From IMG/VR virus record IMGVR_UViG_3300028920_000035, positions 1 through 64,000 of that record: DNA of 64,000 bases; one strand, written 5' to 3'. The notes under the pieces were generated by a model. That model ran no database searches and had not been told where the DNA came from. It saw only the letters and a program-made list of their open reading frames with translations. The first letter of the stretch is position 1, and every line of letters starts with the position of its first letter. This DNA comes from a virus. The translations under genes and the position numbers were made by a program. Positions 1-64,000 of this stretch are shown piece by piece.

Positions 1-72
1 CCCTCATCTACCGCGGGGCGGGTGGAATTGCTCGGGGCACGAGTGCCCTTCTCTGGAGCATCCCCGATGTAA
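1..72 (+). CDS. possible 3' end of an upstream gene
   Basis: Frame 1 is open from the window edge to a TAA at 70-72, and the next gene can start at an ATG 17 bases later, the tight spacing used throughout this window. The 23 visible residues are not diagnostic. The alternative is that the next gene's own frame, which is also open to the window edge, is the coding one here. The sequence does not settle this. Confidence 0.3.
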   Translation, partial: PSSTAGRVELLGARVPFSGASPM

Positions 73-89
73 TTCGGGGGTCGAGCCTG

Positions 90-512
90 ATGTTCGGTGA
101 CCCCGTCGTCGAGCGGGCTCTACCCCCCATCAAAGCTATCCTCCCCCCACCCAAGCAGTTTCGGTATGGCCAGCGCCTGACTCGGGGGGGCCTGAGCATC
201 TACTTGTGCAATCAGGCGGGGCCCATCATCCCAGCCCACATCAGCTTCACCTTGTATCAAGTGCGATCGGATGGGTCCCGTTTTCGGGTGGGCCCCAAGG
301 ATCGAATCCCCGTCCCAGGCTCGATCGGCGAGTTCTACGTGACCGGGAGCGCAGGCGAGTGTGGGCAGCCTGGTTGTTGGCAGATCGAGTGGGTCGTCCA
401 ACAGAACGGATTGTCCCCTGTGCAGACCAGAAGGATGGACTTCTTGGTCGTTGATGCTGCGGCTTCCCCCTGCGACAATACTCCAAGGGTCAGGAAGTAC
501 GGGTGGAGTTGA
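90..512 (+). CDS. virion neck/connector beta-domain protein
   Basis: A 140-residue protein, if it starts at the ATG at 90, which has a G-rich stretch (76-80) nine bases upstream. The same frame stays open to the window edge, so a longer protein is possible. Residues about 22-125 form a beta-rich domain (RYGQRL, LSIYLCNQAG, a Gly-Cys segment, then FLVVDA). This pattern matches the first 105 residues of the next gene in order, so the two look like paralogues. Position just before head-tail completion genes suggests a connector or neck role. No enzyme motif is visible. The C-terminus, after VVDA, is short and basic. Confidence 0.6.
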   Translation: MFGDPVVERALPPIKAILPPPKQFRYGQRLTRGGLSIYLCNQAGPIIPAHISFTLYQVRSDGSRFRVGPKDRIPVPGSIGEFYVTGSAGECGQPGCWQIEWVVQQNGLSPVQTRRMDFLVVDAAASPCDNTPRVRKYGWS

Positions 513-515
513 ACG

Positions 516-1406
516 ATGAGCGTCGCATTGTATCGAGGTCAGCAGTTGGGTCCCACCGACCTGGACATCTACCTGGCGAATAGCTCTGGGCGCCCGACGG
601 ACGCAGCTGAGATCCACTACGCCCTGTACGACTTCACGACGGGCCAAGAAGTATTGCTGGGGGTGCCCCGCCGTGAGCCTGGGCACCCTTCCGTTGGCCA
701 CTACTACGCGAGCGTCGTGATTCCCCTCGATGCCCGGCTGGGTGACTATCGCATCCGGTGGACCTTTCGAGAGACCATCGGTGGGCCTGTTCAGCAGGTT
801 GTGCAGGAGTTCACTGTGGTGGACAAGGTGATTGACAATACCAGTGATCTCACGGTTTGCCAGCGAGCCATGGTTCATTCCCTGCGCATTCTGCTTCGGG
901 ACAACTCCCCGGACCGGAATTACCATTTCCGCCCACCCACCCACGAGAACACGATCACCCAGTACAACCGGGTCTTCGGTTTCATCTGGGAGGATGACGA
1001 ACTGGTTGAGTACCTTAATCGCGCGCTCGACATGATCAGCGCGGCCCCGCCGCGGACGGTCATAATGAGCTGTGAGCAGCTCTACCAGCAGTTTCCCGAG
1101 TGGCGGACCTTGGCGCTCAACGGGGCAATGATGCACGCGCTCATGGCGCTGACCCTCAACTGGATTGCCGACGAGTTTGACTACTCGATCGGTGGGGTCA
1201 GTTTGGCCATCGAGAAGTCGAGCAAGTACGAGAGTGCCTACGGAAACCTCCGGGACAGCTTCGAGTCTCAGCTGGAAAAGGCCAAGCAAACCATCAAGAT
1301 CGTCAAGGGTTTGCAGCAGCCTCGCTTTGGCACCGGCATACGTAGTGCGTTTGGCCCCTATGTAGGTCGAGGTGCTATGAGTCCCCGAAAGTTCGTGTCA
1401 TTCTAA
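516..1406 (+). CDS. virion neck/connector protein with N-terminal beta domain
   Basis: A 296-residue protein starting three bases after the previous stop. Residues 1-105 are a beta domain (YRGQQLGPTDLDIYLANS to EFTVVD) of the Ig-like type common at the N-terminus of phage structural proteins, and it resembles the preceding gene. Residues about 120-270 are mainly helical (WEDDELVEYLNRALDMI, then a long amphipathic helix near SFESQLEKAKQTIKIV). The C-terminal tail is Gly/Arg-rich. This beta-then-helical layout and the position fit a neck or head-tail adaptor subunit. The family is not certain. Confidence 0.7.
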   Translation: MSVALYRGQQLGPTDLDIYLANSSGRPTDAAEIHYALYDFTTGQEVLLGVPRREPGHPSVGHYYASVVIPLDARLGDYRIRWTFRETIGGPVQQVVQEFTVVDKVIDNTSDLTVCQRAMVHSLRILLRDNSPDRNYHFRPPTHENTITQYNRVFGFIWEDDELVEYLNRALDMISAAPPRTVIMSCEQLYQQFPEWRTLALNGAMMHALMALTLNWIADEFDYSIGGVSLAIEKSSKYESAYGNLRDSFESQLEKAKQTIKIVKGLQQPRFGTGIRSAFGPYVGRGAMSPRKFVSF

Positions 1407-1435
1407 GGGTATTGGTGGTGTAATTTTGGGGGTGT

Positions 1436-1684
1436 ATGTCCCCAGGAGGTGATCCGAAAGCCTTGTCCCGAGGGCGGCAAGGGGCAGCTCGAAAGAGGCG
1501 GCAAGGTGCACTTGAGCGGTGTATCTTCTGCAAACGTGACCCTGAGCATCACCACAGGGGGTGCCCCTTGGCCTCCAATTGCGATGTCCGACGGCGCTTG
1601 TTGCAGCGGCACCAAGTGGACTTGCTGCCGTTCATGATGGTGTTGAGGGTCTTGTCCAAATGCGAAAGCGGCGACGATGAGTGA
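1436..1684 (+). CDS. small Cys/His-rich protein
   Basis: An 82-residue basic protein with a possible zinc site: CIFC, then HHH, a Cys (CPL) and another Cys (NCD). Its stop overlaps the start of the next gene (ATG at 1677), a coupling typical of this window, which favours this frame over a second open frame at 1449-1637. A G-run (TTTGGGGGTGTATG) sits directly before the ATG. The function is unknown. A small virion assembly factor is possible but not shown. Confidence 0.5.
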   Translation: MSPGGDPKALSRGRQGAARKRRQGALERCIFCKRDPEHHHRGCPLASNCDVRRRLLQRHQVDLLPFMMVLRVLSKCESGDDE

Positions 1685-2015
1685 TGAACAGCAGTCAAAA
1701 CGCCTGACTCCCGATGATCCTCTCTCCCGAGAGGAGATGGCCCAGCTGGATCTGCTGGAGGATGCCTACCAGCAAGTGGGGCGGCGCATGCTCGACATTG
1801 AGCTGGAGAAGGTGCAAATACTGGCCGCGGGGCGTCGGTTGCGAGGGCAGCGGATGGAACTATTTGATAATATCCTCGTCAACCGGGGATTGGACCCGAA
1901 GACTCCCTGTGAAGTTGACCCTCGAACCCACCGGCTCCATGTCCTGGCAAGCCCCAAGGAGGAGTCCGAAGTTCCGCAGGAGGCCCCTCCGGAGCCTGAG
2001 TCCTCCAAGGAGTGA
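1677..2015 (+). CDS. small acidic helical protein
   Basis: A 112-residue protein whose start lies inside the end of the previous gene. Residues 15-75 form a continuous charged amphipathic helix region (MAQLDLLEDAYQQVGRRML, then a segment rich in Glu, Lys and Arg), which looks like a coiled coil. The C-terminus is a Pro/Glu-rich tail. Its place between two neck-region genes suggests a structural or chaperone role. I do not recognise the family. Confidence 0.6.
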   Translation: MSDEQQSKRLTPDDPLSREEMAQLDLLEDAYQQVGRRMLDIELEKVQILAAGRRLRGQRMELFDNILVNRGLDPKTPCEVDPRTHRLHVLASPKEESEVPQEAPPEPESSKE

Positions 2016-2049
2016 CCTGCGCTTCCATCTATGGCACCCTTCTTGAAGG

Positions 2050-3405
2050 ATGCCCTACGCGAGCCAACGAGATCGACGGCCTCACCAGCTCGAACTGGAG
2101 TCCACTCCGTGGCCCGTGGCCCCGCTCAATCTGTCCCTTCAGAGTGGCTACGAGCCTGGCGTCTACGAGCTGACCTGGGATAACCCGGCCTACCAGGGGC
2201 TGAACGCCAAGTTTAGCATTCTGGGGGTTAACCTCTATCGGAGTTTCGACAGTGAGTTCGGGCCCTACGAGCGGATCAGTGAGTTGCCGATTGGTGCCAT
2301 GTTTTGGCGGGACCGGACCGACGTGGTGGTCGTGCCGGACGAGGACGTGACCGGGAGCTTCATCATCAACGGGGTGGCGGGCAATCAATACCCAACGACC
2401 CACCGCTACGTTTTCCGCACAGCCGCCCCCATCGTCAAGTCCGGCAGTCAAGGCGTCCCAGCGCACGAGCCCACGGATGTGGTGGTTTGCATCGACGGCG
2501 TGCCGACGCGGGTCATCAACGTCCACGGTGAGCGCGGCGAAGTCGAGATTGACCCGGACCTCTACCACCAGGTCGCCACCCAGAGCGTCGAAGAGCGTGT
2601 CCTACCGGGGCCTGGGCGCCGGGTAACATGCACCTACCGGTGTATGAAGAACTTGCTCCGAACTGACCTGATGCGGCGGGTCTTCTATCGCATCACGACC
2701 GTGGGTATGGTGCCTTGCGACACCCCTTGCTCCGACCCAGCGTCTCTCTTGGAGACCCCCTTGGACCGGGCCGCCTTTACCTCGAACCACGAGGTCGAGA
2801 AGATCGATTGGGCTTGGTCTGAGGCCATTCGGCGCAACCGTTGGATTCTTGATCAGGGTGGCGAGCGGGTGAAGGTGTTCATCCGCAAGACCCATGGGCC
2901 TTCCTGTCCTTGTGTCCAGTTTGACCACCACAAGCAGCCCCAGAACGACTGTCATACCTGCTACGGGGTGGGGGTCTTGGGCGGCTATGAAGGGCCCTAC
3001 GACATCGTGATTGCCCCTGACGATGCCGAGCGTCGAATCGCTCAGCGGGAGACAGGACGTACGGTCGAGCACACCTATGAGGTCTTCACGGGCCCAAGCC
3101 CTATCCTTTCGATGCGGGATTTCATCTGCAAGGTCAACGGGGAGCGGTACTCGATCGGGCCAGTACGTTTCCCCAGCAACCGTGGCAACGTGCTCCAGCA
3201 GCACTTCAACATCGGTCACCTCGACGAGAAGGACATCCGCTACCAAGTTCCGGTCAGGCCTGTACTGATCGAGGGTGCCAACCGGGTCGTACCCTCAATT
3301 CCAGCGCATAATGCCCCACCCGAGATCCAGACGGAGAAGGGTAACATTCCGGATGAGCGGGAGTTGCGTGGGCACACCACCACCTGGAAGAATATAACCT
3401 ACTGA
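2050..3405 (+). CDS. putative neck protein with zinc-binding motif
   Basis: A 451-residue protein. Residues about 20-115 look like a fibronectin-III-type beta sandwich (VYELTWDNP, then VNLYRSFDSEFGPYERIS). Residues 286-308 hold a probable zinc site: C286 and C288, H293/H294, then C301 and C304 in a CxxCxGxG arrangement like the DnaJ zinc loop. The C-terminal part is beta-rich (NGERYSIGPVRFPSNRG). The stop shares one base with the next gene (TGATG), and that gene is a tail-completion candidate. A head-closure or neck role is inferred from position. A similar CxxCxGxG motif recurs in the gp25-like gene near 52.4 kb. Confidence 0.65.
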   Translation: MPYASQRDRRPHQLELESTPWPVAPLNLSLQSGYEPGVYELTWDNPAYQGLNAKFSILGVNLYRSFDSEFGPYERISELPIGAMFWRDRTDVVVVPDEDVTGSFIINGVAGNQYPTTHRYVFRTAAPIVKSGSQGVPAHEPTDVVVCIDGVPTRVINVHGERGEVEIDPDLYHQVATQSVEERVLPGPGRRVTCTYRCMKNLLRTDLMRRVFYRITTVGMVPCDTPCSDPASLLETPLDRAAFTSNHEVEKIDWAWSEAIRRNRWILDQGGERVKVFIRKTHGPSCPCVQFDHHKQPQNDCHTCYGVGVLGGYEGPYDIVIAPDDAERRIAQRETGRTVEHTYEVFTGPSPILSMRDFICKVNGERYSIGPVRFPSNRGNVLQQHFNIGHLDEKDIRYQVPVRPVLIEGANRVVPSIPAHNAPPEIQTEKGNIPDERELRGHTTTWKNITY

Positions 3406-3920
3406 TGATCGGGACCCCCACCATCAAGATCGCTGGCCGGGTCAACTTCAAGCCTCTGGTTCCAGACGCCATCACGGAGGACCTCGACACCAAGAAGGTG
3501 CTGAGGGCTCTGGGGCGAGAGATTGCTCGCCGGTTCAAGCGAGGCATTGAGGACGAACACTTCAGCAACGCGGCCAAGGACCGCCTGAAGGAATCGATTG
3601 GCATCAAGGTGGGCGACAGCAGCGTGACCATCGTTGCTAAGCACAAGGCGTTCCTGCCCTTGCTGGAAGGTCAAAAGCCTGGGCAGATGCGGTGGCTGGT
3701 CAAGGCCCAGCGGCCGATTCCCATCATTACCGACGATGGCGAACTAATCTTCCGCAGCGCGACGGCCCGCTCGATGGAGAATGGATCCTGGTACCACCCC
3801 GGCCGTGGGGGCACCACCTACCTTCAACGCGTACGCAAGGAGGCTCGGGCCGTTATCCGGGAGCGCATACGCCGGGAGCTACAGCGTTCGGTTCGTCGCT
3901 GGTATGTGAAGACAGGATGA
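3405..3920 (+). CDS. HK97 gp10-like tail completion protein (putative)
   Basis: A 171-residue basic protein. Helices near residues 28-70 carry ALGREIARRFKRGIED. A short beta segment follows (VTIVAKH), and then the turn WYHPGRGGTTYLQRV before a long basic C-terminal helix. Size, order of elements and the His-Pro-Gly motif before the last helix fit the HK97 gp10-like minor tail or tail-completion family, which joins tail to neck. It overlaps both neighbours by 1-4 bases. The assignment rests on pattern recognition alone. Confidence 0.6.
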   Translation: MIGTPTIKIAGRVNFKPLVPDAITEDLDTKKVLRALGREIARRFKRGIEDEHFSNAAKDRLKESIGIKVGDSSVTIVAKHKAFLPLLEGQKPGQMRWLVKAQRPIPIITDDGELIFRSATARSMENGSWYHPGRGGTTYLQRVRKEARAVIRERIRRELQRSVRRWYVKTG

Positions 3921-4492
3921 GTCATCGCGATGGAATCACCGTGGTGGGCCGCGTCACCGGAAGGCACCCAATCAAGGACCTGCGAACGGATATCCCATTC
4001 AATGTGGCGGTTACGTTCACCAACGACCAGAGGCTACGGTCTCGTGACCTTCAGATCGCTATCCAGCAGGGGTGGGTCACGGTTCTCGATGGGACCGTTC
4101 AGGCCAGCAACCACCTTCCACCCCCACCGGACTACCTCCCTGATGATCGGCTGGAGCGCCTGGAGAAAGAGAATCGGGAGCTAAGGGAGGAGCTGCTGGC
4201 CGAACGGGAAGAGAAGCGGGTCCTACGGTCGTCTCTGAACGCCCTCCAGAATCGCCTGGGCGATGTTTTGGCTGCGGTGGAGCGCCTGGGCCAGGGTCAG
4301 GTTGTCCAGGTCGTCCAGGGGGCGGTAGGCGCCCCCGCGGGTCCTGTGGGCGCCTCCTCCGCGCCCATGTACGTCCCCGATCTCGGGGCTGTGGAAGTTG
4401 AAGAGTCCCGGGTGGAGGTCGAGACCAAGGAGGGCACTTCCGTGTCGGCGGCACGCAACGCCCTCAAGAAACTCCGTTCGGGCCAGGCTTGA
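3917..4492 (+). CDS. coiled-coil protein of the neck region
   Basis: A 191-residue protein, taking the ATG at 3917 that overlaps the previous stop as ATGA. The frame is open further upstream, but that part runs through the previous gene and is compositionally unlike coding sequence. Residues 1-60 are a compact beta-type head (ITVVGRVTGRHPIKDLR). Residues about 75-130 are a strong coiled coil (LERLEKENRELREELLAERE). After it comes a Val/Gly/Ala-rich linker and a short basic C-terminus. No known family. Possibly an oligomeric virion component. Confidence 0.6.
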   Translation: MSHRDGITVVGRVTGRHPIKDLRTDIPFNVAVTFTNDQRLRSRDLQIAIQQGWVTVLDGTVQASNHLPPPPDYLPDDRLERLEKENRELREELLAEREEKRVLRSSLNALQNRLGDVLAAVERLGQGQVVQVVQGAVGAPAGPVGASSAPMYVPDLGAVEVEESRVEVETKEGTSVSAARNALKKLRSGQA

Positions 4493-4532
4493 CCTTCTTT
4501 TGATGGCGCCTCCCCTGGTGGGAGACCGTCTC

Positions 4533-5234
4533 ATGCATTCTACTCAGCGCCGCCTACTCCGCACCGCCCGCAAACTAGCTTGTGACTGTGGGGGAGGCGA
4601 TCAGATTGTCGATTCGATTGAAGCCGTATGGCAGGACCCCACCCAGTTCAGTCTCAGCAAGAACGGGCCCCCCTACTTCAAGCTCGCGTCCGAAGACGAC
4701 CGGGCAGGGATCGTTAAAGAAGCCGCTGAGCGGGCAGGTACCGCTAAGGAGCTGCTCAACTGGGTGGCTTCCTGGGATACAGTTGAAGCTCCCTACGCAC
4801 CGTTGGTCCACCTGCTTGTGATCTACAAGGCGGTTTTCCATATCCACCAGACCCACCATTGGCTGACCAGCGGGCCCTCGTACTATGGGGACCATTTACT
4901 GTTCCAACGGCTCTACGAAGAGCTGGACGACCTCATCGACGGCATTGCCGAGCGCTCCATCGGTTTGAATGGACCCATCGTCGATCCGGTCGACCTTGCC
5001 ATGCGGATCGGGATGGTGGTTAAGTTCATCTACCCCCAAGATCCGAACATGGACCCCTCGGAGTTGGCGGAACGAAGTCGATCGGTGGTTTTGATGGGCA
5101 TCCAAGCCATTCGCGTCGTCATCGAGCATTTGAAGTCCAAGGACTTGATGACTGCGGGCCTTGACGACCTTTTGCCTGCCCACGCAGGGGTCTTTGAGAG
5201 CCATGCTTACCTCACACGACAACGTGTGTCATAA
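4533..5234 (+). CDS. Dps/ferritin-like protein
   Basis: A 233-residue protein. The ATG at 4533 is chosen because GGTGGGAG lies nine bases upstream; the earlier ATG at 4503 has no ribosome site. Residues 109-141 align without gaps with the Dps ferroxidase segment: HW at 109-110, G114, H121, D136, E140 and R141 match E. coli Dps H51, H63, D78 and E82. The position equal to Dps D67 is Gln125. The end (GLDDLLPAHAGVFESHAYL) matches the last Dps helix. About 70 extra N-terminal residues precede the four-helix core. Dps proteins store iron and protect DNA as 12-mers. Here the ligand change leaves ferroxidase activity open. Confidence 0.75.
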   Translation: MHSTQRRLLRTARKLACDCGGGDQIVDSIEAVWQDPTQFSLSKNGPPYFKLASEDDRAGIVKEAAERAGTAKELLNWVASWDTVEAPYAPLVHLLVIYKAVFHIHQTHHWLTSGPSYYGDHLLFQRLYEELDDLIDGIAERSIGLNGPIVDPVDLAMRIGMVVKFIYPQDPNMDPSELAERSRSVVLMGIQAIRVVIEHLKSKDLMTAGLDDLLPAHAGVFESHAYLTRQRVS

Positions 5235-5264
5235 ACCCCCAAATCAGATCAGATAGGAATCCCA

Positions 5265-6308
5265 ATGCAGAAGAAATCGGAATCCGAACTGCCTGGCGTC
5301 GGTCTTGACGTCGGGACCATGAACCTTGTGTCTGCCCGGGAGACGGGTGACCCGAAGTCCCCTAAGACCGTCACCAAGAACGTAAGGGATGCCTTTCTCG
5401 ACCTTGACCCCGACGCCAAGCGAGCCCTCAAGATGAGTGGGGTCAGCTACATCGTGCACAAGGGCCGTCTCATCGTGCTGGGCGATTCTGCCCTGACGAT
5501 GGCGAACTTGTTCAAGCGCGAGGCGCGACGACCTCTGTCGAAGGGCGTCATCTCGGCGGGTGAGTTGGACGCTCAGGAGATCCTCAGCCGTTTGGCCTAC
5601 CACGTGCTGGCGGATCCTGTCATCGACGGTGAGTTTTGCTACTACTCGGTCCCAGCAAACCCTGTGGACGAGCAAGGCCAGAACACATTCTACCACCAAG
5701 AGGTGTTCCGCAAGATCCTGAGCAACCTGGGGTACTCACCAAAGCCGATGAACGAGGCCCAGGCCATCATCTTCAGTCAGTGCGCTGACTACACCTTCAG
5801 TGGGATTGCGGTGAGCTTCGGAGCTGGGATGTGTAACATCTGCCTGAGCTATCGAGCCACCACGGTGTTTTCGTTCTCGATCGCCAAGGGCGGTGACTGG
5901 GTGGACACCAACGCGGGCCACGCCGTGGGCAAGACAGCCTCCCAGATGTGTGCCCTCAAGGAAAAGGGCATTGACCTTTCTCCCACGACAGACGACCGCG
6001 AGTCCGAAGCGATCATGTTCTACCTTCGCGCGCTCATCGGCTATTGCCTGCGCGGGGTCGCTGACGAGTTCAACAAGCGCCGAGGGGATGTGGACCTACC
6101 TGATGCCATCCCTATCGTTGTGTCAGGCGGGACCAGCAAGGCGCACGGGTTCCTCGACCTCTTCAAAGAAGAGTTTCAAAGCCTTCGTCAGCAAGGATTC
6201 CCCATCAAAGTCAGTGACATTCGAGCGGCTACTGACCCGCTCACAGCTGTAGCCGAAGGGCTACTGGTGCTCGCTCGAGACGAGCACTCCGAGGAGAAGG
6301 AAGAATGA
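5265..6308 (+). CDS. actin/Hsp70-fold (ASKHA) ATPase-like protein
   Basis: A 347-residue protein with the ASKHA nucleotide-fold signature in order: phosphate-1 loop LDVGTMN (D15, G17, T18), connect-type NEAQAI at 163, phosphate-2-like VSFGAGMCN at 183-191, and adenosine motif VVSGGTSKAHGF at 285-296. The usual acidic residue starting phosphate-2 (DxGGGT) is Ser184, so hydrolysis may be weak or differ. Relatives in this fold include MreB, ParM and Hsp70; phage actin-like proteins can form filaments. The last 10 residues are acidic. It follows the Dps-like gene and overlaps the next by 4 bases (ATGA). Whether it polymerises cannot be told. Confidence 0.8.
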   Translation: MQKKSESELPGVGLDVGTMNLVSARETGDPKSPKTVTKNVRDAFLDLDPDAKRALKMSGVSYIVHKGRLIVLGDSALTMANLFKREARRPLSKGVISAGELDAQEILSRLAYHVLADPVIDGEFCYYSVPANPVDEQGQNTFYHQEVFRKILSNLGYSPKPMNEAQAIIFSQCADYTFSGIAVSFGAGMCNICLSYRATTVFSFSIAKGGDWVDTNAGHAVGKTASQMCALKEKGIDLSPTTDDRESEAIMFYLRALIGYCLRGVADEFNKRRGDVDLPDAIPIVVSGGTSKAHGFLDLFKEEFQSLRQQGFPIKVSDIRAATDPLTAVAEGLLVLARDEHSEEKEE

Positions 6309-7783
6309 TTCGATTCCCCAAAATCGGTCGTGTTTTTTCCTCCCCCGAGGCCCTCAAGCGGTATTTACAAGAGCATCCGAAGGCAGACCCTTCCAAGCAC
6401 TCTGTCAGGGGTAAGCCCAAGGGTGATAAGCCCAAGGGTGATAAGCCCAAGGACGATAAGGGGAAGGACGATAAGCCCAAGGACGATAAGGGGGAGGGGG
6501 AATCCAAGGGTGATGGGGGGAAGCCGGAAAAGGGGGCTCTCGATAGTGCTATTGATGAGGCCATCCACACTTTCCTCCGCCAGAAGAATCTGACCGAGGG
6601 GCAAAAGAAGCGCGTGCTGGAGCAGGCGATTTCTGACTCTGAGACGGAAAGCAAGGGAAAGGCCCGCAAACTGGTCAGGGACTTTTCCAAGGAAGAAGGG
6701 TTCGAGTCGCTGGAGGGACTGTCCAGTGCCGAACAAAGAAAGGTGATTGAAAGGGCATTGAAGATGGCAAACCAGCGTATTGCATCCCAGGCACAGAAGC
6801 TCGCATTGACAGACCCCAAGGCAGCCTATGATCTGTTGGATCAGGCATACTTTCCCACCGACAAGACCGCTCGTTTGAGAGTACTAGACCTTTCGGATGG
6901 GTATGCTGTGGAGGACACTGACGGAGGCATTTGGTGGCCTGATGACGATGCCCAGGAGGAGATTGCGGAGAGTCGAGACCCCGAACGATCTGCGCTTCAG
7001 ATGGCCCAGAGGCAGCCTCGTCGGGGCATCTGGAAAGATGCCGCTGTGCAGGCAGAAACCTTGGCATCTTCTAACCCCAAGGCAGCCTATGATCTGTTGG
7101 ATCAAGCCTACCTTTCCACCAACAACGCTGCCAAGGTTGCTCGGTCAGTACCCGATATTGATGTGGAGTTCGTAACTCCTCGATCCAACCAGGGTCAAAT
7201 GATCGAGGTTTCGTACTCTTTCTCAGCTGACGACGACGGTTACCTCTATAAGAAGGTGTTGAACCGTGGGTCAGGGAAGGTGACCTACTACCAGGTACAT
7301 GCTGAGGACGTGCGAGGTAAATGGGAGCCTTGGAACAGGGAACCTAAAGCTCGATTCAGGAAGCTGGCTGGTTTCTCCCAGAAGACGATGCGTGCTCACT
7401 TTGAGGAGTTCACCTACGAGGTGCTGAGTACGGTCTACGAGTACGTGGCCATGCTGCACCGTCGTATCAGCCGGCAGGAACGATTTCAGGATGTGCCAGG
7501 GTTCACCAACTGGGATATGTCCCAGAGCATCAGGGGATCCGGGAACGAAGCAGAGGGTCGTGTTTGGCTCAAGGGTGGCCTTGCCATGGACAACGGCATG
7601 GATGGTACCATCAACGTCAAGTTGACTCTGGTAGGTGATGGCGTGCAGCTCGAAGCACTGGACTATCGGACCTCTTTGGTGTCACGACGCTTCAAGTTGA
7701 CCAACACGGCATCCGGTATCGGCATGGCCGTGGGAGAGGCGTGGGAACGCAAGCTCACGGGTAGTGTGGATTACGGCGACTGA
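6305..7783 (+). CDS. Lys-rich repeat protein of unknown function
   Basis: A 492-residue protein. Residues 1-35 (FPKIGRVFSSPEALKRYLQ, then a HSV-type end) precede a low-complexity Lys/Asp/Gly/Pro run at about 36-75 built on KPKGD and KPKDD. Then come charged helices to about 165. The motif PKAAYDLLDQAY occurs twice, near residues 174 and 259, marking a duplicated segment. The C-terminal 200 residues look globular and mixed alpha/beta. It is translationally coupled to the actin-like gene by ATGA overlap, which suggests related function. I do not recognise a family. Confidence 0.7.
   Translation: MIRFPKIGRVFSSPEALKRYLQEHPKADPSKHSVRGKPKGDKPKGDKPKDDKGKDDKPKDDKGEGESKGDGGKPEKGALDSAIDEAIHTFLRQKNLTEGQKKRVLEQAISDSETESKGKARKLVRDFSKEEGFESLEGLSSAEQRKVIERALKMANQRIASQAQKLALTDPKAAYDLLDQAYFPTDKTARLRVLDLSDGYAVEDTDGGIWWPDDDAQEEIAESRDPERSALQMAQRQPRRGIWKDAAVQAETLASSNPKAAYDLLDQAYLSTNNAAKVARSVPDIDVEFVTPRSNQGQMIEVSYSFSADDDGYLYKKVLNRGSGKVTYYQVHAEDVRGKWEPWNREPKARFRKLAGFSQKTMRAHFEEFTYEVLSTVYEYVAMLHRRISRQERFQDVPGFTNWDMSQSIRGSGNEAEGRVWLKGGLAMDNGMDGTINVKLTLVGDGVQLEALDYRTSLVSRRFKLTNTASGIGMAVGEAWERKLTGSVDYGD
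6413..6493 (+). repeat. 15-nt tandem repeat encoding KPKGD/KPKDD
   Basis: About five imperfect copies of AAGCCCAAGGGTGAT and its variants (GGTGAT changed to GACGAT, CCC changed to GGG) lie in frame and code for a Lys/Asp-rich linker. The period of five codons is exact, so replication slippage would change linker length without a frameshift. Confidence 0.85.
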
Positions 7784-8977
7784 GTGTACTACTACCTGAT
7801 CTCCAGTCTGAAGCGGCGCCTGATCCTGGAGCTACAGGACGTCTTCTCGCGGCATCCCGTCTACTCGAAGATCGTCCCCTACATTCAGAATCGGTACAGC
7901 TTCGAGGAGCGCCCCCAGCACGGCATTGTCGTCAAGGGTTCGAGCGCTAATAAGGTACAGTTGTCAGCTGACAACTTCATCGGAGAGATCCAAAGCCACG
8001 TCATGCTTGCCTATGTGGGCGGGCCTGCCTTTCCCTTGGAGTGGGTCCGTGAAGACCTCCAAGCCGTCAGCTTCAATGGCAATGCCATGCCGACTCCACC
8101 AGGGGTTTACTACATCGAAATCCTGGAAGCGCCCACCAACCCGAACGAGCCTGGGTACTACGCCATTGATCCTCTGCTCACACGGACGGCAGAGCCGCTT
8201 TTCCAGTTCCAGAGCGGCGTCGAAAGAGAGGCACAGCTTCAAGCGGTCCCGGTAGAAGGGACCCTCCGTATCTGGGAAAATGAGCGACGGCTTCTCCGAG
8301 AGGGGGTCGAGTATGTGGTGGATTATAGCACGGGCGCTGTGACCTTGACGGGGGACTTCTTTGCAGGCGCCACCCTTGTTGCTGACTACCGCACGGCAGC
8401 ACCCTCGGTCGGACCAGTGGCGTTTGGCTGGAACCAGTCCGATTTCACGACTTTGCCAGGCGTCGTTCTGGCGTTCGGCAAGCGAGCTCGGAAAGGGGAC
8501 AAGGTTGCCGTCGTCATCTACCCTGAGCGAGTTTCGACGGCGCTGGCCTATGGTGGCAAGTTCGAGGTTAGCTTTGACCTGGATGTCATCTCCCGCGACA
8601 CCAACCAGATGGAAGAGTTGGCGGACTTGACCGTCATGTACCTGTGGGGGGAGAAACGCCAGTATCTGGCCTTCGAGGGTATCGAGATTACTGACGTCAA
8701 CATGGGTGGTGAGGCCGAGGAAGTCGCCGATGAGACGGGCGATCTCTACTTCTACCAAGCGAGTCTTGGTGTTTCGATCCAGGCCGATTGGGAGATCCAT
8801 GTCCCGTTGCCGCTGACCATCAGCCGCATGGAGACGAATCCTGAAGACCCCTCCCCAGGTAGCTCGTGTGACCCTGGAGAGGACCCCTTCGGTCTTAAGC
8901 AAGTTGCTTCGTCGTTGTTCTATGCCACCCACCCCGTGGTGGCGGGTCGGAACAACTCGTTCGAGCGAATCGGATAA
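7784..8977 (+). CDS. tail terminator/completion-like protein (putative)
   Basis: A 397-residue protein starting at a GTG directly after the previous stop. The N-terminal helix (SLKRRLILELQDVFSRHP) is followed by a beta insert at about 150-215 with the turn LLREGVEYVVDYSTGAVTL, a phage beta-domain pattern seen again in other tail genes here. The C-terminal third (SFDLDVISRDTNQMEELAD, YLWGEKRQ, GLYF-like strands, then WEIHVPLPL) resembles tail terminator-type proteins that cap the tail tube. Position just before the sheath supports this. Family level is inference. Confidence 0.55.
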   Translation: MYYYLISSLKRRLILELQDVFSRHPVYSKIVPYIQNRYSFEERPQHGIVVKGSSANKVQLSADNFIGEIQSHVMLAYVGGPAFPLEWVREDLQAVSFNGNAMPTPPGVYYIEILEAPTNPNEPGYYAIDPLLTRTAEPLFQFQSGVEREAQLQAVPVEGTLRIWENERRLLREGVEYVVDYSTGAVTLTGDFFAGATLVADYRTAAPSVGPVAFGWNQSDFTTLPGVVLAFGKRARKGDKVAVVIYPERVSTALAYGGKFEVSFDLDVISRDTNQMEELADLTVMYLWGEKRQYLAFEGIEITDVNMGGEAEEVADETGDLYFYQASLGVSIQADWEIHVPLPLTISRMETNPEDPSPGSSCDPGEDPFGLKQVASSLFYATHPVVAGRNNSFERIG

Positions 8978-8994
8978 GGATAGAATGTGAAGCC

Positions 8995-9429
8995 ATGCCC
9001 AAGTACAGTTTTGAGTGCCCCAACTGCAAATTGACTTTCTCACGGATGCTCAAGGTGGGGGAGCACCCCGACCACCCGTGTCCTAAGTGCAAAGGGGCAG
9101 CTAAACGACACTGGCACGGGCAAGGAGTATCCTTCAATTTCCAGCCGACCCCGGGCACCGATCAAGGTAATAGCGGTGTCACTAAGGATGACTACCCGAC
9201 GGCGGACCACCTCGTGGGACGGACCGCCGATCAGCGGTGGGGCCACATCCGTGAACGAGACGCCGCCAAGGCAGAGTTGCGGCAGAAAACCGGGACCCAT
9301 GCCTTGCGTCGTCAAAACGGCCCCGGATTCATCGATTACACGAGCATGGACGAGGGGGCCCGCACTCGGCGACGGGAGACGGCCAGGGAAGCCCTGGCGG
9401 CCCAGGAGGCCGTCAATCAGGACTCGTGA
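8995..9429 (+). CDS. FmdB-type zinc ribbon protein
   Basis: A 144-residue protein beginning PKYSFECPNCKLTFSRML and continuing to HPCPKC, the two-CxxC zinc ribbon of the FmdB putative regulatory family at residues 1-40. The rest is basic and helical (RRRETAREALAAQEAV). The FmdB ribbon often starts small proteins of uncertain function, and in phages it sits among tail genes. A structural metal site is likely; a regulatory role cannot be shown. A TAGAAT sequence just before the start could be a -10 element but has no convincing partner. Confidence 0.75.
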   Translation: MPKYSFECPNCKLTFSRMLKVGEHPDHPCPKCKGAAKRHWHGQGVSFNFQPTPGTDQGNSGVTKDDYPTADHLVGRTADQRWGHIRERDAAKAELRQKTGTHALRRQNGPGFIDYTSMDEGARTRRRETAREALAAQEAVNQDS

Positions 9430-9568
9430 CGTACCCGTTGATAAAGAGCTTTTGCAGCTTCTTTGGGTGAGTTGAGGGCTCAGCATCCAGATGTAGATCG
9501 AATCCAAGCGCCCCTAGAAACGAATCCCGATCCAAAAACCCTAAGAAGAACCCGTAAAGGAGAGCACC
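9430..9568 (+). promoter_or_regulatory. untranslated leader before the sheath gene
   Basis: A 139-base gap, long for this region. It contains a weak hairpin near 9443-9464 (AAAGAGCT, short loop, AGCTTCTTT). It ends with AAAGGAG at 9556-9562, the best ribosome site in the first 10 kb, six bases before the GTG at 9569. It probably carries expression signals for the highly made sheath. No -35/-10 pair is convincing. Confidence 0.35.
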
Positions 9569-12500
9569 GTGGCTCTTGGACCTTTCGTCACCTACGTACC
9601 CCCTGGTGTCTACACCCGCACCCTGACCGAGGCCAATGTTGCTTCGTTGGTGTCCGGTCTGCGTATCCCCGTCTACATCGGGGTTGGCCAGGAGGAACTG
9701 GAGCAGCTCGATCTGGAGCTGGTACGCGGTTCGAGCGCCACGCTCGACCAGCAGATCAACAACGAGGACGTCAGTCAGCGCTTTGTGCTCGACGAGACAA
9801 ACCCTAGCAACCCAACGCTTGGGCCGACCGGTGGCACGGTCGCGAAGTTCCAAGTCCGGAACTTCCCCATCGTGGACGGGCAGGGGTTTGGTCGAACCAC
9901 GAATGATGTGCGGTCGGTCCTGGTCACGGTCGATGGTGTCGCCGTAGGAGTGGGGTCGGTCCAAGGCGCCCTGGGCATGGTGACGCTCCAGGTACCGCCG
10001 GCTGCGGGCGCAGACGTCCGCTGCACCTACTTCTTCCACCGTGGCGACACCTCGTTCACGGACGACGTGTCCGACCAGGTGACCCAGGAAACGGCAACGC
10101 TCACGACTCCGGCCGTAGCCGACTTCGTGTTCGTCTTGGGGACTACAGACGAGTTCATTCTCACGATCGATGGGACTGGGGTAGAAATCACCATCACCGA
10201 GGGGACCTACACGGCTACGGGTCTGAAGAGTCACATCGACTCCAAGGCGATCAGCGGGCTGGTCATCTATGTCGAGGCCGACGCCGAGGGCAACGACCAC
10301 CTCAAGTTCGAAGCGGCACAGAGCCTCGTCATTGGTGCTGGCAACGCCAACGGGGTATTGGGCTTCTCGCCCGGCGCCCAGACGAACCGCAACCGCAACT
10401 TCCGCGTCTTCCAGCGTCCTGTCGTGGACGGTACCGACGGCGGCATCACGACGACCGACACGACCAAGGTCGTCGCGGTCGTGAACGGGACCCAGGTCGT
10501 GGTTGAGGCTCTCGACGGCGTGAACGGCGTCGTGACCTTGCCCTTCGCCCCACCGCGTAACTCCACGGTATTCGTCCAGTATTGGGCCAACACATGGCAG
10601 GACACGTTTGACTACCTGCCCAACACGCTGGTCACGACGGTCATCCGCAGCGGTTTCGCGACGGGCCGCAACGACTACATCCAGGGTCAGGATTTCGTCA
10701 TCTCGAACCCGAGTCCGGACGTCTCCGTCATCCACTGGGGTGCCAGCGTCCAGGTCAGCAGCATTCTGCGGACCCCGGGCGCCGAGGTCTTCGATGACAC
10801 CCAGATTCTGCCGACCCTTGTCGACGATCGCCTCTACCTCACCGAGTGCACTCGCGTCGTGGACACGACAGTCGTTCCCGCGGTCCCCAGCACCAAGCAG
10901 TTCCTGCTCCCCCAGGTGCCGACGACTGGCAACGGTCGCGATACACCACTCGGGCAGACCTTGTACAACACGGTCTCCAACAGCCGCATCGGGCTCAACA
11001 CCAATCGTCCCGATCTCGTGGTGGCCTATGCCGGCCGTGACGTGAAGGACGCGACCTCCCGCAACGCGCTGACGGTGGTGGAGGTCAACGCCGACACCCG
11101 GCAGGTGACCTTCCGCGAGACGGTGCCCCCTGACCACAACGTGTACGCCACGTTCTGGTACAGCCGACTTGCTGACGATCAGTTCACCATGACCAACAAG
11201 GTCGCGGGTGCGGTCGGCACCGGCCAGTTTGAGGTCTTCTCGGGCAGCCAAAACCGCAATCTTCACCAGATCCGGTTTGGGACCAAGACGGGCTTGCCCG
11301 AGATTGTCCAGTGGCCACGTGGTGTCGAGGGCATCCCCGATGCGCACCACACGGGCGCGGGCACGCCGGTCAGCGAAGAGGTGACCGTGACCTTTGGGTC
11401 TGCTCTGGCCCAGAACGCCGTCTTCACGACGACGGGCGCTGGCCCTTGGAGCTTCTTCGCGGGCACCAGTGACCAGTTCCGCGTGACGGTCAATGGCACC
11501 GATTTCGACGTTGACCTCGACGTGGCGGTCCCGGGGCAGCTGATCTCTGACAAGATCGCGGTGGATGGCTCCGACCAGATCACCATCGTGTCCGGGGACA
11601 TCCTGGAGCTGACGATCGACGGCATCGACATCACAGTCGACTTGTCCGCGCTGGCGGGTACGCCCACCATCACGGCGGTCGTGGCTGCCATCAACGCTGC
11701 CATTGACGCTGATGCTGCCTTCATTGGTACGGCGCCGAACGACTTGGTGGGCTTCGTGCGCCTGGGCCCCGCGGGCTCCGACCACGTGATCACCATCGCG
11801 AGCCTCGAAGTTCCGGTGGCACTGCCCGACGGCTTCGACAACACCTCCGCGGTGTCGATCCGTCAGGGGACCGCAGAGGCCAAGCTCGGCTTCACGGCGT
11901 TCCAGTCGGCGAGCGGCACTCCGACAGCGACCAACAAGCCGGCGACGGTCCTTGGTACCGAGGCAGGCACGTTCAACATCACCCTCAACGCCACCGATAC
12001 CCTGGAAATCCGGGTCGACGGTATCGACTACACGGTCACACTCCCCCACGGCGCGGCTGTGACACCGGCTTCTGTCGTGGGCGCCATCAACGCTACCCCG
12101 GGCCTGACGGGCGTGGCCAGCTCGAACAGCAGCGGGCCCAACGCTGACAAGATTCGCCTCACCAGTCCGACCAACGGTGCCACGAGCCGTATCGGCATTC
12201 TGGGTGGGACAGCAAACGAGATCCTGGGTTTCATCCAGGGTGACGAAGCGGGCCAGACCTTGGTCGACATCGAAGAGGTCGTCAATGAGATCCTGGCGTT
12301 CACGGGCTTCGTAGCAGAAGGCATCGCCTATATAGCGGAGATCGATGGGGCCGAGTACCTCACCATCGAGTCGGCTACGGTGGGGGCCACGACTTCCAAT
12401 GTGTCGTTCCGTACGGGGACGTCGAGCGCGTTCAACTCGACCACCGGAACCGGAATCATAGCTAACACGAGCGGCGACAACGGCGAGGACGCCTATGACA

Positions 12501-13837
12501 ACTTCGTCGTTACGTCCAACAACGCTAACGGTTCCAGCGGTACGGGCGTTCCGGGCCAGACCTATGTGGATGCTACTACGGGCTTGACCTTCACGGTCCT
12601 TCCGAGTGTCACGGGTAGCTACACGAGTACGGGTGCCTTCACCCTGATCGTGAGCGAGACCTGGACCGTCAGCCCGGCGGTACCAAGCTACAGCGTGGGT
12701 GGCCTGGAGCTGATCGTGACCGACACCGTTGGTGTTGGCGTCAACGACTCAGCTCGACTCCAGACGTTCAACCCTGGTGGCCAGGAGCCGGCGGTTGGCG
12801 ACTTCTACTACGTCTCGTACCGCTACCTGAAGCAGGATTTCTCGACGCGCCTGTTCGCCCAGTTCAAGACCATCGAGGCCAACTACGGGCCACTGACGGG
12901 CGAGAACCGAGTGACCTTGGCGGGCTACCTTGCCATTCTCAATGGTGCGGTCTTGGTCGGCATTAAGCAGGTCCAGAAGGTGGTCAACACCAACCAGGCC
13001 AGCGACCAGGACTTCATCACCGCCATCGGCGAGCTGGCGACCCCACTGCCGGGCAACATCCGTCCGGACGTTATGGTGCCGTTGACGACCTCTCCGGCCG
13101 TCTTCCAGTACTTGATGCAGCACTGCGAGGTTCAGTCGGGCATCCGCTACCAGAGCGAGCGCATGGGCTTCATTGGGTTTGCGAGCGGCACCATCCCGAC
13201 CACGGCCCAGGCGGTGGCTCGAGGGCTGCTCTCCAACCGCATCGTGGCGAGCTACCCGGATGGAGGGGTGATCACCCTGACCAACGAGCTGAACGAGTCC
13301 TACGACCAGCTCGTGGATGGTACCTTCCTGGCAGCGGCTCTCAGCGGCTCGGCGGTTTCCCCTGCTGTGGACGTGGCGACGCCGTACACCCGCCGGATCA
13401 TCCAAGGCTTCTCCTCGCTCCAGCGAATCCTCGATCCCGTCGAATCCAATCAGACGGCGGTCGCGGGCATCACGCTGTTCGAGGACCTCGACCCTGTGAT
13501 TCGGGTCCGCCAGGGCCTGACCACGGACATGAGTTCAGTCCTGACCCGGCTGCCGACGATCACCCAGATCGCCGACTACGTGCAGCAGCAGTCGCGGGCC
13601 ACGCTCGATGTGTTCGTCGGGACCAAGTTCCTGTCGAGCCGCATCAACGAGGTTGAGACGTCGATGGCGTCTCTGATGAGGCAGCTTATCCAGGAAGAGA
13701 TCGTTGCGGCATTCACGGGTATCTCGGCAGAGATCGACGCCGAAGACCCGACGATCATGCGGGTTGAAGCCTTTTATCAGCCTATATTCCCGCTTTTGTA
13801 CATCGTGATCACGTTCAACCTGAGAGCAAGGATTTGA
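9569..13837 (+). CDS. contractile tail sheath protein
   Basis: A 1422-residue protein, more than twice T4 gp18 (659 aa). The GTG start has AAAGGAG six bases upstream. The N-terminus (VPPGVYTRTLTEANV, then LRIPVYIG) is the sheath-type start. The C-terminal 330 residues (FSTRLFAQFKTIEANYG, a helical YLAILNGAVLVGIKQV, then YQPIFPLLYIVITFNL) look like the conserved sheath core that forms the intersubunit mesh. Between them sit several beta modules. Three, at about 185-275, 630-780 and 805-895, share a VDG-type strand pattern, an AIN helix and a closing LGF. They resemble flagellin IN-type domains and probably decorate the sheath exterior. Confidence 0.85.
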   Translation: MALGPFVTYVPPGVYTRTLTEANVASLVSGLRIPVYIGVGQEELEQLDLELVRGSSATLDQQINNEDVSQRFVLDETNPSNPTLGPTGGTVAKFQVRNFPIVDGQGFGRTTNDVRSVLVTVDGVAVGVGSVQGALGMVTLQVPPAAGADVRCTYFFHRGDTSFTDDVSDQVTQETATLTTPAVADFVFVLGTTDEFILTIDGTGVEITITEGTYTATGLKSHIDSKAISGLVIYVEADAEGNDHLKFEAAQSLVIGAGNANGVLGFSPGAQTNRNRNFRVFQRPVVDGTDGGITTTDTTKVVAVVNGTQVVVEALDGVNGVVTLPFAPPRNSTVFVQYWANTWQDTFDYLPNTLVTTVIRSGFATGRNDYIQGQDFVISNPSPDVSVIHWGASVQVSSILRTPGAEVFDDTQILPTLVDDRLYLTECTRVVDTTVVPAVPSTKQFLLPQVPTTGNGRDTPLGQTLYNTVSNSRIGLNTNRPDLVVAYAGRDVKDATSRNALTVVEVNADTRQVTFRETVPPDHNVYATFWYSRLADDQFTMTNKVAGAVGTGQFEVFSGSQNRNLHQIRFGTKTGLPEIVQWPRGVEGIPDAHHTGAGTPVSEEVTVTFGSALAQNAVFTTTGAGPWSFFAGTSDQFRVTVNGTDFDVDLDVAVPGQLISDKIAVDGSDQITIVSGDILELTIDGIDITVDLSALAGTPTITAVVAAINAAIDADAAFIGTAPNDLVGFVRLGPAGSDHVITIASLEVPVALPDGFDNTSAVSIRQGTAEAKLGFTAFQSASGTPTATNKPATVLGTEAGTFNITLNATDTLEIRVDGIDYTVTLPHGAAVTPASVVGAINATPGLTGVASSNSSGPNADKIRLTSPTNGATSRIGILGGTANEILGFIQGDEAGQTLVDIEEVVNEILAFTGFVAEGIAYIAEIDGAEYLTIESATVGATTSNVSFRTGTSSAFNSTTGTGIIANTSGDNGEDAYDNFVVTSNNANGSSGTGVPGQTYVDATTGLTFTVLPSVTGSYTSTGAFTLIVSETWTVSPAVPSYSVGGLELIVTDTVGVGVNDSARLQTFNPGGQEPAVGDFYYVSYRYLKQDFSTRLFAQFKTIEANYGPLTGENRVTLAGYLAILNGAVLVGIKQVQKVVNTNQASDQDFITAIGELATPLPGNIRPDVMVPLTTSPAVFQYLMQHCEVQSGIRYQSERMGFIGFASGTIPTTAQAVARGLLSNRIVASYPDGGVITLTNELNESYDQLVDGTFLAAALSGSAVSPAVDVATPYTRRIIQGFSSLQRILDPVESNQTAVAGITLFEDLDPVIRVRQGLTTDMSSVLTRLPTITQIADYVQQQSRATLDVFVGTKFLSSRINEVETSMASLMRQLIQEEIVAAFTGISAEIDAEDPTIMRVEAFYQPIFPLLYIVITFNLRARI

Positions 13838-13847
13838 AAATCCTAGT

Positions 13848-13881
13848 GTTTTTGGCCTGACCTATGGGTCGGGCCAAAAAC
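13848..13881 (+). terminator. strong hairpin after the sheath gene
   Basis: A 15-bp stem with one G-T pair and a TATG loop: GTTTTTGGCCTGACC pairs with GGTCGGGCCAAAAAC. It begins 10 bases after the sheath stop. The 3' arm ends in A's and no U-run follows, so it is not a textbook intrinsic terminator. It may still act as a transcript end, processing or stability element separating sheath mRNA from the following gene. Confidence 0.5.
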
Positions 13882-13926
13882 GCGGCAGGCCAATAATTGT
13901 AGGGTCCCTGGGCCGTTTGGGGGTGT

Positions 13927-15978
13927 ATGCTCTTGAGCATGAACCGGTCCCAAGCTTTGGAAGCCTTCTCCACCGACGAGCCCTTCAAGGCTGTCGCAAA
14001 GCGGTTGGGTATGAGCCCCAACACGTTGCGGAGGTTGTGGAAGGAACGCTATGGGGAGGCCGCCTTCAAGGAACGAGGCTGCCGCATCCAGCAGCTGGGA
14101 GCCACAGCCTACGGGGCGCGGACCAAGGGTCGCGCAAAGGCGCGGACCCAGGTAGAGGTCCAATGCTCACAGTGTGGTAAACCCTTTCAGGTGACGAGGG
14201 GGCAGCGGGCGAAGGCCAGGCGTCTAGTCTGCCCTTCATGCTCGACGGCAGGCAAAGAGGTGTGCCCGGTGTGTAACCTTCACTGCGATGGGGCGAAGGG
14301 GTTGGCAACACACTTCCGCCACCAGGCAGAGGACCCCCCTCATCGAGAATGGCTCGCCGAGCGCGAGGCTGCCAAGTGGAAAGGCTTGACGGAGGGGCTG
14401 GACTATGTGACCTGCCGCGTGTGCGGGCTCAACGCCCACGCCTTGACGGGGCACCTGCGGGTACACCAGCTGACGGCTGAGGAGTACCGCGCGGACCACC
14501 CTGACGCCCTCGTCGTCGCGTCACGAGTCGAGGCACGGAGGCAGGCAGCCTTGGCCCCGATAGCGGCTGAGCGCGCCTATGGGTGGTCACGTGAGGACTT
14601 GCTGAAATTCTGTGACGAGCAGGGCAAGGTGATTGTCGCTGAGGCCGCCATGTACCTGAAGGCGGCCCCTTTGACGGTCTTGCACTACTGCCGGAGCCTT
14701 GGGCTGCCGACCCGGAACCGATTGGCGTGGCAGCGTGCGGTCCTCGACAAGGCTGCAAAGGTCTGGGGGGCCAAGTACCAGTGGGAGTGGTCAACGCCAG
14801 AGATCCGGAACCCCAACACGGGCAGGATGCTCAACTACGACGGCTACTTCCCTTCTCTGAACCTTCTGCTCGAAGCACATGGGGAGCAACACTTCCGCTA
14901 TTCCGAGGCATGGCACGGCTCGCTAGAAGCCTTCAGGACATCACGGCGCAGGGACGAGTTCAAGAAGGCTCGGGCCGAGGAGTTGGGCTATGGTTACAGG
15001 GTCGTCAAGTTCACCGACCCCTGGGACACTGACGAGTTCTGGGAGGCCCTCAAGCTGGGCACGCCCGAGCGCCCAGCGAATCTTGAGGACAAGGTATTCC
15101 ACATCTTGAGACAGGCGGGGTTCCCCCGCCCGGAGCCCAACGTTGCCGAGGCCAAGAAGGCTCTGACCAGGCTGGGATCGACACGTTGCTTCTTGGACGA
15201 CGACTTCCACGTGCGCCCGTACAGCATCGCGGGGACGGCCGCGTGTGCGTCTTTCTTCCCCAACCGCTACCATGCTCACTACCGGGGGGCGAAGAGCGCT
15301 TTTGAGGCATGGCATGATGACGAGGCATTGCGAAAGGCAATCCGGCTGCAATTGGACAGTGGCCATCCGACGACACCAGAGCGTGTGCTTCGGGCGCTGG
15401 TAATGCACCATCGGACGCCTTCGGTGTTTCGACCTGCGGTTGCTAAATACGTCTATCAGACCTACGCCCCCGGCGGTGTTGTGTGGGACCCCTGTGCGGG
15501 TTATGGTGGCCGGCTCATGGGGGCAGTGGCGGCGGGGGTCGAGAGGTATGTTGCAACCGAGGTCGAGCCCGAGACCATCGAGGGAAACCGCGCCTTGGCT
15601 CAGGCTTTAGGTGTCACTATGTGCGAGCTGCATCAGGAAGGAGCCGAGGGATTTGACCCTGGCCCAGTTGACCTTGTGTTCACGTCGCCTCCCTACCTCG
15701 ACTTGGAGGTCTACGGTTCAGCTTCTCAAGCTGACTGCTCTACGTGGGTCGACGAGTTTCTAGTCCCCGTTGTCCACCGCGCGGCTCAGCGCCTTTGGGC
15801 AGGAGGGCACCTGATCCTCAATCTGCCGTTCAAGCCAGTGCGAGGGCTTCGTTTGGACTTGGAAGCCAAGGCGCTCGCCGAGAGGGAGGGGCTGGTGGAG
15901 GAGCCGACCGTGTGGATGCCTGTCCGCGCCTTCAGGGGCCCCTTCAAGGCCGAACCTCTTCTGGTGTGGCGTCGCTAA
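13927..15978 (+). CDS. HTH/zinc-finger/EDxHD-like nuclease/DNA methyltransferase fusion
   Basis: A 683-residue protein with four parts. Residues about 10-45 are a helix-turn-helix (FKAVAKRLGMSPNTLRRLW). Residues 80-190 hold three zinc sites: CxxC(80/83) with CxxC(102/105); CPVC with a downstream His pair; and CRVCG with HLRVH followed by LTAEEYRADHP, a MucR-like finger. Residues 300-380 (NYDGYFPSLNLLLEAHGEQH, then RRRDEFKKARAEELGY and RVVKF) look like a Vsr/EDxHD-type nuclease as in phage homing endonucleases. Residues 505-683 are a SAM methyltransferase with WDPCAGYGGR and catalytic TSPPY at 585. It could be a homing nuclease, a one-chain restriction-modification enzyme or both. The insertion lies between sheath and tube genes. 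Confidence 0.8.
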   Translation: MLLSMNRSQALEAFSTDEPFKAVAKRLGMSPNTLRRLWKERYGEAAFKERGCRIQQLGATAYGARTKGRAKARTQVEVQCSQCGKPFQVTRGQRAKARRLVCPSCSTAGKEVCPVCNLHCDGAKGLATHFRHQAEDPPHREWLAEREAAKWKGLTEGLDYVTCRVCGLNAHALTGHLRVHQLTAEEYRADHPDALVVASRVEARRQAALAPIAAERAYGWSREDLLKFCDEQGKVIVAEAAMYLKAAPLTVLHYCRSLGLPTRNRLAWQRAVLDKAAKVWGAKYQWEWSTPEIRNPNTGRMLNYDGYFPSLNLLLEAHGEQHFRYSEAWHGSLEAFRTSRRRDEFKKARAEELGYGYRVVKFTDPWDTDEFWEALKLGTPERPANLEDKVFHILRQAGFPRPEPNVAEAKKALTRLGSTRCFLDDDFHVRPYSIAGTAACASFFPNRYHAHYRGAKSAFEAWHDDEALRKAIRLQLDSGHPTTPERVLRALVMHHRTPSVFRPAVAKYVYQTYAPGGVVWDPCAGYGGRLMGAVAAGVERYVATEVEPETIEGNRALAQALGVTMCELHQEGAEGFDPGPVDLVFTSPPYLDLEVYGSASQADCSTWVDEFLVPVVHRAAQRLWAGGHLILNLPFKPVRGLRLDLEAKALAEREGLVEEPTVWMPVRAFRGPFKAEPLLVWRR

Positions 15979-16038
15979 GGCACCTTTCCGTTTATCTTCC
16001 CGATGCCAAGGTTGCTCTGGTTTGGTGTATAGTGCTTT

Positions 16039-16710
16039 GTGGACCACCGACGCCTATTTGAGGATCTGTCTCGAACTCGAGCATTGGCTCGTAGCGATCG
16101 GGATTGTGCCCGAGAACGCGCTACCGCGGCTTACCATGCTGAAGTGGTCGACGAAGCACAAAAGGCGCGGCCACGATCTCGCCCCAAAGTTCGAGACATG
16201 GCGTGGGCTACCAAGATTCTGAGTTTGGAGAAAGTGCAGAAGATTCGCGAGCAGCATCGAATTTTCGCGGAGGAAGTGGGCGCTGTTTTCACACGTCGGA
16301 TTGAGCGTCTCGATCGGCTACTTTCTAAGGTGGCTGTTCGGGCGCCCGTGCGAGCAGGGGCATCTCCTTCTGTCCTGTACGTGGCTTGGGTGAGTACCTA
16401 CTCTAGTCAAGGATTTGGAGCGAATTCTTACGCACGTAATGCCGCAGAAGCCTATGCTGATGTCGCTCGGGGAGAGAACATTCCCGTTGAGGTGTCCCCT
16501 TCGAAGAAGGGTGGCGGCGACTACGAGGTTTTGGTTTGGGTGGAGAGCCCGTTAGATGTGGAGATTCTTCGACTCAAACCAGGGCCTAGTTTGCGCGAGC
16601 AGATTCGTCTATGCTGGGCACGTGGCGTCAACCCTCGAGTCTACAACCCTTACTTGCCGGTTGGGATCGAGGCTAAGCTGGGGATCGACTGCCAAGGTAG
16701 GTACCTGTAA
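16039..16710 (+). CDS. hypothetical protein
   Basis: A 223-residue protein from the GTG at 16039; an internal ATG at 16198 would give a shorter 170-residue form. The N-terminal half is charged and helical (Arg/Ala-rich, then EKVQKIREQHRIFAEEVG). The second half is mixed alpha/beta (VLYVAWVSTYSSQGFG, YEVLVWVESPLDVEIL). Codons use more A and T than neighbouring structural genes, which fits later acquisition. No family is recognised. It ends TAATG, sharing a base with the next start. Confidence 0.55.
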   Translation: MDHRRLFEDLSRTRALARSDRDCARERATAAYHAEVVDEAQKARPRSRPKVRDMAWATKILSLEKVQKIREQHRIFAEEVGAVFTRRIERLDRLLSKVAVRAPVRAGASPSVLYVAWVSTYSSQGFGANSYARNAAEAYADVARGENIPVEVSPSKKGGGDYEVLVWVESPLDVEILRLKPGPSLREQIRLCWARGVNPRVYNPYLPVGIEAKLGIDCQGRYL

Positions 16711-16904
16711 TGGACATCAAGTTTCAATGTGGTTCTGAAGAGGAGAGGCCGGGCACCGTGTTCTGCGCTACTTGCCGACGGTATGTGTATCAAGGGGAGT
16801 GTGGCGTAAAGGTTGAACAGGCGAGTGAGTTCGCGGCCATCACTGCAACCTTTCCGTGCTCCTTCCCAGAAGGGGTACTACCGCCAGCCGATCCGAAGGC
16901 CTAG
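16710..16904 (+). CDS. small Cys-rich protein
   Basis: A 64-residue protein whose ATG overlaps the previous stop (TAATG). Cysteines at FQCG, FCATC, GECG and FPCS could bind a zinc ion. Beyond coupling to the preceding unknown gene there is no clue to function. Confidence 0.55.
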   Translation: MDIKFQCGSEEERPGTVFCATCRRYVYQGECGVKVEQASEFAAITATFPCSFPEGVLPPADPKA

Positions 16905-16972
16905 CCGACCTCTCCGATAGCCTTTCTATGCTTCTGTAAAGGAAGCCTGGCATACATTTCGAAAGACAGACC

Positions 16973-19900
16973 ATGACTGATCGATGGGCCTCTACTGATA
17001 CCGAGGATATCTTCGCGCCTGAACCAGGAGAGGCACAGGCAACTTCTCAGATAGTTACTGCGGCTAAGGACGAAGAGGTCGACGATGAAGAGGCCCTTGG
17101 AGCCTTGTCCAATGCCGAGTACGTGATCTTCCTGCTCGGGTACGACACATTCCTGCGCTATATCGAGGAGTTCACAGACCCCTTGGGGGAGGAGCAGCTG
17201 AAGGAGCCCGAAACCGCCAAGTACATCAAGGCCCTGGAGGGGCTTGCGGCACAAGGGTCCAAGCTCATGCTGCGGGTCGATCGCGAGGTAACTGCCAACT
17301 TCCAGCGGTTCATGGCTGGTCAGCTGGAAACTCGAGCCCACAAGACGATGTTCACCCGGGCCATGCGGTTCCGCGTGACCAGCGTCGAGGGGATTGCCCG
17401 CCGCGCTCAGATGATTCGCGACGTCATGGAGCTGGGCGGCGCCAAAACGCGGACCGCTGTCTTTGGTAAGAGTCGCAAGGCCGCGACTTGGATTCGCAAA
17501 GCCATCAACGCCACGTGGGAAGACGATGCCGACAAGGCGCTCGACGTCTTCGAGGCGTTCAACCTCTCGAACGCGCGGGTCCGGGCCTGGTTTGATGTCG
17601 CTGCCAAGCTGGCGGGTTCGCACGAGGTCCCAGAGAGTGCCATCGCAGCGGGCGTTCTGGAGGCGTCAGGGCGCGCTCAGGAGCTGTTCAAGGCACAGGT
17701 CGAGGAGACCGGAGCTTCAGACTCAGGTGATTCTCGGCAGGGTGGCGAGGCCAAGCAGCTCGTTCTGGATCAGGTCGAGCAGCATGCGGCGACGGCGGCC
17801 AAGAAGGTCATGGATGCCCGCGGGGAGGACGACACGCCCCCTGCCAAGAGTGAGGTCGTAGGTATTGCCACCGCCGTAGCAACCGCGGTTGTGGCGGATC
17901 CTGCCAATCCTGCCAACGTTCCCCAGTCGCTCAAGGATGCGCTTGGTAAGGATGAGGAGCAGCTTGCGGCGGCTATGACGGAGGGCCGTGCCATCATCGC
18001 GGCCGGCGCGGGCGCGGGCAAGAGCCGCACCCTTGTAGCGCGCGTCACGCACCTCATCAAGGACCGCCCCGATGTGTCCCCTGTCAACGTCCTGGTCTGC
18101 TCCTTCAATGCCGAAGCCGCCGAGGAACTTCGAGGTCGTTTGCGGTTGAGCGTTGGGGGCGACGACTACAAGCAGCTGGAGCGCAACATCGGGACGACCC
18201 ATGCGATCTTCGCTCGATGGTTGCGAGATGACCGCCTCAATACGAGGCATCCCGAATTCAAGACAGCCGCCAGTCAAGGCAATATCGCCGACGGCGGCAG
18301 TGTCGCACGAACGGTCAATGACCTGTGGCGCAAGTGCAAGGCTGAGTTTGATGAGAACGGTGTGCTTCGTCCTGGGAAGCCCCCCGCAGAGGCTCCGAAG
18401 CTCAAGACCTATTGGGCGGGCAACGGTATCGACCCCAAGGAGGCCATGCTGACCGCGAGCAACGACGACGAGCGGGAAGCGGCCGAGTGGTATCAGTGGT
18501 ACGAGGGGCTCAAGGGTGCCATTCCCGGGTGGCGGTTCAACTGCCAAGGGCCGGACCACCGCAAGAATGAAGAGGCCCAGACCATCTATCAAGCACATGA
18601 GGATCGGGCCCGCCGCGGGGGCACCCTGCGGTTGAGTGATTTCGATGACCACTTGTTGATGTGCGCCCGGATGCTCGAAGAGAATCCCGACGCGCGCAGG
18701 AAGCTCCAGCGGCAGTTCAAGCATGTGCTTGTGGACGAATGTGTCAGTGGCGAGACCCAGGTGCAGACCCAGGACGGTCCCGTCGCAGTCAAAGATCTCC
18801 AAGAAGGTACTTTGATCCTATGCTTCAACAATGGGTCAGCTGAGTATAAGAAGGTACTTTCTCTCAGGCAAAGTTCAAAGACAGAGGGCATCAGGGTCAT
18901 TTTGGCGAACGGGTTGGAGCTGGCCATGACTCAGTGTCATCGCCTGTACGCAACTCCTTTTCACAGAGACTTGATTCCGGACGGGTACTTAGCTCTCTAC
19001 TTGATGTATCGGAAGGGGTTCGGTTACCGTGTTGGGGTCAGTGCCAACCCATTTTCTAGAGGGGGTCTAGGGAACGGTCGCACGGCCTCTGAGCGCCCTG
19101 ACGCTCTTTGGATTCTGGAGACTGGGCCTTCTGAGGAAATGCTCTTTAAGGAGCAGTCTACGGCTTTGAACTTTGGGGTGCCCACGAGTGTCTACGAGGG
19201 GGTTCCTAGGGATCTCAACCAACGGTACATTGACAGGATCTTTGCTGAGTTCGGGGACAATGGCACGAAAGTTCTGGAGGCCTACGGTTTCTCACCTGAC
19301 TACCCTCATTGGGTGAATGCCGGCCACTTCAGAGGGCGGGTCCATCGACACGCTGTGATGCTGCATGCTCACCGAGGGAGTATGCCTGGCAAGGGTAGGG
19401 GTTGTTCTGCCATACAGATGAGTTGGACAGGAGATGTCCCTGAAGTGCTCGCGGACGGCGTTTGTCAGACGAGAGACGGTCGAACTAACTATTCTTACCG
19501 TTCAAGCTCTTACAGCGACGTGCGCAAGAAAGCGGTTGAGATCGCAAACACCTTGGGGTGTTTTGTGAGAGAGACTCTGTCCGTGCAGGGGGAGTCCTGC
19601 CTCAAGATCACGGCAGCCAACCTGTTCCCAGGCATGAAGCTTCCTGTATGGGAGGGCGGCGTCCGGCGAGATTCCAACACCCTTTTGAGGGGTAAGGCTA
19701 GTCGTGACAAGGTTGCATCCCTTGGTTTTGACGTTCCCTCTCGTGGGAGCCTTAGTGCAGCTGACTATGCTCACTATCAGGAGCAATCAGAGGGGGCTTT
19801 GCTCTCTCTTGATGATACCCGAGTAGTCTTGGAAGAGATTGTGGAAGTCGTAGCCGAACAAGGCTCGTACTATGACATCACGGTCGAGGATGCAGGCAAC

Positions 19901-22900
19901 TTCTTCGGGAATAGGGTCCTGAGCCACAACTGTCAGGACCTCAGTGCCACCCAGCTCAAGGTATTCGATTTGATTACCGAGCATGTGACTACCAGGGGCG
20001 AGAACGGCACGAGCTACTGGATGGTCGGCGACGACAAGCAGTGTGTGGCCGACGACACCTGGATCACCGTCACGCCCCCAGGTGAGCACAGATTGGACGG
20101 CACGGTGAAAGCTGCCAAGGAGTTGGTTCCTGGCGATGGCATCGTGTCATACCGCAACGGCGACGTCGTGGTGCAGAAGGTGCGCCACGTCGAGAAGTCG
20201 AGTTGGACTAAGGGGTTCAAGATCACGACGGCTTCTGGCCGGTCGCTGGTCATGTCGCCCAATCACAAGATCTGGGCACACGCTCCTTCTTTGCGAGAAG
20301 GTCAGGTCGCCGTTTACCTCATGTTCCGCAACGACATGGGATTCCGTGTTGGTATCACCAACAAGTGCCGTGACGATGAGTACCTCAATTCGTTCGGTGG
20401 GCGTGCTTTCATGGAGAAGGCTGAGCGGATGTGGGTGCTCGACGTCTGTGACGACCGTGAGTTTGCTCTGCTCAAGGAGGAGACCTACTCGCTCCAGTAC
20501 GGCATCCCGACGATGGTGTTCGAGGGTGCCAATCGAGGTGTCAACCAGGACCGCATCGTCAAACTGTTCGAGCAGTTTGGCTCGAACGGGGCCCGTCTGC
20601 TGGAGGAGCGGCATCTTCACTTCGACCTCCCACATTGGATGAGCCAGTCGTACACCAAGCACAGTCGCGGACGCCGCACGGTCCACATGAACGCCCACGC
20701 GGGCAAGGGCACACAGGTTTCTTTGGAGTGGGCTGGTGACGACCTCGACAGTAAGGTCAACACCCCCTTCACGGTTAAGGGTGAGCGCCGCCGCTTGCGC
20801 AAGTTCTTCACCAACTACCGTGCGGCCTTGGAGTTCGCAGAGGGTCTCGCGCGGCGCGCGGAGGCCAACCTGTCACGTCGGCTGTCAACTCCTGAAGGGT
20901 CTGTTCGTTTAACGACGGCCTCTGGCATTCACGTCGGCTCTCAGGTGCTAATCTCAGACGACCAGAACGACGTCATGTTGGACGAGGTGGTCGAGGTCGA
21001 GACCGTCCAGGAGGTCAACTTCATCGACATTGACGTCGATGACGCCTCTAATTTCTTCGGCAACGGTATCCTGAGCCACAACAGCATCTACTCTTGGCGA
21101 GGGGCTAAGAGTGAGACCTTCCAGAGTCGCGCTGACGACGAGAACTGGCAGCTGCGGACCATCACGACCAACTACCGTTGCCCGCCGGCCATTGTTGGGT
21201 TTGCCAACGACCTGATTGCCCACAACGGGGCCGACCAGATCCCGTTCGAGGCCAAGCCCAACCCTTGGAAACAGGCCGACGAGGGCAGCCTTCGAGTCGA
21301 AACCCCCGAGACGGAGGCCGATGCCTCGAACCTGGTGGTCGAGACCATCAAGGCTCGTTTAGCCGATGACACGGAGGAAGGCCACCGGCCACCGTACATG
21401 GAGCATGCAGTCCTTTCACGGACCCAGAAGATGCTCGATATCTACGAGACATCGTTGGTCTTCCAGGGGATTCCTTTCGCACGCAAGGGCCCCCGCTCGA
21501 ACTTCGGGACGCCCGAGATGCGCGGCGTCGTGGGTGCCGTCAAGGTAGCTTTCAGCGACGACCCCGCGGACACCGTGAACGGGCTCGTGGACATGCTGAT
21601 CGCGCCCAACAAGTTCGCGCAGGCGGTCAACAAGCCCAGCATCATGCGCAAGAAGGTCGAGGCGGCGATGCGCCGTGCCTACGGACGCGAGTGGAAGACC
21701 GTTATGGCTCGTGATGCCATGCAGGACCGCACCTTCCAGAATGCCCTCGCGCAAGAGATGGGTGGTTCCCGGATTCACCAGCAACGCGTACGGATGGCAG
21801 CCGAGGACTTCGAGACCTTGTTCAACATTCGAGTCGGCGATGACGGGCTGCCCCCGACCATGACCGAGGTCATGACGACGATTCTCGGCTTCCGAGGAGT
21901 TTCCTGGGAGCTGGACCCAGACAAGATGGGTCAGAAGTTCGAGATGCAGGACGTCATCCGTCCGTGGCGCGAGATGCTCAGCGCCAAGCAACAGGACCGG
22001 GGCGACGATGAAGATGAGAGCGAGGGCGAGGGCGAGGGCGAGGGCGAGGAGAAGGAATCTCTGGGACCCATCGACTTCCTGTGGCAGCTGATGACGCCCC
22101 AGCCGGACGTCGATGAAGCCGACGAGCAGGACCCCCCGGACCGCCCGATAGGCTTTCTTCGTAAGGCGTCCAATTTGAACGAACAGGCTCGCAAGCTCGT
22201 GTATGACATTGGCGCCTACAAGCGTGCTGTGCGTGGTTTGGGCGCCTACCGAGACCGCAAGTTCGGCGGACGTACTGTGACCAAGGAAGAGCAGTATGAG
22301 GCCGACCTGGCCAAATGCCCACCCGGCGGGATGCCCACTCCTGAGGAGATCGCGGCGAATCCCGACCTGTTGAAGCGACCCCCCGCGGTCTACCTGGGAA
22401 CGTGTCACTGCTCGCCCCCAGATGAACCAGTGTTAACCACTCAAGGGTATGTTGCCATTGGTGACCTTGACCCTGAACAACATCGGGTTGCTTCATACCT
22501 CGATAGCTGCAACCAGCTGTTTTGGGGAAAGGACCCTGGCCCGGTCGCGAGCGAACGGAAGGGCTATGCTTTCACGAAGACAGAGTGGCCTTTCCAAGGT
22601 AACTTGGTTGTTCTGAAGACTGGCCAAAGCATTACGCGGGTCACCCCTGATCACCGGTTGCGGGTGAAGTTTGCCCCTGAGTTTTTTGATAAGTACGTCG
22701 TATACTTGATGCGCAGAGGCAGCTGGTGGCGCGTTGGAATGACCCAGTCAGGATCTCGCCCTTACAAGGCTACGACCTTGGAGACTCGATTGGCTGCCGA
22801 GAAGGCGGACAACGGTTGGGTCCTAGGAGTGTTCGAGAGCAGAGAAGCCGCTTTGGAACAAGAAGCCATACTTCAAGGCCGGTACGGCATTCTGGGGCTG

Positions 22901-24274
22901 ACCTTTGAAAGCTCGAAGCAGCGCTCTCTGACGACTGACCAGCTGCACCGCATTCACGACTTCGTAAGTGCTGAGGCGGAAGGGCGAGCCCTTAGGTTGC
23001 TATCCGACCACGGTCTTGATCCTGAAGACCCCCTCTACTCAAGGCCGGGGGACGGCCAAAGGTGGTCCGACAAGCGGGAGTCTTTCACGATCAGGGCTCG
23101 CAACTTCTTGAGTGGTTATATGCTGTTGCCGGTGGTAAAACCCTGCTTTGTCGAATGTACTGGGCCACGGGAGGAGTGGGCTAAGCCTCAGTGGTTGCTA
23201 GGGACGACTCAGGCAATCTTTTACGATGGGCCTGTCTACAGTTTGGATGTCGACCCCCACCACTACTATGTCAGCGGAGGTGCGGTTGTCCACAACTCCA
23301 CAAAGGGTGCCGAATGGAGGAACACCTATGTCTTGATGCCCAAGGACAAGTTCCCAGGGCGGATGCGGCTACCAGATGACCTCAAAGCTCGTGAGCTGGT
23401 TCCCGAAGGTAACTTCGACAGGGTCGACGAGGCCGTCAAGCAAGGTTTGCTTGATGAGGATCGAGCCCGGGAACTCAAGGCGGGGAGCATGGTTGACCCC
23501 AGCAGCCCTGTCGAGATGTTCGTCTCGGGGAGTATCAGCTTGTACGTCTTCGAGCGGTGGCGGAACCACATGCGGGACGAACGCCGATTGGGCTATGTGG
23601 CGATCACGCGCGCCCAAGAGCGGGCGATGGTCCTATGCCCCTCCGAGGTCAATGGCCAAGCAGCGGGGGTCAGTCCCTTCGTCACGGAAATGGGGCTGTT
23701 CCCGGGTGAGAACATCGGTCGAAGCCCCGCGGATGATGAGGTTGACGAGGAGATCGCCGCTGAGGTGGGGTCCCCCGAGGGCGCCGTCGAATTGCAAGGC
23801 GATGGCTCTCCCGTCATTCAGCCTCAGCATCCAGAGGTTCAGGTCGCTGAAGTGGCGGCAGACCCCACGAAGACAGACGACACCTGGCTTCTGGACACCG
23901 CTCTGGTGTATACGATCGAGGACGTTCCCACGCTTGAAGATGCGACGGCCGTTGAGAACCTCCAGAAAACCCTCAATGCCATTACCGGACGGGCACGGGA
24001 AGTGGACCCCAATTGGCAATCGGGGTCCAAGGAAGAGCTGCGGTCGGCTGTCGAAGCAACTTCCAACCTGATGGAGGCCGCTCAGGCCGAGGGCAACGAC
24101 AAGTACAATCAGGCTCTCAACAACTTGTTGGGGGTCTTGATGGGTTTGATGTTCAAGGCCAGGGTTAAGACCAAGATGGCCAAAACCAAGAGGGCCAACG
24201 ATGGTATCACCGTTACCGAGGTCATCTCAACTTGGCTCGATGGTGATGAGCCCCTCATGACTTCGGAGAATTGA
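16973..24274 (+). CDS. UvrD/Rep-type (SF1A) DNA helicase precursor with three inteins
   Basis: A 2433-residue precursor; removing three inteins leaves about 1393 residues. Walker A is AGAGAGKS at 344-351. Motif II (VDE/CQDLSATQ) is split by intein 1, motif III (GDDKQ/SIYSWRGA) by intein 2, and motif V (GTCH/STKGAEW) by intein 3. Motif VI is RLGYVAITRAQERA near 2205. These are signatures of the UvrD/Rep/PcrA 3'-5' helicase family. About 330 N-terminal residues and 150 C-terminal residues are unassigned, and an acidic Glu/Gly run lies near 1685. Activity should require splicing at all three sites, since each intein interrupts a catalytic motif. Its place amid tail genes is odd. Confidence 0.9.
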   Translation: MTDRWASTDTEDIFAPEPGEAQATSQIVTAAKDEEVDDEEALGALSNAEYVIFLLGYDTFLRYIEEFTDPLGEEQLKEPETAKYIKALEGLAAQGSKLMLRVDREVTANFQRFMAGQLETRAHKTMFTRAMRFRVTSVEGIARRAQMIRDVMELGGAKTRTAVFGKSRKAATWIRKAINATWEDDADKALDVFEAFNLSNARVRAWFDVAAKLAGSHEVPESAIAAGVLEASGRAQELFKAQVEETGASDSGDSRQGGEAKQLVLDQVEQHAATAAKKVMDARGEDDTPPAKSEVVGIATAVATAVVADPANPANVPQSLKDALGKDEEQLAAAMTEGRAIIAAGAGAGKSRTLVARVTHLIKDRPDVSPVNVLVCSFNAEAAEELRGRLRLSVGGDDYKQLERNIGTTHAIFARWLRDDRLNTRHPEFKTAASQGNIADGGSVARTVNDLWRKCKAEFDENGVLRPGKPPAEAPKLKTYWAGNGIDPKEAMLTASNDDEREAAEWYQWYEGLKGAIPGWRFNCQGPDHRKNEEAQTIYQAHEDRARRGGTLRLSDFDDHLLMCARMLEENPDARRKLQRQFKHVLVDECVSGETQVQTQDGPVAVKDLQEGTLILCFNNGSAEYKKVLSLRQSSKTEGIRVILANGLELAMTQCHRLYATPFHRDLIPDGYLALYLMYRKGFGYRVGVSANPFSRGGLGNGRTASERPDALWILETGPSEEMLFKEQSTALNFGVPTSVYEGVPRDLNQRYIDRIFAEFGDNGTKVLEAYGFSPDYPHWVNAGHFRGRVHRHAVMLHAHRGSMPGKGRGCSAIQMSWTGDVPEVLADGVCQTRDGRTNYSYRSSSYSDVRKKAVEIANTLGCFVRETLSVQGESCLKITAANLFPGMKLPVWEGGVRRDSNTLLRGKASRDKVASLGFDVPSRGSLSAADYAHYQEQSEGALLSLDDTRVVLEEIVEVVAEQGSYYDITVEDAGNFFGNRVLSHNCQDLSATQLKVFDLITEHVTTRGENGTSYWMVGDDKQCVADDTWITVTPPGEHRLDGTVKAAKELVPGDGIVSYRNGDVVVQKVRHVEKSSWTKGFKITTASGRSLVMSPNHKIWAHAPSLREGQVAVYLMFRNDMGFRVGITNKCRDDEYLNSFGGRAFMEKAERMWVLDVCDDREFALLKEETYSLQYGIPTMVFEGANRGVNQDRIVKLFEQFGSNGARLLEERHLHFDLPHWMSQSYTKHSRGRRTVHMNAHAGKGTQVSLEWAGDDLDSKVNTPFTVKGERRRLRKFFTNYRAALEFAEGLARRAEANLSRRLSTPEGSVRLTTASGIHVGSQVLISDDQNDVMLDEVVEVETVQEVNFIDIDVDDASNFFGNGILSHNSIYSWRGAKSETFQSRADDENWQLRTITTNYRCPPAIVGFANDLIAHNGADQIPFEAKPNPWKQADEGSLRVETPETEADASNLVVETIKARLADDTEEGHRPPYMEHAVLSRTQKMLDIYETSLVFQGIPFARKGPRSNFGTPEMRGVVGAVKVAFSDDPADTVNGLVDMLIAPNKFAQAVNKPSIMRKKVEAAMRRAYGREWKTVMARDAMQDRTFQNALAQEMGGSRIHQQRVRMAAEDFETLFNIRVGDDGLPPTMTEVMTTILGFRGVSWELDPDKMGQKFEMQDVIRPWREMLSAKQQDRGDDEDESEGEGEGEGEEKESLGPIDFLWQLMTPQPDVDEADEQDPPDRPIGFLRKASNLNEQARKLVYDIGAYKRAVRGLGAYRDRKFGGRTVTKEEQYEADLAKCPPGGMPTPEEIAANPDLLKRPPAVYLGTCHCSPPDEPVLTTQGYVAIGDLDPEQHRVASYLDSCNQLFWGKDPGPVASERKGYAFTKTEWPFQGNLVVLKTGQSITRVTPDHRLRVKFAPEFFDKYVVYLMRRGSWWRVGMTQSGSRPYKATTLETRLAAEKADNGWVLGVFESREAALEQEAILQGRYGILGLTFESSKQRSLTTDQLHRIHDFVSAEAEGRALRLLSDHGLDPEDPLYSRPGDGQRWSDKRESFTIRARNFLSGYMLLPVVKPCFVECTGPREEWAKPQWLLGTTQAIFYDGPVYSLDVDPHHYYVSGGAVVHNSTKGAEWRNTYVLMPKDKFPGRMRLPDDLKARELVPEGNFDRVDEAVKQGLLDEDRARELKAGSMVDPSSPVEMFVSGSISLYVFERWRNHMRDERRLGYVAITRAQERAMVLCPSEVNGQAAGVSPFVTEMGLFPGENIGRSPADDEVDEEIAAEVGSPEGAVELQGDGSPVIQPQHPEVQVAEVAADPTKTDDTWLLDTALVYTIEDVPTLEDATAVENLQKTLNAITGRAREVDPNWQSGSKEELRSAVEATSNLMEAAQAEGNDKYNQALNNLLGVLMGLMFKARVKTKMAKTKRANDGITVTEVISTWLDGDEPLMTSEN
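18740..19930 (+). mobile_element. intein 1 in helicase motif II
   Basis: 397 residues (590-986 of the precursor). It starts with Cys (CVSGETQVQT, block A), has TQCHRLY as block B, and ends LSHN followed by Cys+1. The insert contains LYLMYRKGFGYRVGVS, a later Arg and a FKEQS Glu, resembling a GIY-YIG nuclease core (Y-L-M for GIY, Y-R-V-G for YIG). The site falls between DE and QD of the Walker B motif. Codons are visibly richer in A/T third positions than the surrounding helicase. Confidence 0.9.
20042..21082 (+). mobile_element. intein 2 in helicase motif III
   Basis: 347 residues (1024-1370). It starts CVADDTWITVTPPG, has SPNHKIW as block B, and ends LSHN before Ser+1. The insert VYLMFRNDMGFRVGIT, with later Arg, WVLDV and LLKEET, matches the GIY-YIG-like insert of intein 1, as does the following FEG..NQ and PHW region, so the two are close paralogues. 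Codon use is GC-rich like the host gene, suggesting longer residence. Confidence 0.9.
22409..23296 (+). mobile_element. intein 3 in helicase motif V
   Basis: 296 residues (1813-2108). It starts CSPPDEPVLTTQG, has TPDHRLRV as block B, a YSLDVDPHHYYVSGG block F and ends VVHN before Ser+1. It carries VVYLMRRGSWWRVGMT, then ETRLAAEKAD, WVLGV and LEQEA, the same GIY-YIG-like core in shorter form. It is the most divergent of the three and lacks the PHW region in clear form. Confidence 0.9.
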
Positions 24275-24277
24275 CCG

Positions 24278-25141
24278 ATGGCTGAAGGCACCTATGATTC
24301 CGTCACCGTCGAGGAGTTCGACAGGTATGTATCCCGCACCTTCCGCGGGTTCATTCCTGGCGGCCTTCGCAAGCATCGGGGTAAGACCGGCCACCAGTGG
24401 CACTACGACCTTTGGTTCAACACTGAGGGGACGGTAGGGGTTCGGATCCTCAGCAGCATCACCGTCGGTCGTGAATCAGCGCGCGGTGCGGGCGAAGGGC
24501 TCATCAAGCTTGTCCCGTCTCTTTTCCAGCTTAAGAAGGGAGATTTCACCGAGACTTGGGCCTGGAACAAGGTCTACCGCGAGTTCAAGCGGACCAAGAG
24601 TCGCGAAGGCGCCAAGCGGCGGCAGTCGTGGCGCAACAGCTTGCAGGCTCAAGTGCGTAAGGCTCTCGAGGAGTATTATGAAAAGGATCAGTGGTGGGAC
24701 TGGGTCGGCGGAGGCAAGGAAGGTCCGCCTCCTGAGCGCAGAGACGGCCAGCCCTATCAGGAGGTCAAGGTTCAGGAGAAGGATGACCAGGGGGAAGTCC
24801 AGCAGCGCGTCGTCAAGGTCCACAAGGGCACTCCTCATTCCATCGACCGCGCCCCCCGCCGCCCGACAATGCAGTCAGACTCGAACTCCAGCGGGTGGGG
24901 GTCTCGTCTCGAACGAGGTGTCAAGGGGGAGCCCGGTGATGAGGTGATCACGGTTGCTCGTGGCGGCAAGCGCCGCTTCCAACTCCTGGTCGAGAACCTG
25001 GGCACGACTCAGTACGGGGAGGAAGTTTGGACCGTCAGCACGAACCCCAAGCCGAGTAAGCGGGCGAGTGAGCTGTCTGTAGAGCCCCCCGCGGAAGAGC
25101 CTCCTTCGGCTGAGGTCGACCTCGACGCTTGGAAAGTCTGA
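24278..25141 (+). CDS. hypothetical protein downstream of helicase
   Basis: A 287-residue protein starting three bases after the helicase stop, so probably co-expressed with it. Residues 1-130 look globular (FDRYVSRTFRGFIPGG, then WHYDLWFNTEGTVGVRILSS). A basic helical stretch rich in Lys/Arg follows (FKRTKSREGAKRRQSWR). The C-terminal half is polar linker plus a short beta part (ITVARGGKRRFQLLVENLG) and an acidic Pro/Glu tail. It might bind nucleic acid or partner the helicase. No family is recognised. Confidence 0.6.
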   Translation: MAEGTYDSVTVEEFDRYVSRTFRGFIPGGLRKHRGKTGHQWHYDLWFNTEGTVGVRILSSITVGRESARGAGEGLIKLVPSLFQLKKGDFTETWAWNKVYREFKRTKSREGAKRRQSWRNSLQAQVRKALEEYYEKDQWWDWVGGGKEGPPPERRDGQPYQEVKVQEKDDQGEVQQRVVKVHKGTPHSIDRAPRRPTMQSDSNSSGWGSRLERGVKGEPGDEVITVARGGKRRFQLLVENLGTTQYGEEVWTVSTNPKPSKRASELSVEPPAEEPPSAEVDLDAWKV

Positions 25142-25173
25142 ACGATCTGGGATCCCGAATCGTATAGGGATAC

Positions 25174-25323
25174 ATGACTCTACCCTCGAACACCGACATT
25201 GAGACCGAGGCAAATGCAGTTCAATACCGCGGTCCGGAACGCTACTCAGGAACACATTGGCGACCCTCTTATCGTCGTCGGCTGACGATTAAGGCTAAAA
25301 CCTCCAACGAAGCCCGCGTCTGA
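25174..25323 (+). CDS. small basic open reading frame
   Basis: A 49-residue reading frame in the gap between two larger genes. It starts at an ATG preceded by TAGGGA at only three bases' distance and ends at the TGA at 25321. The product is Arg-rich at its C-terminal half (RYSGTHWRPSYRRRLTIK). No homologue is recognised. It may be a real small protein or an untranslated leader of the next gene. Confidence 0.35.
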   Translation: MTLPSNTDIETEANAVQYRGPERYSGTHWRPSYRRRLTIKAKTSNEARV

Positions 25324-25332
25324 AAAATCCGT

Positions 25333-26166
25333 ATGGGTGAGGAACTCCGGCTAGAAGTTCGCATCGACCATAGCCTGGTCGAAGCTCCAGAAGGTGCCTT
25401 GGTCATGGGAGCCCTTGGTCACGGGAGCCCTGATGCTTACGATGACGTCGAGCGATTCTACACGGATCTCATTCTGGGCAAACCCTTGCCCTTGGTCTTG
25501 GCGGCCAACGCTATCGAGGTCTTGAGCCACGCCATTATGACTGTCTTGTTCCTGCGCCGGGGGCTCGCCTTGCACCCTCGGATGCACCAGTTGGTGGTCT
25601 CGACCGCGCTGGCGGACCGCCACGGGTTGGGGGGTCTGGCACACGTCGAGCGCGACCTCGCCCGTTTCTTGTTGCTCGTGCAGGGTTATATTGTCGACCC
25701 GAAGCTCAGCCGCCAGGAACTGGGTCGGCGGATCTCGACATTGGTCGGGTGGGTGGAGAACTGGGTCGAGAACGACCATCTCCCCCAGCTGCCGGTAGAC
25801 CCCCCGGTGCCGCGTGTGCTCGACCACGGGACCAACGGCTTCGTGCTTGCCGAGACGACTGGTCCACTGGACGCAGGCTGGTTGGAGTTGTTTCGGATGG
25901 GGTATCTTCGGGGTGTGTTGGCGACCATACCCAAAAATGACCGTCGAGGCGTCTTGATGGCGCGCAAGAGCGCGTTTGTGGCGTTCGACCTGGCTCAGGC
26001 AGCCAAGCTCCTGAACGCCGCTGAGAGTCAGCTAGGGGGCACTGAGGGACGGGAGCCCGACGGGGGTAAGGGGGGGTGGGCGGTCCACAGCTTCGTGTTG
26101 ACGGGGCCTATCAAGGGTACGGCGCTGCCTCTGGAGGGTATCCTCCAGGTCGCGGTTCGGGTCTGA
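25333..26166 (+). CDS. hypothetical protein
   Basis: A 277-residue protein. The N-terminal 25 residues form beta strands. Residues 30-140 are largely helical with hydrophobic stretches (LPLVLAANAIEVLSHAIMTVLFL, split by polar turns), and the C-terminal part has short strands around a Gly-rich loop. It is not clearly membrane-spanning. Sits between the helicase block and the tail tube. Function unknown. Confidence 0.6.
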   Translation: MGEELRLEVRIDHSLVEAPEGALVMGALGHGSPDAYDDVERFYTDLILGKPLPLVLAANAIEVLSHAIMTVLFLRRGLALHPRMHQLVVSTALADRHGLGGLAHVERDLARFLLLVQGYIVDPKLSRQELGRRISTLVGWVENWVENDHLPQLPVDPPVPRVLDHGTNGFVLAETTGPLDAGWLELFRMGYLRGVLATIPKNDRRGVLMARKSAFVAFDLAQAAKLLNAAESQLGGTEGREPDGGKGGWAVHSFVLTGPIKGTALPLEGILQVAVRV

Positions 26167-26206
26167 GGCCGTTTCAATAGAGTTTTCGTGTCCCTCCTTG
26201 GGTGGC

Positions 26207-26782
26207 ATGAGGTCTCTCGTCACGATCGGCACAGACAATGGCTATGTGAACTGGGTGCGCTACCCAGATGGGTTGAAGCGCAACCTTGGGTCGTGCTCGG
26301 TCCTGAAGCTGGTGGTCGAGACAGCGCGGTCGGTCGAAGCGATGACACACGCCCTCGACGCCTTCCTGAAGGACGGGGAGACGGTGCTCGACGCTGACTT
26401 GGTGCGGTTGGGGGAGTTGGTGGCCACGCCTCGGGCGCGGTGGGCTGCAAATCCACTTATCGACACCGATCAGCGTCTGGAGCACGTCACCATGCTGAAA
26501 CTGGCCTACGACGAATTTCGTGCCAATGCCGACACGGCGGAGGAAGTCCTGAAGCTCGCCCATGAGGTGAGCACCGCGATCGACGAGAAGGTTGCCGCGG
26601 GGAAGTCGTTCAACTCGAAGCAGGCCAAGCTTGATGTCCATGAGGTCGTGACCAGGACGGCCGGCATCCTGCGGGATACTGACATGGTTCAACCTTGGGT
26701 CAGGGGTGATTTGATGGACCTACACAAGCGCGCCACCCACCTGCACGGCCTGTTCTTCCCTGCTTCGAAGCCCCAGAGTTGA
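26207..26782 (+). CDS. hypothetical helical protein
   Basis: A 191-residue protein from the ATG at 26207; a TTG nine bases earlier is also in frame but less likely. After a short beta start (RSLVTIGTDNGYVNWV) the rest is helical and charged (VLKLAHEVSTAIDEKVAAG). It lies just ahead of the tail tube gene, so a tail-assembly role is possible. No family is recognised. Confidence 0.55.
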   Translation: MRSLVTIGTDNGYVNWVRYPDGLKRNLGSCSVLKLVVETARSVEAMTHALDAFLKDGETVLDADLVRLGELVATPRARWAANPLIDTDQRLEHVTMLKLAYDEFRANADTAEEVLKLAHEVSTAIDEKVAAGKSFNSKQAKLDVHEVVTRTAGILRDTDMVQPWVRGDLMDLHKRATHLHGLFFPASKPQS

Positions 26783-26803
26783 CCCAGATGGAGATGAAGC
26801 AAG

Positions 26804-27520
26804 ATGCCTGACGGTAACACCAACACCACCACCAAGAACTACATCTACCGGATGGGTACCACGCCCAACACTCGTGCGGTCGTCAGCCAGAAGAACAAGG
26901 TCTACGGCTATCTTGCCGGACAGACCGCGTTCAAGCAGATTGGCGTCGTCTCTGAGTTCGGGCATGACGAGTCGCGGGCCATCGACCCGGTGCGTGGGGT
27001 TGGCTATGGCGATCAGATCGCCGAGCTGGTGCCGGGCGTCACGGAGCCGATGACGTTGACGATCAACAAGACACTTCTCTACACCCTAAACCTGTTCCAG
27101 GCATTGGGGTACAAGGGTGGCATCGACGGTATTGTGCGGTCACTCAAACACCACCGTTGGCCGTTCGACGTCAAGCAGGAGATGGTTTTCAGTGAGGTCG
27201 CTTCTGGGGACTCTGCGGTGGTTGGAGCCCTAGGTGCCAAGCGCGCCAACGTGCAGCCGTCGGGCGGCAACTACGTGTCTGAGGTCAAGGCCCTGTTCAC
27301 CTTCTTTGAGGGCTGCTGGCTTAACAGTTACTCAGCTTCATACACGTCAGACGCGGCCATTGTTGCAGAGAACAGCTCGGTCACGGTGACCGATGTCCTC
27401 GATGCCTCGGCGGACACGAACTACGGCGAGTACATCGACACGGGCTTGAGCCCGTTCGATCGGAGCGCAGCCTCATCGATCCGCTTCACGGGTAACCTCG
27501 CGGTACCCGTTGCTACCTAA
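26804..27520 (+). CDS. tail tube protein
   Basis: A 238-residue protein. Its size, its beta-rich character and its position ahead of two chaperone candidates and the tape measure fit a contractile tail tube subunit. Visible parts include YGYLAGQTAFKQIGVVSEFG, a loop AELVPGVTEPMTLTINKT and the strand ending SIRFTGNLAVPV. The ribosome site GGAG lies 10 bases upstream. Tube and sheath are normally adjacent, but here 13 kb separates them. Confidence 0.7.
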   Translation: MPDGNTNTTTKNYIYRMGTTPNTRAVVSQKNKVYGYLAGQTAFKQIGVVSEFGHDESRAIDPVRGVGYGDQIAELVPGVTEPMTLTINKTLLYTLNLFQALGYKGGIDGIVRSLKHHRWPFDVKQEMVFSEVASGDSAVVGALGAKRANVQPSGGNYVSEVKALFTFFEGCWLNSYSASYTSDAAIVAENSSVTVTDVLDASADTNYGEYIDTGLSPFDRSAASSIRFTGNLAVPVAT

Positions 27521-27607
27521 GCGGTAGACCCCCGGATCGGGGACGACCTCCACCTAGGCGGCATGGCCGTCCCCGATCTGCACCCCTAGATGGAGATGTA
27601 GATTAGG
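27521..27607 (+). promoter_or_regulatory. hairpin-bearing gap after tail tube
   Basis: GATCGGGGACG at 27535-27545 and CGTCCCCGATC at 27568-27578 form a perfect 11-bp inverted repeat around a 22-base loop. No U-run follows, so it is not a classic terminator; it may lower read-through or protect tube mRNA, which is needed in large amounts. The 11-mer AGATGGAGATG occurs both here (27588) and before the tube gene (26786). Confidence 0.45.
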
Positions 27608-28777
27608 ATGGCAACACTCAAAGCAAGCAAGCTGAGGGCTTCCCTTGAGCGCGCGAAGAAAGTCGGCATTATCGAGGAGAGCATTCGCCTTGGTGATGTC
27701 GACCTTGTTTTGCGCAATCTTCAGCCCGAGGAGATGGAGCAGATCGTCGCAGAGGCCGACGATAAAGAAGGCGTCGAGTACCTGCACTGCTTCCAAATGG
27801 GGCACGTCTGCCGAGGGTTAGTCGAGATCGACGGTCAAGACCTTCGAGAGGTTGATTTCGTCGAGATCGAGATCGATCAAGGAGAGGGGGAACCAGAAAT
27901 TCGTATCGTCGAACGATATGAGTTCGTTCGAGACGAGCTGTTGAAGACGTGGGGGCGCGAGGCTATCGCCGTGGGGTTTCGCAAGGTCAGTGAACTGTTC
28001 CTCAAGGCTGACTTCAAGATGAAGTCTGGCGTAAAGTTCGATTATGCCGAGGAGACCCCCGAGGACAGGTACCGCCGGCTCTTGGACGAGGCCAAGGAGG
28101 CAGAGGGCCAGATCCAGGATGATGAGCTGAAGAATTCGATCTTGAGTGAGCATGGCTATTTGCCGGCGACGACACCTGAGGAGCGTGAGGCCATCAAGCG
28201 GCGTGCGGATGAGTTCGCTCAAGAGCGTGTCGAGCAGGCCCGAGCCCGGGAAGCAGAGGCCGTTCCTGAGCCCCAGGGAGCGCCGGTTGCTTCACCCCCA
28301 GCCCTGCCCCCACAAGTGCCCAGCCCGGCTTCTGATGCCCCTCAGGCCGTTCCACAACCCCCTCAGGACCTCATGGCAAACCGGCGCCCCTTGAACCGGG
28401 ACGCCATTGACCCTCCGGTCCCTCAGCAGCCCGTCACCCGAGCAGTCCGCCCCCAGCGTCCCCCAGCGTCCCGCTCGCTCCCACCCAACGTTCCTGCCCA
28501 GCCTCCGCAGGTCCTATCTCAGGAGGGGCAGCCGGGCCCGGGCTTCGTGGCGACTCGCAGAGCTCAGATTCAGGCCGAGATGTTAGCCATGGAGGAGCTG
28601 GACCCAGAGATGGCAGCCGAGTTGGAGCAAGCGCGGACCCAGGCGGCCTCGCGCTCCCGAGACCAGATCCCCGAGTTGGCTCGTAGGGCTCCTCAGATGG
28701 ACCCTACGGAGACCGTCCAGATCCTCGACCGCAAGCCTCAGGGAGGCATCAACCCTCGCTACAACCCACCTAGATGA
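27608..28777 (+). CDS. tail assembly chaperone (putative)
   Basis: A 389-residue protein between tail tube and tape measure, the usual chaperone slot. Residues 1-190 form a charged alpha/beta domain (VDLVLRNLQPEEMEQIVAEA, then HCFQMGHVCRGLVEIDGQDL) typical of this slot. Residues about 205-320 are Pro/Gln/Ala-rich and probably unfolded. The C-terminal part is helical and basic. Chaperones here bind the tape measure before tube assembly. It overlaps the next gene by 4 bases (ATGA). I see no slippery site that would join the two by frameshift. Confidence 0.55.
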   Translation: MATLKASKLRASLERAKKVGIIEESIRLGDVDLVLRNLQPEEMEQIVAEADDKEGVEYLHCFQMGHVCRGLVEIDGQDLREVDFVEIEIDQGEGEPEIRIVERYEFVRDELLKTWGREAIAVGFRKVSELFLKADFKMKSGVKFDYAEETPEDRYRRLLDEAKEAEGQIQDDELKNSILSEHGYLPATTPEEREAIKRRADEFAQERVEQARAREAEAVPEPQGAPVASPPALPPQVPSPASDAPQAVPQPPQDLMANRRPLNRDAIDPPVPQQPVTRAVRPQRPPASRSLPPNVPAQPPQVLSQEGQPGPGFVATRRAQIQAEMLAMEELDPEMAAELEQARTQAASRSRDQIPELARRAPQMDPTETVQILDRKPQGGINPRYNPPR

Positions 28778-30072
28778 ACACTTCAGCCGATGACTCGCGC
28801 TATGTCGAAGAGCAACAGCGGCTGAAGGATCAGCTCGAAGGTGGGACGGCTTACGATGAAGACGGCCAGATCGTCGAGGTAGATCCCGAGGTTAATCCGG
28901 AGGTCTATCGTGACTGTGAACCCTTGCTTTTCAAAGGATTCGTCTACCAAGGGGCGACTATCAATGAAGTCCCCTTTGTTTTCAAGAGCCTCAACCACCA
29001 CGAGTTCGAGTTGATCCGGTTGATGGCAGGCGGCTTGAGGGGCATCAGGGGGACAAAACGGTTCTATGACCTTTTCTTGGCCTACGGAGTGCTCGTCATC
29101 GATGGACAGTTCGTACTCCCCGAGCGAGATCGGTTCATGGGGGAGGTCGCGGACTTCTTCGGGGACCTTCCTGAGGCTGGCCGGCAGAAGGTAATTCGGA
29201 ATCTGAGCGAGTTGAATCGACGGGCTGCCGTGGCGGTGATTCTCAGTGAGGCCTACGCGACAGAGGCGTACTCCAGGCATCGTTGGAACCAGCTCAAGAG
29301 CATCGACTTGACGCAGCCCGCAGTGACTGGATTTGCGGGTACAGACCGCCTAGGCCTCAACTGGGGGCAGCTCGCGTGGATTGCGTTCAACCGGTATGAA
29401 GACGCCAAGTTCGAGATGGAAGCTGCCTGGGAGAACGCCAAGTTCGTTGCGGGTGCCTTCGCGGGCAAGGGTATCAACTCGGTGCATGCTTCAGACCGCA
29501 ACCGTCGCAAGGATGAGCGGGTCGACCGTCGAGAACGAAAGGACCGGATTCTCCGTCACGCCATCTATGGGGACAGTCTCGACTCCAAAAGTGGGGTTCA
29601 CGGTAGGATGGTGGTCGCGCGCACGGTCGAGGAACTGGCAGACCAGCTGGAGCGAGACCTGAAAGGGGAGCAGGACTGGCACGACCGTGTGGTTCATGAG
29701 TACGAGCAGCGACAACAGAATCAGTACGAGGCACGTCAGGCTCAGCTCCAACGATTCCAGGAGGACTACGACCAGAAGTATGGGACTTCACGGGTGAGTG
29801 GTGGAGTTGGGGAGGAGTTGACGGGGTTGACCGCCGCCGAGGTGAGTGAGCGCATTTCTCGACGTCGACAGTTGATGGCTCAGAACGTGGCCGCACGCAT
29901 GGTCTACCCGGAGGCATTGGACGATCGACAACAGAATTTCTCCCAGAAATGGCATGAGGACCGGGTGCCCATGGACCATCAACCAGTCCAGACCGTTGAC
30001 CGGGCTGACCCTACGGCGTTGCCAGCGGTCACCAAGAAACCTTCGTTTGGACGGCCTTTTAGGAGAGGCTAG
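28774..30072 (+). CDS. second tail assembly chaperone-like protein (putative)
   Basis: A 432-residue protein coupled to the preceding gene by ATGA overlap. Residues 50-210 are helical with a motif (FVFKSLNHHEFELIRLMAGG) typical of chaperones upstream of tape measures, and a Trp-containing segment (LNWGQLAWIAFNRYEDAK). Residues 240-400 are very polar and basic, with coiled-coil features (YEQRQQNQYEARQAQLQRFQ). Its place directly before the tape measure is the main support. Confidence 0.5.
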   Translation: MNTSADDSRYVEEQQRLKDQLEGGTAYDEDGQIVEVDPEVNPEVYRDCEPLLFKGFVYQGATINEVPFVFKSLNHHEFELIRLMAGGLRGIRGTKRFYDLFLAYGVLVIDGQFVLPERDRFMGEVADFFGDLPEAGRQKVIRNLSELNRRAAVAVILSEAYATEAYSRHRWNQLKSIDLTQPAVTGFAGTDRLGLNWGQLAWIAFNRYEDAKFEMEAAWENAKFVAGAFAGKGINSVHASDRNRRKDERVDRRERKDRILRHAIYGDSLDSKSGVHGRMVVARTVEELADQLERDLKGEQDWHDRVVHEYEQRQQNQYEARQAQLQRFQEDYDQKYGTSRVSGGVGEELTGLTAAEVSERISRRRQLMAQNVAARMVYPEALDDRQQNFSQKWHEDRVPMDHQPVQTVDRADPTALPAVTKKPSFGRPFRRG

Positions 30073-30074
30073 TC

Positions 30075-33000
30075 ATGGCGAATACCATCGAGGAAATCCT
30101 GCGGGTCGGGTTCGAGGTCGACACCCGGGGAGCGATGCGCTCGATGGCGAAGTTCCGCCAGCAGGTGAACCAGCAGGTTCAGCGGATGGTGCAGGCGACC
30201 AACAATATCGGTCGGGCCAATGCCAAGATGAACCAGCAAGCGGCCCGCAGCGTTTCCGATTGGCAGGCCCAGTACGACGATCTTGCTGATGCTCAGGACG
30301 CGTACGCCCGCAGTGCGGTGGATGCCGCGCGTCGGGTTGGCAAGGCGGAGGAACGCACGGCGAAGATGGTTCACGAGCAGACGAAGCTGCTCAAGCAACA
30401 AGTAGCCGAACGCCGTAAGTCTATGAAGGCGGGTGCCCGTGGTGGTGCTGCGGTGGGTGATCCCCGTACGGCGAAGAAGGCCGGTAAGTCTTTTGGCGCT
30501 GAGATCGATGAAGCCTTTTCCCGGGGGGGTAAGATGTCCTCCCGCCAAATGCGCAAGGAAACATCCAAGGCAGGTAAGCAGGCCATTAAGGACACGCTGG
30601 CTGGTGGTGGTCGACGGAGTTTGGGCGGCATGGGCGGCATGGGCGGCGGCAAGGACATGAAGATGCCGGACCTGAGCGGCTTGAAGGGTCTTGGTGGTCT
30701 GATGAAGACACTGGGCCCCCTCGTCGGGACTCTGGCCAAGATTGGCCCCGTGCTGGGAACGATCTCTACGGCTGTTGTCGGCCTCATCAAGCTGATGATT
30801 GACGCCGAAGCACAGGCCAAGGAGTTCCAGAAGTCGATCCTCGACTCTGCGAGCAACGCTGAGTTTCTGGCGGCCAATGCCCGCGATGCCGACGCCGCAT
30901 TCTACGACATGGCCGAGACCGTACGGGCGGTGCGCAATGCTGCCTTTGACTTCAATGCTCTCATGGTCGAGGGCCTGGATACCCAGGACTTTCAGGGTAC
31001 CGTCAACGCGCTCAACCAAGAGGGTATCACCTTCAAGAAGATCGGCGAGCTGGCTTACAATCGACGGAAGGAAGGGGAAAACTATCACGATACGGTCAAG
31101 CGTACGACCATCGAGATCACCAAGATGGGGGTAGCCTACTCGAAAGCACTGGGTGTTCCCCTTCAGGAGATCAATCAGCTTCAAGCCGAGATGATGACTG
31201 AGATGGGGCAGAGCCTCGATGAGACCCGGTTGTCGTTCGCGCAGATGACCCGCGCCGCCACGGAATCGACCATCGCGTCCAACAAGTTCTTCGCGATGAT
31301 CCGTGGTGTTTCCCAGGACCTTTCCCTCTACAACACGCGCATCGGGAGCGCGGCCAAGCTACTTTCCAAGCTTGGCAAGGCAATGAGCCCCCGCAACGCC
31401 CAGAAGTTTCTCCAGACGGCAACCCAAGGGTTGAAAACGATGGACCAGGACGCTCGGTTGCGGCTCAATCTGCTGACGGGTAACAAGGGTCAGCAGATTG
31501 TTACGGATGATCTGAACCGCAAGACCGACTTGATGTCGAAAGACATCCTGGCCGCGTTTGCAGAAGGGTCAGGTGTTGTCAAGGAACGTTGGGGGGGTAA
31601 GCAGGTTGACGAGATCAAGGCGATCTTGGAAGCCGGCGGTGAGGGCCGTGCCCGTCTTCTTCGAGACCTGGAGGACATGGGTAAGGGGTCTTTGGTGGAG
31701 GCGGCCGACGAGATCAAGATGGATCGGGCCGCCGCGAAGAAAGGTCAGTACGGCGTTGCCACCGCGATGGGTAACTTGAGCGCAGGTGCCGCGCTCGACA
31801 TGAAGAAAGCGGGGCTGATGAGCTTGTCGGGCGGCGCTGCTCGGAGCATCTCCGATGCCATTGGTGAGTTGGGGTTTGAGAAGACCGCTCAGATGCTGGG
31901 GATCGGGGAGGACGAGGTGCGTGGTATGGCCAAGCTGGAGATGAGCTTGGAGCGCCAACGCGAGATCTTGAAGGCTGACTTGTCGAGCAACGACGAGTCG
32001 CGCAAGGCACAAGCAGAAGCGGCTTTGGAGCAGGCTGGATTGACGAAGGAGAAGCTGGATACTGCGTCGTTCGGTAGTTTGATGGAGACCCTTTCGAGCG
32101 AGGAACGCAAGCAGCTGGAAGATGACGCCTCGACCCAAGAGCAGCTGGCTGCCAAGCAAAAGCAGCTTACTGAGTCGATGCTCCAAAAGCTCGAAAAGTT
32201 GATGAACTTCATCATGAACCAGGTCTACGAGGTGATGCTCAGCATTTATGAGGCCGTAGCGGGGATTTGGGGGAAGAGTCAGGAGGCATCCAACAAGATC
32301 GCTCGAATGCGCGCCGGTAAAGAGGTCGGCGGTGAGGTCGGGACTCTCGCAGGGGAGCAGGATTTCGCGAAGGCATTGGCGGGGTCCAAGACTAACCAAG
32401 CCATGCTCCAAGCCATGCGTGATATCGACCGTGCTATCGAGCTGCGGAACAAAGACAAGCTGACCGAGAAGGAGCAAAAGGAGCTCAAGTCTTTAGAAGG
32501 GGTCGAGGCCCGCAGTGGCGAGTTAATGAAGATGCGATCTGAGATGATGAAGGCTGTGGGTCCTCAGGCGGTCCTTGATGCGGCCAAGATGTCGGGTATG
32601 GGGGAGAAGGGTCTTGCCCTCCTCCAGAAGAAGATGGACTTGGGGGTGAGTGCAGACGAAGCGATCAATCAGATGTACGCCGATGATGACAAGCGGCGAC
32701 AGGTCAAAGAAGGGATCACGTCGAAGCTGGCGTGGACCGAAAGCACTGGCGAGTTGGTGACACAGTTCGGCAAGATTGAGAAGCTCATGTCCGAGCTGGG
32801 GTACATGAAGGGAGGTCCCGCTCCGACGGCGGCCAAGGGCGAAGAGAAGGGGAAAGGGAAGGCCGATGCCCAGCAGAAGGCCAGCGCTAAGGCCGGTGGC
32901 CCCTCAGCGCCTTCCATGCCCGCTGAGAAGAAGGTTGAAGCCCCTGCGACTCCCGTGGCTCCTGTGGCCCCCCAGCCACAGGAGCGTCGTCCAGGCGCGG

Positions 33001-33647
33001 CGGCGGGCGAAGCAGCTCTCACTGGTCGGTCCAAGGAAGTCCCTGCCACTGCTAAGGGGCAAGGCACTTTACACGAGGACATGGCGAGCTTGGAGAAGCA
33101 GCTTGGTCAGAAGGGTATCCGCTACGAGAAGGGTTTTCTCCGCAGTGATTTTGGCAAGCAGGTCGAAGACAGTGTGCTCGATGCCATGCGTGTTGCCCTG
33201 ATGGAATATGCCCTCTACAAGGACACAGCCTCTACTGACCTCGCTGGGATGCTCAAGGGTATTGACCCCAAGGCATTCAGCCGAGGGCTCATGGATGAGG
33301 TTAAGGCTAAGGGTGTTCTCCCCAAGGAGTTCGGCGGGGGAGGAGAAAAGGGCAAAAAAGGCGGGGCCCAGCAGAAGGGTGGCTACATCGTCGGTACAAA
33401 TCCTGATGGGTCGGCGCGTGTGCTCACTCCGCCCGCGGGTGAGGTCCCCATCTACGCGGCCCCTGGAGAGGCTGTGCTCAATTCGAAACAGCAGCGCGCT
33501 GTAGCCGGCGGTCAACGTGGGGGCGGGGGTGATTTACATCTGCACGTTCAGGTCAATGGGGTCGGCGGCCAAGACCTGGCAGCCTATGTCGAGAAAGCGG
33601 CTTCCAACGCTGTCTACGAGTACAAGCGCCGGGAGGGATTGACCTGA
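30075..33647 (+). CDS. tape measure protein
   Basis: A 1190-residue protein. The ribosome site AGGAG is nine bases before the ATG. Residues 1-150 are basic coiled coil. Residues 180-195 are a Gly/Met-rich linker. A hydrophobic run follows at about 205-245 (LVGTLAKIGPVLGTISTAVV), as tape measures have. Long helices fill the middle. A Pro/Ala/Lys-rich stretch lies near 920-990. The end has the GEAVLNSKQQ motif and LHLHVQVNGVGG common at tape-measure C-termini. At the usual 0.15 nm per residue this predicts a tail near 180 nm. No peptidase or lysozyme domain is evident. Confidence 0.85.
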   Translation: MANTIEEILRVGFEVDTRGAMRSMAKFRQQVNQQVQRMVQATNNIGRANAKMNQQAARSVSDWQAQYDDLADAQDAYARSAVDAARRVGKAEERTAKMVHEQTKLLKQQVAERRKSMKAGARGGAAVGDPRTAKKAGKSFGAEIDEAFSRGGKMSSRQMRKETSKAGKQAIKDTLAGGGRRSLGGMGGMGGGKDMKMPDLSGLKGLGGLMKTLGPLVGTLAKIGPVLGTISTAVVGLIKLMIDAEAQAKEFQKSILDSASNAEFLAANARDADAAFYDMAETVRAVRNAAFDFNALMVEGLDTQDFQGTVNALNQEGITFKKIGELAYNRRKEGENYHDTVKRTTIEITKMGVAYSKALGVPLQEINQLQAEMMTEMGQSLDETRLSFAQMTRAATESTIASNKFFAMIRGVSQDLSLYNTRIGSAAKLLSKLGKAMSPRNAQKFLQTATQGLKTMDQDARLRLNLLTGNKGQQIVTDDLNRKTDLMSKDILAAFAEGSGVVKERWGGKQVDEIKAILEAGGEGRARLLRDLEDMGKGSLVEAADEIKMDRAAAKKGQYGVATAMGNLSAGAALDMKKAGLMSLSGGAARSISDAIGELGFEKTAQMLGIGEDEVRGMAKLEMSLERQREILKADLSSNDESRKAQAEAALEQAGLTKEKLDTASFGSLMETLSSEERKQLEDDASTQEQLAAKQKQLTESMLQKLEKLMNFIMNQVYEVMLSIYEAVAGIWGKSQEASNKIARMRAGKEVGGEVGTLAGEQDFAKALAGSKTNQAMLQAMRDIDRAIELRNKDKLTEKEQKELKSLEGVEARSGELMKMRSEMMKAVGPQAVLDAAKMSGMGEKGLALLQKKMDLGVSADEAINQMYADDDKRRQVKEGITSKLAWTESTGELVTQFGKIEKLMSELGYMKGGPAPTAAKGEEKGKGKADAQQKASAKAGGPSAPSMPAEKKVEAPATPVAPVAPQPQERRPGAAAGEAALTGRSKEVPATAKGQGTLHEDMASLEKQLGQKGIRYEKGFLRSDFGKQVEDSVLDAMRVALMEYALYKDTASTDLAGMLKGIDPKAFSRGLMDEVKAKGVLPKEFGGGGEKGKKGGAQQKGGYIVGTNPDGSARVLTPPAGEVPIYAAPGEAVLNSKQQRAVAGGQRGGGGDLHLHVQVNGVGGQDLAAYVEKAASNAVYEYKRREGLT

Positions 33648-33650
33648 TAG

Positions 33651-34532
33651 ATGCCCTACATCAAGTCACCCAATCCGGACTTTCAACGGAACGACGACAA
33701 CGACCCGCGGTACGCCCACCCCGCGGAGAGTCGTTCGACGCGCCCCATTCCTATGGCGTTCCAGATCACGAGCCCCGTCAATAGACGCAAGGTGCTCTTG
33801 CCCCACTCGCTCGTGCTGCATGTCAATCCGATGAGTCTAAATGAGACCCACACCCAGAAGATTGAACGGTTCCAGACCCGCGGGGGCTGGGTTGAGCAGC
33901 ACTGGGGTCACGACCTGACCGAAGTCAGCGCCGACGCCACGACAGGCGCTTTCATGAACGTCTACACGGGGACCGCCAGCGTGATGCGGCAACGCACCAT
34001 TGCGTGGGACCGGTTTCGCGACTTGCTCGACCTCTACCACAACAATGGTAGCCTCCGAGACCCGTTCGGTAACATCGTGCTGCAAGGCTACGTCCAGCTC
34101 ATGTTTGATCGAGGTACCCACCTGGGCTCGTTCCGGTCGTTTGAGGTCACGGAGACCGCCGACTCCCCTTTCGCATTCCAGCTTTCGTGGAGTTTCAAGA
34201 TCGAGCGCACCTTGCTCAAGGCCGTCCCCTCTATACGAGGCATTGCCGGGGACAACCCCTTCAGCCGTGTCCGACGGCCCAACCCCACCACGGTTGAAGC
34301 TCGGATCAGCGAAGAGCAGAAGCTTCTGGAGCAGTCTAAGAGTCCGTCCCTCATTACGCCTGAGGAAGCCCAAGCTCGTCTTGAACAACTGGAGGAGCAG
34401 AACGCTATTCTGGAGGATTCCGCTCGGCGACAGAATGAGCAACGAATCGCTGAAGAGAATGCTCAGCGTCGTTCCGACGCCGCGGAGTATGGGGTCGATG
34501 TCAACAAACTCTTCCCCTCAGGAGGTAGCTGA
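33651..34532 (+). CDS. baseplate hub-associated protein
   Basis: A 293-residue protein straight after the tape measure. Residues about 45-190 contain VLHVNPMSLNETHTQKI, GGWVEQHWGHDL and FRSFEVTETADSPFAFQLSW. The same order of motifs occurs in the C-terminal half of the next gene, so this domain is duplicated. The rest is a charged helix (QARLEQLEEQNAILEDSARR). Such VNP-type proteins between tape measure and hub link tube to baseplate hub. Stop and next start share a base (TGATG). Confidence 0.65.
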   Translation: MPYIKSPNPDFQRNDDNDPRYAHPAESRSTRPIPMAFQITSPVNRRKVLLPHSLVLHVNPMSLNETHTQKIERFQTRGGWVEQHWGHDLTEVSADATTGAFMNVYTGTASVMRQRTIAWDRFRDLLDLYHNNGSLRDPFGNIVLQGYVQLMFDRGTHLGSFRSFEVTETADSPFAFQLSWSFKIERTLLKAVPSIRGIAGDNPFSRVRRPNPTTVEARISEEQKLLEQSKSPSLITPEEAQARLEQLEEQNAILEDSARRQNEQRIAEENAQRRSDAAEYGVDVNKLFPSGGS

Positions 34533-36538
34533 TGGCCCGACGACTGCTCCGAGACATCGAGGCAAACGCCCAGCACCTGACCAGCGGTGACATCGCTCAG
34601 CTGTTGACCTTCTACTCGGACCTGACCCTTGAAACGGACAGCCTCGGAGGTCAATACATCCCGCTCACGGCGGCCAAGACCTACACCCCCAAGCTGTTCG
34701 CGGTTGGTATCATCCCACCTCAGGTGGCCGTCACTGGACGTGCCCTGGACCGCTCGGCAAGTGTCGCTTCTCAGGGTGACCCTCTACCCGTGCTCCCCAA
34801 CTCGTCGGGCGGGCCCACCCTCAACATCGACGGTTCCATTGCGGACGCCACGGTTGATGGGGGTACGACGACTGGGACCCAGGAGTTCGACCCTACCAAG
34901 AATCGCATCAACACCAAAGCCTGGCAGTCGCACCCCGATTCGTTCTGGATCGATTTCGTCAGCATGGCCGAGCGCCAGGGGACAGACCCCATGGAACTGG
35001 CAGCCGTTCTCTGGAATGAGTCCAACTTCGATCCCGGCGCCTACAACGCCTCAGGGCGCGCGAAGGGACTCATCCAGCTTGTCCCGGTATCAGCCTTCTC
35101 CAAGCGGGTGGGGATGGACCGTGAAACCTGGGAGGGGTACCAGGACCTTTCAGCTGAGGACCAGCTCGTCTACGTCGAGAGGTATCTCAACGGGCAGATC
35201 AGAGGCAAGGACCGTGGGCAGATCTACCGGGTTATTTTCGGGGGCTTCAACAACCCCGACGGCTCACTGTATGCCAGCGCCGAGTACCAGAAGCAGTTCA
35301 GTGTCGAGTTTCCACGGGCTGAGTACCAAGCGACGGCCTACAAGATCAACGCTCCCTTGGACAAAGACAAGGACGGGACCATCACGGTCGCGGACCTTCG
35401 TGCCAAGGTAGAAAACCTTCCACCCTTTGGTGTCCGCGCGAAGATTGAACAGGCTGAGAACTCGGGTATTCGGTCCGGTCGCCGAACGGGCACTGAGGGT
35501 GACGCCGCGACGGAAGACACAAGCGTTTGGGCTACCGATGGGTCAGCCCTCAACGATGACCTGCGCCGACAGTTCGATGCCATCGCGGGGACGGGCTACA
35601 ACGCCACCGAGTTTGGGCAGAAGCTCCAGCTCGCTCAGAGGAAGCAGATCGAGGGCCTACAAGCCCAGATCGAAAAGATGAAGAAGCTACCTCCGTTGAA
35701 GATGCTGGTGAATCCCAACAGCTTTGCGGTGGCACACACGAAGGTCGTGGCCGACGCCAACTGGTCCCGCACCGGCCCCATCGTCGAGCACTGGGGTGAG
35801 GAGCAGGATGCCATCAGTGCGTCGGGGCAGCTCGCTGGCTTCTACGCGGTCGATGGTGTCAGCGGCAACGGGGGTCCAGGGCTCACCCGTATGGCTCGTC
35901 AGTTCAGTCAATCGTATCAGAACTTCATGGCGCTCTACCTCCTGTACCGGAGCAACGCTGGTGTCTACATGGAGGACCAGACGGGCGTCACGCCTTCCGA
36001 GAAGCGTGTCAACCTGGCCCTCCTGGGCAGCGTCTACATCTTCTACGACAACATCTTGTACATTGGGTCATTCGAGAACTTCAACATCACGGAAACTGAC
36101 GAGAAGCCTTTCACCTTGGAGTACAACTTCAGCTTCAGGGTTCGCGCATCGTTCCTGCTCGACGAGCCCACCGACCAGCGCTTCACCTATGGCGCTCCAG
36201 GACTCTTCGTCAACGAAGCGACACCAACGCTCCCGTCTCAACAACGGGTAGATGCCTTGGAGGGAGACCTCGAAGAGCTACAACGCCTACGCGAGGAGCA
36301 AATCGTCGCCAACAACGTTGAGCTGTTTGGGAGCGAAGAAGCCACCACTCGATACCTCGAATTGGAAATGAAGGATGCCATCACCAGCTCGCCCAAGACT
36401 CCTGGGAACGAGGCAGGTGCCGAGGCAGAACGCAAGGCTCGTGAGCAACGTCGTGCTCGCGCTCAGCAGAAGTTCATCAACGGGGAGTACTCGCTTGGAC
36501 AGCGAGACAGCATCTATGCCGCTAACCCACTGGATTGA
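34532..36538 (+). CDS. tail lytic transglycosylase fused to hub-associated domain
   Basis: A 668-residue protein. Residues about 135-240 form an SLT-type lytic transglycosylase: WNESNFDP with catalytic Glu163, then GRAKGLIQLVP, which cleaves peptidoglycan glycans. Residues 277-288 (DKDKDGTITVAD) fit an EF-hand/dockerin calcium loop exactly (D277, D279, D281, G282, I284, D288). Residues about 388-560 repeat the VNP domain of the previous gene (LVNPNSF, VEHWGEEQD, SFENFNITETDEKPFTL). The last 90 residues are helical. It likely opens the cell wall during tail contraction. Confidence 0.8.
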   Translation: MARRLLRDIEANAQHLTSGDIAQLLTFYSDLTLETDSLGGQYIPLTAAKTYTPKLFAVGIIPPQVAVTGRALDRSASVASQGDPLPVLPNSSGGPTLNIDGSIADATVDGGTTTGTQEFDPTKNRINTKAWQSHPDSFWIDFVSMAERQGTDPMELAAVLWNESNFDPGAYNASGRAKGLIQLVPVSAFSKRVGMDRETWEGYQDLSAEDQLVYVERYLNGQIRGKDRGQIYRVIFGGFNNPDGSLYASAEYQKQFSVEFPRAEYQATAYKINAPLDKDKDGTITVADLRAKVENLPPFGVRAKIEQAENSGIRSGRRTGTEGDAATEDTSVWATDGSALNDDLRRQFDAIAGTGYNATEFGQKLQLAQRKQIEGLQAQIEKMKKLPPLKMLVNPNSFAVAHTKVVADANWSRTGPIVEHWGEEQDAISASGQLAGFYAVDGVSGNGGPGLTRMARQFSQSYQNFMALYLLYRSNAGVYMEDQTGVTPSEKRVNLALLGSVYIFYDNILYIGSFENFNITETDEKPFTLEYNFSFRVRASFLLDEPTDQRFTYGAPGLFVNEATPTLPSQQRVDALEGDLEELQRLREEQIVANNVELFGSEEATTRYLELEMKDAITSSPKTPGNEAGAEAERKAREQRRARAQQKFINGEYSLGQRDSIYAANPLD

Positions 36539-36541
36539 CCC

Positions 36542-39500
36542 ATGCCCAGAGGACCCTTTCAAGGCACATGGCGGCAAGGTATCCGCCCTACCGTCGCCCA
36601 CGCACCCGATGCTCTGGTCTACATCAACGGTGAGATGGACATCTTGGGATGCCCTCGGTGCCGACGGAGGTTCGACCTGAACAAGTACGTCACGAGCGTC
36701 CAGGTTGACTTGAACATCGACTCCCCCCCTGGAAGCGCATCCATTAATCTGAGCCTTCCGCGGCACACCATCGACGACTTCTATTTTGAGGGTACGCCCC
36801 TGATCACGCCTATGATGGAGGTCGAGATCTACATGAAGGGGTTTTTCCTGCTCGAAGGGGTTCCTCAGTACTATCCGACTTTCTGGGGGTTGGTGACCGA
36901 GGTCGAGGACTCCTACTCGGCGGGTGAACACACAGTCTCGATCAACTGCGCGGACATTTTGAAGTGGTGGGAGCTGTGCCGCATGAACATCAACCCGGCT
37001 TGGACGTCGGCGGTGCCCAACATCGGAGGTCGCAACCTGTTTGGGAATGTGTTTTATGGTATGAACCCCTACGACGTCATTTGGTCCTTGGCCCAGCAAA
37101 GTTTTGGGGATGTCGTCGTGGGCTCGGGCTCTCTCGTCTCGGTCTACAAGGAGAAGGCTCAGAAGCAGACCTTCAACACGGCGCTCGCAGACATCATGCT
37201 CTACTGGACCGAGCGCTTCAGTCGCATTCGCAACCGACTTCTGCTCTACGGCACCCAAGGGGTGGCCGTACGTGGCGACACCCTTTTTATGCGCTACCAG
37301 AAGCGGGGGGCCCAATCGGGCAAGCCTTTCGCATCGGCGGTCGTGCGAACCGCCAACGGCGGCAATAAGGGCAGCCAGATGGTGTTCGATCCGACCGACG
37401 AGAACGTGGTCGCGTTCCGCACCCAGTTCATGAACGCAGGTCAGGTGAATTTCTGGCAGAGCGAGTACCAGACGAAGCTGGAAATCGCGATGGCCGCCAA
37501 AGAAGCTATTGGCTTCGAGTTCTACATGGATGTGGACGGCAGCATCGTCTTCAAGCCACCGTTCTACAACCTCGACGTCCTCGGCAACAAGCCGGTGTCC
37601 TGGATCCAGGACATCGATATCATCGACTGGAGCCTGTCTGACAGCGACTCCGAGGTCGTGACCCAGGTCCAAATTCAAGGGTCGTTCGGTGGCAACATCG
37701 ATTACGGTATGAGCGAGGAAACCACCCCGTTTACCAGCGTCACAGACTACCACCTGCTCCGGAAGTATGGGTGGCGCCCCCAGACCTTCAACTCCGAGTT
37801 CATGGGCAGCCCGCAGCTCATGTTCTACGCGGGCCTTGACCTGATGGACCGCTACAATGCGCGCCGGTTTGGCGGGACCATCAACATTCCGTGCCGCCCC
37901 GAGTTGCGGTTGGGCTTCCCCGTCTATGTCGCCCCCAAGGACCAGATTTGGTACATCCAGGGGCTTAGCCACAACGTGCAGATGGGTGGGCGAGCCCAGA
38001 CGACCCTGACGCTCACGGCCAAACGAGAGAAATTCATCGCGCCTCGGGGGATCGGTTCGGTGCGGCTCACTGGGTATTCGACTGGCAAGGGTAAGGTTAC
38101 CGAGATCCCACAGAACCCGGCGGACGACATCGATCGGAAAGTCAAGAGCCTGACCACCCAGCAACTGGCTAAGGGTGGTCAGTTCGAGCTGAAGGTGGGG
38201 GAGGCTGCTGAGCTGCCTCCCATCAATCGGGACAACCCCAACTCCGATGCCTATGCACCCCTGATCTTGCGTCATCCCAAAACTGGACGCATCATGGGGT
38301 ATCCCAACGTCGTGATGGCCTACACCCGGCCATTCTCGAACGTCACCGACAACCAGTTCCTTCGAGCTGCGGGGCAGAAGCAGCTGGGAACGACCAACAA
38401 CGCAACGGGGAAGAAGCTCGACCGCCAGTTGAATGCTGCCTTGGCCGACACTGTGGATACCTTCAAGGGGATTGTCGAGGTCAACGACCGAGACCGCCTG
38501 TTGGAGATCCACTCGACCAACCGGTACGCGTACGGTCTCAATTCCGCAGGTGTGTACACCTATGCTCACGATGTGAGCGAGGTCATCAAGGAGATTCTGA
38601 TGATCGCTCGCAGCAAGATCACTTCGACCGATGTTGCGGGCAACGAGGGGAACTTCCTGACGAGCGACAAGGGCACTGCCATGATCCGTCCCGTTAGCGA
38701 TGAGCGAGGGTTCGAGATCGTCGGGCACTACAAATACGGGCGGGGCATCGCCTTGCGGGATGGGTCCCTTGTTCTGGCAGACGACCCCGGCCGCCCCAAC
38801 ATGAAGGCCAACGTGGACTTCCAGGCGGCTATCGGTGGCGACCTCCAGGAGATTCTGGAAGCACAGTCACAGGGACTCACGACGCTTTCGACGACTTATC
38901 CCAACCCTGCCGATGCCATCGCACGCATGGCACCTGAGGAGCTTCAGACGGCGGCGACCATCGAGCCTGACACGGGCAAGCCGGTCTTCACCGAGGTTCA
39001 GAAGAACTTCGTCGATGCCGCACCTTTGGGATCTCTTGCCAATGATGGGGTGCCCGTCAGCGTTGAGGCTGGTCAGCTCAGCAAGGCTCTGACCTTGGCC
39101 GAAATGAAGGCCCGAGAGGATGAGGCCCTACCAAACGAGGACTGTGAATGCCTGACGGGACGTGCCGACCTCGCTTTCATCAACGTGGGCTACCAGTTGG
39201 CTAGCCCCGTGGGGACGAGCGCCCCAGATACCGGCCAAATCCCAGGAGACGGACGGTCCGAATTTGGGACCCCTGATCTGCTTGTCGACGGGGGCGGCAA
39301 CCAGGTAGACATCCTGGGCGATTTCACGGCTCAGAGCGAGGCTATTCGAGCAGAAGAGCGGGAAGCCATCCTCAACGACCCTCGTGTCACTCTGGGCGAG
39401 ATCACGGAGAATGATGCCCAACGCATCGCTGATTCCAGGGCCAGCGAGCGCATCGCCGTGTTGGCAGGTGAGCAAGGAGTCAGCATCGCTAACCAACAGG

Positions 39501-40081
39501 TAGCAATGGCTGCCAGTGAGGGGCGGCCCATTCAGAGCATCGGGGCTCTTGGGCAGCAGCAGCTCTCCCGGGTGGACGATTTTCTGCTCGACCTCTACCG
39601 CACCCTCGACGATGCTCATCGGCAGTATGAGTCGGCTATCCGAGGCGAGACTCTTGACGTGCCCGGGCGTGACCCTCGAATCGTTCGCTTTGGGGATCCC
39701 ACGGACGTTCCGGGGGACCTTAGCCCCCCCTTCAACAAGGCGAGACGTTTGGGGGGTGACCTAGACGAGATCGTGTCTCAGGCGACGACGGCCCAGGACA
39801 ACCTCCGAAGCAACTGGGAGAACTTCGGTGAGACGCTCAAGGAAGAGACCAATACATCTCTCTACTCCGCCCGAATCGAGTCTAACCAACGCAAGCTTCA
39901 GCAGTTGCAAGAGGAGCGTGACCGCTTGAAAACGGCCAAGGCAACAGGCAGCACAATCATCACGGCCAAATCCGACCGGGGGCCTTCTTCTCAGTTGGAG
40001 CGGGTGGAAGCTCAGATCTCCAGGGTGGAGCAGGACATCGCACGGAATCAGCAGAAGCTGAACCAGGCTAGGAGTAGGTGA
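36542..40081 (+). CDS. baseplate hub protein (gp27/gpD-like, extended)
   Basis: A 1179-residue protein. Residues 20-520 look like the gp27/gpD hub fold: NKYVTSVQVDLNIDSPPGSA, PTFWGLVTEVEDSYS, an ADILKWW segment, then FPVYVAPKDQIWYIQGLSHN and TLTLTAKREK near the end. A CPRC pair at 37 and 40, with no clear partner pair, could bind metal. Residues 560-850 form a further domain (RHPKTGRIMGYPNVVMAYTR). The last 250 residues are helical, ending in a coiled coil (QLERVEAQISRVEQDIARNQ). Typical hubs are near 400 residues, so this is an extended form. Confidence 0.7.
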   Translation: MPRGPFQGTWRQGIRPTVAHAPDALVYINGEMDILGCPRCRRRFDLNKYVTSVQVDLNIDSPPGSASINLSLPRHTIDDFYFEGTPLITPMMEVEIYMKGFFLLEGVPQYYPTFWGLVTEVEDSYSAGEHTVSINCADILKWWELCRMNINPAWTSAVPNIGGRNLFGNVFYGMNPYDVIWSLAQQSFGDVVVGSGSLVSVYKEKAQKQTFNTALADIMLYWTERFSRIRNRLLLYGTQGVAVRGDTLFMRYQKRGAQSGKPFASAVVRTANGGNKGSQMVFDPTDENVVAFRTQFMNAGQVNFWQSEYQTKLEIAMAAKEAIGFEFYMDVDGSIVFKPPFYNLDVLGNKPVSWIQDIDIIDWSLSDSDSEVVTQVQIQGSFGGNIDYGMSEETTPFTSVTDYHLLRKYGWRPQTFNSEFMGSPQLMFYAGLDLMDRYNARRFGGTINIPCRPELRLGFPVYVAPKDQIWYIQGLSHNVQMGGRAQTTLTLTAKREKFIAPRGIGSVRLTGYSTGKGKVTEIPQNPADDIDRKVKSLTTQQLAKGGQFELKVGEAAELPPINRDNPNSDAYAPLILRHPKTGRIMGYPNVVMAYTRPFSNVTDNQFLRAAGQKQLGTTNNATGKKLDRQLNAALADTVDTFKGIVEVNDRDRLLEIHSTNRYAYGLNSAGVYTYAHDVSEVIKEILMIARSKITSTDVAGNEGNFLTSDKGTAMIRPVSDERGFEIVGHYKYGRGIALRDGSLVLADDPGRPNMKANVDFQAAIGGDLQEILEAQSQGLTTLSTTYPNPADAIARMAPEELQTAATIEPDTGKPVFTEVQKNFVDAAPLGSLANDGVPVSVEAGQLSKALTLAEMKAREDEALPNEDCECLTGRADLAFINVGYQLASPVGTSAPDTGQIPGDGRSEFGTPDLLVDGGGNQVDILGDFTAQSEAIRAEEREAILNDPRVTLGEITENDAQRIADSRASERIAVLAGEQGVSIANQQVAMAASEGRPIQSIGALGQQQLSRVDDFLLDLYRTLDDAHRQYESAIRGETLDVPGRDPRIVRFGDPTDVPGDLSPPFNKARRLGGDLDEIVSQATTAQDNLRSNWENFGETLKEETNTSLYSARIESNQRKLQQLQEERDRLKTAKATGSTIITAKSDRGPSSQLERVEAQISRVEQDIARNQQKLNQARSR

Positions 40082-42249
40082 TGGCAGGACCTCGACGTAA
40101 GCACCCAGTTGGGCACGTGCCTTTCGACCGCTTCACTACAGGCGGTGATAACCTCTATTGGGGCACCAAGGTCGGCATCATCACCTACGTTGATGAGGTG
40201 AACATGAAGGCGAACGTGCGGGTGATCACGGGCGCCTCCGACCGTTTCGAGCTGGACTTGACTCAGGGCATGGCGGGCGCGCGGTCGTTCTGGGGTGGGG
40301 TTCCCGAAGAGGGCAGCGTCTGCATCATCGGGTATCGTCGGGTCAGCAAGCAGATCAAGGAAGCCGTCATCCTCGGATACATCCCTGTTGGGACCAAGAG
40401 CGGTGCCCGCTTCGATCCCTTCTCCCCTGTGGACCCTGACGATATCGACGAGGGTTCGAGCGAGGCCGTTGAGGACCTGTTCGGGAAGACCCGTCGCTAC
40501 AAGCGCCTCATGCTCAAGCCTGGTGATGTTGGCGGCATGAGTTCCAAAGGGTCAGAGCTGATCCTGAACGAAAACGTCACCCTGACCAACCGGGCTGGCG
40601 ACTTCATGGAGTTCCGGGACGCTGAGCGGGCCATCATCACCTCGACGGTTCACCGAATTGATTCGGTCAGTGGCGTGCGGATCTACTCAGGCCCGGTTCG
40701 ACGCAGTGCCTTCTACCTTCCCGATGACATCTTGCGTGAAGGGTCTCGGGTCCTCAAGGACGAGGGGGAGGGGTACTACGGACGGGATGAGTTGCAGACG
40801 GCGGGGTCGTCCATCGAACCGGGAGAGGCTCCCAACTATGCTCTTTCCGACGGCACCCTTCTGGAGACCTTCAACAACTACACCACGTTCCCACCTACGG
40901 TTTTGGGGAATGGGCGGTATGTTTACTACCCCCCCACGGTGGTGGGGGAGGACATCGAGGTCGATGACGCGATTGCTGATACCTACGTCGAACATCGGTT
41001 GGAGTTAAGCCAGACCAGCAACGCCAACCAAGAAGTGTTGGAGGAGATCGACGGGTTCCGTATGGACCGGCGGCGGGCCTATATCGAGCACGTCCTGGGG
41101 ACCGTAGTTGGCTACGACTACGATTCGTTGCGGGGGCAACGGCAGTACGCCCAGGTGCTCAAGCCGCGCATCTTCACAGATTTCAATTCGCGACAACGGG
41201 GCCGGTTCTCGATGGAACTGTGCAAGCGCCAGGCGACCGAGGACTACGAGCAAGAGACGGCGGCTGGGGCATTCCTCTTTCGAATCCGGCCCCCTCGCAA
41301 CAGCGGAGAGGATGCCTTCGTCACAGCGGTTTCCAAGCAAGGTAAGCTTTTTGTCAATGTCCCGAGCCCGAGCGTTGAGGACTACCCCAGCGGGGCCAAG
41401 AACGTCAGCGCTGAGGTCAACATGGCAGGCGCGCTCAAGGCGTTTTTGGGAGCATCTTTCCCCAACAACATCAGTCTCGACCTGACGTGCTTGGGCGGCA
41501 TTCGTGCAGATCTGGGGCACACTTCGACCGGTAACGCGGTCGAAGTGACCTATCGGTCTGGCGTCAAGACGACCGTGGCGACCACGACGCCTAACGATTC
41601 GGGGGTGGCTTCTGAAGAGAACGTCCAGGGGACCAAGCGGGTCAACATTACGGGGCTGCACCAGGAGCAAGCGGGTCGCAAGCATACCATCGTCGATGGG
41701 GCGGCTCGGGTAGATGCTGATCGGGTAGAGACCAACGCTCACTCGGGACTCACCCAGAACTGTGGTGAGCTGTCCTGTATGGTGAGCGGCAAGAGCCAGT
41801 ACAACTATGCCCTCCAGGTCCTGGAAAACATTGTTTTGGGGGGTAAGGTCACGACGGTGCTTGCAGGTGGGCTTGTGACCACCGTGGCGGCTGGTGCCAT
41901 CACCACGACCGCGGCGGCGGGAGCCATCGCGATGAGTGCGGCGGCGGGCGCGGTCAGCGTGGCAGCTGGTGCTGCTGTTAGCATCACGGCCGGCGCGGGG
42001 GCCACCATGACAGCGACGGGCGCTTTGGGGATGACCGCGGGGGGCGTTCTTTCAATGACGGCGTCGGGCGCTATTTCGGCCACGGCTGTATCTTTGACCG
42101 TTAATGCCGCCCAGGTGATGATTGGCTCCCCTGCGGCGGCGTTTGGGGTCGCACGGGGCACACCCATGATGCCCCCAGGCTCGCCCTCGCTCGATTGGAT
42201 CACTGGTTTGCCGTTGCAAGGGAGCGCCTCATTCCGGTCACTGCTGTAA
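40081..42249 (+). CDS. baseplate central spike protein (gp5/gpV-like)
   Basis: A 722-residue protein, taking the ATG of the TGATG overlap (a GTG one codon earlier is possible). Residues 20-110 suit an OB-fold (GIITYVDEVNMKANVRVI, GSVCIIGYRR), as in gp5/gpV/VgrG spikes. Residues about 585-680 are an Ala/Gly/Thr run with short alternating strands (TTVLAGGLVTTVAAGAITTT), matching a triple-stranded beta-helix needle. The tip region is Pro/Gly-rich. No lysozyme domain is inside; the wall hydrolase is the separate gene upstream. Confidence 0.75.
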   Translation: MAGPRRKHPVGHVPFDRFTTGGDNLYWGTKVGIITYVDEVNMKANVRVITGASDRFELDLTQGMAGARSFWGGVPEEGSVCIIGYRRVSKQIKEAVILGYIPVGTKSGARFDPFSPVDPDDIDEGSSEAVEDLFGKTRRYKRLMLKPGDVGGMSSKGSELILNENVTLTNRAGDFMEFRDAERAIITSTVHRIDSVSGVRIYSGPVRRSAFYLPDDILREGSRVLKDEGEGYYGRDELQTAGSSIEPGEAPNYALSDGTLLETFNNYTTFPPTVLGNGRYVYYPPTVVGEDIEVDDAIADTYVEHRLELSQTSNANQEVLEEIDGFRMDRRRAYIEHVLGTVVGYDYDSLRGQRQYAQVLKPRIFTDFNSRQRGRFSMELCKRQATEDYEQETAAGAFLFRIRPPRNSGEDAFVTAVSKQGKLFVNVPSPSVEDYPSGAKNVSAEVNMAGALKAFLGASFPNNISLDLTCLGGIRADLGHTSTGNAVEVTYRSGVKTTVATTTPNDSGVASEENVQGTKRVNITGLHQEQAGRKHTIVDGAARVDADRVETNAHSGLTQNCGELSCMVSGKSQYNYALQVLENIVLGGKVTTVLAGGLVTTVAAGAITTTAAAGAIAMSAAAGAVSVAAGAAVSITAGAGATMTATGALGMTAGGVLSMTASGAISATAVSLTVNAAQVMIGSPAAAFGVARGTPMMPPGSPSLDWITGLPLQGSASFRSLL

Positions 42250-42821
42250 TGCCCTACGCTCCTCCCCAAGTTACAGCCACACTGATTCCGCCGCTCTTGG
42301 CTTCGGCCATGATCGGGCCGGGGATGCCTAAGCTTGCTTTGGGTATTGCTACGGGGCTCGCCATTTGGGTACCCAAGATCAAGATCACTACCGTCGATGC
42401 TGGGACCGCGGGGGTGGGTGAAGGCGCCCCTGTCCCCATCCTTGTCCCTCAGCAGCTGCTCTACGCGAACATTCTGCTCGGGATGCGCTTCCAGAAGATT
42501 TTGGGCCCCCTAGCCCCAGTGTACGCCGTGGGGCTGTCCACCGGGTTGAGTCTGGCGTTCCTTCAGATGCTCACTTCGACTCAGCATCCCACCGTGGGTA
42601 CGGGCGCGGCGGTGGCCAAATTCGGGGCGCCCCCAGCGGCTCTGGACTTGCGCAAGGGATTTTCGGTTGTTGGTCTAGTTGGGGATGGAGTCAACAAGAA
42701 ATCCAAGGCTTTGGGTCAGGCGCTGGACCGCACTTTCAGTAGTCTTGTTTTGCCCGTGCCTATCGTAGGCCCACCATCACCGTCACCTAGTTCCGGCTCT
42801 GGGTTCGGGTCAATCATATGA
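42249..42821 (+). CDS. hydrophobic Gly/Ala/Pro-rich structural protein
   Basis: A 190-residue protein with its ATG overlapping the spike stop (TAATG). It is rich in Gly, Ala, Pro and Leu (LALGIATGLAIWVPK, VGLSTGLSLAFLQML) and ends in a Pro/Ser/Gly tail. The gene directly after the spike is often a tip (PAAR) protein, but no PAAR histidines or repeats are visible here. Function unknown. Confidence 0.6.
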   Translation: MPYAPPQVTATLIPPLLASAMIGPGMPKLALGIATGLAIWVPKIKITTVDAGTAGVGEGAPVPILVPQQLLYANILLGMRFQKILGPLAPVYAVGLSTGLSLAFLQMLTSTQHPTVGTGAAVAKFGAPPAALDLRKGFSVVGLVGDGVNKKSKALGQALDRTFSSLVLPVPIVGPPSPSPSSGSGFGSII

Positions 42822-42834
42822 AGGATCGGATCGA

Positions 42835-45800
42835 ATGGGATTGCAGTTTGGCGGTTACGTTCTGGAGGCGCCCCGAGTAGGCCAACGGAATGCGGCTTTT
42901 ACTTGGACTCCAGACAACTACATCGCCGATCAGTCGGCTTTCGACGTTGCCTACCCGCAAGATCAGTCAGTGCCGCGCACTGACTACCTTGTGGTGGTGC
43001 TCCAGGATGGGGATCTGACCGATGCCGTGTTTGGGTGGACCAAGAACGAGGAGCTGTCGAGGTTCGACTACCAGGGCCAGCAGGGGGCCTTCCTGCCGCT
43101 TCCTGGTGGGCCCCCGGATGAGGTGGGGGTCCTCACCACAGACGCCAACACGACCCGCCTGAGCGTCCTGGCGCCCCAATTAAGCGATCTTGGGAGCTAT
43201 CCCGTGCGGATGGGTCTCGGGGCTTTGCCGGGGACCACCTTCACAGTGGCGCTCGTTTTGAATGATTCCCTGCTTAACAACCCCAGCCCCGCGATGGGGA
43301 CTGTCCAGATCTCGCAAGAATCGGGCGCACTTGGCTGGGCCCCCTCTGACCTGCTGACTTACGCAGGTCTCGACGTTTGGTTCCAACGCCAAACTTTCTT
43401 TAAGTTTGACGACCAGATGACCTTAGGAGAGATCGAGGAAGCTCTGGTTTTGAACCCGTTGCCTGCCACGGGTCAACATCCTCAAATCCGCATTGGCTTC
43501 CAGCCTTACCTGACAGCGGTAGAGGTCACTTCGTTTGGATCGCCCACCAGCGGAACGGTCGAGTGGGACCGCAACACAGGACAGTTGAACTTCAACACCA
43601 GTGACATCACGTCCAACCCAGGGGCCCCAGTCTACTACGACGGAGTTCTTTTAGCGGTTGACCTCACCGTCCAAATCTCGAACCACGGCACGGTGGGTTC
43701 CCCCGGGTCGGTTAGCCTCCCGCTGCCCCCCTATGCCAGCGATGTCTATTTCCGGGCAGTGGGGGTCCTCTCGACTCAGTTCTCCGAGACCGTTCGGAGC
43801 GACACAGCGGTGACTCCCAAGCGGGGCCAGGTCGTTTTGCTCGACAGTGGGGCTCTTTCCACATCCTCTGTTGACCAGTCGGTCTACGGATCTTCAACCC
43901 TTCAGATGGTCGTCCCCGACCTCACCGTCGAACGGGGGTTGAAGCTGCGACTCTTCCGCTCCCCGGGAGACCCAGGGGCCACCGACCCTTCTATCAAGGA
44001 CGTGTCGTCACTCTATTTCACGGAGAACGCCGTTCTGGCTGACCCGATCATTGCGTCCCCCCAGGTCGTTCTGCCGCAGACGCCCTTGGATAACATCAGC
44101 CTGGAGGTCAAGCTCTTTACCGAGTCGGGGGAGCAGGCGTTGGACCGTCTTGACGTGTTACCCCTTCCAGGTGGGTCGGAGGTTCTCGGCTACGTTCTCG
44201 ATTTCGAGGAACAGGCGTTGCTCTACGCACGGCTTCGGCGTGACGTGGAAGTTGACCCGGGGCAGACGTATACGATGGCCCAGCTCCCTGACGCTTTGAT
44301 TCGCCCACAGAATCTGTCCCTAGAATTGCAGGCAATTCCAGGGGGGTCCTACGTGGCGCTGGCTGAGGGGTCTGATTTCATCCTCGACTATTTGAGCGGC
44401 GTGGTGACTCTCACCCAGTCGTCGAGCGAGCTGGTTTCCAAGGGGACAGGTGCCACCTTGACGGGCACCACGCTCGTGGATCCCGATGGTACGCTTGTAG
44501 CCGATGGGGTTCAGCAAGGTGATGTCCTGTTGGTCCGATCGGGTGCGGCGGTAGGGGTTTACACGATCGACACCGTGGGTAGTGACCTTCTTGCCAACCT
44601 GGTCGAAACCGTTACCAACCCGGCTTCCAGTGTTGCCTACAAGATCTGGCGCGGATCCGAGACTTTGGTTGATCGGTATTGGCGCGAGATTCCGCCTGTG
44701 GACCCCAACACCAAGGTTGAGCGCTTGGTGAGCTTGGGATCCACACAAAACTCTCCTCGCCTGAGCATCCCTTTAGGGTTCATCAACCGTACGCGTTTTC
44801 GGTTCGGAACCGACCGATGGGCAACGCACGTTCTTCTGGTCTCGACCTTCTCACCCCCTGCGTCCTTACAACAGGGAAGAGTCGAGATCCTCGAAACTAC
44901 GGGAGAGCTGAACTTCTCGTCCCAAGACCTGGGGGAGACGGTGTTCTGGTCTCGGGAGTTGGTGCTCGGCACCGACTACAGCCTTCAACCCCCACTGGGG
45001 TTCATCGAGTTCTCTGAGCGTTTCTTGGAGAGCGAAGAGGCTTTTCTGACTTACGGGTACGTTGGGGAAGACGACTCAGTCACCATCATCGAAGAGCGAG
45101 CGGCATTCCTCGTTCGCAAGGAGATCTGCACCCACACGGGCTCTGACCGGGTGACCTTCAACCCCTTGGGTCGAGAGCTGGCAGAGGCGCCTACGGTCGA
45201 GGTTTTCCGTGGGGGCCGCCCTCAGCAAGTTGGAATACAGGTCGAAGTTGATCTGGATTCCTCGACCATCATCTTCCAGCCCGATAGTCAGGTGACCGAT
45301 GCTTTGCCCCATGGCAACGTTCTGGAGCCCGACGAGAACGTCTACATCGACTACTACATTCATCAGGCCATCGGCGGGGAGCGGGACGTCACTGTTATCC
45401 AACGACCCATGGCAGGGGTGACCATCGTCATTGACGATGAGGCCACCGAATTTACCCTTCAAGGTGACCGGACTTCCGACTTTCAGGCAGACCACTTGCT
45501 CCAGGTGGACGGGTCTCAGGTCTACATGATTGGTACTGTCACCTATGACAGTGGCGACGGCGTTACCACCGTCACTCTGGCAGGTGGGGCTTTCCGCGAC
45601 GACTTCCTCAACCCCCCACTAGTCACGACTTCTGGCCCTACGTCCTTGTCGTCGAGCCCCGGAAACCCCACCTACTTTATCGCCGAAGTGGCAGCCTTCA
45701 CGACTACGCCGAGGGGCTCGAACTTGGTCCGACTTGTAGGGGACCGGGCCTCCAGCTACGAGCAGGGGACCGTCATCCACTTCACGGGCGCAGGCGCCTA

Positions 45801-48690
45801 TGACTATTTGCTCGTCGAGGCTGCGGTTTACGACCCTGAAATGGATTGGACCGAGCTGACTCTCGCCAGCAACGGGTACCAACAGTACGAGCCGGGAACC
45901 CATACCCTGTTGCGCACGGTACGACCTGTGCTCCCGACGCCCACGGGCTCGGCCACCACCAATCTGACGCCTCTGCTTGCCGATCCGAGCCCCGACGATC
46001 CTGTGCTCCCCGAGCCCCCGGTGACGGTTTATCGCAAAATCCCTGGCCAGGTGGGGGAGGTTCTGACCGCTCCCGAGCAGTACGCCATCGACGATGCTGG
46101 TACGGTGACCCTAGTGGACCCCCTTGCCGTAGGGGAGTCAATCGAGCTGCTCTATGTGGGGATTCAAACCGTAGAAGCTGGTCGTAAGTTGCGAGCCACC
46201 TACGTCCACGGGCTGGTGCCTACCGAGACGAATGGGCTGCTCGACCAGACCCTCAAGATGACCTACCAAGCGTACCTCCCTGACACGTTCTATTGGAGGG
46301 TTGATGTGATGGACGCTTTCAGGGCGGAGTTACGGGACCAATACAGCAGCGACGCCACGGGGTCCTTGCCCACGGCGGGTCCTGTCTTGGAGAACTCTTC
46401 AGAACCACGCTTGTACGAGCAAGGGCGGGAATCGGTTTACTTCACCGAACGTCGGCTTTCGAATGAGGACATCGTATCGCGAGGCACTCTCGTGGCCTAC
46501 AACGACGCGATCAACCTCGTCGAGGATGCCCTCCAACACGCGGATGGTCGGGTCGTGGGCGACCATGATGGACGCTTCTTGTTCGATGGGTCTTTGGTCA
46601 ACCCGCCCCGGGCATCGTTTGCCGCTGCTACCAATCAGATCGACGACTTGATCCAGCTCATCCCGAGCGTCCCAGCCTTCCTGCGCGCGGCGGCTTTCGT
46701 GCGCGCGGCGTACAAGGCCGCTCCTACGAGCCGGTTCTTTCCCACCCAACGCAACCTGTTTGCTGAAGCTGCGGTCAGCTCTCCTGAGATCGGGGACCCT
46801 ATTGCCGACATCGGCTATGAGAACCTCACAGGGGTGGGGTCCGTCAGCGACCGCTTGGCGTGGGGGGTGGTGACTGAGCTTGCCCCCATTGGCCAATTCT
46901 ACGTCTACGTTGACGAAACCGGCGGTTTAGCTGACCTTTTGAGACCCTCCTTTTCCGTGGGCGACCGAGTGGCTGTCATCAGTCAGAGTGGCTCGACCAT
47001 CGTTTCGGACGCCTCTCCCTTGGTGGTGACAGGTGTTCCCAGTTCAACTCGCTTGAACCTTAGTGCCCCCCTCACTTCTGAGGTTCCGGTGGGAGCCACG
47101 GTGCGACATGCCATCGGCGACTTCACATCCGGGGGCGGGAACGTCCAGCCGCAACAGTATCCTGTAGGCATCAGCGTTGCGCTCAACTTGGAGCTGGGGA
47201 TGCTGACCTACTTCGAGCTGTTGGCAAGTTTCTTCTCGTCAACGCCCCCCTCCCCTCAAGACGGGGACCCTCTGGACTTTACAGGGGTTGGGGTTCCAGT
47301 TCCCTACACAGCGCCCGAGCGATTCCCAGCGCTCGATGGGGCCACGACCGATGATGACGGGAACCGCGGATTCCCTATCCTCACTCCCCAGATCGAGAGT
47401 GAAGAGGGGCGGGGCCTTGGACACCTGTCTATTGAATATGCCCTGCTTGCGGACATTCTGTCTCACGCTACAGAGGTCTACGATTCGCAGGGGGGCTTGA
47501 ACGGTACGGGCACGGTCTTGACCAACCTCAATGGGAACTGGCCCAACCCTCAACCGGCAATTGGGGACCTCGTGCGAACCCTCAATGGGGTCAATGGGTT
47601 ATCGACTTTCCGGCGCATTCAGGCGGTAGGTGCTTCGACCGTGACCCTGATCGACACCCTTGCCTTTGACACGGGGTTCGATTTCCAGCTTGTGCGGGGG
47701 TCCACCATTGCTATGGGGTCCGGAACCGTCAGCGGCACTATCTTGACCGATGTCACTGCGGCATTCCAGACCAACGTACGCGTGGGGCACACCGTCGTGG
47801 TCTACCAGTCGGCGTCTAGTACCCGGCGGCGGCAAGTAGTCGCGGTTCTTTCTCAGACCCAGTTGCAGCTGAGCGCCTCAACGTTCAGTGGGGTCGTTAC
47901 CTACCGGGTCACCAATGCCATCTCGACCTACGGAGGTGCTGCGGGTTCTGAGACAGACCGTTTGGCCGAGGCACTTGACGGCCAACTGCGAGTGCTCCGA
48001 GACAACTCTTCTCCCAAGGCCCAGCAACCCGCTTTGGAAGGTTTTTTTGACGCTGTGTTTACAGATGTGGTGCCTACGGGGGGTTCGGCAACGGTTGCCG
48101 GGACTGACGAGTTGTCGGACCCCACCCGCAACTTCCCTGCGTTGGGAGTCGAAGGGGGGCACTTCGTCTTCATCCGCAGTGGCAGCGTGGCGGGGACCTA
48201 CCAGATCCTGGAGATCCTGGACCCCAACACCCTGAGGGTTGATCGCAGCTTTCCCACGGGCGCCACGGGGGTTACCTACTCGATTCGCGAAACCACCTTG
48301 GTTACCTTGGCGAGCCTGCAATCTATCCATGAGGTGCTTTTGCGAGTGGATGCCGCCATCTCGAGTGTCGGGGTCTTCAGGTCTTTGGTTATGACAACGG
48401 TGACTGTAGCAGGGGATTCCAATGCCTTTGCCCTGGCTTGGAGGGGAACCGACCTGGTGGCACGGCAAGGTGTGGTTTCCGTTCGTTTGAATGAGGTAGT
48501 GTCGGACGTTTCGACGCTGGAAGGAGCCCTCAGCTCAGGGGACCGACTTTATGATCGGAGGTATACATGGATCGACGCGAGGATCAACCTGGAGACGGGG
48601 ATCATCGTCCGACAGGAACGAGCGGTAGAGAAGCGGGAGAAGACCCTGGAAGAGGCAAAGAGTCAGATCATCAAGCTGGTGACGACGTAA
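42835..48690 (+). CDS. giant baseplate/tail beta-domain protein
   Basis: A 1951-residue protein. It is almost entirely beta-rich, with recurring turns of the VEVFRGG / YAIDDAGTVTLVDPL type. A module of about 60-65 residues, with a GD or GH strand, a GxY..I-type strand and a closing Y-x-I/V strand, appears near residues 538, 1552, 1628 and 1748. A related pair (LQGDRTSDF, LVGDRASSY) lies near 872 and 960. A helical stretch lies near 1225-1310. The last 50 residues are a charged coiled coil. It is probably a baseplate or fibre-attachment protein. No enzymatic motif is recognised. Confidence 0.65.
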   Translation: MGLQFGGYVLEAPRVGQRNAAFTWTPDNYIADQSAFDVAYPQDQSVPRTDYLVVVLQDGDLTDAVFGWTKNEELSRFDYQGQQGAFLPLPGGPPDEVGVLTTDANTTRLSVLAPQLSDLGSYPVRMGLGALPGTTFTVALVLNDSLLNNPSPAMGTVQISQESGALGWAPSDLLTYAGLDVWFQRQTFFKFDDQMTLGEIEEALVLNPLPATGQHPQIRIGFQPYLTAVEVTSFGSPTSGTVEWDRNTGQLNFNTSDITSNPGAPVYYDGVLLAVDLTVQISNHGTVGSPGSVSLPLPPYASDVYFRAVGVLSTQFSETVRSDTAVTPKRGQVVLLDSGALSTSSVDQSVYGSSTLQMVVPDLTVERGLKLRLFRSPGDPGATDPSIKDVSSLYFTENAVLADPIIASPQVVLPQTPLDNISLEVKLFTESGEQALDRLDVLPLPGGSEVLGYVLDFEEQALLYARLRRDVEVDPGQTYTMAQLPDALIRPQNLSLELQAIPGGSYVALAEGSDFILDYLSGVVTLTQSSSELVSKGTGATLTGTTLVDPDGTLVADGVQQGDVLLVRSGAAVGVYTIDTVGSDLLANLVETVTNPASSVAYKIWRGSETLVDRYWREIPPVDPNTKVERLVSLGSTQNSPRLSIPLGFINRTRFRFGTDRWATHVLLVSTFSPPASLQQGRVEILETTGELNFSSQDLGETVFWSRELVLGTDYSLQPPLGFIEFSERFLESEEAFLTYGYVGEDDSVTIIEERAAFLVRKEICTHTGSDRVTFNPLGRELAEAPTVEVFRGGRPQQVGIQVEVDLDSSTIIFQPDSQVTDALPHGNVLEPDENVYIDYYIHQAIGGERDVTVIQRPMAGVTIVIDDEATEFTLQGDRTSDFQADHLLQVDGSQVYMIGTVTYDSGDGVTTVTLAGGAFRDDFLNPPLVTTSGPTSLSSSPGNPTYFIAEVAAFTTTPRGSNLVRLVGDRASSYEQGTVIHFTGAGAYDYLLVEAAVYDPEMDWTELTLASNGYQQYEPGTHTLLRTVRPVLPTPTGSATTNLTPLLADPSPDDPVLPEPPVTVYRKIPGQVGEVLTAPEQYAIDDAGTVTLVDPLAVGESIELLYVGIQTVEAGRKLRATYVHGLVPTETNGLLDQTLKMTYQAYLPDTFYWRVDVMDAFRAELRDQYSSDATGSLPTAGPVLENSSEPRLYEQGRESVYFTERRLSNEDIVSRGTLVAYNDAINLVEDALQHADGRVVGDHDGRFLFDGSLVNPPRASFAAATNQIDDLIQLIPSVPAFLRAAAFVRAAYKAAPTSRFFPTQRNLFAEAAVSSPEIGDPIADIGYENLTGVGSVSDRLAWGVVTELAPIGQFYVYVDETGGLADLLRPSFSVGDRVAVISQSGSTIVSDASPLVVTGVPSSTRLNLSAPLTSEVPVGATVRHAIGDFTSGGGNVQPQQYPVGISVALNLELGMLTYFELLASFFSSTPPSPQDGDPLDFTGVGVPVPYTAPERFPALDGATTDDDGNRGFPILTPQIESEEGRGLGHLSIEYALLADILSHATEVYDSQGGLNGTGTVLTNLNGNWPNPQPAIGDLVRTLNGVNGLSTFRRIQAVGASTVTLIDTLAFDTGFDFQLVRGSTIAMGSGTVSGTILTDVTAAFQTNVRVGHTVVVYQSASSTRRRQVVAVLSQTQLQLSASTFSGVVTYRVTNAISTYGGAAGSETDRLAEALDGQLRVLRDNSSPKAQQPALEGFFDAVFTDVVPTGGSATVAGTDELSDPTRNFPALGVEGGHFVFIRSGSVAGTYQILEILDPNTLRVDRSFPTGATGVTYSIRETTLVTLASLQSIHEVLLRVDAAISSVGVFRSLVMTTVTVAGDSNAFALAWRGTDLVARQGVVSVRLNEVVSDVSTLEGALSSGDRLYDRRYTWIDARINLETGIIVRQERAVEKREKTLEEAKSQIIKLVTT

Positions 48691-48833
48691 AGGAACGACC
48701 ACAGTGGGAGTATCGCGAGCGCTTCAAGGTTCAGGATCGGATGGGGGACGTCGTCCGCAAAACCATCGACGCCTCGAAGCACGAGCTGGATCGCCTGCGC
48801 AAGAGATTGCGGAAGATGCAGTATGGGAGCTGA
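48567..48833 (+). CDS. small basic protein overlapping the preceding gene
   Basis: An 88-residue protein that begins 124 bases inside the preceding gene in another frame. GGAGG at 48557-48561 sits five bases before its ATG, one of the best ribosome sites in the window. The C-terminal half is a strong basic amphipathic helix (VVRKTIDASKHELDRLRKRL). The N-terminal half is polar and may be shaped by the overlap. A start at the in-frame ATG at 48741 would give only 30 residues. Function unknown. Confidence 0.5.
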   Translation: MDRREDQPGDGDHRPTGTSGREAGEDPGRGKESDHQAGDDVKERPQWEYRERFKVQDRMGDVVRKTIDASKHELDRLRKRLRKMQYGS

Positions 48834-48836
48834 CTC

Positions 48837-51029
48837 TTGGCTGATTGGAAAGCACTTGAGCTGAAGGCCCCGGGCAAAGACCTCCTGAAGCCCGTCCGTT
48901 CGATCCTGGAGGTTCTACTCATTTTCCTCGACGTGTTGAGGACTATCCTCAACACCGTCAAGGTGCTTCTGATCGACTTCGGCAACCCTATCCGGGCGTT
49001 GGTCGAAGCGCTCATCAAGCTCATCGAGGAGCTGATTGCTTCTCTGCAAACGACAGGGGTCTTTGCCTACTACGACATCCCCAACCCTTTAGAAGACCCC
49101 AACTTCGATCGCTACCATGGGGGGTTCCCCCACTTCCTTGGCAAGTGGAAGGGTTCCTTGATGGACCAGCAGGACCCTAATCGGCCGCAGCCACGGGGGT
49201 CGAGCACGCAGAGCGGGTTCATCATCATCGCGGTCGATGCCCACGACCCCTTCACCCTGCTGGAGCGCATCAGCCAACTCTTGCGCTTCTTCTCGAAGGA
49301 GCTGACCAAGCCACGGTATGCGGCTCCTGCGGGCTTTCGGGCTTTCCCTGTGGGTGCTGAGGAAGAAGACCCCATCACGGCGTTGGCCGACGTGTTCGGC
49401 AACAGCCCCATCAGCGCTATCGAGTTGAAGTGGGAGCTGCCCACGACCAAGGAAGTGCCCGACCCAGGCTTCACGGATCTTGTGAGCCGCGTGGGTGCCG
49501 ACTTCATCCCGCCCAAGTGGTTGGTCGAACGTGCCGAAACACCTCTCAGCGCCGAACTGGACGTGTCGGGGAGCCAGCCCAACCAGGTTGACCTGACCAC
49601 CCTCAACGCTACGAGCAACGCCGGAAAGTGTGTCTTCACAGTCGATAGTGGGTACAGCTTGCCAGGTGAGTTAAATGAATCCGCTCTCATCAAGCAGCAG
49701 CTGCTTGATGAGACGGGCGAGCAGGTCCTCAAGTTCGACAAGGTGGAGGTTCTGGAACGGGACAGCCTCGAAGGCTTGCTTGGGCAACTGGGGACGTTCC
49801 GGTACATTGACCGCGACATCGAGTTGGACAAGACCTACTTCTACCGCCTCCGCGCCTTCACGGGGCCCTTGAAGGTCGAGGATGGTGCTATTCAGTGGCG
49901 GCAAGCGGCCGTCGTCCTGGGTCAGGATACCCGGCTGCCAACGGTGCGCTGGCCCGCAGAGGACCCGACCAAGGCCGTGATCATGGGCGATCCTTCGCAA
50001 ATCGTCTCGGTCATCGTCCCTGACGTAGGTGACTTCGATGTTTTGGAGCACCTGAAGCGCATCTATCAGGCGGCGTTCTCACATGACTTCCATCTGCCCT
50101 TGCCAGATGACGCTGAGTTCGACAAGAACGGGGAGCCTGTTTCGGGCACCGACCCCGACGCCGTGGGCAAAGGCTCGTTACGCAATCGAGCGGGGGTCCT
50201 GGGTGCTTTCCGGTCGATTGGGCTCCTTGAGCAGTACCTTCAGGCTCAGGGCCCCGACTCCACCATCACGACTCTTTCCGAGCCCAAGATGCCGTGGGAG
50301 CTGTCAAAGGTACGGCGTGCGGCGGCGCGTTTGGCCAACGTCGTAGCTCAGGCAATGCTGGGCGGGACGAGTGCTTCGGTCGAGCAGTTCCGAACGCTCA
50401 TGACGGGCTCGTTCCCCAAGCAGCCTCCTCCGTTGCAGGGATCGGGGGACCCCTTCGACGACCTTTCGACGATGGTGTTCGAGCTGACGGGTATTGACGA
50501 CGACGGTGTGGCTACTTCAGCCGCACGGTCCCTTTATGCCTACAGCTATAACTACACGCGAACGCGCATCAATCTGCTCTACGTCGTGGACTACCTCAAC
50601 GGGTTCGCCTTACAAGGGGAGCCCCCAAACTGGATCTCAGTGCAGCCTTTGCGGGACATCATCCCGTGGTCGGCGCAGTTCCTGTATGACCTGCTTGACA
50701 AGATCGAGGCCCTGCTAGCGGCCTACTCCGGTCTGATGAAGGAGATTGAGAATTTCATTGATTTGCTGATTCGCAAGATCGAGACCCTGGAGCGATTTAT
50801 TCAATTCCTGCTCGATATTCTCAACTTGATCGAGTCTCTTCAGATCGGAGCCTACCTGCTGTCCGCGCCTGAAGCGGGCGGCACCGTCTATGATTGGTGG
50901 GAGGTCGTGGACAACGCGGGTGGAATACAGCCTTCTACCGGACCCGGCGGCTACTCGGCGGGCGTGTCGTTTGCCTGGGTGGCTACCGACATTGGAGCCT
51001 TTGTCACCGCCTTTAAGCAGATCTTCTGA
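48837..51029 (+). CDS. tail/baseplate structural protein with amphipathic helices
   Basis: A 730-residue protein starting at TTG, with GGGAG about seven bases upstream and no nearby ATG. Residues 15-65 are strongly hydrophobic amphipathic helix (LEVLLIFLDVLRTILNTVKV), as are residues 610-670 near the C-terminus (IRKIETLERFIQFLLDILNL). The centre is mixed alpha/beta with an Fn3-like strand pair (LDKTYFYRLRAFTG). The helix periodicity suggests bundle formation rather than a single membrane span. Role in the baseplate is inferred from position. Confidence 0.6.
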   Translation: MADWKALELKAPGKDLLKPVRSILEVLLIFLDVLRTILNTVKVLLIDFGNPIRALVEALIKLIEELIASLQTTGVFAYYDIPNPLEDPNFDRYHGGFPHFLGKWKGSLMDQQDPNRPQPRGSSTQSGFIIIAVDAHDPFTLLERISQLLRFFSKELTKPRYAAPAGFRAFPVGAEEEDPITALADVFGNSPISAIELKWELPTTKEVPDPGFTDLVSRVGADFIPPKWLVERAETPLSAELDVSGSQPNQVDLTTLNATSNAGKCVFTVDSGYSLPGELNESALIKQQLLDETGEQVLKFDKVEVLERDSLEGLLGQLGTFRYIDRDIELDKTYFYRLRAFTGPLKVEDGAIQWRQAAVVLGQDTRLPTVRWPAEDPTKAVIMGDPSQIVSVIVPDVGDFDVLEHLKRIYQAAFSHDFHLPLPDDAEFDKNGEPVSGTDPDAVGKGSLRNRAGVLGAFRSIGLLEQYLQAQGPDSTITTLSEPKMPWELSKVRRAAARLANVVAQAMLGGTSASVEQFRTLMTGSFPKQPPPLQGSGDPFDDLSTMVFELTGIDDDGVATSAARSLYAYSYNYTRTRINLLYVVDYLNGFALQGEPPNWISVQPLRDIIPWSAQFLYDLLDKIEALLAAYSGLMKEIENFIDLLIRKIETLERFIQFLLDILNLIESLQIGAYLLSAPEAGGTVYDWWEVVDNAGGIQPSTGPGGYSAGVSFAWVATDIGAFVTAFKQIF

Positions 51030-51805
51030 TGGCAACGTTCAACTTCCTCGGCACCTTCAACAGAGCACAGTTTGGTCGCCTGGTGGCATTCGTGCGACCC
51101 CAGATGTCGCAGATCGACCGTCGTCTCCAACACCTCAATGCCGAGTTGAATCGAGTAGGACGGGTCGAGTTCCAGTACGACCCCGAGACCAAGGAACCCA
51201 CCGCCTACGTTGCTGAGCCCGAGGGGTCATATCTGTACCGCTTGGTGGCCTGCTACGAGGTGCTTGGTGGCAACCCTTTCATCGATCTGCGCACCCGCAG
51301 CACGGCGCAGGCGGTTTTCATCCGCAAGGGTGACGAGACCGTGAGCCCCACGACCTTGAGCAATGGTGAGGCCCTGCCCGGGAAGGGCCTCAGTGATGGT
51401 CCTAGCGGGGAACTCGTTCGACGCATGAAGGAATGGACCGAGGTCATTTTGGAACGTCGTTTTGGGCGTCTGGAACGTCGTATCCGGCGGACTCTCGACT
51501 ATGCGGATCAGCTTGAAGCAGAGATTGCTCTGTTGGAGACGGCGAGGTCGAGCCCGACGCGCGGATTCGAGAAGACTGTGCAGGATCTCGAACAGCTTCT
51601 CAACGACCCCAACTACCGCGCGATTACGCCCGACAGTGACCCCTTCGGCTTTCTGACCTACGCTCCCTATTCCTCCTATGATGTGGCTCAATCGTCCACT
51701 GACGACGGTCAACCGATTGACCCCAACCAGCTCGTGGAGCGGGAAGCCACCGTCCCTCAGCGCCAGGATGGCGTGATCATCAAACCCGGCCAGAAATCGA
51801 CGTGA
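51029..51805 (+). CDS. baseplate-region structural protein
   Basis: A 258-residue protein sharing a base with the previous stop (TGATG) and overlapping the next gene by 4 bases (GTGA). Residues 10-95 are alpha/beta (FNFLGTFNRAQFGRLVAFVR, then YRLVACYEVLGGNPF). Residues 130-190 are a charged coiled coil (RRFGRLERRIRRTLDYADQL). The C-terminus is disordered and polar. Unknown family within the wedge gene cluster. Confidence 0.6.
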   Translation: MATFNFLGTFNRAQFGRLVAFVRPQMSQIDRRLQHLNAELNRVGRVEFQYDPETKEPTAYVAEPEGSYLYRLVACYEVLGGNPFIDLRTRSTAQAVFIRKGDETVSPTTLSNGEALPGKGLSDGPSGELVRRMKEWTEVILERRFGRLERRIRRTLDYADQLEAEIALLETARSSPTRGFEKTVQDLEQLLNDPNYRAITPDSDPFGFLTYAPYSSYDVAQSSTDDGQPIDPNQLVEREATVPQRQDGVIIKPGQKST

Positions 51806-52935
51806 GCTACGATCGCAAAATTGATCACACTTGCCCACACTTCGTCCGCGATGAGATGCTCTTTGTGGAGTCGGACCGTCGTACGTTCAAACCCTTCCGC
51901 CCCATCTCGGCCATTAACTCGGTTTCTCTTCGTGTCGATGGGATCGCTTCGGTTCCTTCGACCGGCCTGCTGAATGCCGCCACACTCACAGGCAACCGCC
52001 CAGAGCCCTTCAACATCACGTCTGGCAGCGACAAGCTCGTCTTGAGCGTCGATGGGGGCCCTGACCAGACGCTCACGGCGGTGACTGGCAAGGGCCTCAG
52101 CGCCATTCAGATCGTCCGTTCGCTCCAACATCAGGTCAGCGGCATCGAGGTCGTCCAAGTAGGGCGGAAGGTCGGCATCCGTTCGCGCACCAAGGGCCAG
52201 CAGGCTCGCGTACAGACGCGCGGCGGTGGGCTAGGCCCAGTGCTCGGCATCCTCAACAATCGCGTTTTCAGAGGCCAGCAGGCGATACCTGGGTGGTCCC
52301 TGGTCTACGACCCCAACACCGAGCTCAGCCGCCCGACCCGGCTCATCGTGTTCGACAGGGAATTGCCCGGGTACGCGAGCTACATCGAGGTCGACTACTC
52401 GACCATTCGCGAGGAGTGTCGTCGCTGTGGCGGTCTTGGGGTCGAGAACGATTGGCGGTACGGCGGTACGGGAGAGGTCACACAAGTGACCAACGAAGTG
52501 CTCCTGCTTCAAGAATTCCAGAAATTCTGCTTCACTCTGTTGGGGTCCAATCCCTTCAACAGTTGGTACGGGACAGAGATTCTGAACGCGGTGGGCAAGA
52601 AGCTGTCCGATGCCGCTTTGCTCCAGAACTTCATCTTGACCGACATCTACGAAGGGTTTCGACGCTGGCAGTCGATCAAGAAGCAGCAGGAGGAAACGGT
52701 TGGGCAGGAAGTGTCTGACGAGGAATTCCCTTTGCGTCTGGTCAATGTGACAATGCAGCTCAGCCAACAGGATCCGACGGTCGTCTTCGTCAACGTCGTC
52801 ATCCAGAGCCGGTCGCTAAAAGAGGTACAGTTCGAGCGAGGCATCCGGCTACCTCAACCGCTCGACGTCATGGGTTCTACGGCTCAGGAAGGTGTGTTCC
52901 GTGAGTCAATCAACCGCGCAAGGTTGGTGGGGTAA
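51802..52935 (+). CDS. gp25-like baseplate wedge protein with extra domains (putative)
   Basis: A 377-residue protein from a GTG that overlaps the previous stop. Residues about 70-160 are an IN-like module as in the sheath (LVLSVDGGPDQTL, AIQIVRSLQHQ, LGPVLGIL). A CRRCGGLG motif at 206-213 may bind zinc. Residues 230-370 (NPFNSWYGTEILNAVGKKL, then RLVNVTMQLSQQDPTVVFV) fit the gp25/gpW-type wedge domain that seeds sheath assembly, and the next genes are J-like and I-like. The classical EPR motif is not seen. Confidence 0.55.
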   Translation: MSYDRKIDHTCPHFVRDEMLFVESDRRTFKPFRPISAINSVSLRVDGIASVPSTGLLNAATLTGNRPEPFNITSGSDKLVLSVDGGPDQTLTAVTGKGLSAIQIVRSLQHQVSGIEVVQVGRKVGIRSRTKGQQARVQTRGGGLGPVLGILNNRVFRGQQAIPGWSLVYDPNTELSRPTRLIVFDRELPGYASYIEVDYSTIREECRRCGGLGVENDWRYGGTGEVTQVTNEVLLLQEFQKFCFTLLGSNPFNSWYGTEILNAVGKKLSDAALLQNFILTDIYEGFRRWQSIKKQQEETVGQEVSDEEFPLRLVNVTMQLSQQDPTVVFVNVVIQSRSLKEVQFERGIRLPQPLDVMGSTAQEGVFRESINRARLVG

Positions 52936-52938
52936 AGC

Positions 52939-55900
52939 ATGGCAACGGCACCGCAAATCGACCTACGTGACGGCAGTGGCGATACCGCCCAGGCGGTTGA
53001 GTTCTCGACCAATCAGGACTTCGTTTCCCTGACTGGCATGGTGACCACCAACACGGTCGACCTTCAAGTCGCCATCAACAGCTCGACCTTCGTTTCCGAC
53101 CCGACGCTTGTGAAGCTCGATGGGGCAAACTTCACGGTCCCCAACCCGGACCTGATGCCAGACGGGATTCCTCTAGATTCTGGGATCAACACTATCCAAC
53201 TGCGGGCCATCGACATCAGCGGGGGGGTCAGTGCGCCTTCCACGGCTCAGGTGAGCCGCATCACTCTGGACCGGAACGTCGAGGATCTAATTCCAACCGG
53301 GGTCCGCCTGCGCCGCCGTCGGGATTCAGTGCAAATTCTTTGCACTCAGCAGAGCACCGCGTCCGTGGGAGACCAGCCTGATGACCTGGAGTTCCGGGGG
53401 TTCAACTTCTACGCCTCGACCGCGCCCGGGGGCACAACCGGCTACTACAAGGTTAACAGAACGCCCGTCACGGACATTGACACCATCGAGGAAGATTTCT
53501 ACCCGTTGGACGGCGGGGAAATCGAAACGACCTGGAGCCCGACGGGTAACTACATCCGCATCGAGGTGACGGAGGTCGATGAGTTCGGTGTCGAGCTGCA
53601 CCGACATGTGGACTCCACCCTCAATGCGCGCATGGTCGAGTCCGACCTGAAGTTCACGTCTGAGTTGACGGGCATCACCCGGACGGATTTTGCAGCCTTC
53701 ATTCACAATCGCAATGGCGGGTCGAACATCATCAACTCCGACCTGTTTCTCGGAGTCCCTGACTCAGATCCTCTCTACTATGTCGTGGCCGGTGTCTACT
53801 ACGACCCCGTTGTCAACGTCGAGTTTGAGTCGCCCTACAGTCAGGAGCTGGTTGGCAAGCCTCATGTTATCGACACCGCCATTCGGGACCTGCCAGGACG
53901 CCGGCAGATTGATGTGGTGGTGGACTATGTGGATGCAGTGCAGCGGGTCAACACCGAGATCGCACTCATTCCGGGCTCGACGACGCGCGACGTGAGCATC
54001 GACCCGTTCGCCAGCGAGGTCGAACGTATCTGGTTCCTACTTGACTTCGTGCACCGCAGCCAGTCATTCCTGACCCTGCTTCAGATCGACGATGTGAACA
54101 ACGACGGGGTGAGTGATCCTGTGCGCAATAGCGCCTATAAGCAGGCGCTCAAGGCCGCTCTGGGGTACACCAACGATCAGGCTGTCCAGAACCTGATTGA
54201 CACCCAGTTCGAGAAGCTCGCCTCGAATTTCGACAAAGCCCGCCTCTCCGGGCGTGCGGCCATCGGCGAGGTCGTCTTCTACACGGCGACAAGACCCGTT
54301 GAGGACAAGACCATTGCCACGGGCACTGTCGTCTCGACCGATTCTGACAACGGCACCGCCTCACGCTTCATCGTCGGTGGTACGTTCGTCATGTTGGCGG
54401 CCAATGCTGACGCCTACTACAATTTTGACACCCAACGGTACGAGATTGTTGCGGACGTCGTTGCCGAGTCTCCTGGCTCAGCTGGCAACCGCCCCGCCAA
54501 CACGATCAAGAACGTCCAGGGTGATGTCGGCGGGCTTAGTGTTACCAACACTGAAGCCACCGTCTTCGGGCGCAATCGGGAAAGCAACCACGACCTGGCA
54601 ATTCGAGCCCAGTTGGGCTTCAGTTCCGTCGATACCGGTACCGAGGGTGGCTACCTCGAAACGAGTGCCAACCAGGTTGGCGTCATCAAGAGCAAGGTTG
54701 TCAAGAGTGGCGACCCCTTGATGATGCGCGACTGGGACCCTATTCGAGTCAAGCACATCGGTGGCAAGGTCGATGTCTGGGTCCAAGGGCTCAAAGAGCG
54801 CACGGTTACCGACACCTTTGCCTTCACCTTCGACATCGCTCGGGACATTCGCTGCGACATCATCGATGTAGCCAACCTCACCTTCCGTGTCCAAGACTCG
54901 CGCGTGACGGAGGACACTCCCATCATCGAGATTCTGGATAACCTGACCCAAGGGTTGGGCGTCCGCAACGTGACCGCGGCAGCGAACTACGACCTCTCGG
55001 GGGTCACCATCCTCGATTACAACACCTTCCAGCTCAACACGAGCATTCCACAGCCAACCACGGCCATCGACGACGTGATCACGGCGGACTACCGGTTTCG
55101 CAGCATCAACCAGTTCATCTTCACGCTTCAGCCCGTACGGCGCGTCATCTCAGTCGTCGGCGAGACTTCGGGTGCCCTCGACCCCTTGCTAGGGTATGAC
55201 CTCTACAAGACGGATGACCCCCTACTCGATGGGGAGTCCACCATTGCCCAGAATTACCTCGTCATCAACCAGGTGGGCGGGATTCCGAGTGGCGACACGG
55301 TTCCCGTCAACGACGAGACCCATGTTCTCATCGGCTTCTTCGAGGAGCCCTTGGCGAGCGTCGGTATCAACACTGCCACGTTACGTATTTTCAACGAAGA
55401 GCGCACGGTCGAGTACAATGGTCCCGATGCGACCGTTCCTGACTACGACATCGTAGGCGGAACTCCCACAACCCCTATTCGCGTCGTGCGGACCAATGAC
55501 TCACAGATTGTCAGCGGCGAAACCGTGAGCGTCGACTATGAGCATGACGAGAACTTCGTCGTGACCTATGTGGTCAACGACTTGCTTCAGGAGCTGCAAG
55601 CGACCTTCAACCAACAGCGACACATTACGGCGGATGTGCTTGCCAAACAGGCGGTCGAGAACGAGCTCGTTCTCGAGACCTCGGTTCAGCTCAATCCTGG
55701 CGCCAAAAAAGACAAGGCTGACCCAGCCATCCGCTCAAATGTGTCGGTCGAGCTGAACAGCCGCACCATCGGGCAGGGAGTCGCCCAATCGGACGTGATC
55801 CAGTCCATTGACGCCACGGAGGGGGTGGACTTCCAGGTTCTGCCGCTTGCCAAGATGGGGTACTCCGATGGATCCGTGAAGCTCCGGGAAGGAGTTCGTA

Positions 55901-56373
55901 CCGATTATGAGCGGGTGACCAGCCTCGATATAGGGGGCAACCGTGCCTTCATCCTCACCGATGCTCTTGACTACCCCACGACCGATGGTGGGGGCCTGGT
56001 CACCGAACACAAGGGCGTGTTCCAGGACGACCGGGCGATGACGCTCAGCTCGACTTTTACCACGGTCGCTTTGACAGCTCCTGGAGCCTTCATCATCGGT
56101 GCCGACGGCGCCATCATCAACGGGTACACAGACGATGTCACGCTCATCGCTGACGGCTTCACGGATCCGGAGGAGATTAAGGCCGAACGCGTACGGCGCA
56201 CCGCCAACCACGTCCTGGTCGCGCTCGCGGGATCAGTCGACGTTCCGACGGACCATGACTACGCGGCGAGCTACGTAGTCCGCAACGATTCTGGCCCACA
56301 CGACCTCGTGGCTTCACAGGTTGAGTTCGTGAGCCAAGGACCCTTCACCATTACCATCCGTGAGACAAGCTAA
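52939..56373 (+). CDS. baseplate J-like (gp6-like) wedge protein, extended
   Basis: A 1144-residue protein. Residues about 430-760 carry the baseplate J-type pattern: RPVEDKTIATGTVVSTDSDN, AESPGSAGNRPANTI, RESNHDLAIRAQLGF and GGKVDVWVQG. J proteins form the wedge that dimerises and triggers contraction. N-terminal residues 1-300 are Fn/Ig-like beta domains, and the C-terminal 300 residues add further alpha/beta material. It lies between the gp25-like and gpI-like candidates, the usual W-J-I order. Confidence 0.75.
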   Translation: MATAPQIDLRDGSGDTAQAVEFSTNQDFVSLTGMVTTNTVDLQVAINSSTFVSDPTLVKLDGANFTVPNPDLMPDGIPLDSGINTIQLRAIDISGGVSAPSTAQVSRITLDRNVEDLIPTGVRLRRRRDSVQILCTQQSTASVGDQPDDLEFRGFNFYASTAPGGTTGYYKVNRTPVTDIDTIEEDFYPLDGGEIETTWSPTGNYIRIEVTEVDEFGVELHRHVDSTLNARMVESDLKFTSELTGITRTDFAAFIHNRNGGSNIINSDLFLGVPDSDPLYYVVAGVYYDPVVNVEFESPYSQELVGKPHVIDTAIRDLPGRRQIDVVVDYVDAVQRVNTEIALIPGSTTRDVSIDPFASEVERIWFLLDFVHRSQSFLTLLQIDDVNNDGVSDPVRNSAYKQALKAALGYTNDQAVQNLIDTQFEKLASNFDKARLSGRAAIGEVVFYTATRPVEDKTIATGTVVSTDSDNGTASRFIVGGTFVMLAANADAYYNFDTQRYEIVADVVAESPGSAGNRPANTIKNVQGDVGGLSVTNTEATVFGRNRESNHDLAIRAQLGFSSVDTGTEGGYLETSANQVGVIKSKVVKSGDPLMMRDWDPIRVKHIGGKVDVWVQGLKERTVTDTFAFTFDIARDIRCDIIDVANLTFRVQDSRVTEDTPIIEILDNLTQGLGVRNVTAAANYDLSGVTILDYNTFQLNTSIPQPTTAIDDVITADYRFRSINQFIFTLQPVRRVISVVGETSGALDPLLGYDLYKTDDPLLDGESTIAQNYLVINQVGGIPSGDTVPVNDETHVLIGFFEEPLASVGINTATLRIFNEERTVEYNGPDATVPDYDIVGGTPTTPIRVVRTNDSQIVSGETVSVDYEHDENFVVTYVVNDLLQELQATFNQQRHITADVLAKQAVENELVLETSVQLNPGAKKDKADPAIRSNVSVELNSRTIGQGVAQSDVIQSIDATEGVDFQVLPLAKMGYSDGSVKLREGVRTDYERVTSLDIGGNRAFILTDALDYPTTDGGGLVTEHKGVFQDDRAMTLSSTFTTVALTAPGAFIIGADGAIINGYTDDVTLIADGFTDPEEIKAERVRRTANHVLVALAGSVDVPTDHDYAASYVVRNDSGPHDLVASQVEFVSQGPFTITIRETS

Positions 56374-57189
56374 GTGGCCCGCTTCGTCATTGATCCGAAT
56401 CGGATCAACTTCAACATCGAACGCAAGGGCAAGGAGTATCAACTCCGGGTAATCCAGCGGGCCCAGACTATCTTCTCAACCCTCCTAAACCTCCTACCTT
56501 CCAACTATGTGGCAGCCGTTCAAGGTGCCAACTACACCAATGAGTTGAAGGTCGTCGCGGTTGAGCTGGCGAAGATTGAGCTAGAGCTGGAAGACATCAA
56601 CCTGGACATCGACTTCAGCGCCACGAGGTCTGAGTTCCTGTACTCAATCGCGGGGTACCTGGTCTTCCTCAACGGTCGCATCCCTGCACTGGAGTTCGAT
56701 GGTGAGGAGTTCCGGCGCTTCGTCCTGTCGCTCATCCGAATCTATTTCCAAGGGTCAGTCCCCAAGAGCATTCGAGATGCGGTAGACTTGTTTTTGGCGG
56801 GCGAGTTCGAGGTCTTGGAGAACTTCCTCTTGGTGCGACAGGGGGTGAGCGGGCTCGACATCAGCGATCAGTTCGGATTCCAGGTGAACGTCGAAGCCCC
56901 CCCGGGGGAGGGTCTCCCCGAGGACATTTTCGGGATTCAGGGTGCGATCAAAACCGTCGTCAACGTGGTTCGACCAGCCCACACCCTGTTCAGGATTAGG
57001 TACATTTTCAACGACGACTACGTACCAAATGGTGAAATTGGTGAGGTTTTAGACGCCATGCGCTGGTGGCTAGCTGCGTACTACTACGACGATTTCCGTT
57101 CCTACTGGGACGGTCTTCGGGACCGTGATCGGCTGGGGCGCAAGACCAATTGCCGGGTAACCGGTGAAGACCACTCGGCCGATTTTTGA
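56374..57189 (+). CDS. gpI-like baseplate wedge protein (putative)
   Basis: A 271-residue protein starting at GTG right after the J-like stop. The N-terminal helices include FSTLLNLLPSNYVAAVQGAN and a long LELEDINLDIDF segment. It continues with ALEFDGEEFRRFVLSLIRIY and a helical repeat, then a beta part (PAHTLFRIRYIFND) and an acidic/aromatic end. Position after J and the LLP segment suit the tail protein I slot, which links wedge to fibres. Similarity is at pattern level only. Confidence 0.55.
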   Translation: MARFVIDPNRINFNIERKGKEYQLRVIQRAQTIFSTLLNLLPSNYVAAVQGANYTNELKVVAVELAKIELELEDINLDIDFSATRSEFLYSIAGYLVFLNGRIPALEFDGEEFRRFVLSLIRIYFQGSVPKSIRDAVDLFLAGEFEVLENFLLVRQGVSGLDISDQFGFQVNVEAPPGEGLPEDIFGIQGAIKTVVNVVRPAHTLFRIRYIFNDDYVPNGEIGEVLDAMRWWLAAYYYDDFRSYWDGLRDRDRLGRKTNCRVTGEDHSADF

Positions 57190-57235
57190 GAATCTGCTTT
57201 TACCCAGCCTCAGGGCAACGGAGGACAACCGACCA

Positions 57236-57781
57236 ATGCTCATCCAAAGCCACTCGCTCAAGGCCCGCGCCTGTGTTCGCGTCCACCACGAGCGCGCCTA
57301 CGACTATGACGACCAGACTGGACTCTACCTCTACAAGCAGGCGGACGAGGACGAAGAGGTCGGCAACCTCGTGACCGATGCGGGGCGTGTCGTATTGCAC
57401 ACCTTCATCTATGGCTCGTCGGCTCAGCGCACATCGGCGGGGCTCGGCACCGGGATGTATTGGATCGGTCTCTCCGACGACGCCAGCGCCCCCGCAGCGG
57501 GCGACACTTCGCTTGCGAGCGAGCTGACCGCTGACGGTTTGGCTCGTGCCGATGCCAGCACGACGGGCACCATCACGCTCCCAACGGGCTCCGGCACCAT
57601 CACCACGATCTCGAACCAATTCACCTACACTGGCGCTTCCCAGGGTGTTCAGAAGACAGCGCTCTTCGACGACGCGGGGCCACCCGTCAACGGCAACATG
57701 GCTCACGAGATCCAATTTACGCAGCGGACCCTGTTTACAAATGATACGTTGACGCTGACGTTTTCCATAACGCTTACGTAG
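57236..57781 (+). CDS. tail fibre/tail accessory beta protein
   Basis: A 181-residue protein from the ATG at 57236, with GGAGG 11 bases upstream; a GTG at 57164 would overlap the previous gene. After a charged start (KARACVRVHHERAYDYD), the rest is Thr/Ser/Gly-rich beta (TTGTITLPTGSGTITTISNQ), ending FTNDTLTLTFSITLT, the closing strand common in phage fibre-associated proteins. It probably belongs to the receptor-binding set. Confidence 0.6.
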   Translation: MLIQSHSLKARACVRVHHERAYDYDDQTGLYLYKQADEDEEVGNLVTDAGRVVLHTFIYGSSAQRTSAGLGTGMYWIGLSDDASAPAAGDTSLASELTADGLARADASTTGTITLPTGSGTITTISNQFTYTGASQGVQKTALFDDAGPPVNGNMAHEIQFTQRTLFTNDTLTLTFSITLT

Positions 57782-57784
57782 ACT

Positions 57785-57808
57785 TAGCCCCCCTTCGGGT
57801 GGGTTTTA
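57785..57808 (+). terminator. intrinsic terminator candidate
   Basis: A C-run, a TTCG tetraloop and GGTGGG form a GC stem with one C-U mismatch, followed by TTTT. It starts four bases after the preceding stop. This is the most terminator-like site in the window and marks a break before the last gene group. Confidence 0.6.
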
Positions 57809-57818
57809 ACAAGAGGAC

Positions 57819-57932
57819 GTGGTGGCCGAGCTGGGCATCGCGGCCAAGACGCTGCGTCAGGGCTCAAGGCAGCAGGGCTTGTGGTGCCCCAACGGGCGCC
57901 TTCCGCCGCTCGCGAACGTGACAGGCAGGTAG
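57819..57932 (+). CDS. possible 37-residue HTH-like peptide
   Basis: A short frame from a GTG preceded by AAGAGG at one to two bases' distance, ending at TAG 57930. Residues 1-22 (VVAELGIAAKTLRQGSRQQG) resemble the helix-turn-helix of the nuclease-methyltransferase gene near 13.95 kb (AVAKRLGMSPNTLRRLW). It may be a remnant of a mobile gene of that kind or a chance open frame. The following 40 bases to 57974 hold a small stem (AAAGCA/TGCTTT) and no other signal. Confidence 0.3.
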   Translation: MVAELGIAAKTLRQGSRQQGLWCPNGRLPPLANVTGR

Positions 57933-57992
57933 CCATCTAAAGCAGCCTGCTTTGTTGCATTTTGGAAGAACTATTTGTGCCCGACTTCGAGT

Positions 57993-58412
57993 ATGAAACT
58001 CTCTGATCCTCGTGACCTACAGCTTGAACTCCAGGCCCTTCGTCGGTACGCCGCGTCCCCACGACCGTCCCGCAAGCTGATTGCCGAAGTCCTTCAGGCA
58101 CTTGCCGCCAGCGTCGAAGGGGAAGGCCGCTCGAAGACCGCTCGGGGAGGATTCAACCCCCTTCTGGTGGACCAGATTCGGGACATGACCAACCGGAACC
58201 ACCACACACGGGCGATGGCTTTGGGTGCCAAGATGCTGGGATACACGCACCTGGCCAAGCGCATACAGCTCCTATCTCAGCTGGTTGACTTGGAGGGCTA
58301 CCTGCCCCCCACGCTCAAGAATTATTCCAACGGTCTGTACGATGTCTTGATGGGGCAGGCCGAGCGTACTCTTTCAAAAGAAGAGTACGCTGAGTTCTAT
58401 GCTGCATTCTGA
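57993..58412 (+). CDS. small helical protein
   Basis: A 139-residue protein from the ATG at 57993. An in-frame GTG at 57975 has GGAAG eight bases upstream and could be the true start, adding six residues. It is helical and basic (LQLELQALRRYAASPRPSRK, AMALGAKMLGYTHLAKRIQL). There is no fibre-type sequence, though fibre genes surround it. Possibly an assembly chaperone or fibre adaptor. Family unknown. Confidence 0.5.
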   Translation: MKLSDPRDLQLELQALRRYAASPRPSRKLIAEVLQALAASVEGEGRSKTARGGFNPLLVDQIRDMTNRNHHTRAMALGAKMLGYTHLAKRIQLLSQLVDLEGYLPPTLKNYSNGLYDVLMGQAERTLSKEEYAEFYAAF

Positions 58413-58450
58413 CCGGCACTGATCGTCTTGTGCACCGTGGTTAGGGAGTC

Positions 58451-59725
58451 ATGGCATTCGCGACGATCCAAATCACTCAGGGCGCAACCGTCGGAGGGGG
58501 TGGTGAGTCTGTCATTGGCCTCGTTCCTGGCACCGACATCACACTGACCGACTCTGGGGGTGCCGGCGCCACGAGCTACCTTTGGGAGATTCTCCAGTGG
58601 CCTGCTCCTGATGCGGTAGCACCCACTTTGGTCAATTCGACCAACCAGGTCTGCACGGTTCAAGCAGGAGCAGGTCTGACCGACGGTGTGTACATCGTTC
58701 GTCTGACCCGGGATGATCCGGCTGATGGTGTATCAGCAGACACCAAATTCTTTGCCGTCGCGGACGACGACGGGCTGTCGTTGCCTGTGGCCGGCATGAA
58801 CCGCACAATGAGCAACGTCTTAGGCTCCAGCGAGGCCCAAAAAGCGGGTTGGTTCGGGTCCACGGCGGGAGGCACCAACGTCTTCCTCGACGCCTACTTG
58901 CGTCTCAGAAGGGCCAGGGAAGGCCTATCCAAGGTTAGTTCGAATGACACCACCTTTCTCCATCTGGAGAACAAGGTGGCCGTCGGGGTTGGTATCAGTA
59001 AGCAGACCCTCAACGATGGCGCTTCAGAGCAGGTCGAGCTGAGTTCTTTGCTGGAGACCATCTTGACCCCTACCCTGATCACCGCGGATCAGGACGACTA
59101 CACCCCTACGGGGTTCGGACCCGCGGGCGTCTTGCGCCTTTCGACAAATGCCTCGCGCACCATTACGGGCTTCGGGACGGCCACCGAGCAGCCCATCAAG
59201 CACCTTGTGAACGTGGGCTCGAATGACCTCGTTCTATCCCACCAGAACAGCAACTCGACGGCGGCCAACCGCATCACGACCCCCGATGGCCAGAACTTCA
59301 CGATTAGCCCCAATGGGACTACTGCCCTTTGGTACGACACCACCAGCTTGACGTGGCGAATTCTTGACTATTCAAGCGGTGGTAATGGGGGCGCCGTTGC
59401 TGAGTCGTTCATCAGCCCCACAGCTCTGGCAGCCAACACCGACGACTATGGTCCCACGGATTGGCAGACGGCCACCGTGGTGCGTCTCAGCACAAATGGT
59501 AGTGACTACGACATCACGGGCTTTGTGGCCCCCACGGGAGACGCAGTTCGGAAAACGCTCATCAACGTCGATTCGACGTCGACCATCACTCTGAAGAACG
59601 AGGACTCCAACTCGACGGCGACCAACCGCATCACCACGTCCCCCGGTACAGGATTTGCCATGCTGCCTGAGGATGCCGTCGAGATCTTGTACGACCCAAC
59701 CAGCGAGCGGTGGAGGACGGTGTGA
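58451..59725 (+). CDS. tail fibre protein with duplicated beta module
   Basis: A 424-residue protein. Residues 10-105 form a PKD/Ig-like domain (TLTDSGGAGATSYLWEIL, YIVRLTRDDPADG). Residues 100-180 include a helical trimerisation-like part. Then a module of about 95 residues occurs twice, near 215-310 and 325-424 (VLRLSTNASRTITGF with SNSTAANRITT; VVRLSTNGSDYDITGF with SNSTATNRITT). Each ends with LWYD/LYDPTS..WR. The module is common in phage fibres. The TGA stop is embedded in the next GTG start (GTGA). Confidence 0.7.
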   Translation: MAFATIQITQGATVGGGGESVIGLVPGTDITLTDSGGAGATSYLWEILQWPAPDAVAPTLVNSTNQVCTVQAGAGLTDGVYIVRLTRDDPADGVSADTKFFAVADDDGLSLPVAGMNRTMSNVLGSSEAQKAGWFGSTAGGTNVFLDAYLRLRRAREGLSKVSSNDTTFLHLENKVAVGVGISKQTLNDGASEQVELSSLLETILTPTLITADQDDYTPTGFGPAGVLRLSTNASRTITGFGTATEQPIKHLVNVGSNDLVLSHQNSNSTAANRITTPDGQNFTISPNGTTALWYDTTSLTWRILDYSSGGNGGAVAESFISPTALAANTDDYGPTDWQTATVVRLSTNGSDYDITGFVAPTGDAVRKTLINVDSTSTITLKNEDSNSTATNRITTSPGTGFAMLPEDAVEILYDPTSERWRTV

Positions 59726-60417
59726 CTTTTCTCGAACGGCCCATGGTCCATGACTCCAACGACGTCGTCATTTGGCGCGGGGATGGGGTATCTGGCAATT
59801 CCATCAGCAATCTCGGGTCTGGGGGCTCGTCCTACGATCTAGTCGGAAGCGGGGCAAGCGTTACCACGGGGGCAGCGCCTTTCTGGTCGAGTTTCAACTC
59901 CGACGCGGAGTTCTACCAGAGTGCCAACATGGCGTTCGGGGTTTCGCTGACGAGTGGGATCACCATCTCCTGTTGGATTTACACGTCGGCTCCATCGTCC
60001 CTGGATCGAATCATCATCAAGCAGAACAACGCTACCTGGGCAGGCTCACCCATCTACCCGGTGGGGTTGATCATGCAGGGCTCCACAGAGGTTCGAGCGG
60101 TCGTGAATGATGCAGCAGCTCAGGTAGTGGCTACCAGCGTCGGGGTTGGGGCTTGGCACCACGCGGGGCTGACAGTCAATGCCGCACAGGACACTCTTGA
60201 GTTCTATGTGGACGGTATTTCAAAGGGGGCTGACACCATTTCAGGAGGTCTTGACCTGGACAACGACAACGGTCCCTGGTGCCTTGGGGGTCGTACTAAC
60301 TCAAACTTTTTCGGGGGAAACATCTGGGATGCTCGGATCGCTACCACCGTGCGGCCCGCGGCCTGGTTTCAGAACAGTTATGTGCGAGGTCTGCGGTTCT
60401 TCGGCACCTATGCCTGA
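59722..60417 (+). CDS. LamG/concanavalin-like receptor-binding protein
   Basis: A 231-residue protein from a GTG overlapping the previous stop, with GGAGG five bases upstream. The whole chain fits a LamG/ConA-type lectin jelly roll: an ISNLGSGGSSYDLVGSG edge, SGITISCWIYTSAPSSLDRI, GAWHHAGLTVNAAQDTLEFY, then VDGISKG and NIWDARIATTVRPAAWFQN. Such domains bind sugars, so host surface recognition is likely. No signal peptide is present, as expected of a virion protein. Confidence 0.75.
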   Translation: MTFLERPMVHDSNDVVIWRGDGVSGNSISNLGSGGSSYDLVGSGASVTTGAAPFWSSFNSDAEFYQSANMAFGVSLTSGITISCWIYTSAPSSLDRIIIKQNNATWAGSPIYPVGLIMQGSTEVRAVVNDAAAQVVATSVGVGAWHHAGLTVNAAQDTLEFYVDGISKGADTISGGLDLDNDNGPWCLGGRTNSNFFGGNIWDARIATTVRPAAWFQNSYVRGLRFFGTYA

Positions 60418-60455
60418 TTTCTGGGTTTCCTTCTATGCTCTTGCTCAGGGCGTAG

Positions 60456-63400
60456 ATGTCCTACGGACAAGGTGAGTATGGTCAACAAGGGTACGGCGGC
60501 TCCAGTTACGAGTCAGGCGGCCCTCAGCTCGTTAGCAGTGATCCCCCCGATTCGGGGACCGGTGTCAATGTCGATACCCCTATCGAGATGGTTTTGGCGA
60601 GCCCTGCCTCGCTTGACCTCAACACCCTGAACGTTGACATCGATGGTGCTCAAGCCATCGTCGGAGGGGTTTTCCAGGCTGGGTACACCGGTACCATCGA
60701 CCAGGACCCCGAGACCGAGATGGTGGTCACCATCTTGACGCACCCACAGTTCCCGGTGAGCGATGTCACCGTCGACATCACGATCACCGACCTTGCTGGG
60801 TTGTTGGCGACTCCTTCGTTCACTTTCACGGCCGGTCAGCTCGAAGAGACTGTGACCCTTGCCGAGACGGCGGCGGTCACCGTGGGCCACGCCGTCCCTG
60901 TGGCGGACTCGGTGGCCCTTGCTGAGGCGTTTTCTGAGGGTCCCGTTGTTAGTGAGTCCCTGGCTGTTTCTGACGCCGTAGTCAGCTATGAGGGCCAGGG
61001 CGTTGGCGCCCCCGACACGCTGTCCCTGTCGGAAGCCATCGAGCTGGGTCAGGGCCTGATCGTTGGTGTCACCGACTCCTTGGTTCTGGCTGATTTCGCC
61101 TACACGAGGGAGGCTGTCGAGGTCGCTGACAGCTTGGCCATCAGCGACGCCATCAACATCGGAACCGGAATCGACGTTCCTGAGACGTTGACCCTTTCTG
61201 ACAGCCTAGAAACCCTTCAAGCGCTTCAGGCCACAGTCCTCGACTACGCTTCAGCGTTTGAGACCGTCACTCTGAGTGTGGGCATAATCGTTGGGGTGGC
61301 GGACTCGCTGACCCTGACTGACGGGCTCGAAGAGTCCGTAGCCTACGCTGACGACCCCCTTACCGTGACCGACGGGGTGGAGGTCCTGGCCGGGCGCCAA
61401 GTGGGTGTCACCGACTCCCTTGCTTTGACCGAGAGCGTGGGCTTTGGTCGTGAGCACACTGTAGCAGAGTCCCTGACGGTTTCGGGTGCCGTTGATGCCG
61501 ACATGGGGCTGTCGGTTTCCGAAACCCTGAGCGCTTCTGACGCTGTAGGGACCGAGCAAGCACATGCTCGGGGGGCCTCGGAGACCGTTTCGCTATCGGA
61601 GGTTCTGGCCACTAGCGCGGGGCACAAGGCTACCGCCGCGGAAACCGTCTCAATCACCGAGAATGCGCTGAGCATCGACATCGGGGCAAACGTTTCGGAA
61701 TCCCTGAGCTTGTCCGAAGGAGTTGTTCCGGAGCAGGCCGCTGGGGTCACCGTCAATGAGACCATGAGCGTCACCGAGGGCGCTCTTGACATTGACCGAG
61801 GGACCACGGTCCTCGACTACCTGACTTCTTCTGACGGAGTTGCCGTCGAGCAGGCGACTCCTGTTCAGGATTCGGTTTCGGTTAGCGACGCCGCTGAGGC
61901 CGTCCAGGGCTACGAGGTAGGGGTCAGCGACTCCTTGCCTACCTTGGATTCGATCTCCACGGTGGTGGGGCAGGTTCTGCCCGTGTCCGACTTGATGGGC
62001 ACCGTCGATGCAGTTGATGTCAATGTCGAGATCACTCTCCCCGACTCCCTATCCACCAGTGATGCAGTGGGACCCTCTGCGGGTAATGCCCAGCCTGTTG
62101 CTGATGTCGTCGTAGCCGGGGATGCCGCCCAGACCCAATCCGACGCTTCGACTACCGTTGCCGACTCGACTACCTTGGCCGAGGGCCTCGACGTCGGCGT
62201 CTCGGTCATCCTGTCTGAATCATTGGCCGTCAGCGACGACGTGGGGGCCCAGCAGGGGTATCAGGTTCCCACGGGCGACGCGCTGGCGGTAGCCGATGTC
62301 GTTGGCACCGAGCAGGAGTATCAGGTCCCGGTTGCCGACTCTACGGCCACCAGCGACTCCTTCGGGCTGGGGGTCAGCATTGACGTCACGGAATCCTTAG
62401 GGGCTTTCGATAACGTCACCGAGAGTCGACTCGACCGTACCGTGGAGGCGGCCGAATCTGCTTCGGCTGTTGATGCCCTTGACGAGCAGGTTGGTCAAGG
62501 GGTGGTTGTCTCCGAAATCGCTTCGGTGGGGGATCTTGCCTCGTTAGGAGAGGGCCAGGTCGTCGGAGAAGCTCTGACAGTCGCCGATACCGTAGCGACC
62601 TCGATTCCAGAGACCGTCAACGTGGGGGACACCCTCACCGTTTCAGACGTCACTTCCCAAGGGTACGACGTTGGAATCGAAGTTGCGGAGGCCCTGGCTC
62701 TCACCGACGCCACGGCACCTTCCCGCAACGAAGACTTTGGGGTCGCCGAGACGCTGGCGATTCAAGAGCAGCTGTCCACGGGCTCGTTTCAGCTCATCAC
62801 AGGTGGGGACGGGCGCCTCCTGGAGGTCTACTTCACACAAGAAATACGGGTGGATGGGGTCTCCAACCTCTCGAACTACACTCTGGAGCCGACCCTTGAA
62901 TCCGACGGCGTGCCGGTTGCCATTCGATCAGCTGAGCCTATCTACGAGACCTTCCAGACGGGCTCTTCAGCTTTCTTGGCACCCAACAACCCTACGGACC
63001 TTTTCACTCGTCGGGTCTCGATCAACGGTGTGCTCAAGTCGGTCGAGCACGTGGGAACCTACTTCAGAATCTTGACCGGTCAGAACGTTGGAATCTATCG
63101 TATCGTCTCTATCGAGCAGGAGATTCCGGGGATTGCCATCGTAGATCGGGACCTTCAAACGGTCGACAACCTCTCCCTGGTTTGGCATCACACGTCGGCG
63201 GTTCGAGGGGTTCGGTTCCGAACCACCAAGTTCACTAACCTCCAGCCTTACCACTTTGAGGCTCGCAACCTGAAATCATGGGTTGCCGGCACTTCCGTGA
63301 CCGAGAGTGGCAACTTCCTGGCGCAGAACATCCCGGCCCCCCGTCTTCTGGAGGTCGAACCTCAGGACGACGGGTCCCTCATCGTCACTTATGACGAGAC

Positions 63401-64000
63401 CATGCGGATGGATGAGTCAGTGGGCAACCCTGCCGATTACTTGGTGTCAGGGCCCACCGCCGTCGTGGTGGATGTCAAAGTGCTCAACGATCGCCAGGTC
63501 CGATTGGAGCTGAGGGGCTTGTCGGCGGGCCTCTACACGCTGACTATCTCGACCTCGACCCCCAAAGACATCGCTGGCAACCCCCTTGACCCCGTATACA
63601 ACCAAGCCGCGTTCACGGGGGGTACACCGTTGCAGGTCCGCAGCGTTTTCACGGACAAGGGCCCCATTACCAAGCCGCCCGAGACTTTAGCGAGTGGCAC
63701 GGGTGCCGTACTTGATGACTTCAACGCTGTGACCTTGACGGGCGCCTCCTTGACTTCGGACGTGGTGGGCCGCCGCTTGACCCTGAGTGGTACAGGGTCC
63801 CATGCTGATGAGTACCTCATCAAGAGCTTGGTCAGCCCCACTCAGGTGCGAGTGAAGGGATGCTTCACTTTGCCCCACAGTGACACCTACGACTGGGAGG
63901 TTTTTGACCCCCGTGACGGGCAGATTGCCGACGACCCTAGCGATGTGGAGGTCCGGATCAACGGCACTCCCACGATGGTCGAGGCAGTCGTGGGCCTTTT
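60456..64000 (+). CDS. giant repeat-rich tail fibre protein (3' end outside window)
   Basis: An open frame of at least 1181 codons with no stop before the window edge. The N-terminus is Gly/Tyr/Gln-rich, then an Ig-like domain (to about residue 128) precedes about 34 short repeats at residues 131-768. The repeat is about 18-20 residues with consensus [DE]-[ST]-[LV]-x-[LVS]-[ST]-[DE]-x-[VAI] (ESLAVSDAV, DTLSLSEAI, DSVSVSDAA). After it, C-terminal beta domains follow, including a SwmB-like bacterial Ig pattern (VTYDETMRMD, IAGNPL). The repeats probably make a long stiff shaft. The start follows AGGGCG by about three bases. Confidence 0.75.
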   Translation, partial: MSYGQGEYGQQGYGGSSYESGGPQLVSSDPPDSGTGVNVDTPIEMVLASPASLDLNTLNVDIDGAQAIVGGVFQAGYTGTIDQDPETEMVVTILTHPQFPVSDVTVDITITDLAGLLATPSFTFTAGQLEETVTLAETAAVTVGHAVPVADSVALAEAFSEGPVVSESLAVSDAVVSYEGQGVGAPDTLSLSEAIELGQGLIVGVTDSLVLADFAYTREAVEVADSLAISDAINIGTGIDVPETLTLSDSLETLQALQATVLDYASAFETVTLSVGIIVGVADSLTLTDGLEESVAYADDPLTVTDGVEVLAGRQVGVTDSLALTESVGFGREHTVAESLTVSGAVDADMGLSVSETLSASDAVGTEQAHARGASETVSLSEVLATSAGHKATAAETVSITENALSIDIGANVSESLSLSEGVVPEQAAGVTVNETMSVTEGALDIDRGTTVLDYLTSSDGVAVEQATPVQDSVSVSDAAEAVQGYEVGVSDSLPTLDSISTVVGQVLPVSDLMGTVDAVDVNVEITLPDSLSTSDAVGPSAGNAQPVADVVVAGDAAQTQSDASTTVADSTTLAEGLDVGVSVILSESLAVSDDVGAQQGYQVPTGDALAVADVVGTEQEYQVPVADSTATSDSFGLGVSIDVTESLGAFDNVTESRLDRTVEAAESASAVDALDEQVGQGVVVSEIASVGDLASLGEGQVVGEALTVADTVATSIPETVNVGDTLTVSDVTSQGYDVGIEVAEALALTDATAPSRNEDFGVAETLAIQEQLSTGSFQLITGGDGRLLEVYFTQEIRVDGVSNLSNYTLEPTLESDGVPVAIRSAEPIYETFQTGSSAFLAPNNPTDLFTRRVSINGVLKSVEHVGTYFRILTGQNVGIYRIVSIEQEIPGIAIVDRDLQTVDNLSLVWHHTSAVRGVRFRTTKFTNLQPYHFEARNLKSWVAGTSVTESGNFLAQNIPAPRLLEVEPQDDGSLIVTYDETMRMDESVGNPADYLVSGPTAVVVDVKVLNDRQVRLELRGLSAGLYTLTISTSTPKDIAGNPLDPVYNQAAFTGGTPLQVRSVFTDKGPITKPPETLASGTGAVLDDFNAVTLTGASLTSDVVGRRLTLSGTGSHADEYLIKSLVSPTQVRVKGCFTLPHSDTYDWEVFDPRDGQIADDPSDVEVRINGTPTMVEAVVGL
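60848..62760 (+). repeat. about 34 degenerate short repeats in fibre gene
   Basis: Coding repeats of roughly 54-60 bases. They are conserved as protein (ESL-VSD type) but divergent as DNA, which implies old duplications under selection rather than recent slippage. Length differs a little between units. Confidence 0.75.

Follow-up and report, generated by a model that had tools for sequence, protein, structure and literature searches.

Sequence comparison indicates that a gene lying directly after a tail sheath gene in the window, by which we mean the whole 64,000-nucleotide stretch of viral DNA that was analyzed, very probably acts as a free-standing homing element in large phages. Its product joins an HTH, zinc fingers, a Vsr/EDxHD-like nuclease and an SPPY methyltransferase (MTase) in one chain (Table 1), an arrangement that a preliminary description had read from the DNA and that the intact open reading frame, Pfam and PHROGs matches and structure models now bear out. 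Homing had been raised in the same description, and the suggestion is strengthened by the fixed slot beside the sheath gene, by empty and alternative alleles in close relatives and by a break in flank homology. Related genes come and go at fixed slots with other kinds of nuclease attached, which points to a selfish gene equipped with its own enzyme for marking DNA, and we think it fairly probable that we are dealing with a mobile homing element whose MTase marks carrier DNA against its own cutting.

Table 1. The nuclease–MTase fusion gene, its predicted parts and the adjoining sheath gene (window coordinates; res, residues of the fusion protein)
Feature	Position	Strand	Basis or remark
Tail sheath gene, directly 5′ of the fusion	9569..13837	+	C-terminal 450 aa match phrog_2839 tail sheath, E = 6e-28
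EDxHD nuclease–MTase fusion gene, whole, 683 aa	13927..15978	+	ATG start, ORF intact
HTH, N-terminal, res 6-46	13942..14064	+	HTH_23, E = 7.7e-4; model helices 2-13, 20-27, 31-42
Zinc ribbon, res 79-109	14161..14253	+	zf_Tbcl_Rhp7 / Zn_ribbon_8 (weak); C-x2-C pairs in sequence
C2H2-like zinc finger, res 112-143	14260..14355	+	Weak match; C113, C116, H129, H139 invariant in 10 homologues
Ros/MucR-type zinc finger, res 159-191	14401..14499	+	PF05443, E = 3.6e-5; C163, C166, H176, H180 invariant
Second helix pair, probable HTH, res 235-257	14629..14697	+	Model helices 237-244, 248-257; inferred
Vsr/EDxHD nuclease, res 283-364	14773..15018	+	D305, E316, H318, Q321, H322, D343, K346
MTase N-terminal region, res 380-500	15064..15426	+	Common to stand-alone MTase NVP2058O_092; part travels with the nuclease in cassette swap; possible target-recognition part
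MTase catalytic core, res 501-683	15427..15975	+	phrog_12517, E = 1.6e-13; motif I DPCAGYGGR 521-529; SPPY 587-590

In Pfam and PHROGs searches, residues 297-357 of the nuclease region matched the homing endonucleases of phrog_559 (E = 5e-8) and phrog_9084 (E = 6e-5), and the phrog_12517 match of the MTase region covered residues 493-613. The model of the whole protein had a mean pLDDT of 83, and that of the nuclease segment alone a pLDDT of 97. Among solved structures, Vsr (1vsr, 1cw0) came closest to the nuclease model, and I-Bth0305I (3r3p), an EDxHD homing enzyme, matched with a probability of 0.99; the Foldseek E-values were modest, 0.005 to 0.06. A PDB sequence search with the nuclease, sheath and PD-(D/E)XK profiles gave no useful match. 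The MTase half has a class I SAM fold and, in structure comparison, matched Trm11 and BpuSI, a type IIG enzyme, among other PDB entries. It carries motif I and motif IV, (S/D/N)PP(Y/F), of DNA amino-methyltransferases (m4C/m6A) and is predicted from these motifs to be such an enzyme, although the resemblance of the fold to RNA methyltransferases such as Trm11 counts against a DNA-marking role.

Full-length homologues are 40-55% identical to the 683-aa protein. A protein scan of viral contigs recovered one immediately behind the sheath gene of a 618.7-kb phage (L001), together with a second copy (L002), and a scan with an MTase alignment added more fusions as well as numerous stand-alone MTases some 350 aa long. 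Proteins with the same domain order, which the preliminary description had named as a check, were present in L001, L007-L010, L014, L146, L151 and L164, and 10 full-length EDxHD-MTase fusions could be aligned. All 10 share D305, E316, H318, G319, Q321, H322, D343, K346, D521, P522, C523 and S587-Y590, and motif I (521-529) and SPPY (587-590) are near-invariant or invariant among them. Over 18 nuclease homologues, 11 columns were invariant, including D305, E316, H318-G319, Q321-H322, D343 and K346; 9 of the 18 aligned nucleases have no MTase, yet possess the same active site. The catalytic residues of the nuclease, whose absence from all homologues had been named as evidence against the proposal, are thus kept. 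In close pairs of EDxHD, LAGLIDADG and PD fusions, from which the swapped block of L151/L164 was excluded as saturated, dN/dS was 0.07-0.15 for nucleases and 0.05-0.12 for MTases, which indicates purifying selection on each half in the pairs tested. The 10 full-length homologues rule out a chance ORF or misjoined domains, because they retain 40-55% identity over their full length and dN/dS is 0.05-0.15 in both halves of close pairs. Similarly, a dead MTase serving only DNA binding was rejected for most members, considering the invariant motifs and a dN/dS of 0.08-0.10 in EDxHD pairs; the exceptions are L240, in which the motifs are lost, and L005 and L215, in which SPPY is altered (SIPY and CPPY, respectively).

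The EDxHD-MTase genes of the window, L001, L007-L010, L014, L146, L151, L155 and L164 stand directly after the sheath gene. That of L215 is also downstream of it, at a greater distance, and the single exception, L005, follows a different capsid-like gene. The slot was usable in 72 of the 80 loci listed and held an EDxHD-MTase in 12, an EDxHD nuclease without MTase in 14 (one of which, L185, ends at the contig end) and neither in 46, counts that are not frequencies in nature. On the sheath tree of these 72 loci, presence of the fusion required 9 changes, at least 7 of them forced by well-supported branches. No near-identical relative of the window's sheath was present among the loci compared. 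Empty sites in related phages, likewise anticipated by the preliminary description, were found by blastn in three pairs: L155/L206, with 87% identity to 22 nt past the sheath end and 89.5% from 5 nt after the fusion stop; L164/L171, with flank identities of 91% and 83%; and L151/L171, with 86% and 77-79%. In close pairs, homology extends as far as the stop codon of the sheath gene and picks up again immediately behind the inserted gene.

This MTase family also occurs in combination with three other types of nuclease. A LAGLIDADG nuclease is joined to it in L006, L011-L013, L015, L019, L023, L035 and L087 (PF03161, E = 1.7e-38 in L006 and 1e-18 in L012), a doubled HNH in L016 (phrog_374, E = 4.5e-105), and a zinc-ribbon protein with two PD-(D/E)XK-like repeats in L251, L253, L254, L260, L262 and L293; this last class was assigned from motifs only, with E130, D154 and K166 invariant in the first repeat. 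The LAGLIDADG- and PD-(D/E)XK-MTase fusions lie directly after the major capsid gene (phrog_2522, E = 3e-53), the profile of which matched the phage Gp27 major capsid protein 6wkk in a PDB sequence search. A search of the window's own record (147.6-kb piece) for this capsid protein found none. Among 67 capsid-slot rows drawn from the 80 loci listed, again not frequencies in nature, 13 held a LAGLIDADG-MTase, 6 a PD-MTase, 20 a LAGLIDADG only (a few of these being TnpB-disrupted or cut fusions) and 28 neither, and the presence of MTase-bearing genes required 11 changes over these rows. Pairs at the capsid slot showed no clear excess of changes at the end of the capsid gene. An apparent gain or loss of the MTase between identical phages (L261 versus L264, L265 and L259) was rejected: in the latter three a TnpB/IS605-like gene separates the LAGLIDADG and MTase parts, whereas L261 is uninterrupted, with identical DNA up to the insertion. 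A G+C-rich hairpin with a T-run lies between the capsid gene and the fusion in carriers of LAGLIDADG fusions. The 618.7-kb contig of L001 has three tandem LAGLIDADG genes without MTase after its capsid gene (L280), and an EDxHD-MTase in its sheath slot.

These slots bear on whether the protein is instead a phage-borne, single-chain restriction-modification enzyme that methylates a short site throughout the phage genome and cleaves host or superinfecting DNA lacking the mark, a weapon and not a homing element. We consider this unlikely, since EDxHD, LAGLIDADG and HNH nucleases belong to homing enzymes, since the places after sheath and capsid genes are fixed, have empty and nuclease-only alleles and show flank changes at the slot, and since, in the bacterial genome set, the single clear case of a nuclease fusion, L087, itself lies downstream of a phage capsid gene. 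Type IIG enzymes (BpuSI, MmeI class) do share the plan of nuclease and MTase in one polypeptide, together with the MTase fold (BpuSI), models of type II MTases and mad2 matched in PADLOC, and Mom-nuclease fusions of jumbo phages have been read as restriction (PMC7824862). The window gene differs from type IIG enzymes in its homing-type nuclease, zinc-finger/HTH targeting and fixed phage slot. Among curated restriction families, NCBIfam had no match for the 683-aa protein and PADLOC matched MTase models only, which speaks against a known restriction family; no such family with the same domain order was found, contrary to what the preliminary description had allowed for, and the Mom-nuclease fusions of jumbo phages are a described parallel (PMC7824862).

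In a maximum-likelihood tree of 52 MTases, the fused enzymes fell together on one side (85/67; 87% of bootstrap trees). EDxHD-fused MTases formed one clade (100/96) within a mixed EDxHD/LAGLIDADG clade (99/94), PD-fused MTases formed another (100/99), and the LAGLIDADG label required at least 3 changes. The nesting of EDxHD-fused among LAGLIDADG-fused MTases suggests that nucleases were swapped on a kept MTase, and the simplest reading of the tree is that the MTase entered the homing world once and that its nuclease was then exchanged repeatedly. Separate capture of an MTase by each nuclease type is unsupported, given that the fused enzymes group together. The other side of the tree holds stand-alone phrog_12517 MTases such as NVP2058O_092 (annotated as N-4 cytosine-specific methylase), which have no nuclease but are homologous across the whole MTase half, including the N-terminus.

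Exchange was also visible within the EDxHD fusions. L151 and L180 are 93-100% identical over residues ~180-515 and 67-92% identical elsewhere, with the swap boundary in L151 at about residues 495-515, whereas L164 has a different block (33-75%) between residues ~200 and ~495 and flanks of 63-90%. The MucR finger, HTH, nuclease and MTase N-terminus were thus exchanged as one piece while the MTase core stayed, the pattern expected of a shared specificity cassette, as judged from this one set of three genes. Exchange of the MTase N-terminus along with the nuclease, persistence of the single chain through several nuclease swaps, which cargo would not need, and separation of fused from stand-alone MTases in 87% of bootstrap trees make it quite unlikely that the gene is a homing nuclease with useful cargo, its MTase shielding the phage from host restriction irrespective of the nuclease's site, even though the same MTase family stands alone in many phages (e.g., Vibrio phage 2.058.O, L017-L034) and cargo on phage homing genes has already been described (PMC10448857).

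Between distant loci, identity is 0.17 downstream of the sheath versus about 0.68 upstream; because nothing downstream is conserved, the sheath 3′ end is the conserved candidate target, and about its last 65 nt (13775-13837) are the likely target or a possible co-converted flank. L146 (fusion) and L148 (nuclease only), in which the sheath C-termini (320 aa) are identical and the slot genes nevertheless differ, have 1 difference in 1425 nt and then 15 in 75 at the sheath end, all synonymous, unless L146 is misassembled. The pair comes from short metagenome contigs, and the 6.9-kb one of L146 may contain an assembly error, since L148 and L155 are identical over 36 nt at the junction. The independent pairs L139/L141 and L164/L171 showed the same excess of tail change. 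Of 120 fusion-empty pairs, 93 had more synonymous change in the sheath tail (last 63 nt) than in its body, compared with 108 of 294 empty-empty pairs, the pairs being mutually non-independent, and CTTTTRTACAT occurred at the sheath tail in 7/7 fusion carriers, 0/10 nuclease-only loci and 6/33 empty loci. Vertical inheritance at a syntenic place, with loss alone causing the patchiness, is highly improbable: many carriers have the same neighbours, but L146 and L148 differ in their slot genes, and L146 and L155, ~11% apart in the sheath (4-18 per 75 nt), have 2-3 differences across the terminal sheath codons plus the 3.4 kb that follow, unless L146 is misassembled.

According to the homing and self-marking mechanism that we propose, the HTH/zinc-finger part would guide the Vsr/EDxHD nuclease, in a mixed infection, to the neighbourhood of the tail sheath 3′ end in a competing genome, and repair from the carrier would copy the fusion gene and the adjoining sheath end into the slot. 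The fused MTase would mark the sites that the nuclease recognizes, or ones overlapping them, in carrier and progeny DNA, leaving their own genome uncut, and rival alleles at the slot might then displace the fusion less easily. Self-marking could free the nuclease to attack conserved sequences of essential genes without disrupting them. The fixed slot, the empty and alternative alleles, the excess divergence of the sheath end, the selected active sites and the retention of the MTase across nuclease exchange come from comparing sequences; cleavage, methylation, shared specificity and protection are the parts that we infer. Protective methylation would fit the kept active sites, the selection on both halves and the retained MTase, and we lean towards a self-marking role. 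Two observations count against it: nuclease-only alleles thrive in the sheath slot without an MTase, and one LAGLIDADG fusion (L240) is without MTase motifs. Moreover, methylation is not strictly needed at the sheath end, if that end is the target, because carriers already look recoded there; what the MTase protects may therefore be sites elsewhere, newly synthesized DNA, or the slot itself against rival nuclease alleles. Attack on rival phages, the other role envisaged in the preliminary description, may be the same activity as homing with self-marking.

Homing endonucleases are thought to spare their own genome by interrupting or altering the site, and an MTase that is kept while nuclease types change would show another answer, self-marking. 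More tentatively, these genes may constitute a selfish homing class working by modification, in which a conserved MTase is combined by turns with EDxHD, LAGLIDADG, HNH and PD-(D/E)XK-like nucleases and carrier DNA is treated as self. If true, such a class would link homing endonucleases with restriction-modification, two textbook systems that would meet in one protein, and Mom-type Hef enzymes would be a parallel solution. The question lends itself to experiment: a single enzyme can reveal both where it cuts and where it methylates, alleles that are empty, nuclease-only or nuclease-plus-MTase occur naturally at the same slot, and the exchanged finger-nuclease block is a natural experiment on specificity.

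The literature searched, mostly freely accessible papers, contained no description of a homing endonuclease-methyltransferase fusion. I-Bth0305I is intron-borne and is not known to carry a methyltransferase, whereas the window gene is free-standing and MTase-bearing. The two are alike in their Vsr-like nuclease, active-site kind, modular DNA-binding regions and phage origin (PMC3943268). Iyer and co-workers described jumbo-phage proteins in which a Mom domain is joined to a nuclease of the REase fold, and interpreted them as combining restriction with protection (PMC7824862). Mom (GNAT)-REase and Hef-like proteins (phrog_3339, phrog_559) likewise combine DNA-binding modules, a related nuclease and a possible C-terminal DNA modifier in one chain, but their modifier is a GNAT domain, whereas the C-terminal half of the window protein is a Rossmann-fold MTase with DPCAGYGG and SPPY. 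The GNAT domain of phrog_3339 (PF13673, E = 3.5e-5) is weakly linked to Mom (phrog_1384, E = 0.02; hhalign P = 0.0096 in a single comparison), and Hef-like proteins may therefore be fusions of the Mom-REase type. Hef-like homing endonucleases occurred in 404 phage records (loci L005:1440-3152, L300, L301 and L304), with a C-terminal GNAT and a weak colinear match to Mu Mom. Like the fusions discussed here they adjoin structural genes, as in Campylobacter phage Los1 and Vibrio phage K469, where they lie beside head/neck genes.

Several features were noted around the sheath slot. In L173 (a 323-kb phage contig), a CRISPR-like array at 7605-8613, with at least 13 copies of GTTTCAATTACGAGGGAGGCTTTCACCTCCCTCAGG about every 74 nt, occupies the slot directly behind an N-terminal remnant of an EDxHD-MTase gene. 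In the window, a terminator-like inverted repeat (ttttggcctgacc...gggtcgggccaaaa) at 13837-13890 separates the sheath stop from the fusion. The fusion is followed by a 223-aa ORF (16039-16710, +) that has no convincing family match and was not found at other sheath loci, and then by the next large gene, a UvrD/REP helicase gene (16973-24274, +; 2433 aa) with Hint_2 and Intein_splicing matches; in L156, UvrD is directly after the sheath. By eye, the window's UvrD/REP gene contains three inteins, each with a similar 'YLMxRxGxxxRVGxT' domain that is GIY-YIG-like in looks.
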